A DNA stretch of 64,000 bases from Limnohabitans sp. Rim8 (lineage in GTDB: Bacteria; Pseudomonadota; Gammaproteobacteria; Burkholderiales; Burkholderiaceae_C). The notes under the pieces were generated by a model, which had not been told where the DNA came from, ran no database searches, and saw only the letters and a program-made list of their open reading frames with translations. The DNA lies in contig NZ_CAMBNZ010000004.1 of assembly GCF_945869175.1 (NCBI RefSeq), forward strand, positions 1 through 64,000, given 5' to 3'. Numbering within the stretch: the first letter of the stretch is position 1; each line of letters opens with the position of its first letter. Made by a program: the position numbers and the translations under genes. Below, one piece after another: positions 1 to 64,000 of the stretch.

Positions 1-153
1 AGCTTTGGCACGCCGCACACCGACCCCACGACCACAGGCCCTACGCACATCTTCAACCTGGGCCACGGCATCAGCCAGTTCACCCCGCCTGAGCATGTCA
101 CGGCGCTGGTCGAGGCGGTGCACAGCCATTCGCGGGCCCTGCGCCAAAAATGA
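1..153 (+). CDS. hemE: Uroporphyrinogen decarboxylase, C-terminal fragment (5' end outside window)
   Basis: Frame 1 reads [50 protein letters not shown]; typical HemE C-terminus ([13 protein letters not shown]). Confidence 0.85.
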
Positions 154-214
154 GCAGGCCGCTTAGACCAGGGACGGCTCACCCTCAGGGGGGCTGACCG
201 CAAGGCCGTGGCGA

Positions 215-1618
215 TCAGGGCCCCGAAATGAACAGCACCACGCCTTGCACGCCCGTCTTCACGCCGGGCAATTCCACCTGCCAATCGTCCTCTTGCTTTT
301 GTGCCGATCCGGTTTTGGAGATGCGGGCCACCAGGCGCACCTGTGCCAGCGATGACAACAAGGGTGGCGCACCCATGCCCATGCTGTCGCTCAAAGCAAA
401 AGAAACTGGCCAGGATGTGGGCGTGCCGCGCCAGATGGCCACCGGACGGCGCGAACCTTCTTCGGCCAAGGCGTAAACGAACAAGGTCGCGCCTGCAGCG
501 ATGTGTTGTTGTAGCGCGGGCGAGACACGGACTTCGCCCTGAATGACCGGCCTGGCATCACCCGCCACAGTGGCCCCCGGCGCCTGAACACCCTCTGCAC
601 TCCCCTTGGCATCTTTGGGCAAGGTGAGCGCCAGGGCCTGCTGCAAGCCTTGCGCCGCCTCACTGTCGGCAGGCACCAACACCAAGGCACGCTGCCAAAA
701 CCCTTGCGCGTCCGCAAGCCGTTTTTCGGACAAGGCCGCGCTGCCCGCCAACACCAGGGCATTGAGGTGTTGCGGCTGCGTGCGCAACACGTCTTGAATC
801 CACTGCCAAGGCTCTCCGGCGTAGACACCGCCTGCGGCCAAGGCTTTCATCTGGGCACGCTCGATCCACAAATCGGGCTCCGGCGACAAGGCCAACACAC
901 GCGCCAGGGCTTGCTCGGCCAAGCCGTGCGCGTTTTGGGCGGCGTGCAAACGCGCCAGAGTCAACCAAGCCTCGGCATCTTCGGGTCGGGCTTGCGTGGC
1001 TTGTTGCCAAACGCGGGTTTGCTCGGCCCATTGATCGGGCGTGTTGGCGCTGATTTGCACCCGTTGACTCAATGGCACGGGCCACCAGGTCTGCTGCGCG
1101 CCCAATTGCAGATAGCTCAAACCGCTGAGCGCCACGAGACCCAAGGCGATCCAAACCCAGCGCACAGGATCTGTCGCAGCCAGCGTGCCCGGCATGCGCG
1201 CGGCATCGGCCAGCACATGGCGCATCACTTCGTCGCGCGCAGCGGCATGCTGAGCCGCATTCAAACGGCCCTCGGCCCAGGCACTGTCCAGATCGGCCAG
1301 GTGCTGCTGATGGATGCGCCGAAGACTGGCGCTCTGGACATCTTTGCCGGAAGTCTCCTGGACACCGGCTGCGGTGTCCGTTTGCTTTTTCAGACCGCGC
1401 TGCAGGACCCAAGCGCCCAGCCCACCCAACAGCAGCAACACCCACAACAAACCCAGCCAGGGCGGCAACATCGACATCAGGACTCCAGCAATTGGCGAAC
1501 GCGCTCGCGCTCGCTGTCGGTCAAGGGTGCCGGCCCGACGGGGTCGCGGCGCATCAAGCGCAGCGCCACAAGCAAAGCCAATAGCAACAGCACAAAGGGA
1601 CCAAACCACAACAGCCAA
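215..1618 (-). CDS. ccmI: Cytochrome c biogenesis protein CcmI (TPR, membrane)
   Basis: 467-aa ORF, N-terminal TMs plus TPR region, last gene of ccm operon downstream of ccmH. Confidence 0.8.
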   Translation of the reverse strand: MAVVVWSLCAVAIGFACGAALDAPRPRRAGTLDRQRARARSPIAGVLMSMLPPWLGLLWVLLLLGGLGAWVLQRGLKKQTDTAAGVQETSGKDVQSASLRRIHQQHLADLDSAWAEGRLNAAQHAAARDEVMRHVLADAARMPGTLAATDPVRWVWIALGLVALSGLSYLQLGAQQTWWPVPLSQRVQISANTPDQWAEQTRVWQQATQARPEDAEAWLTLARLHAAQNAHGLAEQALARVLALSPEPDLWIERAQMKALAAGGVYAGEPWQWIQDVLRTQPQHLNALVLAGSAALSEKRLADAQGFWQRALVLVPADSEAAQGLQQALALTLPKDAKGSAEGVQAPGATVAGDARPVIQGEVRVSPALQQHIAAGATLFVYALAEEGSRRPVAIWRGTPTSWPVSFALSDSMGMGAPPLLSSLAQVRLVARISKTGSAQKQEDDWQVELPGVKTGVQGVVLFISGP

Positions 1619-1977
1619 GTCACGGGTTTGACCTCGGGCTTGTACAGCACAAAGTCGCCATAACGGGTGACCAAAAAGCTTCGGATGGCCTCGTCGCTTT
1701 GGCCTTGCTCAATCAGACTGCGCACTTCACGGCGCAGGTCCACCGCCAACTCGGCATTGGACGAGGCCAGCGACTCGTTTTGGCACACCAGACAGCGCAA
1801 CTCGGCGGCGATGTGGTCCCAGCGCGCCTGGATTGGGGGCGACATGGGCGCATCGGTCTGCAACACCACGGGCACGGCGACACCGGGCAAAGCCGCCTGC
1901 CCGCTCGGCACGGCTGCGGCCCCACCTGCACAGCAGAGCCACAGGCTGCCCAACAAGCAATGCAGCATCCGACGCAT
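1477..1977 (-). CDS. ccmH: Cytochrome c-type biogenesis protein CcmH
   Basis: LRCLVCQNESLASSNAELA motif; start at MRRMLHC gives ATGA overlap with ccmG; overlaps the 5' end of the ccmI ORF as called. Confidence 0.88.
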   Translation of the reverse strand: MRRMLHCLLGSLWLCCAGGAAAVPSGQAALPGVAVPVVLQTDAPMSPPIQARWDHIAAELRCLVCQNESLASSNAELAVDLRREVRSLIEQGQSDEAIRSFLVTRYGDFVLYKPEVKPVTWLLWFGPFVLLLLALLVALRLMRRDPVGPAPLTDSERERVRQLLES

Positions 1978-2594
1978 CACCGCAAACTCCTCATCAGGGG
2001 CAGCAACTTGTGTTGCACCACGTCGGGCGTCAGGGCGCCTGCATGCTTGAAGCGGACCACACCCTCTCGGTCCACCAGATAAGTCTCGGGCAAGCCATAC
2101 ACGCCAAAATCCATACTCACCCGCCCATCCATGTCGAGCAGGTTCACAGCAAAAGCCTGACCGTGTTTTTGCAACCAGGCCTGGCTGCGGTCGGTGGCTT
2201 TTTGCACCGATGCTTGACTTTGAGGGTCTTGGCCTGACAACTCCGAAGCTTGCAACTCTTTGTAGTTGATGCCCAACATCTGCAGCCCAGGCTGGCGGGC
2301 CAAAGCCATCAACAAGGGGTGCTCTTCTTGACAACCTGCGCACCAAGTGGCCCACAGGTTGACCAAGGTCACTTGCCCCTGAAACTGGGCCGTGCTGAAC
2401 ACGCCTGGCCCGCCGACCACCGGCAGTTCGAAAGCGGGGGCAGGCCGCCCAATGAGCGGCGAGGGAATTTCTTGTGGGTTGCGCGTCAGGCCCACGGCCA
2501 AAAAGACCACCATGCCCAAAAACAGCACGAGAGGCGCATACACCCAGCGTGGCATGCGCGGGCTTGGCGCTTTGGGCCTGACCGGTGTGCTCAT
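1977..2594 (-). CDS. ccmG: Thiol:disulfide interchange protein CcmG/DsbE
   Basis: Thioredoxin fold, LVNLWATWCAGCQEEHP; start at MSTPVRPK. Confidence 0.87.
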   Translation of the reverse strand: MSTPVRPKAPSPRMPRWVYAPLVLFLGMVVFLAVGLTRNPQEIPSPLIGRPAPAFELPVVGGPGVFSTAQFQGQVTLVNLWATWCAGCQEEHPLLMALARQPGLQMLGINYKELQASELSGQDPQSQASVQKATDRSQAWLQKHGQAFAVNLLDMDGRVSMDFGVYGLPETYLVDREGVVRFKHAGALTPDVVQHKLLPLMRSLR

Positions 2595-4594
2595 GAGGGG
2601 GCACCTGCCATCATTGGGGTTGGAACTTTGGGCACATGGGCTTGTCGGTAACGCCGATCCCAAGTCGCCAAAACACCCCCCAACACCATGAACACTGCAC
2701 CCAACCAGATCCACGACACAAAAGGCTTGTGGTAAATCCTGAAGCTCCACTGCGGCGGCTCACCTGCCAAGGGTTCGCCCAAAGACACATAGCGGTCGCG
2801 CCACAGGTTGCGGTCAATCGCCGCCTCCGTCATGGGCATGGCGCTCGACACATAGCGGCGTTTTTCAGGGCTCAACGTGCCGACTTGCTGCTCTTGACCT
2901 GACGCTCCTTCGAAGAGCTTGAATTGGGCGCGCAAGGCCAGGTAGTTCGGCCCCAAATGGTTGTCCACACTGACCAGTTGGTAGCGCACACCCGCCACGG
3001 TGACCGCCTCACCCAGACCCAGGCGCACATCGCGCTCCACCTGAAATGATTTGACACCCGTGATGCCCAGCACCAACACGGCCACGCCCAAGTGCGCCAC
3101 ATGCATGCCCCACCAAGCCAAAGCCGGTGACCCAGGCAAGCGCAGGCGCTGCGCGATTTGCCAAAACCCCGACAGCGCGATCCAGCCGCCCAGCGTGCCG
3201 CCCATGACCGTGAGCCAACCACCCGCGTTGGTGGTGTTGACGCTGCCCTCCACCCCGGGTGCGCCGCCCCAAGTGGCCCAAGCACTGGCCAGCAAAAGCG
3301 CCATGGCCCCCGGCACCAGCAGCGCGCGCAGCGCCGCCCAACGCGCCACATGCCAAGGCACCACGGTCCCCGGCACCATGGCCAAAAGCAGCGGCACCAT
3401 CAGGGGCACAAACACGCGGTCAAAATAGGGGGGGCCGACCGAGAGCTTGCCCAGGTTCAGCGCGTCGATGATGAGCGGGTACAAAGTGCCCAGCAACACC
3501 GCCGCCATGGCCACCACCAAGAGCACGCTGTTGAGCAGCAAGAAGGATTCACGCGAACCTGCCACCGGCTGCGAGGCATTGGCCCACTGTGGTGCGCGCC
3601 ATGCAAACAAGGCCAGCGATACGCCCACCACCACGACCAAAAACAACAAGATGAAAACACCCCGACCCGGGTCGGTGGCGAAGGCGTGCACCGAGGTCAG
3701 CACACCTGAGCGCACCAGGAACGTCCCGAGCAAGCTGAGCGAAAACGCGCCAATGGCCAGCAGCACCGTCCAGGCTTTGAACTGCCCGCGCTTGTCGGTG
3801 ACCATCAGCGAGTGAATGAGTGCCGTGGCCACCAGCCAGGGCATGAGCGAAGCGTTTTCCACAGGGTCCCAAAACCACCAACCGCCCCAGCCCAGCTCGT
3901 AGTACGCCCACCAGGAACCGAGTGCAATGCCCAGCGTCAGAAAGCCCCAGGCCGCCACCGTCCAAGGCCGCGCCCAACGCGCCCAAGCGGCGTCCAGCCG
4001 CCCCGACATCAGTGCCGCCATGGCAAAAGCAAAGGCCACCGACAAACCCACATAGCCCATGTACAGCATGGGCGGGTGAATGACCAAACCCGGGTCTTGC
4101 AGCAAAGGCGTCAAATCTCGCCCCTCAGCCGGGGCCGGGAACTGCCGCGCAAACGGGTTGGACAGCGTGAGGATGAAGACCAAAAAGCCCACCGACACCG
4201 CGCCCATCACGCCCAGCACCTGCGCCACCATCGCCTGCGGCAAGCGCTTGGAAAACAAAGCCACCGCCACCGACCACAGCGCCAGCATCAGCACCCACAG
4301 CAGCAGCGAGCCTTCGTGCCCCGCCCAAATGGCCGACAAACGGTAAGGTGTGGGCAGCAAGGTGTTGGAGTGGTGGGCCACGTATTTCACGCTGAAATCG
4401 TGCACATAAAACGCGTGCCACAAAGCCCCAAAGGCCAGCACGATCAGCACCAACTGGAAAACTGCCAATGGCCGGGCCAGCGCTTGCCAGCCCGATCGAC
4501 GCGAGGACAAACTGCCCCACAGCGGCAGCACCGCCTGGGCCAAAGCCACCCAAGCCGCCATGATCAAGGCCAGGTGTCCTGCTTCAGGCCACAT
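2591..4594 (-). CDS. ccmF: Heme lyase CcmF
   Basis: 667-aa multi-TM with WAYYELGWGGWWFWDPVENASLMPWL. Confidence 0.93.
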   Translation of the reverse strand: MWPEAGHLALIMAAWVALAQAVLPLWGSLSSRRSGWQALARPLAVFQLVLIVLAFGALWHAFYVHDFSVKYVAHHSNTLLPTPYRLSAIWAGHEGSLLLWVLMLALWSVAVALFSKRLPQAMVAQVLGVMGAVSVGFLVFILTLSNPFARQFPAPAEGRDLTPLLQDPGLVIHPPMLYMGYVGLSVAFAFAMAALMSGRLDAAWARWARPWTVAAWGFLTLGIALGSWWAYYELGWGGWWFWDPVENASLMPWLVATALIHSLMVTDKRGQFKAWTVLLAIGAFSLSLLGTFLVRSGVLTSVHAFATDPGRGVFILLFLVVVVGVSLALFAWRAPQWANASQPVAGSRESFLLLNSVLLVVAMAAVLLGTLYPLIIDALNLGKLSVGPPYFDRVFVPLMVPLLLAMVPGTVVPWHVARWAALRALLVPGAMALLLASAWATWGGAPGVEGSVNTTNAGGWLTVMGGTLGGWIALSGFWQIAQRLRLPGSPALAWWGMHVAHLGVAVLVLGITGVKSFQVERDVRLGLGEAVTVAGVRYQLVSVDNHLGPNYLALRAQFKLFEGASGQEQQVGTLSPEKRRYVSSAMPMTEAAIDRNLWRDRYVSLGEPLAGEPPQWSFRIYHKPFVSWIWLGAVFMVLGGVLATWDRRYRQAHVPKVPTPMMAGAPS

Positions 4595-4621
4595 GCGATG
4601 GCTCCTGAAAAAATGCGCGTT

Positions 4622-5068
4622 TCATCGCATGACCGCCGCGCCCATGCGGGCCTTGGCCGCCTCGTCCAGCGCGTGCTGGGCTTCGGGTGGCATGTAGTTT
4701 TCGTCGTGCTTGGCCAGCACTTCACTGGCCACGAACAGACGGCCCGCGTCCAAGCGGCCTTGCGCCACCACGCCCTTGCCCTCTTTGAACAAATCGGGCA
4801 ACAGGCCCACATAGCGCACCGGTACCTCGCGCTGCGTGTCGGTCACCACAAAGGCCACCGCCATGCCGTCGCGCTGGATGCTGCCCACCTTGACCAAGCC
4901 CCCGACCCTGAAATGGCCGTCCTTGGGTGCTTCGCCCGCTGCAACCTGCGTGGGCGTGAAAAAAAACACCAGGTTGCTCTGAAAAGCGTTGAGCACGAAA
5001 TAGGCTGCGCCACACAAGAGCAACACACCCATCCCGATCCCGAGCATTCGCTTGTGGCGGCTTTTCAT
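4622..5068 (-). CDS. ccmE: Cytochrome c maturation protein CcmE
   Basis: [37 protein letters not shown]. Confidence 0.92.
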
Positions 5069-5259
5069 GTGACAGCTCCTGTCTGACCATCTTCGGCAGC
5101 GTCGGTGGCCTCGCACACCGCCTCCAGCGCCTGCTGTCGGCCCATGCGCGCGAGCCACACTTCCAACGCCAGAAGGGCTGCACTCCCGCCCAAGCTGCCC
5201 CACACATAGACGCCGTAGCCGCCCATGGCCCAAAATTCGTTCGCGCTCGACCAGATCAT
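5065..5259 (-). CDS. ccmD: Heme exporter protein CcmD
   Basis: 64-aa ORF with [15 protein letters not shown], in operon position. Confidence 0.82.
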
Positions 5260-6014
5260 GCGGCACCTCTCAGAGTGCGGTGCGCCAGCACCTCAGGCAG
5301 TTGTTGAACCCAGACCGCATGGCTGTCGCGCTCCAAAATCAAGCTGCGCACACGCCACAAGGCGATGGCCATCGCGTACAACCAAACCGCCAGACTCATC
5401 AAGAGCATGCCGGTCAGCATGATGCTGGCCATGCGCGGCGACTGCGTGAGCGAAACCGAAGCCCCCTGGTGCAAGGTGTTCCACCACTTGACCGAAAAGT
5501 AAATGATGGGCACGTTGACGGCGCCCACCAGCGCCACCAAGGCGCCTGCCCGGTCGGAGCGGCGCGGGTCTTCGATGGCCGAGGTCAATGCGATGTAGCC
5601 CAAATACAAAAACAGCAAAATCAGCATCGAGGTCAGCCGCGCGTCCCACACCCAATAGGTTCCCCACATCGGCTTGCCCCACAAGGCTCCGGTCCACAGC
5701 GATAAAAACGCCAGCAAAGCACCGGTGGGCGCGAGCGCCCGCGTCATCAGGCCGGACAAACGCGTGTTGAACACCAGGCCCAACACACTCCAAAACGCCA
5801 TGGCCAAGTAAATGACCATGGCCATCCAGGACACGGGCACGTGGATGTAAATGATGCGGTAGGCCTGGCCCTGCTGCGCATCGGGCGGTGCGAGCATGAA
5901 GCCCACCCACAAACCCGCGATTGCCAAGGCACTGGCCAAGAGCGCCAGCCAAGGCCACAAGCGACCGGCCAAGGGGTAAAAATGCTGCGGCGCGGCGTAG
6001 TGAAAGAGCTTCAT
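5256..6014 (-). CDS. ccmC: Heme exporter protein CcmC
   Basis: [18 protein letters not shown] and HVPVSWMAM motifs; start [17 protein letters not shown]. Confidence 0.93.
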
Positions 6015-6027
6015 GGATCGGTTCTCT

Positions 6028-6747
6028 TCATTCCAGCGCCAGACGCAAAGCGGCCGCACATGCCCAGGGACTGAAAGCGGCGCAGCCCAACAACAGCGCC
6101 AGCAAGACCGAGACATGGGCCTCTGCACCCAAGCCGCGCATCTGCGCATCGACCGCTCCCGTACCAAACACCAAGACTGGAACATACAAGGGCAGGAGCA
6201 ACAGCGACTGCAGCACCCCGCCACCGCGCACGCCCAAAGTGAGGGCGGCACCGATTGCGCCCAGCAAAGACAGCACAGGCGTGCCAATCAACAGCGTCAG
6301 GGCCAGCATGGCCAAGGCTTCAGACCCCAAGCCAAACTGCACACCCAATAGGGGCGACAACAAGACCAAAGGCAGACCGGAAACCAACCAATGCGCCAAC
6401 AACTTGGCCACCACCACCCATGACAACGGTGCGGCCGACAAAGCCAACTGCTCCAGGCTGCCGTCCTGGTGGTCGGCATCGAATAGGCGGCCCAAACTGA
6501 GCATGCTGGCCAGCAAGGCCGCAACCCACAGCACGCCGGGTCCAATCAAGTGCAGCGTGGCAGGCTCGGGGCCAATGGCCAGCGGAAACAAGGCGGCCAC
6601 CACCACGAGAAAAAACACCGCCCCCAACCACTCCGATTTGCGCCGCAAAGCCAAGCGCAGATCGCGCCGAATCACCCCCTGAAGGGCGATCCAAGGGCTG
6701 GGCAGTACCGGCGGCAAGGCCGGGGAGAGGACAGCCTGGGCGTTCAT
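6028..6747 (-). CDS. ccmB: Heme exporter protein CcmB
   Basis: Multi-TM, RRDLRLALRRKSEWLGAVFFLVVVAALFPL; operon context. Confidence 0.88.
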   Translation of the reverse strand: MNAQAVLSPALPPVLPSPWIALQGVIRRDLRLALRRKSEWLGAVFFLVVVAALFPLAIGPEPATLHLIGPGVLWVAALLASMLSLGRLFDADHQDGSLEQLALSAAPLSWVVVAKLLAHWLVSGLPLVLLSPLLGVQFGLGSEALAMLALTLLIGTPVLSLLGAIGAALTLGVRGGGVLQSLLLLPLYVPVLVFGTGAVDAQMRGLGAEAHVSVLLALLLGCAAFSPWACAAALRLALE

Positions 6748-7400
6748 GGCCGCTTCACCTCACGGCTCAACTGCAGCCGCGCGCCGGGGCCTTGCAGCTG
6801 CACATCGTGGTGGCTGGTCATGACCAGCGCGCCGCCTGCGTCCACATGAGACTGCAGCAAGGCGCGGGCCGTGGCCGTGGCTTGGGCGTCCAGGCCGACC
6901 AGCGGTTCGTCCAAGACCCACAGCCGCGCCGCGCTGGTGCGCAGGCGTGCCAGCGCGACGCCCTGGCGCTGGCCTTGCGACAACACGCGCACAGGCAAAT
7001 GCGCACGGCTTTGCAGGCCCTGCGCGGCCAGCGACTGCATGGCTTGATCGCGGCTCAATGGCAAGCCACCCACTTGGGCGTCGAAGCAGAGGTTGTCACA
7101 CGCACTCAGATCGGGCTTGAGGCCCAAGGCATGTCCGATGTAATGCAATACCGACCGATCAGGTCGCGGGTTGGACGATGCGGTGGGGCGCGTGGGGTCG
7201 GATGTGGGCCAGATCACCTGACCGCGTGCTGCCGGAGAAAGTCCGCACAGGATGCGCAACAGACTGGATTTACCGCAGCCATTACCGCCTTCGATGTGCA
7301 ACCAGCTGCCTGCCGGAACGGAAAAGCTGACGCCCTCGAACAGTGTTCGGTGGGCCTTTTGGCAGGCCAGGTCCATCGCTGTGAGCACCCAAGAGGCCAT
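6744..7400 (-). CDS. ccmA: Heme exporter ATP-binding protein CcmA
   Basis: ABC ATPase: GGNGCGKSSLLR, LSQGQRQGVALARL, LWVLDEP. Confidence 0.9.
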   Translation of the reverse strand: MASWVLTAMDLACQKAHRTLFEGVSFSVPAGSWLHIEGGNGCGKSSLLRILCGLSPAARGQVIWPTSDPTRPTASSNPRPDRSVLHYIGHALGLKPDLSACDNLCFDAQVGGLPLSRDQAMQSLAAQGLQSRAHLPVRVLSQGQRQGVALARLRTSAARLWVLDEPLVGLDAQATATARALLQSHVDAGGALVMTSHHDVQLQGPGARLQLSREVKRP

Positions 7401-7435
7401 GAAGGGCTTTCCGGTCGGTTGAAGACAAAGCAAAG

Positions 7436-7453
7436 TGTAATGTCAGATTGACA
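7436..7453. promoter_or_regulatory. PpsR/CrtJ-like box TGT-N12-ACA (TGTAATGTCAGATTGACA) upstream of ccmA
   Basis: Consensus match 36 bp from the ccmA start codon; shares TTGACA right half with the other boxes. Confidence 0.45.
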
Positions 7454-7532
7454 CTTTGTGTAGCCAAAGACCGGACGAAGGCGGGGAAATCAGGGTAAAC
7501 CTTAACTTCACAATACCCAAGGGCCGCAAAAT

Positions 7533-7550
7533 AACCGCCCAAGGGCGGTT
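7533..7550 (-). terminator. Hairpin AACCGCCC/GGGCGGTT downstream of the HiPIP gene
   Basis: 8-bp inverted repeat, followed on the minus strand by ATTTTG. Confidence 0.45.
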
Positions 7551-7596
7551 TTGCGGTTTGGGCAAGGCGTTGCTTGCCCAGAAAGAGCTGTAAAGA

Positions 7597-7923
7597 TCAG
7601 CCTTTTTTGGCCCAAGCCGAGCACCAGGCTTTGGCAGACACTTGCTTGCCTGCAAACAGAGGGCAACCACCGGCTGCAGCACCCGCCTTGGCTTGGTACA
7701 AAGCACAATTGGCGCAGTTGTTGCCCGCGGCGTACTTGGGATTCTTGGCCTTGTCCACTTTGGTGGCATCGGCTTTGTAAGCCAAGCCCACAGCCTGAGG
7801 GTCTTTTTCATCCACCATGGCTTGGGCGGAAGCTTCGCTGACGGCCAAAACTGCGGTGGCGGCCGTTGCCACCTGCATCATGAATACGCGGCGGGTCGAA
7901 GTGGAATGGGCAAAACGTGGCAT
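7597..7923 (-). CDS. hip: High-potential iron-sulfur protein (HiPIP), Tat-type signal
   Basis: STSTRRVFMMQVATAATAVLA signal; CANCALYQ...GGCPLF...WCSAW cluster ligands. Confidence 0.9.
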   Translation of the reverse strand: MPRFAHSTSTRRVFMMQVATAATAVLAVSEASAQAMVDEKDPQAVGLAYKADATKVDKAKNPKYAAGNNCANCALYQAKAGAAAGGCPLFAGKQVSAKAWCSAWAKKG

Positions 7924-8045
7924 GGACAGCTCCAGAAAGAGATAGCCAGAAAATACTGGACAGTTCATTGTGCGCCACATCAGTCACCCTGTCACCCCAA
8001 ACCCGATACCTGAGCAAATCACACAGGAAATCCCTGTGATTAAAA

Positions 8046-8063
8046 TGTCAATCACGATGGACA
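8046..8063. promoter_or_regulatory. PpsR-like box TGTCAATCACGATGGACA between HiPIP and nnrU
   Basis: TGT-N12-ACA in divergent promoter region. Confidence 0.4.
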
Positions 8064-8115
8064 CAGCCGTGTCAGAATGCATTGCACTCTCGCTCTGTCT
8101 TGCAAAGGTATTGAC

Positions 8116-8706
8116 ATGTGGCAACTCATCATCGGTCTGGCCCTGTTTTTGGGCATCCACTCCCTGCAAAGCATCGCCCCCAACATGCGGCAAAGCGCCA
8201 TCAAGCGCTGGGGCCCTTTGGGTTTCAAGGGCATCTACACCGCCATTTCTTTGTTGGGTCTGTATCTGCTGGTGCAAGGCTATGGCCAAGCGCGCCTAGA
8301 CCCCTTGGTGCTGTGGACGCCGCCCCGCGGCATGCAGCACGCCACCTTGTTGCTGATGTGGGTGGCCATGGTGTTGCTGGCGGCCAGTTATGTGCCCGGC
8401 AACCAGATCAAGGCCAAACTGCGCCACCCCATGACCTTGTCCGTCAAAGTCTGGGCACTGGGGCATTTACTGGCGAATGGCAACCTGGCCGATGTGCTCT
8501 TGTTTGGTGCCTTCCTGGCCTGGTCGGTGCTGGTTTTTCGCGCAGCGCGCCAACGCGATCGCCTGAGTCTGCTCAGCGCACCTGAGGGCAAACCACTGGG
8601 CACGCTGTTGGCGGTGTTGGTGGGCACGGGCATTTGGGCCGCGTTCCTCATGGGCGGGTTGCACCTGTGGTTGGTGGGCGTCATGCCCTTCACACGCGCT
8701 GGCTGA
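8116..8706 (+). CDS. NnrU family membrane protein
   Basis: MWQLIIGLALFLGIHSLQSIAPNMR...HPMTLSVKVWALGHLLANG. Confidence 0.75.
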   Translation: MWQLIIGLALFLGIHSLQSIAPNMRQSAIKRWGPLGFKGIYTAISLLGLYLLVQGYGQARLDPLVLWTPPRGMQHATLLLMWVAMVLLAASYVPGNQIKAKLRHPMTLSVKVWALGHLLANGNLADVLLFGAFLAWSVLVFRAARQRDRLSLLSAPEGKPLGTLLAVLVGTGIWAAFLMGGLHLWLVGVMPFTRAG

Positions 8707-8798
8707 GCATGGCGCGGCGCTGCCAGAAATGCCCAGCGGAGAAAGCCCTGGCAGCCCCGACAAACCGGACGCATTCGCAGCCCAAATCTGAGGTCATG

Positions 8799-8816
8799 TG
8801 TAAATTTAACTTGACA
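8799..8816. promoter_or_regulatory. PpsR box TGTAAATTTAACTTGACA upstream of bchI
   Basis: TGT-N12-ACA about 55 bp upstream of bchI start. Confidence 0.65.
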
Positions 8817-8870
8817 CTTTGGCGTGTCTTTTGGATGATGGGCTGAGAACAGCTTTGCGGAACGCCCTTT

Positions 8871-9896
8871 ATGGCATTGACCTTCCCTTTCGCGGCCATC
8901 GTTGGTCAAGATGAAATGACCCTCGCCATCCAGGTGGTGGCGGTCGACCCCTCCATTGGTGGGGTGTTGGTGCTGGGTGACCGGGGCACCGGCAAATCCA
9001 CGGCCGTGCGCGCCTTGGCCGACTTGCTGCCGCCCCTCCATGTGGTCAAGGGCTGCCCCTACCGATGTGATCCTGCCAAACCTGCAGGTGCCTGCCCGGT
9101 GTGCCAAGCCCGGGACCCGAAAAGCAAAGTCGTGGCTGAGCGCCAACCGGTGGCCGTGGTCGACCTGCCTTTGGGCGCCACAGAAGACCGGGTGGTTGGC
9201 GCGCTTGACCTGGAAAAAGCCCTCTCACAAGGCGTCAAATCCTTCGCCCCCGGGTTGCTGGCCCAGGCGCACCGCGGATTTTTGTACATCGACGAGGTCA
9301 ACCTGCTGGACGACCACCTGGTGGACCTCTTGATCGACGTGGCCGCCTCGGGCGAAAACCTGGTCGAACGCGAGGGCCTGAGCGTGCGCCACCCCGCCCG
9401 CTTTGTGCTGGTGGGCAGTGGCAACCCCGAAGAAGGCGAGTTGCGCCCCCAATTGCTGGACCGTTTTGGTCTCTCGGTCCAAGTGCGCACGCCGCAAGAC
9501 CTGGCCCTGCGCGTGAGCATCATCAAACGCCGCGACGCCTTCGACAAAGACCCTGCCGCCTTCAAGGCGCTGTGGCACAAGGACAACCAAAAGCTGCAAA
9601 AGCGCATCCTCAAAGCGCGTGAGCTGCTCGACCAAGTGCAGGTGAGCGACGAGATGCTCATGCTGTGCGCACGCCTATGTCAACAGCTGGGCACCGACGG
9701 GCTGCGCGCTGAGCTCACCTTACTGCGCGCCACCCGCGCCTATGCCGCGCTGCAAGGCCACAGCGCCGTCAAGCCAGAGCACCTGCAAAGCATGGCCCCC
9801 TTGGCCTTGCGCCACCGCCTGCGCCGCAACCCGCTGGACGACACCGACTCGGGTGCTCGGGTGCAACGCAGCGTGCAAGAAGTGCTGGCCGCCTGA
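8871..9896 (+). CDS. bchI: Magnesium chelatase ATPase subunit I
   Basis: GDRGTGKSTAVRALADLLP, LYIDEVNLLDDHLVDLL. Confidence 0.96.
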   Translation: MALTFPFAAIVGQDEMTLAIQVVAVDPSIGGVLVLGDRGTGKSTAVRALADLLPPLHVVKGCPYRCDPAKPAGACPVCQARDPKSKVVAERQPVAVVDLPLGATEDRVVGALDLEKALSQGVKSFAPGLLAQAHRGFLYIDEVNLLDDHLVDLLIDVAASGENLVEREGLSVRHPARFVLVGSGNPEEGELRPQLLDRFGLSVQVRTPQDLALRVSIIKRRDAFDKDPAAFKALWHKDNQKLQKRILKARELLDQVQVSDEMLMLCARLCQQLGTDGLRAELTLLRATRAYAALQGHSAVKPEHLQSMAPLALRHRLRRNPLDDTDSGARVQRSVQEVLAA

Positions 9897-9909
9897 CCGT
9901 GCTGCGCGC

Positions 9910-11790
9910 ATGAACCGAGAAGTCGCACAAGCCGAACCCATGGAGCGCTGGAACGATGCGCTGACCGCCTTGCAGTTGTTGCAACTGGACCCCCACGGTT
10001 TTGGCGGCGTGCGTCTGAGCGCGCCACACGGCCCCGTGCGCGAGCGCTGGCTACATGCACTGGCCAGTCTGGGCCTCGCCCTGATCAAAGTCCCTGGCTC
10101 GGTCGACAGCGAGCGGCTGCTGGGCGGCATCGACCTGGCCCATACCTTGCAAACCGGCCAGCTGCAGATGCAAGCAGGCCTGCTGCAACAGGCCGACCAA
10201 GGCTTGGTGTGCCTGCCGATGGCCGAGCGCTTGTCGCCCGCGCTGCTGGCCCCTTTGGTGCAAGCCTTGGAACAAGGCCAGGTGCCGCCCACCCGGCACA
10301 GCACCGAGGCCACCACCACCCGATTTGGCGTGGTGGCTTTGGACGAATCTTTGCCCGATGAACCCGGTGTGGGCGTGGCCTTGGCCGAGCGCCTGGGCGT
10401 GTGGCTGGACCTGCATGAACTCTCGCCCACCGACATCCACGCGGACTGGGCCACCTGCAATGCAGCGCCCCTTGAGAGCGGCGGCGACCCGAACGTGCGC
10501 CTCAGCCCTGGCGCCTGGGCACGCGCCCGTGAACGCCTCCCGCAGGTGCAAGCGAGCGACGACCACATGCAAGCGCTGTGCGCGGCAGCGATGGGCCTGG
10601 GCATTGCTTCTCTGCGCGTACCCAGCTTGGCGCTGCGCGTGGCCTGCGGCCATGCGGCACTGAATGGACGCAGCACGCTGGACGCCGACGACCTGGGCTT
10701 TGCGGCCCGCTGCGTGCTGGCCCCGCGCGCCACACAATGGCCCTCTGAACCGTCTGCCGAACAGCCTCCCCCTGAGACCGCGCCACCCGAAAACACCACC
10801 CCGTCTGAGCCGCCCCAAGACCCCGGTAAAGCGCCCGACAACGACGCTGAATCCCAAACCGACGCCAACCAAGACCCCGGCCCACCGCCCGAGCCGAACG
10901 CCGAACCCAGCGCCGAAGACCTTCAAGAGATGATGGTCGCTGCTGCCCTGGCCTGCTTGCCGCCGCACATGCTCGACAAGCTGATGACAAGCCAGGGCGC
11001 GGCCAGCCACAACACCTCCGGGCGCAGCGGCCAGACCCGCTCAGGCTCACAACGGGGCCGCCCCCTGCCCCCTCGCCCCGGCCGCCCCGGCGGTCAAGCG
11101 CGCCTGCATGTGCTGGCCACCTTGCGTGCCGCCGCGCCCAAACAAGGGCTGCGACAAACGCACAGCACCGGCCGCGTGGCCATCCGCGCCGAAGACTTCC
11201 ACATTCAGCGCTACCAACAGCGCGCCTCCAGCTGCCTGATCCTCGCGCTCGACGCTTCGGGCTCGGCTGCGTTGCAAAGATTGGCCGAAGCCAAAGGCGC
11301 CGTCGAGTTGCTGCTGCAGCAGTCTTATGCCCGGCGCGACAGTGTCTGCATCGTGGCGTTTCGGGGCGCTCAAGCCCAATTGCTGTTGCCCATGACCCGC
11401 TCGCTGGTTCGCGCCAAACGCGCCATGACCGGCCTGCCCGGTGGCGGCGGAACGCCCTTGGCCTTGGCCCTGAAAATGGCGCACGAACAAGCGGCCCAGT
11501 TGCAACGGCAAGGTGTGACACCCATTTTGGTGGTGCTCAGCGATGGCCGCGCCAACGTCACGCTGCAAGGCCTGGGTGGCCGCGCTCAGGCGCAAAGCGA
11601 TGCGCAAAACTGGGGGCAGCTCTGGCGCCTCAGTGGCCACCGGGCACTTTGGATCGACACGTCCTTGCAGCCCGACGTGCAAGCGCAGCAACTGGCCACC
11701 ACCATGGGTGCCAGCTACCTGCCCATGCCGCAGGTTCAGTCGCAGCGCATGGCACACGCCATCGAACGCGTACGCAGCCCCCAAGCCTAA
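9910..11790 (+). CDS. bchD: Magnesium chelatase subunit D
   Basis: AAA-like N-term, Pro/Asp/Glu-rich linker, C-terminal VWA (LALDASGSAA); start MNREVAQAEP. Confidence 0.93.
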   Translation: MNREVAQAEPMERWNDALTALQLLQLDPHGFGGVRLSAPHGPVRERWLHALASLGLALIKVPGSVDSERLLGGIDLAHTLQTGQLQMQAGLLQQADQGLVCLPMAERLSPALLAPLVQALEQGQVPPTRHSTEATTTRFGVVALDESLPDEPGVGVALAERLGVWLDLHELSPTDIHADWATCNAAPLESGGDPNVRLSPGAWARARERLPQVQASDDHMQALCAAAMGLGIASLRVPSLALRVACGHAALNGRSTLDADDLGFAARCVLAPRATQWPSEPSAEQPPPETAPPENTTPSEPPQDPGKAPDNDAESQTDANQDPGPPPEPNAEPSAEDLQEMMVAAALACLPPHMLDKLMTSQGAASHNTSGRSGQTRSGSQRGRPLPPRPGRPGGQARLHVLATLRAAAPKQGLRQTHSTGRVAIRAEDFHIQRYQQRASSCLILALDASGSAALQRLAEAKGAVELLLQQSYARRDSVCIVAFRGAQAQLLLPMTRSLVRAKRAMTGLPGGGGTPLALALKMAHEQAAQLQRQGVTPILVVLSDGRANVTLQGLGGRAQAQSDAQNWGQLWRLSGHRALWIDTSLQPDVQAQQLATTMGASYLPMPQVQSQRMAHAIERVRSPQA

Positions 11791-11797
11791 AACGGCC

Positions 11798-12691
11798 ATG
11801 TTTGAAAGCTTTTACCCCGGCATGGCCTGGGCCGATCACCAAGCCCAGCCCAGCATCTGGCCGCATGCGCAGCACAGCCGTTGGGTGCAAGCGGGGGGCA
11901 TCCAGTGGCATGTGCAGCACATGGGCCAAGGCCCGTGCATGCTGCTGTTGCATGGCACAGGCTCGGGCAGTTTCAGCTGGCGCGGCCTGCTGCCCGAACT
12001 TGCCCCACATTTCACCGTGGTGGCACCCGACCTGCCCGGCCACGCCTTCACCAGCCGAGGGCCGCAGGGCGCACTGTCGCTGCCCGGCATGGCCGAAGGC
12101 CTGCGCGCGCTGATGTTGCAACTCAAGCTCACTCCCCAGGTGATCGTGGGCCACTCGGCAGGCGCCGCCATTGCGGCGCACATGGCGCTGCACTTTGACA
12201 GCGCTGCGCGCAGCACCTTGATCGGATTGAATCCGGCTTGGCTGCCGCTGCCCGGCGTGGCTTCATGGTTGTTCGGACCGGCGGCCAAACTGGTGGCACT
12301 CAACCCCCTGTCGGCCTGGGCCACCGCCAAACTGGCGGCCAAACCCGGGGCCGTGGCGGAGTGGCTTTTGCGCACCGGTTCGGTGCTCGATGCCCAAGGG
12401 GTCGATCTTTACACCCGTGTGCTCAGCAACTCGGGGCATGTGCACGGCGTGCTGTCGATGATGGCGGCTTGGCGGCTCAAGCCTCTGGCTGCGCGGTTGC
12501 ACGAGATTCGGAACCCGGTGTTCATGCACATCGGCGCGCAAGACCTGACCGTTCCCCCGGCCTTGGCCGTCCAAGCCTGCCAGCGCCTGCCCCAAGCGCG
12601 GCAACAGTTGCAGCCCGGTCTTGGCCATTTGGCCCATGAACAAGACCCGATAGGCACAGCGCAACAAATTTTGAAATGGTGTACCCCCTGA
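11798..12691 (+). CDS. bchO: Alpha/beta hydrolase, magnesium chelatase accessory protein
   Basis: GHSAGAAIAAHMAL; directly after bchID. Confidence 0.85.
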   Translation: MFESFYPGMAWADHQAQPSIWPHAQHSRWVQAGGIQWHVQHMGQGPCMLLLHGTGSGSFSWRGLLPELAPHFTVVAPDLPGHAFTSRGPQGALSLPGMAEGLRALMLQLKLTPQVIVGHSAGAAIAAHMALHFDSAARSTLIGLNPAWLPLPGVASWLFGPAAKLVALNPLSAWATAKLAAKPGAVAEWLLRTGSVLDAQGVDLYTRVLSNSGHVHGVLSMMAAWRLKPLAARLHEIRNPVFMHIGAQDLTVPPALAVQACQRLPQARQQLQPGLGHLAHEQDPIGTAQQILKWCTP

Positions 12692-12727
12692 TGAAAGCAG
12701 GGGTCACGGATCGCCGTTCAGCCGCAA

Positions 12728-13561
12728 TCAGCCGGCACGCACCAAACGCTGAACCGCACCAACGGCCTCGCGGGCATCCGTGAAAATGGCATCCGCCCCC
12801 AAGTTGTCGGGGCTGAAATCGTGGATCAAGAAGATCGGACCGCCCAAAACCACGCGGACTTTGGGGTTGCCCGAGTTGGCGCGCAGGTGGGCAATCAAGT
12901 CAGGCAGTTTTGGGAGTTGCGTCTCCAAGGCGACCGAGATGCCCACCACGTCAAACCATTCATTCGCCACGGCCCGCAGCAGTTCGGATTCGGAAGAGGA
13001 GATTTCGAGCACCACTTCGGAGCCCGCTTGGCGAAAGAAGTCGGCCACGATGGTCAAACCGAGGAAATGCTGCGAGCCCGGCGCACAGGCCAGCATGACC
13101 CGCTCGCTCGCGCCTACTGCATTTTGACCGGCAGGCGACTCGTAACCCAGCCTGTAAATCATCTGGTGCATCATCGCCAAGCCGCAGGTCACTTGGGTGA
13201 AATCGCACAGGTCTTGGTCCCACAAGGCCCCCAAATGGCGTGCGGCGGGGGTGATCAGTTCCAAAAAGATGCGGTCGTTCGCCAACCCGCGATCACTCAG
13301 CGCGTCCACGATCTGGTTCGCCTTCAAGGCATCGCCCTTCAGGCAGTGCTGCGTGAAAGCCTCGAATTCTGGTTGCTCTGAGTTCAAGATTTCATCGGTC
13401 ACGGCGATGGTCTTGGCCGTGAAAAACTGCTGCACATTGAGCAGCCGCGGAATGATCTGCTCCTCGACCACGGCCAACAAGGAGTCTTTGCATTCATCCC
13501 GCAGGCTGGATGACCGCTGCAAACCATTGGATTTGTCAGGGAAACCACTGAACTCAGACAT
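12728..13561 (-). CDS. B12-binding-domain protein, AerR/PpaA-like (SCHIC-type) regulator
   Basis: Helical module (ITPAARHLGALWDQDLCDFTQVTCGLAMMHQ) plus Rossmann half with GSQHFLG (His-x-x-Gly); start MSEFSGFP. Confidence 0.72.
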   Translation of the reverse strand: MSEFSGFPDKSNGLQRSSSLRDECKDSLLAVVEEQIIPRLLNVQQFFTAKTIAVTDEILNSEQPEFEAFTQHCLKGDALKANQIVDALSDRGLANDRIFLELITPAARHLGALWDQDLCDFTQVTCGLAMMHQMIYRLGYESPAGQNAVGASERVMLACAPGSQHFLGLTIVADFFRQAGSEVVLEISSSESELLRAVANEWFDVVGISVALETQLPKLPDLIAHLRANSGNPKVRVVLGGPIFLIHDFSPDNLGADAIFTDAREAVGAVQRLVRAG

Positions 13562-13673
13562 GAGCGTTCCTTGCAGCACGAGCGTGTCAACTTGGGTAAA
13601 GGTGAAAACCGGGGCGTCAATTCGCCAGCGAGATAGCTTGCCGGTCCGCTGCTGAAATGCGTTTATAAAATTT

Positions 13674-13687
13674 TTGACCTGGATCAA
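13674..13687. promoter_or_regulatory. FNR-like palindrome TTGACCTGGATCAA
   Basis: One mismatch to TTGAT-N4-ATCAA, 113 bp upstream of the 12728-13561 start. Confidence 0.35.
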
Positions 13688-13868
13688 CAAGCATGAGAAA
13701 CCCTTGGTATGAATTCCTAAGAATTACATTTAAAGGGTCTCACCGTGTGATTTAAACGTATTTTTTGAAATTCGCAGTTCAGAAATCAGGCGGTACAACC
13801 GTACCAAAGGCCCCCAAAGTCAAGAAAGCAGCCCGAGAAATGGCACTTTGCACAGCCGCAAAGAGGGG

Positions 13869-14783
13869 TCAACGCAAAAAATCGACCACGGCCTGCAGCG
13901 AGACCTCTGCGGCTTCCTCGTGCGGCAAATGCCCTGCCCCCGGACTTAAAAACAGGCGGCTGCCCTCTATCGCCAGCAGGTAGTCGCGGGCGTTGCTCGA
14001 TGGAATGATGGCATCGGCCTCCCCCCAAACCAGCAAAGTGGGGGCTTTGATTTGGCGCAACAGCGGCACGGGATCTTGCAAAACGGTTTGCTTCAAGCGC
14101 TCCAGCATGGCCCCACGCGCACCCGGCGCGAGCAAGAGTTCGTGGTAACGCGTGGTCAGCGCATCGCTCAAAAAGTCGGCTTGTGCGTAGGCGCTTTTCA
14201 GGTTCATGCGCAACACAAATTGGGGCAGCACATGGCGCATCCAACCCATGATCGCGGGCACTTGCGGTGGTTTGCCGTATTCAAAGCCTTCGCTGGCAAA
14301 GCCATCTGGCGCCACCAGCACCAGCCGTTCGGTGCGCTCAGGGTGTTGGGCTGCAAAGGTCCAGGCGATGCGTCCACCCATCGAATGGCCCACCAGCGTG
14401 GCGCGCGACAGGCCCAAGTCGTCCAACACATGGAGCAGCAGTTGCAGGCTGCGCGCATCGGTGTAGTCGTTGGCGGGATCGGGCGGGCTCAGGCCGCTGC
14501 CAGGCAAATCAAAGCGAATCACGCGGTGCGTTTTCATCAGGCCCGGTGACCAAGCATCCCAGGTTTGCAAGCTGGCGCCAAAGCCATGCAGAAAAACCAC
14601 GGCCGGCGCCTGCCGCGGGCCGCTGTCACGCAGATGCAAATGCCATGGCCCCACTGTTCGCTCATCAGATCGGGCCTCAAGGTAGCGGGACTCCAATTCA
14701 GCGCGTGGCAAGTCAGGCGTCCACAAGCCCCAAGTCAGCAGTGCCAATACCGTCAACATCAGCATGAGTCCAAGCCTTTTCAT
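13869..14783 (-). CDS. Alpha/beta fold hydrolase with N-terminal signal/anchor
   Basis: HGFGASLQTWD, GHSMGGRIAW; start MKRLGLMLMLTVLALL. Confidence 0.75.
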   Translation of the reverse strand: MKRLGLMLMLTVLALLTWGLWTPDLPRAELESRYLEARSDERTVGPWHLHLRDSGPRQAPAVVFLHGFGASLQTWDAWSPGLMKTHRVIRFDLPGSGLSPPDPANDYTDARSLQLLLHVLDDLGLSRATLVGHSMGGRIAWTFAAQHPERTERLVLVAPDGFASEGFEYGKPPQVPAIMGWMRHVLPQFVLRMNLKSAYAQADFLSDALTTRYHELLLAPGARGAMLERLKQTVLQDPVPLLRQIKAPTLLVWGEADAIIPSSNARDYLLAIEGSRLFLSPGAGHLPHEEAAEVSLQAVVDFLR

Positions 14784-14817
14784 GCGCTGCAGTCCACCTC
14801 CGTGGACCTTGCCACGG

Positions 14818-14997
14818 TCAAATGGCAAACATCAGCAACAACACCATTTGCAACCCGTAGACGATCATCAGACCCAGTTTGTAGGTGTCGCGCAAGGTGT
14901 CGGACAGCCGCAGCATTTTCCGATCCAGCCACCAACAGGCAGCCCCGCAAAGACCCGTCATGCACAAGAAAATCGTGGCCATCAAAGAAGACTGCAT
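14818..14997 (-). CDS. Small (59 aa) two-TM hypothetical protein
   Basis: MQSSLMATIFLCMTGLCGAACWWLDRKMLRLSDTLRDTYKLGLMIVYGLQMVLLLMFAI; AGGAG 7 nt upstream of ATG; between bchP and hydrolase. Confidence 0.6.
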   Translation of the reverse strand: MQSSLMATIFLCMTGLCGAACWWLDRKMLRLSDTLRDTYKLGLMIVYGLQMVLLLMFAI

Positions 14998-15032
14998 GTC
15001 CGCACTCCTGCTCAAACATCCGTTTTTGACAA

Positions 15033-16241
15033 TCAGGTCCGCGCCAGCCCCAGCAGGTGCGCCATGTCCTTGAAGAAAATGCGCACATGAGCCATCGGGT
15101 CCTTGCGGGCCAGTTCCTTGTTCATGTAGGACTCAAAAGTCAGGCGCTGCACATCGCGGTCTTCGCAGATCTTGACGAATTTCTCGCGACGGCGGTCGTT
15201 CTGGTACCAGAAGTACTGCATCACACCCAGAATCCAAAACACGCGGCCGTGCTGCTTCATGAAGCTCTTGCGGCCTTGTTTCAGGCAAGCGCTGTTGCCG
15301 GTTTGGAGCGCCTGGTGCGCGGCTTGCGCCACACGCCGGGCGCAGTCCATGGCGTAGTAAATGCCTTCACCCGACGAGGGAGCCACCACGCCTGCGGCGT
15401 CACCGATCACCACCACGTCGCGGCCGTTGTCCCACTGGGGCAAGGGTTTGAGCGGAATGGGCGCACCCTCGCGGCGCAAAGTGGGCGCATCGGTCAGGCC
15501 TGCGATGGCGCGCAAACGTGCTGTGGCACTGCGCAATGAATAGCCCTTGTCGGCGCTGCCCATGCCCACGCTCATGGTTTTGCCGTGCGGAAAGACCCAA
15601 CCGTAAAAGTCGGGCGAGACCTCGCCTTGGTAGTACACGTCACAGCGCGCCGCGTCGTAGCCGGGCTGACCCACGGGCGACTCGATGATCTCGTGGTAGG
15701 CAAAGACGTACTTGGTTTTGTGCGCATTGGGAATGGCCTGGCGCGCGACTTCAGAACGCGCACCATCGGCCCCCACCACCATGCGGGTAGAGACCTTGAC
15801 CGGCTTGGCGTGCTCCAGCGCAGCGTGCTCTTTGGAGGTGACCGGGGTGAACTGCACCCACAACTGACCGCTGTCGTCATGCTCGAGCTTGTCAAAGATG
15901 GCCTGACGGCGCACGGCACCCGATTGGGCGGCGCGTTCGCGTAAAAATTCGTCAAACTCATCGCGGTCCACCATGCCCACAAAACCGTTGTCGATGGGAA
16001 TGTCCACCTGGTTGTCGGCGGGCGAGATCATGCGGGCGCATCGCACCTTGGCCACCAGCAGGTGGTCGGGGATGTCGAAGTCCTTGATCAGGCGCGGCGG
16101 GATCGCGCCGCCGCAGGGTTTGGTGCGGCCTTGGCGGTCCAAGAGCAACACGCGCCAGCCTTGGCGCACCAAATCGTGGGCTGCGGTGGCCCCGGAAGGC
16201 CCGCCTCCCACCACCACAAAATCAAAATCGGTTTGGTTCAT
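15033..16241 (-). CDS. bchP: Geranylgeranyl reductase
   Basis: FAD motif GGGPSGATAAHDLVRQG; PGC context. Confidence 0.94.
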   Translation of the reverse strand: MNQTDFDFVVVGGGPSGATAAHDLVRQGWRVLLLDRQGRTKPCGGAIPPRLIKDFDIPDHLLVAKVRCARMISPADNQVDIPIDNGFVGMVDRDEFDEFLRERAAQSGAVRRQAIFDKLEHDDSGQLWVQFTPVTSKEHAALEHAKPVKVSTRMVVGADGARSEVARQAIPNAHKTKYVFAYHEIIESPVGQPGYDAARCDVYYQGEVSPDFYGWVFPHGKTMSVGMGSADKGYSLRSATARLRAIAGLTDAPTLRREGAPIPLKPLPQWDNGRDVVVIGDAAGVVAPSSGEGIYYAMDCARRVAQAAHQALQTGNSACLKQGRKSFMKQHGRVFWILGVMQYFWYQNDRRREKFVKICEDRDVQRLTFESYMNKELARKDPMAHVRIFFKDMAHLLGLART

Positions 16242-17626
16242 GAGCTTGACCCACCTTTCAGCATTACGGGACTGTCAAAACGCATCGGCGTGCGTGGCGC
16301 AGCTGGGCCTGGACGCAGGCGCAAAGCCACCACCGCCGACACCGCAAACATCAGCCCTTGCAAGGCAAACACGGCGGCATAGGCCGCGCGCTGTTCACCC
16401 AAGAGCGCATGGGCCAGGTCGCTGGCGGCCGTGCCGAGCAAACCGCCCAAGCCAAAGGCCGCCGCTTGCGCCGCGCCCCACAAACCCATGCGTGTGCCTT
16501 CGCGACCCGCGCCGCCCTCACCTGCCAAGCGCATCATGGTGGCGATCGCGGCGATCGAGAACGCGCCATTGGCCACCCCCAAAAACACCACATTGGCTTT
16601 GAGCGGCAAAACCTCAGGAGACACGGCCGACAGGGCAGAACTGACCAAGCCCAGGGTGGCCAGAGCAGAAAACAGACAACCGCCCACCATCCAAGCCTGC
16701 ACCGAACCCAAGCGCCCGGCCATCCAACGCGACCCGGCCCCGGCGACGGCCAACATGCCGATCAAGACCCCCATGTGGTGCCAGCCCGAGAGCTGCGTGG
16801 TTTGCCCCGGCGTGAAGCCATGCACTGCGCCCGCAAAGGGCTCCAAAATCAAATCTTGTGCGTTGTAAGCCAGCATGGACATGAACACGAACACGGTGAA
16901 TGTGCGTGCCGCCGGATCGGCCCACACTTCTTTGAAGGCTGCTTTGAAATCTTGCTTTTGCAACCGTTCGTTGCTTTCGTGGGTCGGCACTTCAACCGCC
17001 TGTGTCGAACCACTGCCCTTTTCAAGGCCCCACAAGCACACCGCCGTGATGATGGCGGTGACCACACTCAGTCCTGCCGAGACCTGCAACAACACCTGCG
17101 GGCTGTAAGGGTCGATCAGCTTGCCCACCACCCCCGCGGTGACGGCAAAGCCGACAATCATCATCAGCCACACCGCGGTGGCCGCGGGCGCACGGCGCTC
17201 GTCGGGCACGCGCTTGGCCATCAAGGCCAAGAGCGAGGTGCCACAAGCGCTCACGCCCAAACCAATCAGGCTGAAGGAGAACCAGGCCATCAATGCCCCG
17301 TAAAACGGCTCGGAGGCCATCCACACCGTGGCCCATGCGGCCATGAAGCCCCCTGCGCCCAGCACCAGCATTCCGCCCATCATCCAGGGCGTGCTTCGGC
17401 GGCCCTTGTCAGCACCAAAGCCCATGCGCGGGCGCACCATTTGAACCGCGTAATGCCAAGCCACCAAAAACCCCGGCAGCAAGGCCGGCAAGGCCAACTC
17501 CACCACCATGATGCGGTTGAGCGTGGAGGTGGTCACCACCACCACCGCGCCCAAACAGGCTTGAATCAGGCCCAAGCGGACGATCTGAAACCAGCCAAAC
17601 ATGGATGCGCTTGAGTTTGTGCTCAT
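16238..17626 (-). CDS. PucC/BCH2-family MFS transporter (ORF428-like, next to bchG)
   Basis: LGLIQACLGAVVVVTTSTLNRIMVVELALPALLPG; start MSTNSSASMFGW. Confidence 0.88.
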   Translation of the reverse strand: MSTNSSASMFGWFQIVRLGLIQACLGAVVVVTTSTLNRIMVVELALPALLPGFLVAWHYAVQMVRPRMGFGADKGRRSTPWMMGGMLVLGAGGFMAAWATVWMASEPFYGALMAWFSFSLIGLGVSACGTSLLALMAKRVPDERRAPAATAVWLMMIVGFAVTAGVVGKLIDPYSPQVLLQVSAGLSVVTAIITAVCLWGLEKGSGSTQAVEVPTHESNERLQKQDFKAAFKEVWADPAARTFTVFVFMSMLAYNAQDLILEPFAGAVHGFTPGQTTQLSGWHHMGVLIGMLAVAGAGSRWMAGRLGSVQAWMVGGCLFSALATLGLVSSALSAVSPEVLPLKANVVFLGVANGAFSIAAIATMMRLAGEGGAGREGTRMGLWGAAQAAAFGLGGLLGTAASDLAHALLGEQRAAYAAVFALQGLMFAVSAVVALRLRPGPAAPRTPMRFDSPVMLKGGSSS

Positions 17627-18594
17627 GAGACCCCCACGGTGTGTTGCAACAGCGCCATCTGGCGCAACCCCCAGGCACTGACCATCATGCCGCTGACAAA
17701 CAGCGGCACGCCAAAGGCCGAGACATGCAGGGCACGTTCCACCGGTTGACGTAGAAATTGGGCCATCAATGGCCCTTGCAAAACGGCCAAGGCCAAAACA
17801 GCGCAGGCGTGCCATGGCAGTTGCCAATAGGCCAACAGCACAGCCACGACCGCTTGCGGCACCATCATGAACAGGCAGGCCATGCGCGCTGCGCCGTGGG
17901 CACCCAACTGCACCGGCAACGAGGCCACACCCATGCGGCGGTCGCCCTCCATGGCCTTGAAATCGTTCAGCGTCATGATGCCGTGGGCGCCCACGCTGTA
18001 CAGCAAGGCCAGCGCCACCGAATGCGGACCGGGCCAAGCCCCACCGAGCATCACGGCTGTGCCTGTGAGCCAAGCCAAGCCCTCATAACTCAAAGCGCAG
18101 GCGGCGTTGCCCCACCAGCCATTGTTTTTCAGACGCACAGGGGGCGCGCTGTAGCCCCAGGACAGCGCAATGGCCAGTGCACAAGCCGCAAAACCCCATG
18201 GCCCCATGAGCGTTGCCCACAGCAATGACAAAAGCGTCCAAGCGACGGCAATGCCCAAACCCCAGCGCCCCGGCATGCGGCCTGAGGGGATGGGTCGATG
18301 GGGTTCGTTGATGGCGTCCACATGCCTGTCAAACCAATCGTTCACGGCTTGACTGCTTGCGCAGACCAAGGGACCTGTCAGCACCAAGCCCAACAGCAGC
18401 AAGCCCCAGTTCGCGGTGATTGACTGACCGGAAGCCACCGCGCCGCAGGCGAAAGCCCACATCGGGGGAAACCAGGTGATGGGCTTGAGAAGTTCGGCCA
18501 CCGTGCGCAGTTCAGGCCGACGGCGTAAGGCCGCGTCCGCGTCAGCACGAGCTGCCTGGGGTGGGTTGGCCTGGGCCAGTGGCGAAGTGTCCAT
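17623..18594 (-). CDS. bchG: Bacteriochlorophyll synthase
   Basis: UbiA family: QAVNDWFDRHVDAINEPHRPIPSG. Confidence 0.95.
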   Translation of the reverse strand: MDTSPLAQANPPQAARADADAALRRRPELRTVAELLKPITWFPPMWAFACGAVASGQSITANWGLLLLGLVLTGPLVCASSQAVNDWFDRHVDAINEPHRPIPSGRMPGRWGLGIAVAWTLLSLLWATLMGPWGFAACALAIALSWGYSAPPVRLKNNGWWGNAACALSYEGLAWLTGTAVMLGGAWPGPHSVALALLYSVGAHGIMTLNDFKAMEGDRRMGVASLPVQLGAHGAARMACLFMMVPQAVVAVLLAYWQLPWHACAVLALAVLQGPLMAQFLRQPVERALHVSAFGVPLFVSGMMVSAWGLRQMALLQHTVGVS

Positions 18595-18622
18595 GCCCCC
18601 ATTGTGGAGAGGCTTTTTTAAA

Positions 18623-18640
18623 TGTCAACTAGGATTGACA
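18623..18640. promoter_or_regulatory. PpsR box 1 TGTCAACTAGGATTGACA upstream of bchG
   Basis: Exact TGT-N12-ACA. Confidence 0.7.
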
Positions 18641-18645
18641 CTAAT

Positions 18646-18663
18646 CGTCAACAATAATTGACA
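18646..18663. promoter_or_regulatory. PpsR box 2 CGTCAACAATAATTGACA upstream of bchG
   Basis: One mismatch (C for T), 23 bp start-to-start from box 1. Confidence 0.55.
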
Positions 18664-18667
18664 GTCT

Positions 18668-20056
18668 TCAGGAATTTTCTGCTTCCGCTTCAGCCACCAT
18701 GCCAAAGCGACGCAATTTCACATAGAGGCTTTGGCGCGAAAGGCCCAGCATTTCCGCAGCCGAAGCGCGGTTGTTGTGTGTCAAATCCAGCGCCGCCTCG
18801 ATGCACATGCGTTCGATGGTGTCCACAGTCTCGCCCACAATGTCCTTGATCGGGCGGCGGCCCACCAACTGCGACAAATCGGCAAAGGGGTTGGTCTGGC
18901 TTTGCGCCAAAGAAGCACCACCTTGCAGACGGCGGTCCATATCGCGCACAAAAAAGGCGTACATCGGCTCGGGCCGGGCCAGGTAGACGGCCGAAACTTC
19001 AACCGGCAAGGTCATCCCCGACAAAGTCCGCACCTCAGTGGCGAAGTTGCGCACGGGCAACTGCTGGCGCAAGCTGGTGTGGAGCACACCCCAGTCCACG
19101 GCACCGCGCAACAGCCAGCGCTCCAGGTTTTGGCCGACCACCTGAGACGAAGCCGTTAGCCCCAAAAGGGCCATACCCTCTTCGTTGACGCTTTTGATCG
19201 TGCCAGCGGTATCGGTGAGCAGCCACCCATCGGGAAAGCGCTCCATGGCTTCGCTCAAAACGGACGATGAGCCACCTTGTTGAACTGGCACACCCATGGT
19301 TTCGCGGGCCACCAGGCGCACCAAAAACTGTGCCCCACCCTCTTGGCGAAACACCGTGGCAGAAACCGTCCAGGCAGATGCCAAGCCCGCCACCCGCGCC
19401 GAGCACAGCTCGATGCGACCCGTGGCCAGCGCCATGCGCAGCAAAGACTGCACTTCTGCCTGACTCTCGCCTTCAAAACATTCACGCACATCGCGTCCGA
19501 CCAACCTTTTGCCCGCATCCTTGAGCAGGGATTGCGCACCCACATTGGCCTCCAGCACGCGTTGGCTGGTGGCATCCACCATCAACACCGCCTCGGCCGA
19601 GGTGTCAAACAGCACGCGGTAGCGCGCCTCAATGTGGCGCAGACGCAAGTAGTCCCGCTCCATCGACTGCTGGGTTTCCACCAGTCGGCGCTGCAACTCG
19701 GCCAAGCTTTCCAAGTCGCGGCCCAAGGCGAGTAATTTGTGATGACCCAGCGGCAAGACCACATATTGCAGCGCCACTTCGTTGCCCAAGGGGCCAATGT
19801 GATTCACATGCCGCCAGCGCAAGGATTCTGCAGCGCCCTTGGACTGGAGTATGTCTTGAATTTTGGCGCGACTTTCGGTGGTGACCGTGTCAACCCACAG
19901 ACGCCCGACCCAAGCCTGGCAACCCAAAGCAGCCAGGGTGTCGCGCCCAGTGGAGACGTCCTCGATCACGCCTTGCTGGTCCATCACCAAGGTGACGTCC
20001 GAGACCACACCCAGCAACAGGGATAAAATGGACGGGTCCATTGAGGGAAGCTTCAT
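18668..20056 (-). CDS. ppsR: Transcriptional regulator PpsR/CrtJ (PAS domains plus Fis-type HTH)
   Basis: PAS repeats; C-terminal CIEAALDLTHNNRASAAEMLGLSRQSLYVKLRRFGM; start MKLPSMDPSIL. Confidence 0.93.
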   Translation of the reverse strand: MKLPSMDPSILSLLLGVVSDVTLVMDQQGVIEDVSTGRDTLAALGCQAWVGRLWVDTVTTESRAKIQDILQSKGAAESLRWRHVNHIGPLGNEVALQYVVLPLGHHKLLALGRDLESLAELQRRLVETQQSMERDYLRLRHIEARYRVLFDTSAEAVLMVDATSQRVLEANVGAQSLLKDAGKRLVGRDVRECFEGESQAEVQSLLRMALATGRIELCSARVAGLASAWTVSATVFRQEGGAQFLVRLVARETMGVPVQQGGSSSVLSEAMERFPDGWLLTDTAGTIKSVNEEGMALLGLTASSQVVGQNLERWLLRGAVDWGVLHTSLRQQLPVRNFATEVRTLSGMTLPVEVSAVYLARPEPMYAFFVRDMDRRLQGGASLAQSQTNPFADLSQLVGRRPIKDIVGETVDTIERMCIEAALDLTHNNRASAAEMLGLSRQSLYVKLRRFGMVAEAEAENS

Positions 20057-20188
20057 GCTGTAAACCAACTGCGTTTGAGTATCAGGAAGTTGACACTTGA
20101 ATTTGTCAGACGAGTATAGGCTGATAAAAGCTCTAAAATAGTTCGGCCTTTTGATTTCAATGTTTTAATTTCCAGAAACCGCGCCATG

Positions 20189-20995
20189 TCAGCTCGCCTT
20201 CACAGCCGCATCCAGCATGGCTTGCGTGATGCGTGCCACCGTGGTGAGCGCGTCTTCGGCCAGCACCTCGGCGCCCAGCCCCTGCAGACGCTCAGGCGCA
20301 ACATGGGCCATGGGTCCCCCCACAAACAAGCGCATCGCCAGGTTGTCTGAACCCTTGCGCAGCGCGGGCAGCGTGTCGGCAAGGGTATCCAGGTGGCGGT
20401 CGGTGCTGACCGAAATGCTCACTGCGTCAAACCATTCGGAATGGAACAAGCGCTTGAAATCGGCCATGTCCTGGGGCACCGCCATGACCACAGACCAACC
20501 GGCCCGCTTGAAAAATTCACTGAGCATAAACAAGCCCAGACTGTGCTGAGCGCCGGGCTCGGTCAGCAAGAGCAGGCTCCAACCATTTCCGGGCTGGGGC
20601 GCTTCTTGCAAAAATTCGGTGCTGAAGTCGTGCAAAAGTTGTTGCAAATGCACACAAACCAGGGTGCACCGGGCGAAATCGACTTGATCACCCACCCACC
20701 AGTCACCCGTCAATCGGGCACAAGGCGCAATGCCACGGGTGTAGATGTCGGTCAAGGACTGCCCCTGCCTTTGCCAGCCAAAGACGACCTGCCGGGCCGC
20801 ATCCAATCCTTGCAGGCAGGCTTGCGCCAGAATCTGGACCTGCACCGCATCCAAGGCCATGTGGCCAGCGAAGGAGGTCCCCCCCACCAACCTCGGCCCC
20901 ACGGGCGAGACGCGTTTTAAAGCTTCAGGCAACGGCAAGGTCAGCTCACGCACCTGAGGCAGGGACAAGACATTGTCGAGATTGAAGTGAGCCAT
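20189..20995 (-). CDS. ppaA: B12-binding-domain regulator PpaA/AerR
   Basis: GAQHSLGL (His-x-x-Gly), position between ppsR and bchF; start MAHFNLDN. Confidence 0.82.
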   Translation of the reverse strand: MAHFNLDNVLSLPQVRELTLPLPEALKRVSPVGPRLVGGTSFAGHMALDAVQVQILAQACLQGLDAARQVVFGWQRQGQSLTDIYTRGIAPCARLTGDWWVGDQVDFARCTLVCVHLQQLLHDFSTEFLQEAPQPGNGWSLLLLTEPGAQHSLGLFMLSEFFKRAGWSVVMAVPQDMADFKRLFHSEWFDAVSISVSTDRHLDTLADTLPALRKGSDNLAMRLFVGGPMAHVAPERLQGLGAEVLAEDALTTVARITQAMLDAAVKAS

Positions 20996-21169
20996 AACAA
21001 ACACCGATCATCAGAAAAATTCACCAGCGGCAGGCCCCAGCAGATCGGTGTGGTCGTCGCAAGAATGGCATCGAATCAGGGCACACCCGTGCCACCGCCC
21101 GACGTTGGCTTGAGTGTGGATGAATTCTGTCAACACCCATTCAGTGTAAACCCTAGTTTATAAAAATAT

Positions 21170-21187
21170 TGTCAATTTATGTTGACA
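21170..21187. promoter_or_regulatory. PpsR box TGTCAATTTATGTTGACA upstream of bchF
   Basis: Exact TGT-N12-ACA in ppaA/bchF divergent region. Confidence 0.7.
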
Positions 21188-21243
21188 CCTTGTATGAGCA
21201 GCCTTACATTCATTCCAAGTTACCCGCTCCGAGAAGGTCCTTC

Positions 21244-23042
<1,799 letters not shown>

Positions 23043-23058
23043 AGCTCAGGAACACCCC

Positions 23059-24682
23059 ATGCAACTGACGCTCTGGACTTACGAAGGACCGCCCCATGTG
23101 GGCGCCATGCGCGTGGCCACTGCCATGACGGATGTGCATTACGTGTTGCACGCCCCGCAAGGCGACACCTACGCCGACTTGTTGTTCACCATGATCGAGC
23201 GCCTGCCGCGCCGCCCCCCCGTCACTTACACCACCTTCCAAGCGCGTGATCTGGGTGGCGACACGGCCGAACTGTTCAAGGACGCCGCCCGCCAAGCCAT
23301 GGCGCGCTTCAATCCTGCGGCCATGTTGGTAGGCTCGTCCTGCACCGCCGAGCTGATCCAGGACGATCCGGGTGGACTGGCCCAAGCCCTGAAGCTGACC
23401 ATTCCTGTGGTGGCCCTGGAATTGCCCTCTTACCAGCGCAAGGAAAACTGGGGCGCGAGCGAAACCTTTTACCAACTGTGCCGCCACCTGGTGCACAAGC
23501 CTGCTACTGACAAGCCGGCCAAGGCCCGCCCCAGCTGCAACATTCTCGGCCCGAGCGCCCTGGGCTTTCGCCACCGTGACGACGTCAAGGAAATCACCCA
23601 GCTGTTGAACCAACTGGGCGTGGACGTGGCCGTGGTCGCGCCCCTGAGCGCCAGCGTGGCCGATGTGCAGAAGTTGGCCGAGGCCGACTTCAACGTGGTG
23701 CTCTACCCTGAAATTGGTTTGGCCGCAGCACAATGGTTGCAGCGCCAGTTTGACCAGCCTTACACCAAGACCGTGCCTTTGGGCAGCCACGCCACGCGCG
23801 ACTTCATCGCCGAAGTTTGCACCTTGACCGGCCTGCCCCAGCCCGCACAAGACCCGACCAACGCGCACGCCCACTGGTACGCCAAGTCGGTCGACTCGAC
23901 CTACCTGACCGGCAAGCGCGTCTACATTTTTGGCGATGCCACGCATGTGGTGGCCGCAGCCCGCATCGCCAGCCAGGAAATGGGCTTTGAGGTGGTGGGT
24001 CTGGGCACTTACAGCCGGGAATTTGCCCGCGAAGTGCGCGACTGTGCCAAGCGCTATGGTGTCGAGGCCTTGATCACCGACGACTACCTGGAAGTTGAAA
24101 CCCAAATCAACGCGCTGCAACCCGAGCTGATTTTGGGCACACAAATGGAGCGCCACATCGCCAAGCGCCAGGGCATCCCCTGTGCTGTGATTTCGGCCCC
24201 GGTGCATGTGCAGGACTTCCCCGCCCGCTACGCGCCGCAAATGGGTTTTGAAGGGGCCAACGTGTTGTTCGACACCTGGGTGCACCCGCTGATGATGGGC
24301 CTGGAAGAGCACCTGATTGGCATGTTCCGCGAAGACTTCGAATTCCACGCTGGGGCCGCACCTTCGCATTTGGGCAGCACACGACCTGCAGCCGAACTGA
24401 GCCAGGCACCTGTTGCCGCACCAGTGTCGACACCTGTATCCGCACCTGTGCCAACGCACGCAACGGCAACCACCACAGCCAGCGTACCCACCTTGTCCAG
24501 CGACAGCGTGCGCGCTGTCGCTGCCCCAGCCCAAACCGCTTCGAACCAGGCCACCTGGAGCCCCGAAGCCGAAAAGGAACTGGGCAAGATCCCGTTCTTT
24601 GTGCGTGGCAAAGCCCGCCGTAACACCGAGCGATTTGCCCAAGACCTGGGCGTGGCGACCATCACCGTGGAGACGCTCTACG

Positions 24683-24708
<26 letters not shown>
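23059..24708 (+). CDS. bchB: Light-independent protochlorophyllide reductase subunit B
   Basis: [24 protein letters not shown]-terminal PCP_red-like domain. Confidence 0.96.
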
Positions 24709-29421
<4,713 letters not shown>

Positions 29422-29454
29422 TCCGCACGGCAAAAAACGCACCGAAAGCAAGAC

Positions 29455-30162
29455 ATGAATACCACCGCCTACGAACAACGCCGCAGCCAGATCGAGCACT
29501 ACTTCGACCGCACGGCAGCCGATGCCTGGGCCCGTCTGACGTCGAACGAGCCGGTGGGCCGCATACGCGCCACCGTGCGCGCCGGGCGCGACACCATGCG
29601 CGAGACGCTGCTGTCGTGGCTGCCACAAGACCTGCGCGGCAAACGCGTGCTGGATGCCGGTTGCGGCACCGGCGCGTTGGCCCTGCAAGCGGCACTGCGC
29701 GGAGCCGAGGTGGTGGCGATTGATTTGTCGCCCACCCTGGTCAAACTGGCCGCCGAACGCATGGCCGCTGAACACCCGACCCTGCCCGGCAGTGTGGAAT
29801 TTTTGTCAGGCGACATGCTCAGCCCCGAATTGGGCCACTTTGACCATGTGGTTTGCATGGACTCGCTCATCCACTACGACAGCGACCAAATCGCTGAAGC
29901 TTTGGCCGGTTTGGCGCAACGCACGCGCGGCTCCATGGTCTTCACCTTCGCGCCGCGCACACCGCTCTTGGCCCTGATGCACAGCGCAGGCCGCTTGTTT
30001 CCGCGCAGCGACCGCTCGCCCTCACTCTCACCTGTAGCGCATGCGGACTTGCTGGCCCGCATGCAAGGCCATACCGATTTGCAGGGCTGGCAAGCCGCGC
30101 GCATGCAGCGCGTGGCCAGCGGCTTTTACACCTCGCAAGCTTGGGAGTGGACACGCTCATGA
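29455..30162 (+). CDS. bchM: Mg-protoporphyrin IX methyltransferase
   Basis: VLDAGCGTGALALQAALRGAEVVAIDLSP. Confidence 0.94.
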   Translation: MNTTAYEQRRSQIEHYFDRTAADAWARLTSNEPVGRIRATVRAGRDTMRETLLSWLPQDLRGKRVLDAGCGTGALALQAALRGAEVVAIDLSPTLVKLAAERMAAEHPTLPGSVEFLSGDMLSPELGHFDHVVCMDSLIHYDSDQIAEALAGLAQRTRGSMVFTFAPRTPLLALMHSAGRLFPRSDRSPSLSPVAHADLLARMQGHTDLQGWQAARMQRVASGFYTSQAWEWTRS

Positions 30163-31616
30163 AACTGCGCGTTCCCATGCCCCGCTGGTTCACGGCCTAC
30201 GGCACGCGCTTCATGCCGTTTGCCGATGCGGCCTCGCCCGAGCTGCCGATGGCGCGTCTGTTGCGCCTGTCGCTGTTTCAGGTGGTGATCGGCATGGTCA
30301 CAGCGCTGCTGGTGGGCACGCTCAACCGGGTCATGATTGTGGAGCTGCAAGTACCCGCCTGGTGGGTAGCGCTGGCCGTGGCCATTCCCATGGTGTTTGC
30401 GCCTTTGCGCACCTTGATCGGCTACCGCAGCGACACCCACCCCTCGGCGCTGGGTCTGCGCCGCATTCCCTACATGTGGAGCGGCACCTTGCTGCTGTTT
30501 GGTGGCCTGTCCATCATGCCCTTTGCCTTGTTGCTGCTGTCTGAGCCTGAGAGCGCCAACCTGTGGGTGGGTCAACTTGGCGCATGCCTGGCCTTTGTGC
30601 TGGTGGGCACAGGTATCCAGGTCACGCAAACCGCGGGCATGGCGCTCGCGCACGACTTGGCCAGCGACGACAAACGCCCCCGCGTGGTGGCCTTGCTTTA
30701 CAGCATGTTGCTGGTCGGCATGATCGCCAGCAGCGCAGTGTTCGGCCTGGTCCTGAGTGATTTCACGCCGCAAAAACTCATCCAGCTGGTGCAAGGTTGC
30801 GCCGTGATGGTGGCGGTGATGAACCTGACCGCCTTGTGGAAGCAAGAGGCCCGTGGCGCCAAGCGCGGACGCCGGGAGGCCGGCGGCTTTGCCCACAGCT
30901 GGCGCGAACTCATGGCCGAGCCCCAGATGCGTCGCTTTTTGTGGACCCTGGGCATTGGCACCTTCGCCTTCAATATGCAAGACATCGTGCTGGAGCCCTA
31001 CGCGGCAGAAATCTTGAAGCTTGATGTGGGCTCAACCAGCGCCTTGACGGCCTTGAGTGCCGGTGGCGCTTTGCTGGCTTTCTTGTTGTCGGCCCGCTGG
31101 TTGTCGGGTGGCCTGCACGCTTGTCGCTTGGCCAGCCTGGGTGTGCTGCTGGGCTTGCCCGCTTTTGCGATGGTGATTTTTTCAGGACCGCTGGAAGCGG
31201 CCTGGATGTTCCGCATCGGCGTCGGCCTGATCGGTTTCAGCGGCGGCTTGTTTTCTGTGGGCATGCTGGTCACGGCCATGGGCATGGCCCAAGACGGCAG
31301 TCCACTCGGCAAGCTCGGAGGTTTGGTCATCGGCACCTGGGGTGCGGTGCAAGCCACCAGCGCAGGGGCGGCCATGGCCCTGGGCGGTGCTTTGCGCGAC
31401 GGCGTGTCGGTGCTGGCCATGTCTGGCGCACTGGGCGAGGTGCTGGTCACGCCCATCACCGCCTACAGCTTCATCTACCACTTGGAAATGTATCTGTTGT
31501 TTGTCGTGCTGGTGGCCCTGGGCCCGATGTTGCGCGCCAGCCGCCTGGCTGCTCGAGCAGAGGCCCAAAAAACCAACACCCCCCAACCCTTTGGCTTGGC
31601 ACAACTGCCAGGCTGA
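30159..31616 (+). CDS. lhaA: LhaA, PucC-family LH1 assembly protein
   Basis: LVGTLNRVMIVELQVPAWWVAL; between bchM and puhA. Confidence 0.9.
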   Translation: MKLRVPMPRWFTAYGTRFMPFADAASPELPMARLLRLSLFQVVIGMVTALLVGTLNRVMIVELQVPAWWVALAVAIPMVFAPLRTLIGYRSDTHPSALGLRRIPYMWSGTLLLFGGLSIMPFALLLLSEPESANLWVGQLGACLAFVLVGTGIQVTQTAGMALAHDLASDDKRPRVVALLYSMLLVGMIASSAVFGLVLSDFTPQKLIQLVQGCAVMVAVMNLTALWKQEARGAKRGRREAGGFAHSWRELMAEPQMRRFLWTLGIGTFAFNMQDIVLEPYAAEILKLDVGSTSALTALSAGGALLAFLLSARWLSGGLHACRLASLGVLLGLPAFAMVIFSGPLEAAWMFRIGVGLIGFSGGLFSVGMLVTAMGMAQDGSPLGKLGGLVIGTWGAVQATSAGAAMALGGALRDGVSVLAMSGALGEVLVTPITAYSFIYHLEMYLLFVVLVALGPMLRASRLAARAEAQKTNTPQPFGLAQLPG

Positions 31617-31645
31617 TGCACCGATTTTTTTGAAGGAGAACAGCC

Positions 31646-32407
31646 ATGGAAACAGGCGCAATCACACAGTACGTCGATGTGGCCCAAATCGTTTTGTACA
31701 TGTTCTGGGCATTTTTTGCGGGACTTATTTTTTACCTCATTCGAGAAGGTCACCGCGAAGGCTACCCCATGGATTCGGGGCGCGAAAACGGCCCCAAAAT
31801 CGAAGGATGGCCACCCGCCCCAGAACCGGTGGTCTACAAAACCGAAGACGGTCACACCCATCTGTCACCCGACCATAATCGGCCAGACGGTATTTACAGC
31901 GGCCAACCCACACACGGATGGAACGGAGCGCCGCTTGAACCCGTAGGCGACCCGCTGCTCGCAGGCGTGGGCCCTGGCGCTTGGGCCATGCGCGCAGACG
32001 TGCCCGACATGGAGCACGGTCATCCCAAAATTGTGCCCATGCGCATCGCCACCGACCACTCGGTCGCCAAGCAAGACGTTGATCCACGCGGCCTGCCCGT
32101 GTGGGGCGCTGACAAAAAGATCGCTGGCACCGTGGTCGATTTGTGGGTAGACCGCATGGAAATGCTGTTCCGCTACGCTGAAGTTCAGCTGGTGAACTCC
32201 GACAAACGGGTCTTGCTGCCCATGACCTTTGCGCGCATCAAGAAAGATGGCTCGCATGTGCAAGCGATTCTGGCCCACCAGTTTGCCAACGTACCGCAAA
32301 CCAAATCCAAAGACCAGATCACGCTGCTGGAAGAGGAAAAGATCACCGCCTATTACGGCGCAGGCACCTTGTATGCGACACCTGAGCGTCAGGAACCCAT
32401 CATATGA
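31646..32407 (+). CDS. puhA: Photosynthetic reaction center H subunit
   Basis: METGAITQYVDVAQIVLYMFWAFFAGLIFYLIREGHREGYP. Confidence 0.97.
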   Translation: METGAITQYVDVAQIVLYMFWAFFAGLIFYLIREGHREGYPMDSGRENGPKIEGWPPAPEPVVYKTEDGHTHLSPDHNRPDGIYSGQPTHGWNGAPLEPVGDPLLAGVGPGAWAMRADVPDMEHGHPKIVPMRIATDHSVAKQDVDPRGLPVWGADKKIAGTVVDLWVDRMEMLFRYAEVQLVNSDKRVLLPMTFARIKKDGSHVQAILAHQFANVPQTKSKDQITLLEEEKITAYYGAGTLYATPERQEPII

Positions 32408-33093
32408 AAGCCACCCACGAACACGAGTGGGAAGCCTCCCCCGGCTTGCCCAGCGCGCTGCCCAAGGGCGAACGCGTGGTTTGGCAGGGTGCGCCCGACT
32501 GGAAACGTCTGGCCATCCACGCGTTTCATGTGCGCACAATCGCGTTGTACTTTGTACTGATGCTGGCGGTGCAGGCCATCAACCTGACGGCCCCTGACAG
32601 CGGTACTGGGATGAAACCCCTGGCAGAAGTTGACTGGAAACCTATGGTGGTTGCTGCCAGCCTGTATGTGGTGGCTCTGGCTTTGTTGTTGGGGACAGCT
32701 TGGATGTCGGCGCGCAACACGCTTTACACCCTCACCAACAAGCGTGTGGTCATGCGCATTGGCATTGTGTTAACGCTGACCTTCAACCTGCCTTTCAAAC
32801 GCATCGTGGGTGCTTCGCTCAAACCTCAAGGCAAAGGCACAGGCGATATCGCGTTGGCTTTGCACCCCGAAGACCGCATCGGTTGGGCTCACCTGTGGCC
32901 GCACCAGCGCGCCTGGTACGTGACAAAGCCCCAGCCCACCTTGCGCTGCATTCCCGAGAGCCAGCAAGTCGGTGAGCAACTGCTGAACCTGTGGCGTGCA
33001 GAACGTGCAGGGCAAAGCCTGCAGCTGGGCGATGTTCCAGCCCAATCCGCGCAACCGGCAGCATCAGCCCACAACCAAGGAATGCCGGCATGA
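32404..33093 (+). CDS. puhB: Photosynthetic complex assembly protein PuhB
   Basis: PH-domain membrane protein: GLPSALPKGERVVWQGAPDW, ATGA overlap with puhA. Confidence 0.93.
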   Translation: MKATHEHEWEASPGLPSALPKGERVVWQGAPDWKRLAIHAFHVRTIALYFVLMLAVQAINLTAPDSGTGMKPLAEVDWKPMVVAASLYVVALALLLGTAWMSARNTLYTLTNKRVVMRIGIVLTLTFNLPFKRIVGASLKPQGKGTGDIALALHPEDRIGWAHLWPHQRAWYVTKPQPTLRCIPESQQVGEQLLNLWRAERAGQSLQLGDVPAQSAQPAASAHNQGMPA

Positions 33094-33593
33094 ATACCTT
33101 GCCCCAACAGGACTGGTCAACACCCAACGCCTCGGCCCGAAAGGCCCAAGGCCTGAACCGCCCCATGGCCTGGATTGGCGTAATGCTGCTGGCCATACTG
33201 GTGGCCGTGGGCCTGGCCCGCTGGTCGGGGCTGGACCCACGCACACCCGATGCCCCCGTCAAGTGGCAGCGCGACCTGCAGTTTCGCGACGTGGTCGGTG
33301 GCGACATCGCCGTGCTGGACCATCACACCGGGCAACAAGTCGCCAGCTTCACAGGCGAACAAGGCTTTTTACGCAGCACCCTGCGCGCCCTGGCGCGTGA
33401 ACGCCACCGCGAAAGCCTGAGCAGCGACGCCCCCTTTTTGCTGATTGGCCGCACCGACGGTCGTCTGACCCTGCAAGACCCCAGCACCGGACAACGCATT
33501 GACCTGGAGTCTTTTGGCCCTAACAACGCCGCTGTTTTTGCCAGTTTGCGTCTGGCGGGGCAAGAGACCAAACCCCAGAACAACACCCGCTGA
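33090..33593 (+). CDS. puhC: Photosynthetic complex assembly protein PuhC
   Basis: Single N-term TM; RDLQFRDVVGGDIAVLD; start MNTLPQQDW. Confidence 0.9.
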   Translation: MNTLPQQDWSTPNASARKAQGLNRPMAWIGVMLLAILVAVGLARWSGLDPRTPDAPVKWQRDLQFRDVVGGDIAVLDHHTGQQVASFTGEQGFLRSTLRALARERHRESLSSDAPFLLIGRTDGRLTLQDPSTGQRIDLESFGPNNAAVFASLRLAGQETKPQNNTR

Positions 33594-33617
33594 ACTTGAT
33601 TGAACCCGGAGAACACC

Positions 33618-34700
33618 ATGAACGCCACTGCTGTCCAGACCATCGAAACCGCCGAAGACGCCAACAAAAAGGCGGTGCACGACGACTTGATCAGCCCGCG
33701 TTTTTACACCACCGACTTTGCGGCCATGGACCGGATCAACATCGAGCCAGTGCGCGCCGAGTGGGACAGGATGATGGCTGAGTATGAAGGGGACAACAAC
33801 CACGACCACTTCCAGCGCGACGAGGCTTTTGCCGCCGAAGTGGCTGCGGGCATGGCCAGTCTTTCACCCGAAATGCGCCAGGAATTCATGGATTTTTTGG
33901 TCAGCTCACTGACCTCAGAATTTTCTGGCTGCGTGCTTTACAACGAGATCCGCAAGAACGTCACCAACCCTGACATCAAACAGCTGATGACCTACTTGGC
34001 ACGTGACGAATCGCGCCATGCGGGCTTCATCAACCTGTCGCTGCGCGACTTCAACCTGGGCATTGACCTGGGCAACTTGAAGCGCACCAAGAAGTACACC
34101 TTCTTCAAACCCAAATACATTTACTACGCCACCTACCTGTCTGAAAAGATCGGCTATGCGCGCTACATCACCATCTTCCGCCAGTTGGAAAAGCACCCCG
34201 AAAAACGCTTTCACCCCATCTTTCGCTGGTTCGATCTGTGGTGCAACGACGAGTTCCGTCACGGCGAATCGTTTGCCCTGATCATGCGCGCCAACCCCCA
34301 ACTGCTCAGCGGTGCCAACAAGCTTTGGATTCGCTTTTTCTTGCTGGCCGTATACGCCACCATGTACGTGCGCGACCACACCCGCCCCATGCTGCATGAA
34401 GCCATGGGACTCGATTCGAGTGAATACGATTACCAAGTGTTCCGCATCACCACGGCCATCACCCAACAGGTCTTTCCATTGGCGCTGGACACCGACAACC
34501 CCAACTTCCGCCGTGGCCTTGAACGCCTGTTTGCCCTGTCGCAAGCCATGGAAAAAGCCAAAACGCGCGGTGGCCTGGTCGGCAAACTGCAGCAAGGCGT
34601 GTGTGCCGCAAAAGCAGCCGCGACCTTTGCCCGTCTGTTTTGCATGCCCGTGATCAAACAAGACCTGTCGCCCCAAGTCCGCATGGAACCGGCATGGTGA
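33618..34700 (+). CDS. acsF: Aerobic Mg-protoporphyrin IX monomethyl ester (oxidative) cyclase
   Basis: [40 protein letters not shown]; di-iron ExxH motifs. Confidence 0.96.
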
Positions 34701-35479
34701 CTGAAGTCGTCTGGGCTTGCGTTTTCACGGCCCTGTGCTGGTGGCTCGGCACGGGCGTGATTTTGTGGCTCGACCGGCTGCCTGTGCGCAGCTTCCGTTT
34801 CAGCCTCGCCGGCTGGACGGTGCTTTTGGCTTTGAGTTTTTGGGGTGTGGCCCACAGCATGCAAGAGGTCAGCGTGTTCAACGCCTACCTCGCTTTTGGG
34901 AGCGTGATCGTCATGTGGGGCTGGCACGAGTTGGCTTTCCTCACCGGCTGGATCACTGGTCCACGCAAAACCCCGCTGGACGCAGGCCTCACGGGTTGGT
35001 CGCGGTTTGTGCAGTCAGTGCAAGTCATGCTGTACCACGAGCTGACTTTGCTGGGGAATTTTGCTGTGCTGTGGTGGATGCAAGAGGGCCAGGCCAGCCA
35101 TGTGGCCATTTGCACCTTTGCGCTGCTGTGGTGCATGCGCTTGTCGGCCAAACTGAATTTGTTTTTTGGCGTGCCGCAAAACGGCGCGCAATACTTACCC
35201 GAACACCTCAAGTATTTGGCCAGTTATTTCCGCACCACCACCGGCATGTCGCTGTGGTTTGTGGTTTCGATGGGTGGGGCCATGGGGACCTGGTTTTGGT
35301 TGGTGTGGCTGGCGCAACAAGGCGCTGTGGCCATCACCACCGGCTGGGTCATGCTGGCCACCTTGCTGGGGCTGGCGATCGTTGAACACATCATCATGAT
35401 TTTTCCTTGGCCACTGGAGCGGCTGTGGGGCTGGGCCATGGGCCAGACCACGAAACCGGCTTTAACCACACCCCCTTAA
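34694..35479 (+). CDS. puhE: Putative photosynthetic complex assembly protein PuhE
   Basis: Multi-[31 protein letters not shown]. Confidence 0.9.
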
Positions 35480-35487
35480 AGACCTCC

Positions 35488-37065
35488 ATGAACACCCTGA
35501 CCCTCACCCCCGCCCTGCGCGCAGATGGCTTTGACACACCGAGCATCCCACCACGCCCCAGTGCCAGTGAGGTGAGTCGCACACCACAGCGCCCCGTGGC
35601 GGTGGTGATTGGCAGTGGCTTTGGTGGCCTGGCAGCAGCCATCCGCCTGAGCGTCATGGGCTACGAAGTCAAGGTGTTCGAAAAACTCGATGCACCCGGT
35701 GGCCGCGCCTATGTGCACCGTCAAGACGGTTTCACCTTCGATGCAGGCCCCACCATCATCACCGCACCCTTTTTGCTCGAAGAGCTGTGGGCGCTGTGCG
35801 GCAAAAGTTTTTCAGACGATGTGAAACTGGTCGCCATGGACCCGTTTTATCGGGTCCGCTTTTCAGATGGTACCTGGTTCGATTACAACGGTGACGCCGA
35901 ACACATGCGTGCCGAAGTGGCCCGCTTTGAGCCTTCAGACCTGGCGGGTTACGAGCGCTTTTTGGAAGAAGCCGAGCGATGCAAGACCTTGGGGTTTGAG
36001 GGCATGGGCGACATGGCCTTTGACAAGGTCAGCGACCTGATGGCCGCCATACCCGACTTCTTGCGCATGGGCGCTTGGCGCAGCCTCTACAGCTTGGTGG
36101 CCAAACACATGCGCAACGACAAGCTGCGCATTGTGATGAGCTTTCACCCGCTGCTGATTGGCGGCAACCCCTTTGCCGTGACCTGTGCTTATGCGCTCAT
36201 CAACTCGCTGGAGCGCACCTGGGGTGTGCACTCGGCCATGGGCGGCACCGGGGCCATCGTGAAAGGTCTGGTCGGCTTGCTGCAGGAGCGTGGGGTACCG
36301 GTTCGTTGCAACGCACCCGTGACGCAAATCAGGATCGAAGGCGGCCACGCCTGTGGTGTGGAACTGCAAAACGGCGAGTTCGTCGATGCAGACATCGTGG
36401 TCAGCAACGGCGACACCGCTTGGACCTACAAGAACCTGGTGGCCCCCGAGCACCGCCGTGTTTGGAGCGACCGCAAGATCGCCAATGGGAAATACTCCAT
36501 GGGCCTGTTCGTTTGGTACTTCGGCACCTCCAAGCAGTACAAAGACGTGCCGCACCACATGATGGTGCTGGGACCGCGCTACAAGGGCCTGCTGCAAGAC
36601 ATCTTCCAAAAGCACAAATTGGCCGAGGACTTCAGCCTGTATTTGCACCGCCCCACCGCCACAGACCCCTCCATGGCACCCGAGGGCTGTGACACGTTTT
36701 ATGTGCTCTCCCCAGTGCCACACCTGGACAGTGGCACCGACTGGCCTGCGTTTGCCGAGACCTACCGCGCCGCCATTGCCGAGAGCTTGGAAGCCAGCGT
36801 GTTGCCGGGTTTGCGCGAAAGCATCGTGACCAGCAAAGTCAGCACGCCACAGGATTTTCAGGACAACTTGTGGTCTTACAAAGGCGCAGGTTTTGGCTTG
36901 GAACCTCTGCTGCTGCAAAGCGCCTGGTTTCGTCCGCACAACCGCAGCGAAGATGTGCCAGGTCTGTTCGTGGTGGGTGCCAGCACGCACCCGGGTGCTG
37001 GCGTGCCCGGCGTCCTCATGTCAGCCAAAGCTTTGGAAACGGTGGTACCCCATGTCCATGTCTGA
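35488..37065 (+). CDS. crtI: Phytoene desaturase
   Basis: VIGSGFGGLAAAIRL..FEKLDAPGGRAYVHRQDGFTFDAGPTII. Confidence 0.94.
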   Translation: MNTLTLTPALRADGFDTPSIPPRPSASEVSRTPQRPVAVVIGSGFGGLAAAIRLSVMGYEVKVFEKLDAPGGRAYVHRQDGFTFDAGPTIITAPFLLEELWALCGKSFSDDVKLVAMDPFYRVRFSDGTWFDYNGDAEHMRAEVARFEPSDLAGYERFLEEAERCKTLGFEGMGDMAFDKVSDLMAAIPDFLRMGAWRSLYSLVAKHMRNDKLRIVMSFHPLLIGGNPFAVTCAYALINSLERTWGVHSAMGGTGAIVKGLVGLLQERGVPVRCNAPVTQIRIEGGHACGVELQNGEFVDADIVVSNGDTAWTYKNLVAPEHRRVWSDRKIANGKYSMGLFVWYFGTSKQYKDVPHHMMVLGPRYKGLLQDIFQKHKLAEDFSLYLHRPTATDPSMAPEGCDTFYVLSPVPHLDSGTDWPAFAETYRAAIAESLEASVLPGLRESIVTSKVSTPQDFQDNLWSYKGAGFGLEPLLLQSAWFRPHNRSEDVPGLFVVGASTHPGAGVPGVLMSAKALETVVPHVHV

Positions 37066-38182
37066 ACGCAGCCCACACCTTCGCTTAGCGACATCAGCGC
37101 CCCAGCCCACAGGTGCCGTGGTCACGCCCGTCCTTGATTTCGATTCACAAGACTTGCAGGCCTGCGTGGCCATGATGCAGGGCGGCTCGAAAACTTTTTT
37201 TGCGGCCAGCCGTTTGCTGCCGCCCCGGGTGCGCACCGCCGCTATCGCGCTTTACGCTTTTTGCCGTGTAGCCGATGACTTGGTGGACGAAGCGGTGGTG
37301 GGTGATACACCGCTCGATGTGCTGCAAACGCGCCTGGACGCCATATATGCGGGCACCCCGCAAGACCATGTCGAAGACCACGCGCTGAGCCTGGTGGTGC
37401 AGCAATACAAATTGCCACGCCACTTGCTGGACGCGCTGATCGAAGGATTTGCCTGGGATGCCGCTGGCCAAAGTTACGACAGCATTGAAGACCTGCACAC
37501 TTATGCTGCCCGTGTGGCCGGCAGTGTGGGCGCCATGATGAGCTGGATCATGGGGCCGCAAAGCATGGACACTCTGGCTCGCGCCTGCGAACTGGGCGTG
37601 GCCATGCAACTGACCAACATCGCCCGCGACGTGGGACACGACGCCAGCATCGGTCGGCTGTATCTGCCACGCCGCTGGTTGATAGAAGCTGGTGTGCAGC
37701 CCGAAGCCTGGATGGCCAACCCCGCCTTCACGCCCGGCATCGCCGAAGTGATCAGCCGCCTGCTGGACGAAGCCGACCGCCTTTACAAACAAGCACATTC
37801 GGGCATTGCCGCCCTGCCCCCCGACTGCCGCGCGGCCATTTGTGCGGCCAGCATGATCTATTCCGAGATTGGCCACCAACTGCGCCGCGAAGGCCTGGAC
37901 TCGGTGAACAAACGCACCGTGGTCAGCACCACGCGAAAGCTCATGCTGCTGGCCAGCGCTTGGACCCAGACGCACTGGATTCGCACCTCCGCCAACAACC
38001 CCGCTCCCCTGGCGGCCATCATGCACCTGGTGCAAGGCTGCCGTGATGCCACCCAGCAGACAGCCCCTCCAACCTATTTTCCTAACCGTGCCATGCCCCA
38101 ACGGGTGGCCTGGATGCTGGATTTGTTTGAACGGCGAGAAAACGAGCGCCTTGACCGCAACGCCCTGCAACACACGCCATGA
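37052..38182 (+). CDS. crtB: Phytoene synthase
   Basis: Squalene/phytoene synthase motifs: YAFCRVADDLVDE, QLTNIARDVGHDASIGRLYLPRRWL. Confidence 0.94.
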   Translation: MSMSERSPHLRLATSAPQPTGAVVTPVLDFDSQDLQACVAMMQGGSKTFFAASRLLPPRVRTAAIALYAFCRVADDLVDEAVVGDTPLDVLQTRLDAIYAGTPQDHVEDHALSLVVQQYKLPRHLLDALIEGFAWDAAGQSYDSIEDLHTYAARVAGSVGAMMSWIMGPQSMDTLARACELGVAMQLTNIARDVGHDASIGRLYLPRRWLIEAGVQPEAWMANPAFTPGIAEVISRLLDEADRLYKQAHSGIAALPPDCRAAICAASMIYSEIGHQLRREGLDSVNKRTVVSTTRKLMLLASAWTQTHWIRTSANNPAPLAAIMHLVQGCRDATQQTAPPTYFPNRAMPQRVAWMLDLFERRENERLDRNALQHTP

Positions 38183-38622
38183 GAGTCCACAGCCGCAACA
38201 TCTTGGTGCGCCTGTTGTATGTGAGCCGTGCGGTGGGCCCACAAACCACCACGGTGACCACCTCCATCTTGGCGCAAGCGCATGCACACAACCCGAGCCA
38301 AGCCATCACCGGCGTATTGTGCCAAGGCCAGGGGTTTTTCATTCAGGTCATCGAGGGTGAACGCAGCCGCGTGAATGCGCTGTATGGCCGCATCTGCGCC
38401 GACAACCGGCACAAAGACGTGGAGATGCTGCACTACGAAGAAATCCATGAACGCCGTTTTGGCCAATGGTCCATGGCGCTCGTGCATTTGTCAGTGGATG
38501 ATCCCATGGTCAAACTGCAGCACCCCGACTTCGACCCCTATTCGGCCTCTGGCCTGCAAGTGATGCAACAAATGCTGAACTTGCTTGAATCAGGTCAGCC
38601 GATTCGGATGCCTGTGGCTTGA
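38179..38622 (+). CDS. Stand-alone BLUF-domain blue-light photoreceptor
   Basis: LVRLLYVSRA...AHNPSQAITGVLCQGQGFFIQVIEGE...RHKDVEMLHYEEIHERRFGQWSMALV; aligns with AppA BLUF core including Tyr, Asn, Gln, Trp, Met; ATGA overlap with crtB. Confidence 0.9.
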   Translation: MRVHSRNILVRLLYVSRAVGPQTTTVTTSILAQAHAHNPSQAITGVLCQGQGFFIQVIEGERSRVNALYGRICADNRHKDVEMLHYEEIHERRFGQWSMALVHLSVDDPMVKLQHPDFDPYSASGLQVMQQMLNLLESGQPIRMPVA

Positions 38623-38665
38623 GCAACAGGCCATGAGCAGACAAGTTTAAGAATTGCAAAGACAC

Positions 38666-38693
38666 AAAAAAACCGCTGTGCAGCGGTTTTTTT
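38666..38693. terminator. Bidirectional intrinsic terminator between BLUF gene and pucC/ORF31
   Basis: AAAAAAACCGCTG-TG-CAGCGGTTTTTTT. Confidence 0.9.
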
Positions 38694-38713
38694 GTGGGTT
38701 CAACTGGGGCGCA

Positions 38714-38809
38714 TCATTTGCGTGGACCTTTTGGGCGATTAAACCAATTGGCCAGCATGAACAGGCCAAAAACCGCGAACATGATGATGAGTATGTGTTT
38801 GATTTCCAT
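38714..38809 (-). CDS. 31-aa single-TM microprotein downstream of pucC (not in ORF track)
   Basis: MEIKHILIIMFAVFGLFMLANWFNRPKGPRK*; AAGGA ribosome-binding site upstream; ends just before the terminator. Confidence 0.6.
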   Translation of the reverse strand: MEIKHILIIMFAVFGLFMLANWFNRPKGPRK

Positions 38810-38856
38810 GGTTTTTCCTTAGGTTGAGGGTGATGGGTCCAAAAGGATGGGATTTA

Positions 38857-40248
38857 TTATGCAGACTTGAGCGGTGGCCGTACAGGGCCAGACGCTGGGC
38901 GGATCAAAGGCGCCATGGCCCACAGGGTCAGGATCAGCAACAGGATTTCGAGGGCATACACCACCGAATACCCCATGAACGAATTGCTGCCCAAGGCCAC
39001 ACCATCACGCACCAAGCCGCCCAGTGCCATGCCCACACCAGCGGCAGTGGCCTGCACGGCGCCCCAGGCACCCATTGCCAAACCCACATGCTCTGGTAAC
39101 GCCGTTTTCATGGTGGCCGTCAAGGTTCCGTGGGCAAATAAACCCCCACCCAACCCGATCATGAAAATCCCCACGGCAAACAAGGGGGCAGAGGCCAAGG
39201 GACCCGCAGCAATCACGGCCACAAAGGCGGGCAGTCCAAACCAGGCGCCCCAGCTGGCCATGCGGTAAGCATCAGCCCCCCGACCCAGCACACGCGAAGC
39301 CCAAACGAAACCGATCAACCCGCCCAAAGCCAGGTTGGCCGTGAGCAAGGTGGTGGTGGACACACTCAGACCCAAAATTTCTCCGCCATACGGCTCCAGC
39401 AAAACGTCTTCCATTGTGAACGCCATGGTGCCTAAGCCCACAGCGAGCAAACGCCGCAGGGTGTTTGGGCCTTGGCAAAACAGTTGCCAAGCTTGGCCAA
39501 AGGTGTGCTCGATGGGTGTGCCGGGTTTGCGCATGCGGCTGCGCGGCTCCTGCTTCCACAAGGCGATAACATTCAACACCAGCGTCATCACCGCCACGGC
39601 CTGCACCACACGTATCAGTTGCCCCGGGCTGTAGTCGCGCAGCAGGTGGCCCAGCATCAAGGCGCTGCCGATCATGCCGACCAACTGCATCACGTACATC
39701 AGTCCCACCACCTGAGGCTGACGCTCGTGTGGGGCCAAGTCGGTGGCCAGCGCGAGGCCTGCGGTTTGCACCGTGTGCATGCCAATGCCCACCAGGACAA
39801 AGGCACCCGCAGCACCCAGCAGGCCCACCCAGGTCGGCGCTTGGCTGGCCTGACCGGCCCCAGCGAGGACCAACAGCGCAAAGGGCATGATGGAAAATCC
39901 ACCAAACTGCAGCAAACTGCCCATCCAGATGTAGGGCACACGCCGCCAACCCAGTTGCGAGCGGTGGTTGTCCGAGCGAAAACCGATCAGCGCCCGCATC
40001 GGCGCAATCAACAAAGGCAGTGCCACCATCAGCGACACCAGCGTAGCTGGCACTTGCAGCTCCACGATCATCACGCGGTTGAGGGTGCCCACCAGCATGA
40101 CCATGGCCATGCCGACAGAAATTTGAAACAACGACAAACGCAGCAAACGGGACAGCGGCAAGTCGTCACTGGCAGCGTCGGCAAACGGCATAAATCTCGG
40201 GCCCAGATTGGCCAGAGAATTCACCAAAGGAGAACTTTTTTTGTTCAT
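38857..40248 (-). CDS. pucC: Light-harvesting complex assembly protein PucC
   Basis: PucC/BCH2 family; downstream of pucBA. Confidence 0.9.
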   Translation of the reverse strand: MNKKSSPLVNSLANLGPRFMPFADAASDDLPLSRLLRLSLFQISVGMAMVMLVGTLNRVMIVELQVPATLVSLMVALPLLIAPMRALIGFRSDNHRSQLGWRRVPYIWMGSLLQFGGFSIMPFALLVLAGAGQASQAPTWVGLLGAAGAFVLVGIGMHTVQTAGLALATDLAPHERQPQVVGLMYVMQLVGMIGSALMLGHLLRDYSPGQLIRVVQAVAVMTLVLNVIALWKQEPRSRMRKPGTPIEHTFGQAWQLFCQGPNTLRRLLAVGLGTMAFTMEDVLLEPYGGEILGLSVSTTTLLTANLALGGLIGFVWASRVLGRGADAYRMASWGAWFGLPAFVAVIAAGPLASAPLFAVGIFMIGLGGGLFAHGTLTATMKTALPEHVGLAMGAWGAVQATAAGVGMALGGLVRDGVALGSNSFMGYSVVYALEILLLILTLWAMAPLIRPASGPVRPPLKSA

Positions 40249-40258
40249 CGCGAAAAGA

Positions 40259-40278
40259 CCAGGCGCATGCGCGCCTGG
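40259..40278 (-). promoter_or_regulatory. Hairpin between pucA and pucC (possible attenuator)
   Basis: CCAGGCGC-ATGC-GCGCCTGG, followed on minus strand by TCTTTTCGCG. Confidence 0.6.
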
Positions 40279-40297
40279 CCGTTCGGGCTTGCACCCT

Positions 40298-40495
40298 TTA
40301 CTTCTTCACCGCAGCATCGGCCGCAGCTGGCGCTGAAGCCACCACTTTGGTGCCACCGTTGAGGAAGTTCTTCACCCAGGTGGTGTTGACCGTCAGGGCC
40401 AGGTGCACGCTGAATGACGCAACGGCCACAGCAGCAATGAACACTGGAATCCCAACCGAAGGCTTCACCACACACCACATTTTCGAGTAGATCAT
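40298..40495 (-). CDS. pucA: LH2-type light-harvesting alpha polypeptide
   Basis: 65 aa: MIYSKMWCVVKPSVGIPVFIAAVAVASFSVHLALTVNTTWVKNFLNGG...; gapless alignment to LH2 alpha, Ala-rich C-terminal tail. Confidence 0.93.
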   Translation of the reverse strand: MIYSKMWCVVKPSVGIPVFIAAVAVASFSVHLALTVNTTWVKNFLNGGTKVVASAPAAADAAVKK

Positions 40496-40507
40496 GATGA
40501 TTTTCCT

Positions 40508-40660
40508 TTACTTGAGCCAGGGTGAATAAATATAGGCCAGCAGATGGGCAAATGCGGCAATCATGCCGAAAATCTGCGTGCCCTGGATAAGATTGCGGTG
40601 AATCTCTTCCGATTCGGCCTCGGTCAGTCCCGTTGGCCAGACTTTGTCTGAATTAGACAT
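40508..40660 (-). CDS. pucB: LH2-type light-harvesting beta polypeptide
   Basis: 50 aa: MSNSDKVWPTGLTEAESEEIHRNLIQGTQIFGMIAAFAHLLAYIYSPWLK. Confidence 0.93.
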   Translation of the reverse strand: MSNSDKVWPTGLTEAESEEIHRNLIQGTQIFGMIAAFAHLLAYIYSPWLK

Positions 40661-40764
40661 CGTTTTCTCCTTGCAGAAGACGTGCACGGCCCGCACGAGG
40701 GCTATTCTTGGCCACCATGGCCAGGAATGGGGTAGCCTTGAAATGGTGTTCAAGGTTGTTCATC

Positions 40765-41826
40765 TCAAGCCCGCCTTGGCATGCGCCAGGGCAGCATGGC
40801 TTGAACCACCGGTGACACCAAACGGGGCACCGACAGGGTTTCATGAAAGGCGAGCAAGGGCTCACCGGCGTAATCAAATTGCAGCAAGGCACGCTGGTAA
40901 AAAGGCGTGTCCTCGAGTTGCTCTTGCACCCGAACACCTTGGGTGCTGCGCATGCGGCGCTCAATGCGCCAGCCGGTCTTGGGCAGACGCTGGACTAGGG
41001 GGGTGTCGATGGACTCCACCGCACCTTGGGGCGTGAAGCGCAGCGAGAGCACACGGTCTTCGGCACCGGGTGCTTGCATGTCATAAAACACCACGGTGCT
41101 GCCATCGCGCATGCGAGCCCTGGACCAGTCCCAAGTGTGAAAACCCCGGTCGACAGGCTCATCGCCCTCGTTCGAATCCAGGTAAGCGTTGCCTTGCCAT
41201 TTCAAGTCGGGCGCGTCCAATGCCACCTCGATGCGCGAGGACGGGGCCAAGGGTCCCCAATGGTGGTGGCCAGCCGCATCCAATGGCGTGGAATAGCCAA
41301 ACAGTTGCTGCGGCCAAAGCTTGATGCGGCCCCGGATGCCGCGCGGGATGGGCACACACACTTCATCGATGTCGATGGTGAGGCAATCGCCATCCCAACT
41401 CAATTGGCTCGGGCCGATGGTGAACTCACGGACACTGCGAGCACAGTGGCGCTGACCGCGTTCGGTCATGGCCCAGCGGCCCTGGCCTTTGCTGTAGATG
41501 GCCACATTCAGGGCGCAGTGGTTGTCTGCCTTGGCGGTACCCCCCTTGCGCGCCCAAGCGTAGTAAGGAGAAAAAACACTGCCGACAAATGCAATGAGGG
41601 TGATGCCGTGTTGTCCGTCGTCGCTCATGGCGTCGACATACCACCAAAGGTAGCCCCCATCGGGAACGTGCTGGTCGAAGCGAGGCTCGCCATCACGGCC
41701 TCGGCCGCCCTCTGGCCTGAAAGGGCCGCCATCGGAACGCCCGGTCCCGGATGCACGCTGCCCCCCGCCAAATAGAGGCCCGACAGGGGTGTGGTGGAGC
41801 CAGGTCGGCTGAAGATGCTCGTCCAC
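40765..41826 (-). CDS. crtC: Acyclic carotenoid 1,2-hydratase CrtC (start uncertain; ORF open to 41973)
   Basis: DQHVPDGGYLWWYVDAMSDDGQHGITLIAFVGSVFSPYYAWAR; no ATG between crtD stop and the conserved N-terminus, GTG at 41826 proposed. Confidence 0.85.
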   Translation of the reverse strand: MDEHLQPTWLHHTPVGPLFGGGQRASGTGRSDGGPFRPEGGRGRDGEPRFDQHVPDGGYLWWYVDAMSDDGQHGITLIAFVGSVFSPYYAWARKGGTAKADNHCALNVAIYSKGQGRWAMTERGQRHCARSVREFTIGPSQLSWDGDCLTIDIDEVCVPIPRGIRGRIKLWPQQLFGYSTPLDAAGHHHWGPLAPSSRIEVALDAPDLKWQGNAYLDSNEGDEPVDRGFHTWDWSRARMRDGSTVVFYDMQAPGAEDRVLSLRFTPQGAVESIDTPLVQRLPKTGWRIERRMRSTQGVRVQEQLEDTPFYQRALLQFDYAGEPLLAFHETLSVPRLVSPVVQAMLPWRMPRRA

Positions 41827-43157
41827 CCGTGCGTCGCCTGCCCGTACAGCGCCCCGCCACTGGCCGGAAATCGCCGATGAAAGTCCTGCGGGCTCGTGCG
41901 GATGCTGTTGGCCGTTGTGGGCTCCAGGTTCAGACCCAGCTGGCGCAGATGCTGAAAGGTGTGGTTTTGGCATTGCTCTAAGGCCTCCTCGGTGATGCCG
42001 TCGCCGTCACCGCAAGCGGGGGCGTTCACCAAACAAAAAATGCGCTCGGCCTGGCCGGGCATGACGGCTGAAGGTTGGTCTTGCGCGCAGACATAAACCG
42101 TGGGCCTTTCAGGCAGGCGCTGGCGTTCAAAGATGTCTTCGAATTCACTGGCATAACTGCTGTGAAAAAAAACGTTGTGTCGGTCGAGTGCTACGCCTTG
42201 CGTGGGGGAGTACATCGACCACGTCAGCGCCGAGAGCGAACGCGGCGGCGCGGATGAAGTGACAGCGCGACGCACGCCCTCGCCCAGCAAACCGCTGCGC
42301 AGCGCACCGGTATCGCCATTGAAGATCACCCGATCGGCTGGCAAGAATTCACCCGACTGCAAATGCACCCCGTATACCCGGCCCTGCCGGTGCTCGATGC
42401 GCTGGCAAGTGCTGTGGTAGCGAAACACGGCCCCTCGGCGACTGCCAACCCGCTCAAGAGCATGCGCCATGGCGACCATGCCGCCTTCCACCGACCAGAC
42501 ACCGTCCATCTCAACTTGGGCGATCAGCATCAAGGTGGCCGGCGATTGCCATGGCGATGAGCCGCAATAGGTGGCGTAACGTGCAAAGAGCTGGCGCAAA
42601 CGCGGATCCGAAAACTGTTGGCCGAGTTGATCCCACAGGCTGCGCATGGGCCCCAGTTGTGCCAGCACACCCAAGCCTTTGAACCCCAAATCGCCCATGA
42701 AGCCGCCCATGCTGGGGCGTTGGGCACGGATCATCGGCCCTTCCAATGTGGCGTAAAGTTGGCGCGTGGTTTTGCAAAAATCGCGAAAACGACGCGCTTC
42801 ATCTCCCCCGGACCATGCGGCAATGGCCGCTTCGCTTTCATTGGCGTTGGCAGACAAATCGAGCTGGCTCCCATCGGGCCAGAAGTGCCGCGCCAGCACC
42901 TGCAGGGGCGTGATGCGCATCTCGGCCTCCACGCTGGTGCCCACGCTGCGCAGCAATGCATCGAACACCCAACGCATGGTGAACACGGTGGGGCCGCTGT
43001 CGATGGCCACGCCTGCCACTTCGCGGCTGTGCACTTTGCCGCCGGGCGCACTGGCAGACTCAACCACCGTAACGTTTACCCCCTGGTGCGCCAGTGTGAT
43101 GGCACTGCTCAAGCCGCCCATGCCCGCACCAATGATGACCACCTTGTGCTCAGACAT
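41625..43157 (-). CDS. crtD: Hydroxyneurosporene/methoxyneurosporene desaturase CrtD
   Basis: VVIIGAGMGGLSSAITLAHQGVNVTVVESASAPGGKVHSREVAGVAIDSGPTVFTMRWVF. Confidence 0.92.
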   Translation of the reverse strand: MSEHKVVIIGAGMGGLSSAITLAHQGVNVTVVESASAPGGKVHSREVAGVAIDSGPTVFTMRWVFDALLRSVGTSVEAEMRITPLQVLARHFWPDGSQLDLSANANESEAAIAAWSGGDEARRFRDFCKTTRQLYATLEGPMIRAQRPSMGGFMGDLGFKGLGVLAQLGPMRSLWDQLGQQFSDPRLRQLFARYATYCGSSPWQSPATLMLIAQVEMDGVWSVEGGMVAMAHALERVGSRRGAVFRYHSTCQRIEHRQGRVYGVHLQSGEFLPADRVIFNGDTGALRSGLLGEGVRRAVTSSAPPRSLSALTWSMYSPTQGVALDRHNVFFHSSYASEFEDIFERQRLPERPTVYVCAQDQPSAVMPGQAERIFCLVNAPACGDGDGITEEALEQCQNHTFQHLRQLGLNLEPTTANSIRTSPQDFHRRFPASGGALYGQATHGWTSIFSRPGSTTPLSGLYLAGGSVHPGPGVPMAALSGQRAAEAVMASLASTSTFPMGATFGGMSTP

Positions 43158-43992
43158 GGCTGATCTCTGGGGTTGTCACACTCAGATCGGCTGTGGATGC
43201 TGAAGCCAAGTCAGCTTCACGCGAAGGAGGTTTTCTTTGAAACTGAAAAGGCTGGCCTTGCCAGACTCCGGCCATCTGCAGCACTTGCATGCGCACAAAC
43301 AAAGACTCTGAAAAAAACTGGTGCTTGTAGGCTGCGGCGCTGGCCACCTGGTGCGCGCCTTGGCGTGCATAGTTCAACATGGCCGCTGTGTCTTGCCACA
43401 AACTGAAGGTGCATTGGCGCACCAAAGGCGCTTCGCCCAAGCCCATGGCCAAGAGACATCCGGGGGACTTGTCCAGATCGGCTTGGGCCGCAGGGGCATA
43501 GCGCCAAAATGCCATGGCCTTGGTGGGGATGATGCTGGCACGCGTCAAAACAGCAAATGGGGCTGCAGGCTGCGCAGTCATGGAGGCCTGAACTAGGCTT
43601 TGATCACCCATGGCTTCAGAACTGCTGGTTTGCCAGATTTGTTTGTCCCAATGGCCCCTTGCCGATTGCACCGTCAAAACACCTGTCCAACACTCGCGGG
43701 CACGTTCTCGGTACGCTTGAACCGCTGGGCTTTCCAAAAATTTCTGCGCCAAATCAAGATGACTGAAGGTGCAGATCAAGCCTTGGTGCGTGGCACTGGG
43801 ACGCAAGCTGAAGCCCCCGCCGTGACCACTGCCCATGACCTTGGCCATGGTCAGGCCCGGCACATCCTTGTAGGGCGTGGCCCCAGCCACCAATCGAAGC
43901 CAACCCCAGCCTTGGTGCTTTCGCAAGAAATCGACCAACACCACCACGACCACCCCGGACAGGGGATCGTGAAGTGGTTCAATGGCGTCCAT
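43150..43992 (-). CDS. crtA: Spheroidene monooxygenase CrtA
   Basis: GWGWLRLVAGATPYKDVPGLTMAKVMGSGHGGGFSLRPS. Confidence 0.9.
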   Translation of the reverse strand: MDAIEPLHDPLSGVVVVVLVDFLRKHQGWGWLRLVAGATPYKDVPGLTMAKVMGSGHGGGFSLRPSATHQGLICTFSHLDLAQKFLESPAVQAYRERARECWTGVLTVQSARGHWDKQIWQTSSSEAMGDQSLVQASMTAQPAAPFAVLTRASIIPTKAMAFWRYAPAAQADLDKSPGCLLAMGLGEAPLVRQCTFSLWQDTAAMLNYARQGAHQVASAAAYKHQFFSESLFVRMQVLQMAGVWQGQPFQFQRKPPSREADLASASTADLSVTTPEISHV

Positions 43993-44032
43993 GACGGGAT
44001 GTCCAGCAAATGGGGCGGCGGCTGGTGATGGA

Positions 44033-45106
44033 CTACTTGGCCGCGACTTTGGACGCTGTCAAAGCGGGCTTGAGCAACTCAGGAAAGTCCTTGGCCATGG
44101 GGGCACCGTTCAGTGGTTTGTAAGCGCCCTGGTGGCAGGTTGCACAATTGGCTTTGGCAACATCACCCAATGGGCCCTTGCGGTGCGCCGGGAAAACTTC
44201 GGTCAATGGCTCCATATAAGTCAGATTCAAATCACGCGCCATGCGGATGCCGTGCCAAGCAGTGACCCGCTGAGGCGGACTGTTTTCCCAGGTTTGGAAA
44301 GACTGCGTGTTGTGGCAATAAGTGCAATTGACACCCAATGACGTAGACATGTGCACCATCAGTCCATGGGTCCATTCGGCCTGTTTGATGGATTGGCGAT
44401 TTCCAGAAGGAAGGGCCGTGGGACCTGCCAGACGAATATTTTTGCTTTCCAGCAAAAATGGTGTGAATGGGTCATTGGGAAGTGAGGACAGATTGACCAC
44501 CGGTGAGGGCTCGTTCTGCCCAGCCTTGTCGCCCATGAAATTGGAGCCTTGAGGCTGATGATCCGCCTTGAACCATATTTCACTCGGAACTGGCTGTCCT
44601 CTGTGGCAGGTGTAGCAAGTCACGCCCGTTTGCGCCACATGAGGCTGCCACTCGGCATTGATGTGCTGCGTCATCTCCGTCATGCGACGGGCCACCACCT
44701 TGGTGTATTTGCTGTCATCCGCAAAATTGGCGACGTTATGGCAATAAGCACACCCTTCATTGGGGGCAACCCAATTGGTCATGGAAACCATGAGCCGAGT
44801 GAATTGACCAACGCTCAAGTCACCCAAGACCTTTACATTTTTATAAACCTCCGATGCCTTGGGGCCTCCTGCATCCGCAGCAGGGATCACATCTGGAGGC
44901 TGGTTTTTTTCAGTCTTAATTTCAAGCAGCCTTGGGTTGTAAACCTGGGCCATTCCAGTGCCCCTGTAGCCACTTTGTACGGATTCAGGAACAGGTCGCT
45001 CACAACCTGTAAGCAACAAACCCATCAACAAAAAGCCCATCAACTTGAACAAAAAGCCTGTGGTCGGCGAATCAGAGCGGACATGTGTGTTCATAAGGTT
45101 TTTCAT
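44033..45106 (-). CDS. pufC: Reaction-center tetraheme cytochrome c subunit (lipoprotein)
   Basis: CAYCH, CYTCH, CTYCH, CATCH heme motifs; LLLTGC lipobox. Confidence 0.96.
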
Positions 45107-46080
45107 GGCTTGCCTCCAATGCTGAGCGAGGGGTCGGGCAGCGCAGGGTAAATATCAGGATAAGGCGGGACAACGCCATGCTTCATGGCCCACAGGTACC
45201 AGTTGTCCACCACAGTACCGGTCAACAAGATGCCGATACCACCTGTGATGGGGCACAGCACAGCGAACCACCAAGCCCAACGGTGAATCGATTCCATGGT
45301 CGCGTTGAAACCCATGGTCCAGCGCCAGAACAAGGCAGCGCGCTCAGAGGCCGTGCCACGGTCGGTGATTTGCTCGATTTCACGTTCACCGCCATACCGG
45401 GTTACGGCCAAAATGGTGGCACCGTGCATGGCGAACAGCAGGGCTGAGCCGTACAAGAACACGATGGAGAGCGCATGGAAAGGGTTGTAGAACAGGTTGC
45501 CGTAACGGAGCGAAAACGCCGTGGTCCAATCCAGATGAGAGAAGATGCCGTAAGGCACTGCCTCACTCCAAGAACCCATCAGAATGGGCCGGAACAAACC
45601 CAACACCAAAAACAACCAAATGGCCGCAGCAAAAGCCCAAGCGATGTGCAGTCCCATACCCAGCTCAATGGCACGCCGGTAAGTCCGCGCCCACCAGAGC
45701 AAGATAGATGCAGTGAGGAAAAGACCAACAATCAAAAACCAGCCGCCCTGATTGAGGGGAGGCAAACTCAAGCCATAGCTCGGTGGTGGTGGCTCCAGTG
45801 AGAGCCAGAACAACTGGCGAACAAACTGAATCGGATCGTAGTTGACCGAGGCCAACATGTTCATACCAATCAGGGTGAAGGCGATAAGGCCACAAAACAA
45901 TGAGGCCAAACCCAGACCACCCAAATAAATGGGCCCCAACTGGGCGTTGCCGATCTTACCGATCCAATAAACAAGAAATGGACGGCCGCTTCGGGGACTG
46001 TTTCCATGCCCAAGCTTGACCCCCTCGTGAACAGGTCCTACGGCTTGTACCGTTGTGAACAGATTTTGATATTCAGCCAT
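45103..46080 (-). CDS. pufM: Photosynthetic reaction center M subunit
   Basis: [20 protein letters not shown]..; [26 protein letters not shown]. Confidence 0.97.
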
Positions 46081-46132
46081 TGCTGTACTCCTATGCAATG
46101 TTTTTAATTGAAGGCGAGAGGGTCAAACCCAT

Positions 46133-46969
46133 TCAAACGGGCCACTGCGACCAGATGGGCAGGTTCAACCACCAACCCCACCACTCTGGCCAGCCACGCG
46201 TCCAGAACGGTCCACTGAGCACAATGCACAGCGCGCTGAACAAGACAGCCGCCAGCGCCAAGAAAAGACCGACTCTGTGGATACCCAATGTGCCCACCGA
46301 ATAACCGATGAAATCCCGGAAAAAGGTGTCCTCATGCTCTGGGGTTTTGACCACTTGTCCAGGCTGCGGATTGGTAGAAGAAAGCACCAGACCACCGTGC
46401 AGCGATAAGGCGAACACACTGGCAAAGAAGAAACTCACGGCGATCATGTGCGCCGGGTTGTAATGAAAATGCAGGTACTGGTAGCCCACATTGGAGACCC
46501 AGTCCAGGTGGCTGAAGATGCCGTACGGAAAACCGTGACCCCATGCCCCCATGAGCACGGGGCGAATCACCACCAGGGTGAAATAAGCAAAGATGGCCAC
46601 GCCGAAAGCCACGGGCACGTGAAAGCCCATGCCCAGTTTGCGGCAGATCTCGACCTCGCGCATCATCCACGAGCCAAATGCGCCGAGTGCACACACTGTG
46701 ATGAGCTGCCACAGGCCGCCCTCCATCAGGGGCGCAAAGCGCAAGCCATACGACAAATCAGGCGGTGCGATGCTGATCTGCCAAATGTTCCAGGTCGGGC
46801 CTTGTGAGGCACCCCACAAAATGAGCGCTGTGCCCAGGAACGAAAAGAAAAGGGTTGTGACGCCGAAAAAACCGACGTAAAACGGTCCGACCCAAAAGTC
46901 GAACAAATCACCACCCAGCAGGGTACCACCGCGAACACGGTACTTTTTCTCAAAATTTAGCATGGCCAT
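46133..46969 (-). CDS. pufL: Photosynthetic reaction center L subunit
   Basis: [38 protein letters not shown]. Confidence 0.97.
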
Positions 46970-46999
46970 GGTTGGGTCCTCCTGCCTTCAGTGGATGAA

Positions 47000-47037
47000 C
47001 AGGTGCTGCATTGAACGGGGCTCAATGGCAGCACCTG
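47000..47037 (-). promoter_or_regulatory. Large hairpin in pufA-pufL intercistronic region (mRNA stability element)
   Basis: CAGGTGCTGCATTGA / TCAATGGCAGCACCTG, one-base bulge. Confidence 0.75.
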
Positions 47038-47043
47038 GACGGC

Positions 47044-47062
47044 AAGTCCTGGATCAGGACTT
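47044..47062 (-). promoter_or_regulatory. Second hairpin overlapping the pufA stop codon
   Basis: AAGTCCTG-GAT-CAGGACTT. Confidence 0.6.
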
Positions 47063-47263
47063 GGGGGCGGCCAGCGATGCCACCGAAGCGGGCAGCGGCG
47101 AGTTTTGCGCCGATGCTGCTACAGGCTTTTTCGCGCCGTCGAGCCAGTTGAATTTGTTGGTGCTGAGCAAGATGAGGTGAATCATCGCGGCCAGGCCAAA
47201 CAAGAAAATACCCTGCAGCACCATGGCACGCAAAGGGTCGTAAAGTCGCCAAATTCTCCACAT
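47054..47263 (-). CDS. pufA: LH1 alpha polypeptide
   Basis: [43 protein letters not shown]. Confidence 0.96.
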
Positions 47264-47273
47264 GGTGAATCTC

Positions 47274-47498
47274 CTAAATGATGTGGGACATGAAGGTGTA
47301 CACCGCAGCTTTCACGCCCTGACTCATGCTCTTGGCATCTTCAGCACCAGGCAGCAGATCCCGCCAGTGAACGCCGACCAGCTTGGCCAGAACGACGAGC
47401 ACGAACAGACATCCGAATCCGATAAGGAAAATGGACCAATAGGCTGGGGACTCATCCGCACGCGAATGGTCCTCATGGAGGTGGGTTGTGTTTTGCAT
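47274..47498 (-). CDS. 74-aa single-TM protein between pufB and pufA; divergent LH-beta-like candidate
   Basis: [78 protein letters not shown] upstream of ATG; stop TAG lies in the pufA RBS (TAGGAGA). Confidence 0.8.
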
Positions 47499-47542
47499 GA
47501 CAGTGACTCCGTCAATCTATGGTTAAAAAAACAGGCTCTGAA

Positions 47543-47686
47543 TCAGAACCAGGGACGCCACGCCCAGACCAGGATGTGGGCCAGAACAGCTACAGCTGTA
47601 AAGCCCACGGTACCTTGCATCCAGTAATGGTGGAACTCCTGGGCTTCCTCATCGGTGAGTCCGGAAATTGATGTCTTGGTGGACAT
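47543..47686 (-). CDS. pufB: LH1 beta polypeptide (47 aa, not in ORF track)
   Basis: [64 protein letters not shown]. Confidence 0.95.
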
Positions 47687-47826
47687 GTTTTGCTCCTTTT
47701 AAAGAGGCCTTGCGACCCGGGTTGCGCACAGCCCGCGCAGATGGGCATCCGCAGCCAAAGGCCACGACATCGGATCAGCGGCGCCGCATGGAGCGGCACC
47801 TGCTGGTGTATTGGTTGGGGTGCGAC

Positions 47827-49353
47827 TCATGCCGCTACCCCCAGGCCCAGTTCGCGGCTGGCCGCGTTAACATGGGCTTCGGTCACTTCGTTCTGGCCTT
47901 GTGACTGGGACAGCTGCTCGGCTTGGTCTCGCAAGCGCTTGGCCGCAGAAATTTGCACCAGCACGGGCTGGCTTTGCACGACATCGCGCAGGCGCTGCTG
48001 GGCCTCGTCTTGCCAGCTGGCATTCGGCGCCACCACGCCGCGCGCATGTGTTGCTGGGGCCTTGTCCATCTCGGTGCCTAAAGGCAGGATGTGGAACAGC
48101 GCATCAAACAGCGCGTTGCACACCTCTTGAATCACATAGCTGGCACCGCTGTAACCCATGAAAGGCGTGCCCGTATGGCGGCGGATGATGGCGCCGGGGA
48201 AAGAAGCCGGAATGAAGGCTGCACGCATCGGGCTTCCGCCTGAAATTTCGCTCAGGTACATGCGCTCGTTGTAGCTGCCAAACATGATGAGTGGGGTCTG
48301 GGTCTTGACCAGTTCGCGCACAGCAGCGTTGTCGGTCTTGTTGCCTGCGGTGCGCGACACACTGAACCGGCAGGGCAAGCCCATTTCATGTTCGAGGAAG
48401 TTTTTCAGGCCCCTCGAATAGGTCTCGCCAGCCACCACAGCAAAACTGGCGGTCGCGAAAAAGTCTTGTGTGACCGAGCGCCACAGGTCCCACATGGGCT
48501 TCAAGGTGGTGTGCTTTTCACGTTCGATGAAAGGCTCGGGGTCCAAGTGCAGTAACTCGCCCAATTTGCGCAAAAAGTTGGTCGTGCTGTGCAAACCAAT
48601 GGGCGCTTGCAAATAAGGGCGCTCCAGCGCCTCGCACAGCATGCGGCCAAACTCGCGGTACATGCAAATGTTCACATCGGCCTCGACCAAGCGCGAGACA
48701 TCGGCCAAGTGACTTCCCAGCGGGAAAACCATATTCACATCGGCACCGATGCCTTGCACCAGTCGGCGGATTTCTGCCAAGTCGCTGGCACTGTTGAAGG
48801 TGCCGTAGCAAGGGCCGATGATGTTGACGCGGGGCTTTTCGCCCACAGGACGGTCTTCAAAGGGTTTGCGCGCAGGCACTTTGCGCAGACCATATTCGCT
48901 CCACAGCCAGTACATGGCGCGGTTGGCGCATTGCCATTGGTCTTCGTCGATGGTGCGCGGCAAAAAGCGGGCGATGTTGGTGCCTTCTGGCGTGACGCCG
49001 CCGCCGATCATCTCGGCAATGGAACCTGTGACCACCACCGCGGGCAGTTCGGGGTCGAGTGTGGCGTGTGCGCGCTTCATGGCGCCTTCTGTGCCTTCGC
49101 GGCCCAGTTGCTCTTCAGCCAAACCTGTCACCACAATCGGCAACTCGTGAGGCGGCAATGCATCGGTGTAATGCAGCACCGAAGTCACAGGCAAGTTTTC
49201 GCAGCCCACCGGGCCGTCGATGACCACTTGCAAACCCTTGATGGCGGTGAACACATACACCGCACCCCAATAACCACCTGCGCGGTCGTGGTCCAGGATC
49301 AGGGGCGACTTGGGCTTGGCCACACTGCTGGGTGGAGGATTGATTTGGTTCAT
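47827..49353 (-). CDS. bchZ: Chlorophyllide a reductase subunit Z
   Basis: [61 protein letters not shown]. Confidence 0.96.
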
Positions 49354-50939
49354 GAACCCATCTCCTCGGCTTTGCGCTTTTTCATCAGCTTTTCGATCTG
49401 ACGGCGGGTTTCAGCTTTGAACTCGGGGCGGTCTTTAGGCACCGACTCCCAAACACCGGCGGCATGGCCTGCCCCCACATCGCCGAAGAAGTCTTTCATG
49501 GCATCGAAGCGGGCCTGGTTGCCCATGGCCGCTTGCACCACCTGCACCAGTGAACCGGCACCGGCCACACCCATGAGGGGGCGCGCAGAAATCAAGTTGG
49601 TGAAGTACAGCGAGGGCACACTGTTTTGCTTGGCAATCTGCACCACCGGTGTGGTGCCGATGGCCAGCTGCGGCCGGTATTCGTACATGGCGTTGAGGTC
49701 TTGCTCAAGCGAGGCGCGCATTTGCACCTGCACGCCTTTGGCTTTGAGCCATTCGATATCGTGCGCGTTCCACTCGGTCGCGGGACAGGCCGAGCCCACG
49801 TATCGCAGATCAGCGCCGCATTCGATGAGCAAGCGCCCCACCAACAATTCGGAGCCTTCGTAACCACTCAAAGTGATACGGCCCGAAATCGGCTTTTGCA
49901 TCAACAGGCCACGCATTTGCGTGAGTGCCTGGTTACGCGCAAGATCGATCTGCGACTGGGCAATGCCTGCAGCCTGGCCGATGTGTTGCAACCAGTCTTG
50001 TGTGCCTTCGAGGCCCACCGGAGCTGAGCCCACCACAGGGCGGCCTGCGGCTTTGAATTCACGCACACTGGCGGTGTAGAACGGATGAATCGCAGCGGCC
50101 ACGCTGCAGTCGAGCGCAGCATACAACTCGCGCCATTCGCGGGTGGGCACAACGGGTCCTGCAGCTAAGCCCATGGGGGCCAACATTTGACCAATGATCA
50201 CCGGATCGGCCGGGAACATTTCACCCAACAAGGCCACCGTGGGCAAGTCGCCACGTCCTGCACGGGGTGCGGCCACCGGGCCGCTCATGATTTCTTCGCG
50301 GGCGTATTTGAGCATCGCGCCGGCCAGCACATCCTTGGCTTCGGCATGGGTGGGCACGCCAAAACCGGGCACATCGATACCGATGATGCGCACGCCGTTG
50401 ATCTCTTTGGGCAACAACTGCAAAGGCACGCCACTGGCTGTCGGCACGCACAGGTTGATGATGATGATGGTGTCCACTTTGTCCGGATCGGCCTCGGCGT
50501 GCACCGCATCTCGAATGTCTTCAAACAGCTTGCCCGTGACCAGCGACTCGGAGTTGAAGGGCACGTAACCCACGCTGCGGCGGGCGCCGTAAAAGTGCGA
50601 GGTGAACGTCAGGCCATACACGCAACAAGCCGAGCCCGACAAAATGGTGGCGGTGCGCTTCATGCGCAGGCCCACGCGCAACGAGCCAAAAGCCGGGCAC
50701 ATGCTTTGCGGCTGATCGTGCGGACCGGCATCGGGCTGGCGTGGGTAATCTCGTGCGTACTGGTCGAGCACTTCAGATTTACCCGCTTCTTTGGCGGCAG
50801 CCACCATGGCTTCGGTGCCGGCGTGGCAGCCCATGCCGTCGCCTTGCAGGCCTGCCGGGTTCGCAGCTTGAGGGCTGGGATGGATCGGGATGGTACGTGT
50901 CATGGTTGTTACCTGTGGTGTGTCAGCGGCTGCGTTCAA
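49350..50939 (-). CDS. bchY: Chlorophyllide a reductase subunit Y
   Basis: [64 protein letters not shown]. Confidence 0.96.
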
Positions 50940-51943
50940 GCAGCGTCGTAGACGACTTCCAGCGAAGGCTTGATGTCTTCGTTCTTGCCCACCATGTCGA
51001 ACACGGTGGCAGGCTCGAGCACCACGTTGCGGCCAACCACGTCGGCGCTGAACAAGCCCAGCAACTGGTCTTGTGTTTGGGGTTTTGGTCGCATGGGGGG
51101 CGCTTCGGCCACGTTTTTAGCCAGCTCGGCAAACAACGGACCCCACTCGCCGTCGGGGCGGCCGATGATTTCATAGCTGGCGCTCTTGCGGCGGATGTCT
51201 TCGTTGGCCGGGATCGCGGCCAGCACAGGAATGCCGGCGTTGGAGGCAAAGGCCTGGGCTTCGCCCGTGCCGTCGTCTTTGTTGATGACCATGCCGGCCA
51301 CACCGACGTTGCCGCCCAGCTTGCGGAAATACTCCACGGCCGAGCAAACGTTGTTGGCCACGTACAGCGACTGCAAGTCGTTGCTGGCCACCACGATGAC
51401 CTTTTGGCACATGTCGCGGGCAATCGGCAGGCCGAAACCACCGCACACCACGTCGCCCAAGAAGTCGAGCAGCACGTAGTCAAAGCCCCAATCGTGGAAG
51501 CCTAATTTTTCGAGCGTTTCAAAGCCGTGAATGATGCCGCGGCCGCCGCAACCGCGACCGACTTCGGGGCCACCGAGTTCCATGGCGAACACGCCATCGC
51601 GCTTGAAGCACACATCGCCAATGCTGACGGCCTGGCCGGAGAGCTTCAGGCGCGATGAGGTCTCGATGATGGTGGGGCAAGCCTTGCCGCCAAACAGCAA
51701 ACTGGTGGTATCGCTCTTGGGGTCGCATCCAATCAACAGCACTTTTTTGCCTTGCTGCGCCATCATGTAAGACAGGTTGGCCAGCGTGAAACTTTTGCCA
51801 ATGCCGCCTTTGCCATAGATGGCAATGATTTGGGTCTCTTTGGTCACTTCACTGGTGCTGACGGCATCGGGTTCAACGTCGGCCTCGCGGCGCAGCACTT
51901 CGACAAATTTGATGGGCTGTGTGGTTGCGGTATCGGTGTTCAT
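50936..51943 (-). CDS. bchX: Chlorophyllide a reductase iron protein X
   Basis: [51 protein letters not shown]. Confidence 0.97.
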   Translation of the reverse strand: MNTDTATTQPIKFVEVLRREADVEPDAVSTSEVTKETQIIAIYGKGGIGKSFTLANLSYMMAQQGKKVLLIGCDPKSDTTSLLFGGKACPTIIETSSRLKLSGQAVSIGDVCFKRDGVFAMELGGPEVGRGCGGRGIIHGFETLEKLGFHDWGFDYVLLDFLGDVVCGGFGLPIARDMCQKVIVVASNDLQSLYVANNVCSAVEYFRKLGGNVGVAGMVINKDDGTGEAQAFASNAGIPVLAAIPANEDIRRKSASYEIIGRPDGEWGPLFAELAKNVAEAPPMRPKPQTQDQLLGLFSADVVGRNVVLEPATVFDMVGKNEDIKPSLEVVYDAA

Positions 51944-52893
51944 GAGGAGGCACTCCAATCAAGGATCATCTTGAGACAGCTCGCATCTCCGAAGGCGGTC
52001 TCGTAGGCAGAACCAGCATCGGTCGATGGCTGGGTGTGTGTGATCAAACCGTCAAGTGACAAGCGGCCGGTGTTGACCAGCTCGTTGACAGCCAACAAAT
52101 CGGGGCGCTTCCACTCGGCGGCGATGCGCATGCGCGCTTCGCGCATGAAGGCCGGAGCGTAGGCAAATGAAAGGTCTTGTTTGTAAAAACCGGCCAGCAC
52201 CAGCTCGCCACCGGGGCGCAGGCGCTGGATCAGGCCATTGAGCAAGCTGCCGTCGCCGCTCACGTCGTAAATGGTTCGGTAGTCGCGGCGCGCGTCGTCT
52301 TGTGGATGCACCACGGTGTAACCTTCTGCCCCGGCAGAGCGCTCGCGCTGGGTTTCCCACACCGTGGGGGCCGGAAGGCCTGCAGCCACGGTCAGACGGG
52401 CCAACAAGCGCCCCATGACACCGTGGCCCACGATGAGCTCGGGGGCTTCAAAGGGCTCTTGCAGACCCCCGCCTGAGACAGCGTGGTAGGCCGTGGCGGC
52501 CAAGGCCAAAAGCACCGATTGCGCGCCCCGATGCTCGGCGACAGGCACCACTTTTTGCTCGTTCACGACCAAACGCGAAGCAGCACCACCAAACAAACTC
52601 TTGACCCCAGTGAAGCAATTGGCTCCCGGCACGAACACGCGCTGACCGGCTTGCACACCGGTGTCTGAAGCGCTGCGCACCACGCGGCCCACCGTCTCGT
52701 AACCAGGCACCAAGGGGTAACCCATGCCCGGAAAAGGAGGCATGCTGCCGTCCCAGAGCATGCGCTCGGTGCCGGTGCTGATGCCGCTGAATTCGACGGC
52801 CACTTCCAGCTGACCCGCCTGCAATGGCGGCAAGTCCAAGGCCTGCAAGGACAGGCTCCTGGGGTTGTTGAAGACAACGGCTTGGGATTTCAT
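51940..52893 (-). CDS. bchC: Bacteriochlorophyllide a dehydrogenase
   Basis: MKSQAVVFNNPRSLSLQALDLPPLQAGQLEVAVEFSGISTGTERMLW. Confidence 0.95.
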   Translation of the reverse strand: MKSQAVVFNNPRSLSLQALDLPPLQAGQLEVAVEFSGISTGTERMLWDGSMPPFPGMGYPLVPGYETVGRVVRSASDTGVQAGQRVFVPGANCFTGVKSLFGGAASRLVVNEQKVVPVAEHRGAQSVLLALAATAYHAVSGGGLQEPFEAPELIVGHGVMGRLLARLTVAAGLPAPTVWETQRERSAGAEGYTVVHPQDDARRDYRTIYDVSGDGSLLNGLIQRLRPGGELVLAGFYKQDLSFAYAPAFMREARMRIAAEWKRPDLLAVNELVNTGRLSLDGLITHTQPSTDAGSAYETAFGDASCLKMILDWSASS

Positions 52894-52922
52894 GGTTGTA
52901 TTTTTTGCTTTACAGTAAGTTA

Positions 52923-52940
52923 TGTCAAATTTAATTGACA
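52923..52940. promoter_or_regulatory. PpsR box TGTCAAATTTAATTGACA upstream of bchC
   Basis: Exact TGT-N12-ACA between crtF and bchC. Confidence 0.72.
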
Positions 52941-52942
52941 CA

Positions 52943-54145
52943 TTAACTGAAAACCGAGGGTAAACACTGAGATTTGCGCCCCAAAAGGATGCGGGCATGG
53001 ATGGGCATGGCGTTAGGCACCAGTTCCACGTGCGTAAAACCCGCCTCTTGCATCATGGTTTGCAGCTCTTGCGGGGTACGCAGACGCCCAGCACCCATGG
53101 CCAGCAGGTAAAAGTGGAAATAGGCATCGGCAGAAGCTTCGGGCTGACCGGCTTCCTCGTCCGGCTGAGCCATGGGCTCGGCCAAGAGCAACACGCCGCC
53201 CACCGGCAAGGCGGCATGGGCTTTTTGCAAAATCTGACGCACCACCGCATCGGGGTGGTCGTGCGCCACGCGCACCAGGGTGATCAGGTCGGCACCTTCG
53301 GGCAAGGGATCGTCCAGAAAGCTGCCAGGGTGCAAGCTGACACGAGGGGTCAAACCCTTGGCCTGCAGACCCTCGCGGGCCAGTTCCAGCACGGGCGGCA
53401 GATCAAACATCTTGAACTGCAGATGCGGTGCATGCGCAGCCAACTCACTCACAAAACGTCCTTTGCCCGCGCCCACGTCCAGAACGCAGCGGTGCTCGGC
53501 AAAAAAGTAGGAGGTCAAAATTTCTTGCACCACAAAGCCCTGTGAAGCGGCCATCAGCTGCGAATAACGGGTGAACTTGTCCACCTCCGCTGCAGGCATG
53601 ACCACAGGCGGTTTTTCATGGGCGTAAGGCCAGTACTCGGCCATGCCACCGCTCCAGGCGTTGCTCAAAAACTGCAGCGGGTCCTGCATGTCTTGGTAAA
53701 GCAGATGGTTGTGCTCGATCATTTGGGCGATGCCCTCATGCTGTGCCAATGGCACCCCCAAAGGACCCAAGCCAAAACGGCCATGGCTGCGGTGCTCCAG
53801 CAGGCCCAGCGCCACGGCCGACAGCAGCAAGCGCTGCAGCACGGCCGGGGCCAAACCCGTGCGGCGCGACAAATCGGTCAAGTCAGCGGGTGCCTGGTGC
53901 AGGGCGCGAAACAGGTCCAGCCGGACGCAACCCAGCAACACTTGGCTGTGCACAAAACCCGCCATCAAATCGAACAATTGACGGGTGCGGCGGCGTGTCA
54001 GCCAGCGCGTGATGGGATTGCCCAAGGACCAACGGTACAAACCGGGGTGTGCGTACCAGCGCTCCAATCGGGCCTGCCAGGCGTCCTTGAAGGCCGCGTC
54101 CGAAGGGTGGGCCTGCACAGCGGCCAGATCCAGAGGTTGGGACAT
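52943..54145 (-). CDS. crtF: Hydroxyneurosporene O-methyltransferase CrtF
   Basis: CVLDVGAGKGRFVSELAAHAPHLQFKMFDLPPV; start MSQPLDLAAVQ. Confidence 0.93.
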   Translation of the reverse strand: MSQPLDLAAVQAHPSDAAFKDAWQARLERWYAHPGLYRWSLGNPITRWLTRRRTRQLFDLMAGFVHSQVLLGCVRLDLFRALHQAPADLTDLSRRTGLAPAVLQRLLLSAVALGLLEHRSHGRFGLGPLGVPLAQHEGIAQMIEHNHLLYQDMQDPLQFLSNAWSGGMAEYWPYAHEKPPVVMPAAEVDKFTRYSQLMAASQGFVVQEILTSYFFAEHRCVLDVGAGKGRFVSELAAHAPHLQFKMFDLPPVLELAREGLQAKGLTPRVSLHPGSFLDDPLPEGADLITLVRVAHDHPDAVVRQILQKAHAALPVGGVLLLAEPMAQPDEEAGQPEASADAYFHFYLLAMGAGRLRTPQELQTMMQEAGFTHVELVPNAMPIHARILLGRKSQCLPSVFS

Positions 54146-54177
54146 GCGGTTTCCTTTGTGTCTTACAAACTGCTCGC

Positions 54178-55092
54178 TCAGTGCGGGGCACTGATGCGGG
54201 CCGTGGCCACCGCCGGATGGGTTTTGAAATAGCCTTCGCACAAGGACTTGGGCACCAAGCGTTCGGCTTCCAACTGCACCAGTTGTCGCAACATGTCTCG
54301 GCAAGAACAGGCCGGAATCGACGACGCAGCCTGCTCGATCAAATGGTCAAAGTGGGCGATCGCCCCATCCAGACCCAGTGCTTGAGCCGAGCTGGGACGG
54401 GCATGCAAAGCGTCTTGGCCGCTGGGCTTGCCCAAAGTCGCCGCATCAGCGATGACGTCGCGGATGTCGTCGGCCACTTGGTAAGCCTCGCCCAAAAAGC
54501 TGCCCAAAGGTGCCCAAGGCTCGGGCTCATATCCGCAGCTGAGTGCGCCCGCACAAGTGGCCGAAACGAACAAGGCCCCGGTCTTGGCGCGTTGGTATTG
54601 ACCCAAGTCGGCACTGGTTTCGCACTCCCAGGCTTGCCCAGCCACAATGCCATTTGGCAAGCCCACGCCGGCCGTCATGTTGTCCATCAACTGGATCAGC
54701 CGGTCCGGCCGCTGCACGCCGGCTTGCAGCAACACACGGTAGGCCATGACGATCAGGCCATCACCGGCCAGCAGCGCCAGCGGCTCGCTGAAAGCCTTGT
54801 GCACCGTGGGCAGGCCACGCCGGGTGTCGGCGTTGTCAAATGCAGGCATGTCGTCGTGCACCAAAGAAGCGCAGTGCATCAATTCGAGTGCCACCCCAGC
54901 CGCATTGGTCAGCTGGGGTGCATCGTCACCACACGCGGTGGCCACAGCCATGCACAGCTGCGGGCGGATTCGGGCACCGCCTGAAAATACCGCATGCCGC
55001 ATGGCTGCGACCAACCGGGGCGGTGCACCCACACCTGCGGCCAATTCAAAATGGGTGCTCAGGGCTTGCTCAGCGCGTATCAACAGACTCAT
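54178..55092 (-). CDS. crtE: Geranylgeranyl diphosphate synthase
   Basis: LVHDDMPAFDNADTRRGLPTVHKAF; YQVADDIRDV. Confidence 0.95.
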   Translation of the reverse strand: MSLLIRAEQALSTHFELAAGVGAPPRLVAAMRHAVFSGGARIRPQLCMAVATACGDDAPQLTNAAGVALELMHCASLVHDDMPAFDNADTRRGLPTVHKAFSEPLALLAGDGLIVMAYRVLLQAGVQRPDRLIQLMDNMTAGVGLPNGIVAGQAWECETSADLGQYQRAKTGALFVSATCAGALSCGYEPEPWAPLGSFLGEAYQVADDIRDVIADAATLGKPSGQDALHARPSSAQALGLDGAIAHFDHLIEQAASSIPACSCRDMLRQLVQLEAERLVPKSLCEGYFKTHPAVATARISAPH

Positions 55093-55114
55093 GGGACCTC
55101 CGATCGAGAAGTCC

Positions 55115-55132
55115 TGTCAACTCAAGCTGACA
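55115..55132. promoter_or_regulatory. PpsR box TGTCAACTCAAGCTGACA upstream of crtE
   Basis: Exact TGT-N12-ACA. Confidence 0.7.
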
Positions 55133-55166
55133 GGCATAAGTGTCAATATAACCTGATAATCAAGGC

Positions 55167-55184
55167 TGTCAATAATTAATGACA
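55167..55184. promoter_or_regulatory. PpsR box TGTCAATAATTAATGACA between crtE and the 57-aa ORF
   Basis: Exact TGT-N12-ACA, 26 bp upstream of the small ORF start. Confidence 0.68.
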
Positions 55185-55209
55185 CATTGCCGAGTAGAAG
55201 GGGGAAATC

Positions 55210-55383
55210 ATGGGAATTTGGTTGGAACTGGGTATTTTTGGCTTGGTGTTCGTGTTCGCGTTTTGGCAAATGCGCGACGTGCGCAAGGCCCAGGAACAAA
55301 CGCGCCAGCAGAGGGCGCGAGAAAAAGCGGCTCAAGAGGCCGCTGAACAAACCACAGTGAAAGCGAACGATGAAAAGCCGTGA
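55210..55383 (+). CDS. 57-aa membrane-anchored hypothetical protein, divergent to crtE (not in ORF track)
   Basis: MGIWLELGIFGLVFVFAFWQMRDVRKAQEQTRQQRAREKAAQEAAEQTTVKANDEKP*. Confidence 0.65.
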   Translation: MGIWLELGIFGLVFVFAFWQMRDVRKAQEQTRQQRAREKAAQEAAEQTTVKANDEKP

Positions 55384-55419
55384 TGCACATCGCACCAGAA
55401 GGCTTGACCTGGCGCCAAG

Positions 55420-55602
55420 ATGGGTCTCAGCTCCGACAAGCCATCACACGCTCACCTGATGACCAGTTACCTGGGCAAAGCCATCCAAGTCATGGGCGTG
55501 AAGGTGTCTCCAGAATTGGTGGCGGGGCTCAGCACCCCAGTGGTGGTGTTCTTTTGCTGGCGCATGGCGCAAAAAATCCACCGCAGCCTTCATGGCGCCT
55601 GA
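55420..55602 (+). CDS. 60-aa hypothetical protein with a possible TM segment
   Basis: MGLSSDKPSHAHLMTSYLGKAIQVMGVKVSPELVAGLSTPVVVFFCWRMAQKIHRSLHGA; follows the 57-aa ORF; weak RBS. Confidence 0.4.
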   Translation: MGLSSDKPSHAHLMTSYLGKAIQVMGVKVSPELVAGLSTPVVVFFCWRMAQKIHRSLHGA

Positions 55603-55668
55603 GGTATGGTGACTTGACCGCAGGCGAGTACGATTCCATAGAGCCTAATGCACCTGTCGGAATAAGCA

Positions 55669-56547
55669 TCAAACAACGCTTCGATGTCTGGCAATACAGG
55701 TGTCAAGCACTTCTGAATGGTCTTTTTGCCACCAATTTTCCGTGGAAAAAATTTCAACCTCGCTGAAGCCCTGAAATCCTTGCGCCTCCACCCAACTGCG
55801 AATTTTGGGGATGTCGATTACCCCATCGCCCATCATGCCGCGGTCATTGAGCAAATCACGGGTAGGTGTCAGCCAATCGCAAACGTGGAAAGCCAGCAGC
55901 CTGCTTTGACCCGCACGTTCAATTTGTTGCTGCAGTTTAGGGTCCCACCAGACATGGTAAACATCCACCGCAACACCCAAGGCTCCAGATTGACCAGGGT
56001 CTAACTGGTCACAGACATCCAATGCTTGCTCCAGTGTATTGATGCAAGCCCTGTCGGCCGCGTACATGGGATGCAGGGGTTCAATGGCCAAGGGCATGTG
56101 GCAGGACTTGGCATAGAACAACAGTTTTTCAATGCCTTCCAACACTTGATCGCGGGCATGTGCGATGTTTTTGTGTACAGCTTGACCTGCCAATGCGCCA
56201 GGCAACCCGCCCACCACCAAAACCAAACAATTTGCATTGAGCTCACAGGCCTCATCAACTGCTTGACGGTTGTCTGCATCTGCGGCTTGAATGCCAGCCA
56301 CCGTAGCGGCAGGAAACATGCCTCCGCGACAATACCCCGACAGTTTCAAATTGTATTTTTTGACCAACCTTGAAACCGTGTTTAAACCCACAGCAGCGAC
56401 TTGATCGCGCCATGGCGATATCACCTGGATGTCACGGCGAACACACGCCTCGATGATGTCGGTCAAAGGCAAATCTTGACCACGGCTCTTCCGCACCGTG
56501 GCGGTGTTGACAGAGAGCCAGTCATTGCTTTGTGAAAAATCACGCAT
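55669..56547 (-). CDS. Sugar phosphate isomerase/epimerase (AP endonuclease 2-like TIM barrel)
   Basis: PLAIEPLHPMYAADRACINTLEQALDVCD; GAWGDGVID-type barrel pattern (MMGDGVIDIPKIRSWVEAQGFQGFSEVEIFS). Confidence 0.8.
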   Translation of the reverse strand: MRDFSQSNDWLSVNTATVRKSRGQDLPLTDIIEACVRRDIQVISPWRDQVAAVGLNTVSRLVKKYNLKLSGYCRGGMFPAATVAGIQAADADNRQAVDEACELNANCLVLVVGGLPGALAGQAVHKNIAHARDQVLEGIEKLLFYAKSCHMPLAIEPLHPMYAADRACINTLEQALDVCDQLDPGQSGALGVAVDVYHVWWDPKLQQQIERAGQSRLLAFHVCDWLTPTRDLLNDRGMMGDGVIDIPKIRSWVEAQGFQGFSEVEIFSTENWWQKDHSEVLDTCIARHRSVV

Positions 56548-56556
56548 GGTTGAAGT

Positions 56557-57486
56557 TCATGGGTTGGATTGACGCACTGTTTTTTCTCGTCGCATTTGCA
56601 AAATGATGGCGGCATTGTCCAACTCGCCATCGCCCTGCTCCATCGCCTTGCGCATCAATTGAAAATGGGTCTGGGAGAGGGGCAAATTTTGCGAACTGCT
56701 CTGCGCCATGTCCAGCATCAATTGAACATCTTTCAAATGTTGTCGAATGCGAGACTGCGGCTCAAATTGCCCATCTACCATCATTGGGCCTTTCACAACG
56801 GCAGCCTCTGATCGGGCTGGCGTCTTCAAGACCAGTTGTAAAAATGTCGCGGGTTGAATGCCCAGGGTTTGTGCAAACACCATGCCTTCGGCCAGTGCGG
56901 CCCTGTTCAAGCCCAACACCAAATTGGTCGCCAATTTGGCTTTGGCCGCCATACCCGCACCACCCACATGCACACTGCAATTAGCCAATGCGCTCAAAAC
57001 ACGATGGACGCTCTCTATGTGGTGCGCATCACCACCCAAAAGCAATGTGGCTTCACCGTTTTCAATTTGCACACTCGAGCCCGACAAAGGCGCCTCGATC
57101 AAACGGATGTTGATCAAAGCCAAGCTTTCTGATAATTCAGCCAACTTGAAAGGGTCACCTGTAGAACAATCAATCAGCGTCAGAGGTGTTGGAAGTGTCT
57201 GCGCCATAGCACGAAGATGCCGTTGGATTTGATCGACCACATCGACAACACCTGCCGTATCGAACACCGCAAGAACCAAAGTATGGGTTTGCTCAAGCAT
57301 GCTCGGGACCGATGCGCTTGTCTTGAAGTCCGCGGCTTCAAAAGCTTGAACAGCATCAGCGCAAACATCAAACCCGATACAGTCATATCCCGCTGCTCTC
57401 AAGCGCTTGGCCAAAGCGGTTCCAACCAAACCCAAACCCACTATCCCAATGCAATTGTTGGACACCAAAGCAGCGGCTGGGCTCAT
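56557..57486 (-). CDS. NAD(P)-dependent oxidoreductase (3-hydroxyisobutyrate dehydrogenase-like)
   Basis: IGIVGLGLVGTALAKRLRAAGYD; IEAPLSGSSVQIENGEATLLLGG; start MSPAAALVSNN. Confidence 0.82.
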   Translation of the reverse strand: MSPAAALVSNNCIGIVGLGLVGTALAKRLRAAGYDCIGFDVCADAVQAFEAADFKTSASVPSMLEQTHTLVLAVFDTAGVVDVVDQIQRHLRAMAQTLPTPLTLIDCSTGDPFKLAELSESLALINIRLIEAPLSGSSVQIENGEATLLLGGDAHHIESVHRVLSALANCSVHVGGAGMAAKAKLATNLVLGLNRAALAEGMVFAQTLGIQPATFLQLVLKTPARSEAAVVKGPMMVDGQFEPQSRIRQHLKDVQLMLDMAQSSSQNLPLSQTHFQLMRKAMEQGDGELDNAAIILQMRREKTVRQSNP

Positions 57487-57520
57487 GGGTTGATTGGATT
57501 GAGATTTGATTGAAAGAAAA

Positions 57521-58231
57521 TCACCGCTGGACAGACGAGCCACCACAAATTGCAATGTCTTGACCCGTGATGGCCGCAGCCTCTGGACATATCAAATAAG
57601 CCACCAAACCAGCAACTTCATCGGGTTGAATCAAGCGACCGATCGGTGGCAATTGAGCTGTGGTGTTGGCCCGAGCAGGGTCTTTGAGCATCGGTGTGTC
57701 TGTTGCAGCTGGAGACACAACGTTGACTGTCACGCCATGCACAATGCATTCTGCAGCCCAACTTCTTGCCAAAGACAACAGTGCAGCTTTGGTCGCTGCA
57801 TATTGGCTCCGCCCCGCAATGCCAGACGAGACTCGGCTGCCCACCAAAATCATTCGCCCCTGCTTTGCTTGCTGCATGATGGGCAAAACACGATTGGCCA
57901 ATTGGGTCGCCACATCCACATGCAATTGCCACATCAATTGGCCCGCCTTGGGGTCCAGCAAGCCTAAACGTCCAACCCTAAAGATACCCGCAGCATGCAC
58001 CAGCACTTTAGGCAAATGTGCATTCAATATGGTGTCCAACACACCCTCCAGTGCTTGAGCTTGGGTCAGGTCAAGTTGCCAAGATGTAAATAAAGGGTTT
58101 CTCAATGACGATGACGCCATGTCCAGACCATGAACGTTCCATCCTTCGTTGAGCAGCTTGGTGGCAATCGCTTGGCCAATGCCCGAACTCGTTCCGGTCA
58201 CAATGGCACAAGAAGGATGAATCACTGACAC
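57521..58231 (-). CDS. SDR family oxidoreductase
   Basis: VTGTSSGIGQAIATKLL; YAATKAALLSLARSWA; NVVSPAATDTPM. Confidence 0.88.
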   Translation of the reverse strand: MSVIHPSCAIVTGTSSGIGQAIATKLLNEGWNVHGLDMASSSLRNPLFTSWQLDLTQAQALEGVLDTILNAHLPKVLVHAAGIFRVGRLGLLDPKAGQLMWQLHVDVATQLANRVLPIMQQAKQGRMILVGSRVSSGIAGRSQYAATKAALLSLARSWAAECIVHGVTVNVVSPAATDTPMLKDPARANTTAQLPPIGRLIQPDEVAGLVAYLICPEAAAITGQDIAICGGSSVQR

Positions 58232-58239
58232 GGGCTATT

Positions 58240-59223
58240 TCAATCTACAGCGATTTTCTTGTCGGCAATGATCTTGCCTGAAATGGCCATATCGTCTGCT
58301 TGAAATTTGGCAAACTCAGCCACGCTGCCACCTGCAGGCACAATGCCATCTGCAATCAAGCGATCGCGCATCTCACCCGACAAGGCCTTGTTGACCGCCA
58401 CATTGAGTTTTTGAACCATGTCGACGGGTAATTTGGCGGGGCCCCACAAGCCGTACCAACTGGCACACTGAAAATCCGGGATTGTTTCAGAGACTGTGGC
58501 CACATCTGGCAAATTGGGCAAGCGTTTGGCAGAAGTCACCCCGACCACCTTGAGCTGTCCATTTTTGTGAAATTGGACAGAACCCAACACAGGGTCAATG
58601 AAGCCTTCAATCTGTCCACCCACCAAATCTGTCATGGCGGGGCCCGTTCCTTTGTAAGGGACGATGGCAATTTGCGTCCCCGTGACTTGCTCTAATTTCA
58701 CAGTGCACAAATGACCTGCAGAACCAATCGAGCCCACTGCAAAATTCATCTTTCCGGGGTTCGCCTTTGCGGCCGCGACCCATCCTTTGACATCCGAGAC
58801 ACCCAGCTTGTTGCTGATGGCAATGGACAAGGGTGCTGATGCCACCAGGCCAATGGGGGTGAAATCTGTCTGAACCTTGTAGGGTACCGATTTCATGGTC
58901 ATGGGGGCGGTCACAAAAGTACTGGCGTTAAACAACAAGGTGTAGCCATCCGGGTTGGACTTGGCCACGGCATCCGCACCAATGATGCCGTTTCCACCGG
59001 GTCGGTTTTCAACCACAAAGTTTTGTCCCAACTGCTCACCGACTTTGAGCGCCAGCATGCGACCAATTTTGTCCAGGGTGCCACCGGGCGGAAATGGGAT
59101 GATGACTTTGACAGGTTTTTCGGGGTAGTTGGATGCAGGCTGTGCCCAAGCACCACCGACAGCCCATGCCAAAGTCATGCCGACTGCAGCCAGTTGGATG
59201 GATGGATAGCAAAAAAGTTTCAT
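58240..59223 (-). CDS. Tripartite tricarboxylate transporter substrate-binding (Bug/TctC) protein
   Basis: YPEKPVKVIIPFPPGGTLDKIGRMLALKV..VENRPGGNGIIGADAVAKSNPDGYTLL. Confidence 0.9.
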   Translation of the reverse strand: MKLFCYPSIQLAAVGMTLAWAVGGAWAQPASNYPEKPVKVIIPFPPGGTLDKIGRMLALKVGEQLGQNFVVENRPGGNGIIGADAVAKSNPDGYTLLFNASTFVTAPMTMKSVPYKVQTDFTPIGLVASAPLSIAISNKLGVSDVKGWVAAAKANPGKMNFAVGSIGSAGHLCTVKLEQVTGTQIAIVPYKGTGPAMTDLVGGQIEGFIDPVLGSVQFHKNGQLKVVGVTSAKRLPNLPDVATVSETIPDFQCASWYGLWGPAKLPVDMVQKLNVAVNKALSGEMRDRLIADGIVPAGGSVAEFAKFQADDMAISGKIIADKKIAVD

Positions 59224-59255
59224 GATGTCTCCTCTTGATGGAAATTTCGCCTAGC

Positions 59256-60440
59256 TCATTCAATGCCATGCATGCTCAGCATGATTTTCATTCGGTGCTG
59301 CGCCAAATCAGGATACTCCAGCAAGTTGGCAGCATCGGCCAATTTAAACAATTCAGCCAAATGAACCACAGAGCGCGTGCTTTGTTGTCCACCGACCATG
59401 GTGAAGTGCTTTTGGTGACCATTGAGCCACGCCATGAACACAACGCCTGTTTTGTAAAAGCGCGTAGGGGCTTTGAAAATATGACGCGACAGGGGCACTG
59501 TGGGCCCCAAAATGTCATGGAACTTTTCTAAATGACCTTGCGCCAGCTCACCCAGTGCCGCACTGGCCGCAGGGGCAATGGCGTCAAAAATACCCAGCAA
59601 GGCATCGCTTTGGCCCTGCACGATGTTCTCGCCGAATCCATCACCTGCAATCAACTCTGCATAGTTGAAATCATCACCGGTGTACATGCGAACATGGGCT
59701 GGCAAGCGACGCCGCATTTCAATTTCTTTGTCTTTGTTGAGCAAAGAAATCTTGATGCCGTCGACCTTGCTGGCATGCGCTTGAATGATGCCCAGCGCGG
59801 TGTCCATGGCTTCTTGAGTGTTTTGGCTACCCCAATAGCCTTTGAGTGCAGGGTCGAACATATCACCCAACCAATGCAAGATGACCGGTTGCTTGGCCTG
59901 ACTCAAAATTCGATCGTAAACACGCTCGTAATCGGCGGGTGATTTCGCCACCCGGGCCAGCGCACGGCTGGCCATCACAATCAGTTTACCGCCCAACTTT
60001 TCGATGGCGGCCATTTGAAACTCATAACCCTCCATGACTTCATCTACCGAACTGATGCCGTCCAGATTCAAGTGATCTGTGCCGCATCCGGAAGCCATAA
60101 AAGCACCTGGCACATCTCGTGCAGCATCCAGAGATCGGCCAATCAATTCAAGCGATGTGGGCCAATCCAATCCCATGCCGCGCTGTGCAGTGTCCATGGC
60201 TTCTGCCACACCCATGCCCAAGGACCACAGGTGTTGCCGATAAGCGATGGTGGCGTCCCAGTCGAGCGCACAATCTATCCAGGGGTCATGTGCGGCCAAA
60301 GGGTTGTTCACCACATGTGCTGCCGAATACGCTATTCGGTTGAACCTGACACCGGTTTGCGGCTTGACAGGGGAAGTCCCTACAAGCATATATTTCTCAA
60401 TTTGCCCTTGTGCATTGGGCAACTGTAGGTTGTGAGACAT
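59256..60440 (-). CDS. DUF993 / dihydrodipicolinate synthase-like protein
   Basis: DWDATIAYRQHLWSLGMGVAEAMDTAQRGMGLDW..KQPVILHWLGDMFDPALKGYWG; start MSHNLQLPN. Confidence 0.72.
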   Translation of the reverse strand: MSHNLQLPNAQGQIEKYMLVGTSPVKPQTGVRFNRIAYSAAHVVNNPLAAHDPWIDCALDWDATIAYRQHLWSLGMGVAEAMDTAQRGMGLDWPTSLELIGRSLDAARDVPGAFMASGCGTDHLNLDGISSVDEVMEGYEFQMAAIEKLGGKLIVMASRALARVAKSPADYERVYDRILSQAKQPVILHWLGDMFDPALKGYWGSQNTQEAMDTALGIIQAHASKVDGIKISLLNKDKEIEMRRRLPAHVRMYTGDDFNYAELIAGDGFGENIVQGQSDALLGIFDAIAPAASAALGELAQGHLEKFHDILGPTVPLSRHIFKAPTRFYKTGVVFMAWLNGHQKHFTMVGGQQSTRSVVHLAELFKLADAANLLEYPDLAQHRMKIMLSMHGIE

Positions 60441-60448
60441 TGCGATCC

Positions 60449-61612
60449 TCAGATGTTCAAAGGTGCAACATCCACCCAACGACGTTCCTGCCAAGACTGC
60501 ATTGCTGCCTCAACCAATTGAACGCCCTTGGCACCTTCAGGCAATGTCCAACGGTAGGGCTCGTTCTCGACAATGTGGCGAATGAAATGTTCCCATTGAA
60601 TTTTGAAACCGTTGTCGTAAAACTGGGTATCTGGAACTTCTTGCCACTGGTCTGTGAATGACATCGTTTGCTTCACATCGGGGTTCCAGACAGGGCGAGG
60701 CGTGTTGACTCGGCTTTGCGCTTTGCACGATTGCAAACCTGCCACTGCAGAACCATGCGTGCCGTCCACATGGAAAGTCACCAAGTCCTCACGGTTGACG
60801 CGCGTCGTCCATGAACTGTTGACTTGTGCCACCACATGTTCGCCTTGATGGCCTTTGAGCTCGAAAGTGGCGTAAGCAGCATCATCGGCTGTGCATTCAT
60901 ACGGCTTGTTGGCTTCATCCCAGCGTGTTGGAATGTGCGTTGCGCCCAAACAAGAAACCGATTGAACTTCACCAAACAGGTTGTCCAGAACATAACGCCA
61001 GTGGCACACCATGTCCAAAATAATGCCGCCACCGTCTTCTTTGCGGTAATTCCAACTGGGTCGTTGAATTGGCTGAAGGTCACCTTCAAAGACCCAGTAG
61101 CCAAATTCAATGCGCACACTGAGCATCTTGCCGAAGAAGCCGGCCTTCCGAAGCATGTCGAGCTTGCGCAATCCTGGCAAAAACAACTTGTCTTGAACTG
61201 CACCGTGTTTAACGCCTGACTTCTCAGCCAAGCGCGCAATTTCAACGGCTTCATTCAAATTGGTGGCGATGGGTTTTTCGCAGTAGACATGCTTGCCTGC
61301 ATGAATGGCTTTCGCCAGCAAGGTGGGGCGCATTTGCGTGGTCCCCGCATCAAAGAACACCGTGTCCTCTTTGTTGGCCAGTGCTTTGTCCAAGTCCGTG
61401 CCAAAACGACCGATGCCGTTGGCTTGAGCCAAGGCTTCTATTTTGTCTGCATTGCGTCCAATCAAAATAGGATCGGGCATGATTTTGTCACCGTTGGACA
61501 AAGTGACACCCCCTTGATTCCGAATAGCGACGATGGACCGAATCAAATGTTGATTCATACCCATGCGGCCAGTCACCCCGTGCATGATGATGCCAAGTCT
61601 CTGTGTCGACAT
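60449..61612 (-). CDS. Gfo/Idh/MocA family oxidoreductase
   Basis: HGVTGRMGMNQHL; HVYCEKPIATNLNEAVEIARLAEKSG. Confidence 0.88.
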   Translation of the reverse strand: MSTQRLGIIMHGVTGRMGMNQHLIRSIVAIRNQGGVTLSNGDKIMPDPILIGRNADKIEALAQANGIGRFGTDLDKALANKEDTVFFDAGTTQMRPTLLAKAIHAGKHVYCEKPIATNLNEAVEIARLAEKSGVKHGAVQDKLFLPGLRKLDMLRKAGFFGKMLSVRIEFGYWVFEGDLQPIQRPSWNYRKEDGGGIILDMVCHWRYVLDNLFGEVQSVSCLGATHIPTRWDEANKPYECTADDAAYATFELKGHQGEHVVAQVNSSWTTRVNREDLVTFHVDGTHGSAVAGLQSCKAQSRVNTPRPVWNPDVKQTMSFTDQWQEVPDTQFYDNGFKIQWEHFIRHIVENEPYRWTLPEGAKGVQLVEAAMQSWQERRWVDVAPLNI

Positions 61613-61657
61613 GAATATCTCTTTGAAGGAATGGGTCTTGAAAATGTGGTTTGCGCA

Positions 61658-62638
61658 TCAAGGCGCTGGTGAAAGTCCTGCAGCTTTGACCAATACCGCA
61701 TTGCTTTTGATTTCGTCTCGGATGTAAGCATCAAATTGCTCGGGCTTCATGGTCCAAGCATCGGCACCCAATGCTGTGAATCGTTCTTTCACTTCAGGCG
61801 TCGCCAGTGCTTTCACCACTTCGTCATTCAAACGATTGACAACCTCACGAGGTGTTTTGGCAGGCACCATCATCCCGATCCAGAAGTTGAATTCAGATCC
61901 AGGCACACCGGCTTCTGCCGTGGTGGGCACTTGCGGTAAAGCGCTGGCACGTTTTGATGAGCCAACAGCCAAAGGGACCAATTGGCCATTGCGAATTTGA
62001 CCAATCACAGGGGCAATGGGAGAGAAGTAGTAATCGACACGCCCCGCCATGATTTCAGTGACCGCTTCGCTTGAGCCTTTGAAAGGAATGTTGGTCGCTT
62101 CAATTTTTGCTGCCAACTTGAATTTTTCAGCGTTCAAGTGCGTTGCACTGCCCTGCCCTGCAGAGGCAAAGTTCATGCTGCCTGGCTTTGCGCGAGCTGC
62201 TGCCAAGAGCTCTTGCAAACTCTTGATGTTTTTAGAGGGTGACATCACCAGCACATTCGGTGTACTGGAAATCGGTGTGACACCTGCAAAATCAGCCAAC
62301 GTATCAAAGGGCAACTTGGCAAACGTTGATGGACTGACCGTGTGCGAAGACGAGTGAACCATGATGGTGTATCCATCAGCAGGTGCAGTTGCTACCGCTT
62401 GTTGCCCGATGGTGCCACTGGCACCCCCGCGGTTGTCAATCACCAAAGGCTGTCCCATACTTTGGCTCATTTTGTCGGCTATGGCGCGCGCAATGATGTC
62501 CGTTGTGCTGCCAGAAGGGAAAGGCACGACCACTTTAATGGGTTTACTGGGGTACCCAGTTTGCGCGAAAACTGAGCCACAAGCCAATGCTGTCACCGAT
62601 GCCATGAAAGCTACTGCAAAGCGGTGCGAACAAGTCAT
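61658..62638 (-). CDS. Tripartite tricarboxylate transporter substrate-binding (Bug/TctC) protein
   Basis: YPSKPIKVVVPFPSGSTTDIIARAIADKMSQ; start MTCSHRFAVAF. Confidence 0.9.
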   Translation of the reverse strand: MTCSHRFAVAFMASVTALACGSVFAQTGYPSKPIKVVVPFPSGSTTDIIARAIADKMSQSMGQPLVIDNRGGASGTIGQQAVATAPADGYTIMVHSSSHTVSPSTFAKLPFDTLADFAGVTPISSTPNVLVMSPSKNIKSLQELLAAARAKPGSMNFASAGQGSATHLNAEKFKLAAKIEATNIPFKGSSEAVTEIMAGRVDYYFSPIAPVIGQIRNGQLVPLAVGSSKRASALPQVPTTAEAGVPGSEFNFWIGMMVPAKTPREVVNRLNDEVVKALATPEVKERFTALGADAWTMKPEQFDAYIRDEIKSNAVLVKAAGLSPAP

Positions 62639-62718
62639 AAAGCCTCCTCCATCTGAGTCAATGTTGGCAAACCAAGCAGACACCGTTTGCATCAGGTATC
62701 GGGTCAGCAAGCCGATTA

Positions 62719-62736
62719 ATTCACTAAAAAGTGAAT
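62719..62736. promoter_or_regulatory. Palindrome ATTCACT-AAAA-AGTGAAT upstream of the TctC gene
   Basis: Perfect 7-bp inverted repeat about 80 bp upstream of start. Confidence 0.5.
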
Positions 62737-62785
62737 AAATGAATTTTAGGAACGACTTTGCATGAGCGTCAATCGGGATTTAAGT

Positions 62786-63433
62786 TTAGTTTCTCAGGAC
62801 ATACCCTAGGATCACTTCACACATGTGCGACAGTCGCTCACTCTTGGCTTTAGGGGTCATCAAGTCGCGGCCAAAAATGGCGGACAAGCTTGAATTGTTG
62901 GACAAATAAAAATACGAAAGTGCCGCGATGGAAACGTAAAGCTGCACTGGGTCAATGCCCCCCCGAAACTCTCCCGACAAACGCCCCCTCTCCAAGATCT
63001 CACCCAACAACTCAATCAAAGGGGAGTTCAGCGCTCTGGCGTTGGTAGACTCCTGAATATGCCTGGCTTTGTGGAGGTTTGCACTGTTGAGGAGGGTTAA
63101 AAACTCCGGATGCTCCAAATAGTAATTCCAGGTGAATTCAACCAAAGTCCGGATGGCAGCAGAAGGCTCTAGCGCTTGTAAATGGAGCTTCTTTTCACTC
63201 TCGCGTATTTGCTCATAGGCGCTTTCGAGCACAGCTTGAAACAGACTGTCTTTGTCCGAAAAATAGTAGTAGATCAAACGCTTGTTCAGCTTGGATCTTT
63301 CTGCGATTCGGTCTATGCGGGCACCACCCAAACCGAAGCTTGCGAACTCCTCGAGGGCTGCAACGAGGATGATGGCGCGAGACCTTTCGGCGTCGCGAGT
63401 TTTGGCAACAGAAATTGATGGGGAGACGCTCAT
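62786..63433 (-). CDS. TetR/AcrR family transcriptional regulator
   Basis: IILVAALEEFASFGLGGARIDRIAERSKLNKRLIYYYFSDKDSLFQAVLE; start MSVSPSISVAK. Confidence 0.88.
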   Translation of the reverse strand: MSVSPSISVAKTRDAERSRAIILVAALEEFASFGLGGARIDRIAERSKLNKRLIYYYFSDKDSLFQAVLESAYEQIRESEKKLHLQALEPSAAIRTLVEFTWNYYLEHPEFLTLLNSANLHKARHIQESTNARALNSPLIELLGEILERGRLSGEFRGGIDPVQLYVSIAALSYFYLSNNSSLSAIFGRDLMTPKAKSERLSHMCEVILGYVLRN

Positions 63434-63440
63434 TTCGAAA

Positions 63441-63462
63441 TAATTAACCAACACGTTAATTA
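63441..63462. promoter_or_regulatory. Perfect palindrome TAATTAAC-CAACAC-GTTAATTA, likely TetR operator
   Basis: 8+6+8 inverted repeat 7 bp upstream of the tetR start. Confidence 0.65.
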
Positions 63463-63464
63463 AG

Positions 63465-63570
63465 TCAAGTGCTTGGCACCATTCCATCAGCGACTTGTGC
63501 GAATACCCATGACCAACGGCTGCTTAAGTCTAAAAAGGTGAGCGGGTACCCCCGTTCATCATTTGTCCAT
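63465..63570 (-). pseudogene. Possible IS481-type transposase remnant
   Basis: DERGYPLTFLDLSSRWSWVFAQVADG resembles the IS481 DDE core (xxYPLTVLDDHSRF); short and isolated. Confidence 0.35.
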
Positions 63571-63687
63571 GACCCACATGGGAAAGACTTGGCGCTGTTC
63601 ACATGCGGTCTGCAGGACACAACTTGTCGCACGCCCATCAAAAAAGTCACCTTGCAGCGCCGTGCAAAGTGACTTGAAGGATTGAAA

Positions 63688-63733
63688 TGGTAGGGCGTGA
63701 CAGACTTGAACTGTCGACCAAAGGATTATGAGT
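63688..63733 (-). tRNA. tRNA 3'-half fragment (CAT anticodon loop to CCA); likely att-site remnant
   Basis: Minus strand ACTCATAATCCTTTGGTC-GACAG-TTCAAGT-CTGTC-ACGCCCTA-CCA: T-arm and CCA intact, no matching 5' half upstream. Confidence 0.6.
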
Positions 63734-63937
63734 AGCTTAAAGAAATAAAACCTCAATTAAATCAATAGGTTACAAGCGTTCTAGATCGGTGTGGAAGCAA
63801 ATGTGGAAGCAGCACTTATGATCATTTTTACTATGCCTGTCGCTGCCACATGCTGTTATCAGCATGGACGTTAGAGCAGCTCATTTGTTACTGCCTGTCA
63901 GCTTTAGGCTGGTTGCTGTCAGTTGGTTTCGAAGCGC

Positions 63938-63968
63938 CAATGACTGCTGTTACCGACACCAGTCATTG
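63938..63968. repeat. Inverted repeat CAATGACTG ... CAGTCATTG
   Basis: 9-bp perfect arms, 13-nt loop. Confidence 0.5.
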
Positions 63969-64000
63969 AGCAGCTGGCTGGCCTGTAAGATAGGCCATGA

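Follow-up and report, generated by a model that had tools for sequence, protein, structure and literature searches.

The window, a 64,000-nucleotide stretch of a Limnohabitans sp. Rim8 contig, contains the gene order bchZ-pufB-X-pufA-pufL-pufM-pufC (Table 1), in which X is our label for the ORF between pufB and pufA. The initial annotation had placed pufB, X and pufA in this order on the minus strand, and the coordinates confirm it, with pufL and pufM coming next. X was also correctly described as an ORF with its own ribosome-binding site: it has an ATG start, a TAG stop and the sequence ACGGAG 8 nt 5' of the ATG, and its stop falls within the pufA Shine-Dalgarno sequence (TTTAGGAGATTCACC-ATG). 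The adjacent pufB is recognized by the standard models (PF00556 match 4e-12; NF040862 score above cut-off). The tail of the pufA product carries SPLP, a cytochrome-contact motif of the type described from Rpi. globiformis (PMC9640540). The interval between bchZ and pufB in the window holds no ORF in the PufQ position.

Besides pufA and pufB, only a puc-like pair at about 40.3-40.7 kb matches PF00556 in the source genome, which makes four genes in all, none of them X. The puc-like genes lie inside the photosynthesis cluster, an arrangement that a review has noted for Limnohabitans (PMC12654162). The ORF antisense to X and pufB is probably a shadow of codon use in X.

Table 1. Features of the puf region in the window; the last row gives ORFs at other loci
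Feature	Position	Strand	Remarks
bchZ	47827..49353	-	neighbour upstream of pufB
pufB	47543..47686	-	short LH1 beta, 47 aa; ligand His present, C-terminal tail absent
X / ORF74 homologue	47274..47498	-	74 aa; by sequence, LH1 beta paralogue without pigment ligand
pufA	47054..47263	-	LH1 alpha, 69 aa; Shine-Dalgarno overlaps X stop
Strong intercistronic pufA/pufL hairpin	46970..47060	-	-39.4 kcal/mol, z -4.3
pufL	46133..46969	-	reaction-centre L
pufM	45103..46080	-	reaction-centre M
pufC	44033..45106	-	reaction-centre tetrahaem cytochrome (homology and position)
puc-like LH2 alpha and beta genes	40298-40660	-	
121-aa ORF	47262-47627	+	antisense to X and pufB
PufQ-position ORFs	L125:1084; L142:1460-1684; L116-L118, upstream of pufB; L144:1561	+ (L125)	

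X is related to the LH1 beta chain

Compared by hhalign with 7 C-terminally extended PufB sequences, 34 X sequences gave a probability of 99.6% and an E-value of 1e-23 over 74 columns without a gap, the E-values being those of single comparisons between small alignments. The probability was 96.7% against short PufB, 94.9% against ORFs in the PufQ position of other lineages, 29% against alphaproteobacterial PufQ and 2% against PufA. When the X profile was searched against the PDB, only LH beta chains matched, the best being 8z81_B (2e-17), followed by 9m8m_B and 7xxf_B (Rpi. globiformis). Judged by sequence, X is a paralogue of the C-terminally extended LH1 beta over its full length. The gap-free alignment supports the original proposal that X derives from a duplicated pufB. 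The pairwise alignment offered with that proposal holds in its shared YW/GF residues and in the replacement of His by Lys, but its 3-residue shift does not, because the gap-free register fits better.

Family models see less of this relationship. The NCBIfam pufB model matches 36 of 49 X members at E up to 1 (best 1.9e-10), the Rivibacter X reaches 39.2 bits on NF040862, below the cut-off of 61, and the window X matches neither NF040862 nor PF00556. A Pfam scan of X at E up to 10 gave no useful match, PF05398 included. X is thus a beta paralogue by hhalign and PDB homology, yet not a beta by model, and annotation models leave most X copies unnamed. The extended LH1 beta (Rpi. globiformis 7XXF chain B; 8z81 chain B) shares with X a transmembrane (TM) helix, a WR-W-LPG turn and a periplasmic tail; X differs from it in lacking the bacteriochlorophyll (BChl)-ligand His and the N-terminal EFH motif, and in adjoining a normal pufB.

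The alternative that X is a displaced PufQ did not hold up. PufQ (PF05398) and X are alike in size, in having a single TM segment and in belonging to the puf operon, but PufQ is encoded upstream of pufB, and the profile similarity between the two is not significant. In the loci that we read, X sits between pufB and pufA, not between bchZ and pufB, and we reject X as PufQ on this position and the low profile probability. The profile comparisons suggested earlier, with PufQ, PufX and protein W/U/Y, returned no match to X. With E-values up to 10 allowed, the X profile matched no PufX, protein W, protein U/Y or gamma chain in the PDB, and we therefore also reject X as one of these known accessory subunits. 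Sequence and profile searches of the PDB found no structure containing X, and among PDB sequences we found no betaproteobacterial RC-LH1.

The pigment ligand is lost from all copies of X

Lys39 of the window X aligns with the BChl-ligand His of beta, which we scored as the residue 7 positions before the Arg of WR. As first noted for the window, the ligand is lost: His occupies this position in 0/65 and 0/72 distinct copies in two slightly overlapping sets (about 137 in all). The residues found instead are Q 36, K 18, T 5, N 3, L 1, S 1 and G 1 in the set of 65, and Q 60, S 4, T 4, E 2, G 1 and A 1 in the set of 72. Four copies with PGSE/PGAD variants were left unscored by the script and have Gln by eye. 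Gln can ligate chlorophyll in plant LHCII, which makes a pigment-free state less secure for the Gln members of X; members with Lys, Thr, Ser, Gly or Leu argue against a conserved ligand.

X is under purifying selection and is tied to the puf operon

Among 23 relatives in the clade of the window, dN/dS is 0.087 for X, compared with 0.009 for pufB and 0.057 for pufA. Constraint is tightest in the periplasmic tail, with pN/pS falling from 0.331 in the N-terminus to 0.084 in the TM segment and 0.028 in the tail (residues 43-74). The motifs WR..LPGAE and GV..AVYT are invariant over many genera. In a search of 100 related genomes, the copies found in many members of the same genus were 65-97% identical, and those found elsewhere 28-41%. 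X is tied exclusively to puf: all fetched loci with E 1e-6 or better lie inside a puf operon. Selection and synteny together reject a chance ORF. No X relatives were found in the viral contigs searched.

We surveyed 399 Burkholderiales genomes, 48 of which have reaction-centre (RC) genes. X lies between pufB and pufA in 38 of the 48, and it is conserved with the operon across many genera. Five others (G088, G225, G239, G312 and G342) lack X, and the one pufB that they carry encodes a C-terminal tail; three (family f23) have a short pufB with an X-like ORF upstream of it, and in two the locus is broken by contig ends. A further genome, G333, carries X at a contig end and has no RC genes; it stands outside the 48. 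Among named genomes, 196 relatives were confirmed and 80 kept, with hosts including Rubrivivax gelatinosus DSM 1709 and IM 151, R. benzoatilyticus JA2, Piscinibacter, Rivibacter, Ideonella and Methylibium. The order pufB-X-pufA-pufL was found directly in 77 of the 80 kept loci, and in L160 on inspection.

The genus of the window contains two very different puf operons (L030, L032, L034 and L036-L041 versus L001), with LH1 alpha about 40% and PufL about 80% identical; X occurs in both. This divergence in sequence suggests exchange of the photosynthesis cluster. One metagenome-assembled genome (MAG), G056, has two different puf operons on contigs 1 and 368 (L011 and L031), the second X being 51% identical to the window X, and contains either two clusters or contamination.

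The C-terminal tail is exchanged between PufB and X

Where X is present, PufB ends at WRPW(F/L); where X is absent, PufB has the His and a tail, WRPWLPG...GVKAA. Family f23 is the exception, with a short PufB and a separate X-like partner upstream. Family f30 holds both states, a short pufB with X and a tailed pufB without it. The X tail of G111 ends in ANSVIPLMFM, which resembles the end of tailed PufB, and the Rivibacter X retains the beta-type WRPW. Because the tail is on PufB where X is missing and on X where it is present, pigment binding and tail appear split between two copies; one ancestral beta was apparently duplicated and the two roles divided. On the PufL tree, which is mostly unresolved, the X state needs 5 changes, of which the supported branches force only 1.

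X probably corresponds to a co-transcribed ORF in Roseateles

In Roseateles depolymerans, ORF74 (RD2015_RS05155), also of 74 codons, lies between pufB (RS05150) and pufA (RS05160) on the major 1-kb pufB-ORF74-pufA transcript (PMC10037100). These three loci are the most affected by loss of the sigma factor SP70 and also the most changed under carbon starvation; ORF74 was reported as a co-transcribed ORF only, without homology or function (PMC10037100). By length and locus-tag order, ORF74 and X are probably the same gene. The ORF itself is already known, with no function given, so that the novelty first claimed for X applies to its beta origin but not to the gene as a whole. In the openly accessible literature that we searched, we found no mention of the pufB origin, the universal ligand loss, the tail exchange or the near-universality of X among phototrophic Burkholderiales.

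The pufA-pufL hairpin of the window would yield a short pufB-X-pufA mRNA as in Roseateles, and is probably the 3' stabilizer of that mRNA. Roseateles has no puc genes (PMC10037100), which argues that X does not serve solely for contact with LH2.

A possible role in the RC-LH1 ring

The AlphaFold model of X (pLDDT 65, pTM 0.34) has a TM helix at 18-47, confident at about 21-40, an LPGAE loop at 49-53 and a low-confidence second helix at about 56-73; a structure search with this low-confidence model found no match. Conservation of the TM segment is one-sided (p 0.0002, columns taken as independent), with its centre close to positions -4/-1 relative to the ligand, and the tail helix is amphipathic in the window (p 0.012). 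In LH beta, the side near -4/-1 of the ligand faces pigment and alpha.

Our tentative preference is that X is a 'dark beta', a duplicated LH1 beta that has no His-bound BChl and is built into the RC-LH1 ring. X would insert as beta does, with its N-terminus inside and its tail outside, pack against alpha through the helix face typical of beta, and occupy one or a few beta places. Its amphipathic tail would lie on the periplasmic membrane face, filling the role that the beta tail has in species with a single extended pufB, and the pigment gap at X could act as a quinone passage or a ring-size stop. The quinone-gap role is suggested by PufX and protein W, which resemble X in this proposed role only, as single-TM, pigment-free ring parts; they have no sequence similarity to X that we could find and are not pufB-derived, and PufX is encoded after pufM. 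In favour of a dark beta are the beta homology, the universal His loss, the tail reciprocity, the conserved 43-74 tail and TM face, and the co-transcription and co-induction of ORF74. Against it count the high-level pufBA transcript, which would supply X well in excess of one or two copies for each ring, and the weak AlphaFold model with no structure match. The role of 'accessory or ring-gap subunit' first suggested for X is a plausible candidate.

The abundance of the transcript bears on two of the alternatives. X could instead be an assembly or pigment-delivery factor that binds nascent alpha or beta and aids LH1 building but is absent from the finished complex, a role in LH1 assembly also having been proposed for PufQ. 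We consider this unlikely: X matches PufQ in size class and single-TM layout, the window has neither a pufQ upstream of pufB nor a PF05398 match, and family f23 and some gammaproteobacteria have related ORFs in the PufQ position, ahead of pufB, but the resemblance to alphaproteobacterial PufQ is low, the tail exchange with PufB indicates a ring part, and transcription at the LH1 level exceeds the need for a catalyst. The position of X inside the pufB-X-pufA segment, ahead of the stabilizing hairpin, suggests LH1-like amounts and would suit a gamma-like filler present in LH1 in many copies. Rpi. globiformis, in which beta likewise has the tail, offers a parallel in its gamma-like chains, which lie between betas (PMC9640540). 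Gamma chains are likewise a third small, pigment-free membrane chain of LH1. They are, however, far shorter than X, unrelated in sequence to it in the PDB and encoded elsewhere, the one in Rpi. globiformis is inverted, and the conserved TM face of X is the pigment/alpha face of beta; a gamma-like X is accordingly somewhat less likely again.

The ligand position and the selection data weigh on the remaining two. X might still bind BChl, with Gln, Asn or water as the ligand in place of His, and so tune LH1 absorption. This would fit the Gln in 36/65 and 60/72 distinct copies and the small residues retained at -4 and -1, positions on either side of the pigment in beta, but the copies with Lys (as in the window), Thr, Ser, Gly, Leu, Ala or Glu make it improbable. 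Least credible by far is a non-functional X, either a duplicate in decay or a spacer for the translational coupling of pufB and pufA. The overlap of its stop with the pufA ribosome site would suit such a reading, as would the in-frame deletion in L028 (G050 contig 114) that fuses a tail-less X to pufA in a product of 129 aa, but X is under purifying selection at the amino-acid level and keeps its two motifs across many genera. The L028 fusion comes from a MAG and may be a natural deletion or an assembly fault.

Quinone exchange through the antenna ring of RC-LH1 has varied solutions, among them PufX, W, U/Y and gamma. A dark beta would predict a further RC-LH1 part in Betaproteobacteria, one that originates from an antenna chain. 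More tentatively still, betaproteobacterial RC-LH1 may have a near-universal, unrecognized subunit, a ligand-less beta at fixed ring positions that makes a quinone-exchange gap, with the ancestral tail and pigment roles split. Our literature search found no proteomics, mutant or structure for X; Rubrivivax gelatinosus, a culturable phototroph with X, allows a direct test.

Some gammaproteobacteria, family f23 and Methylobacterium have ORFs of 74-82 aa in the PufQ position. These ORFs also show a weak relationship to extended LH1 beta (hhalign 97%), and the one in L125 retains His at the ligand position. They may form a second class of accessory genes that derive from beta.
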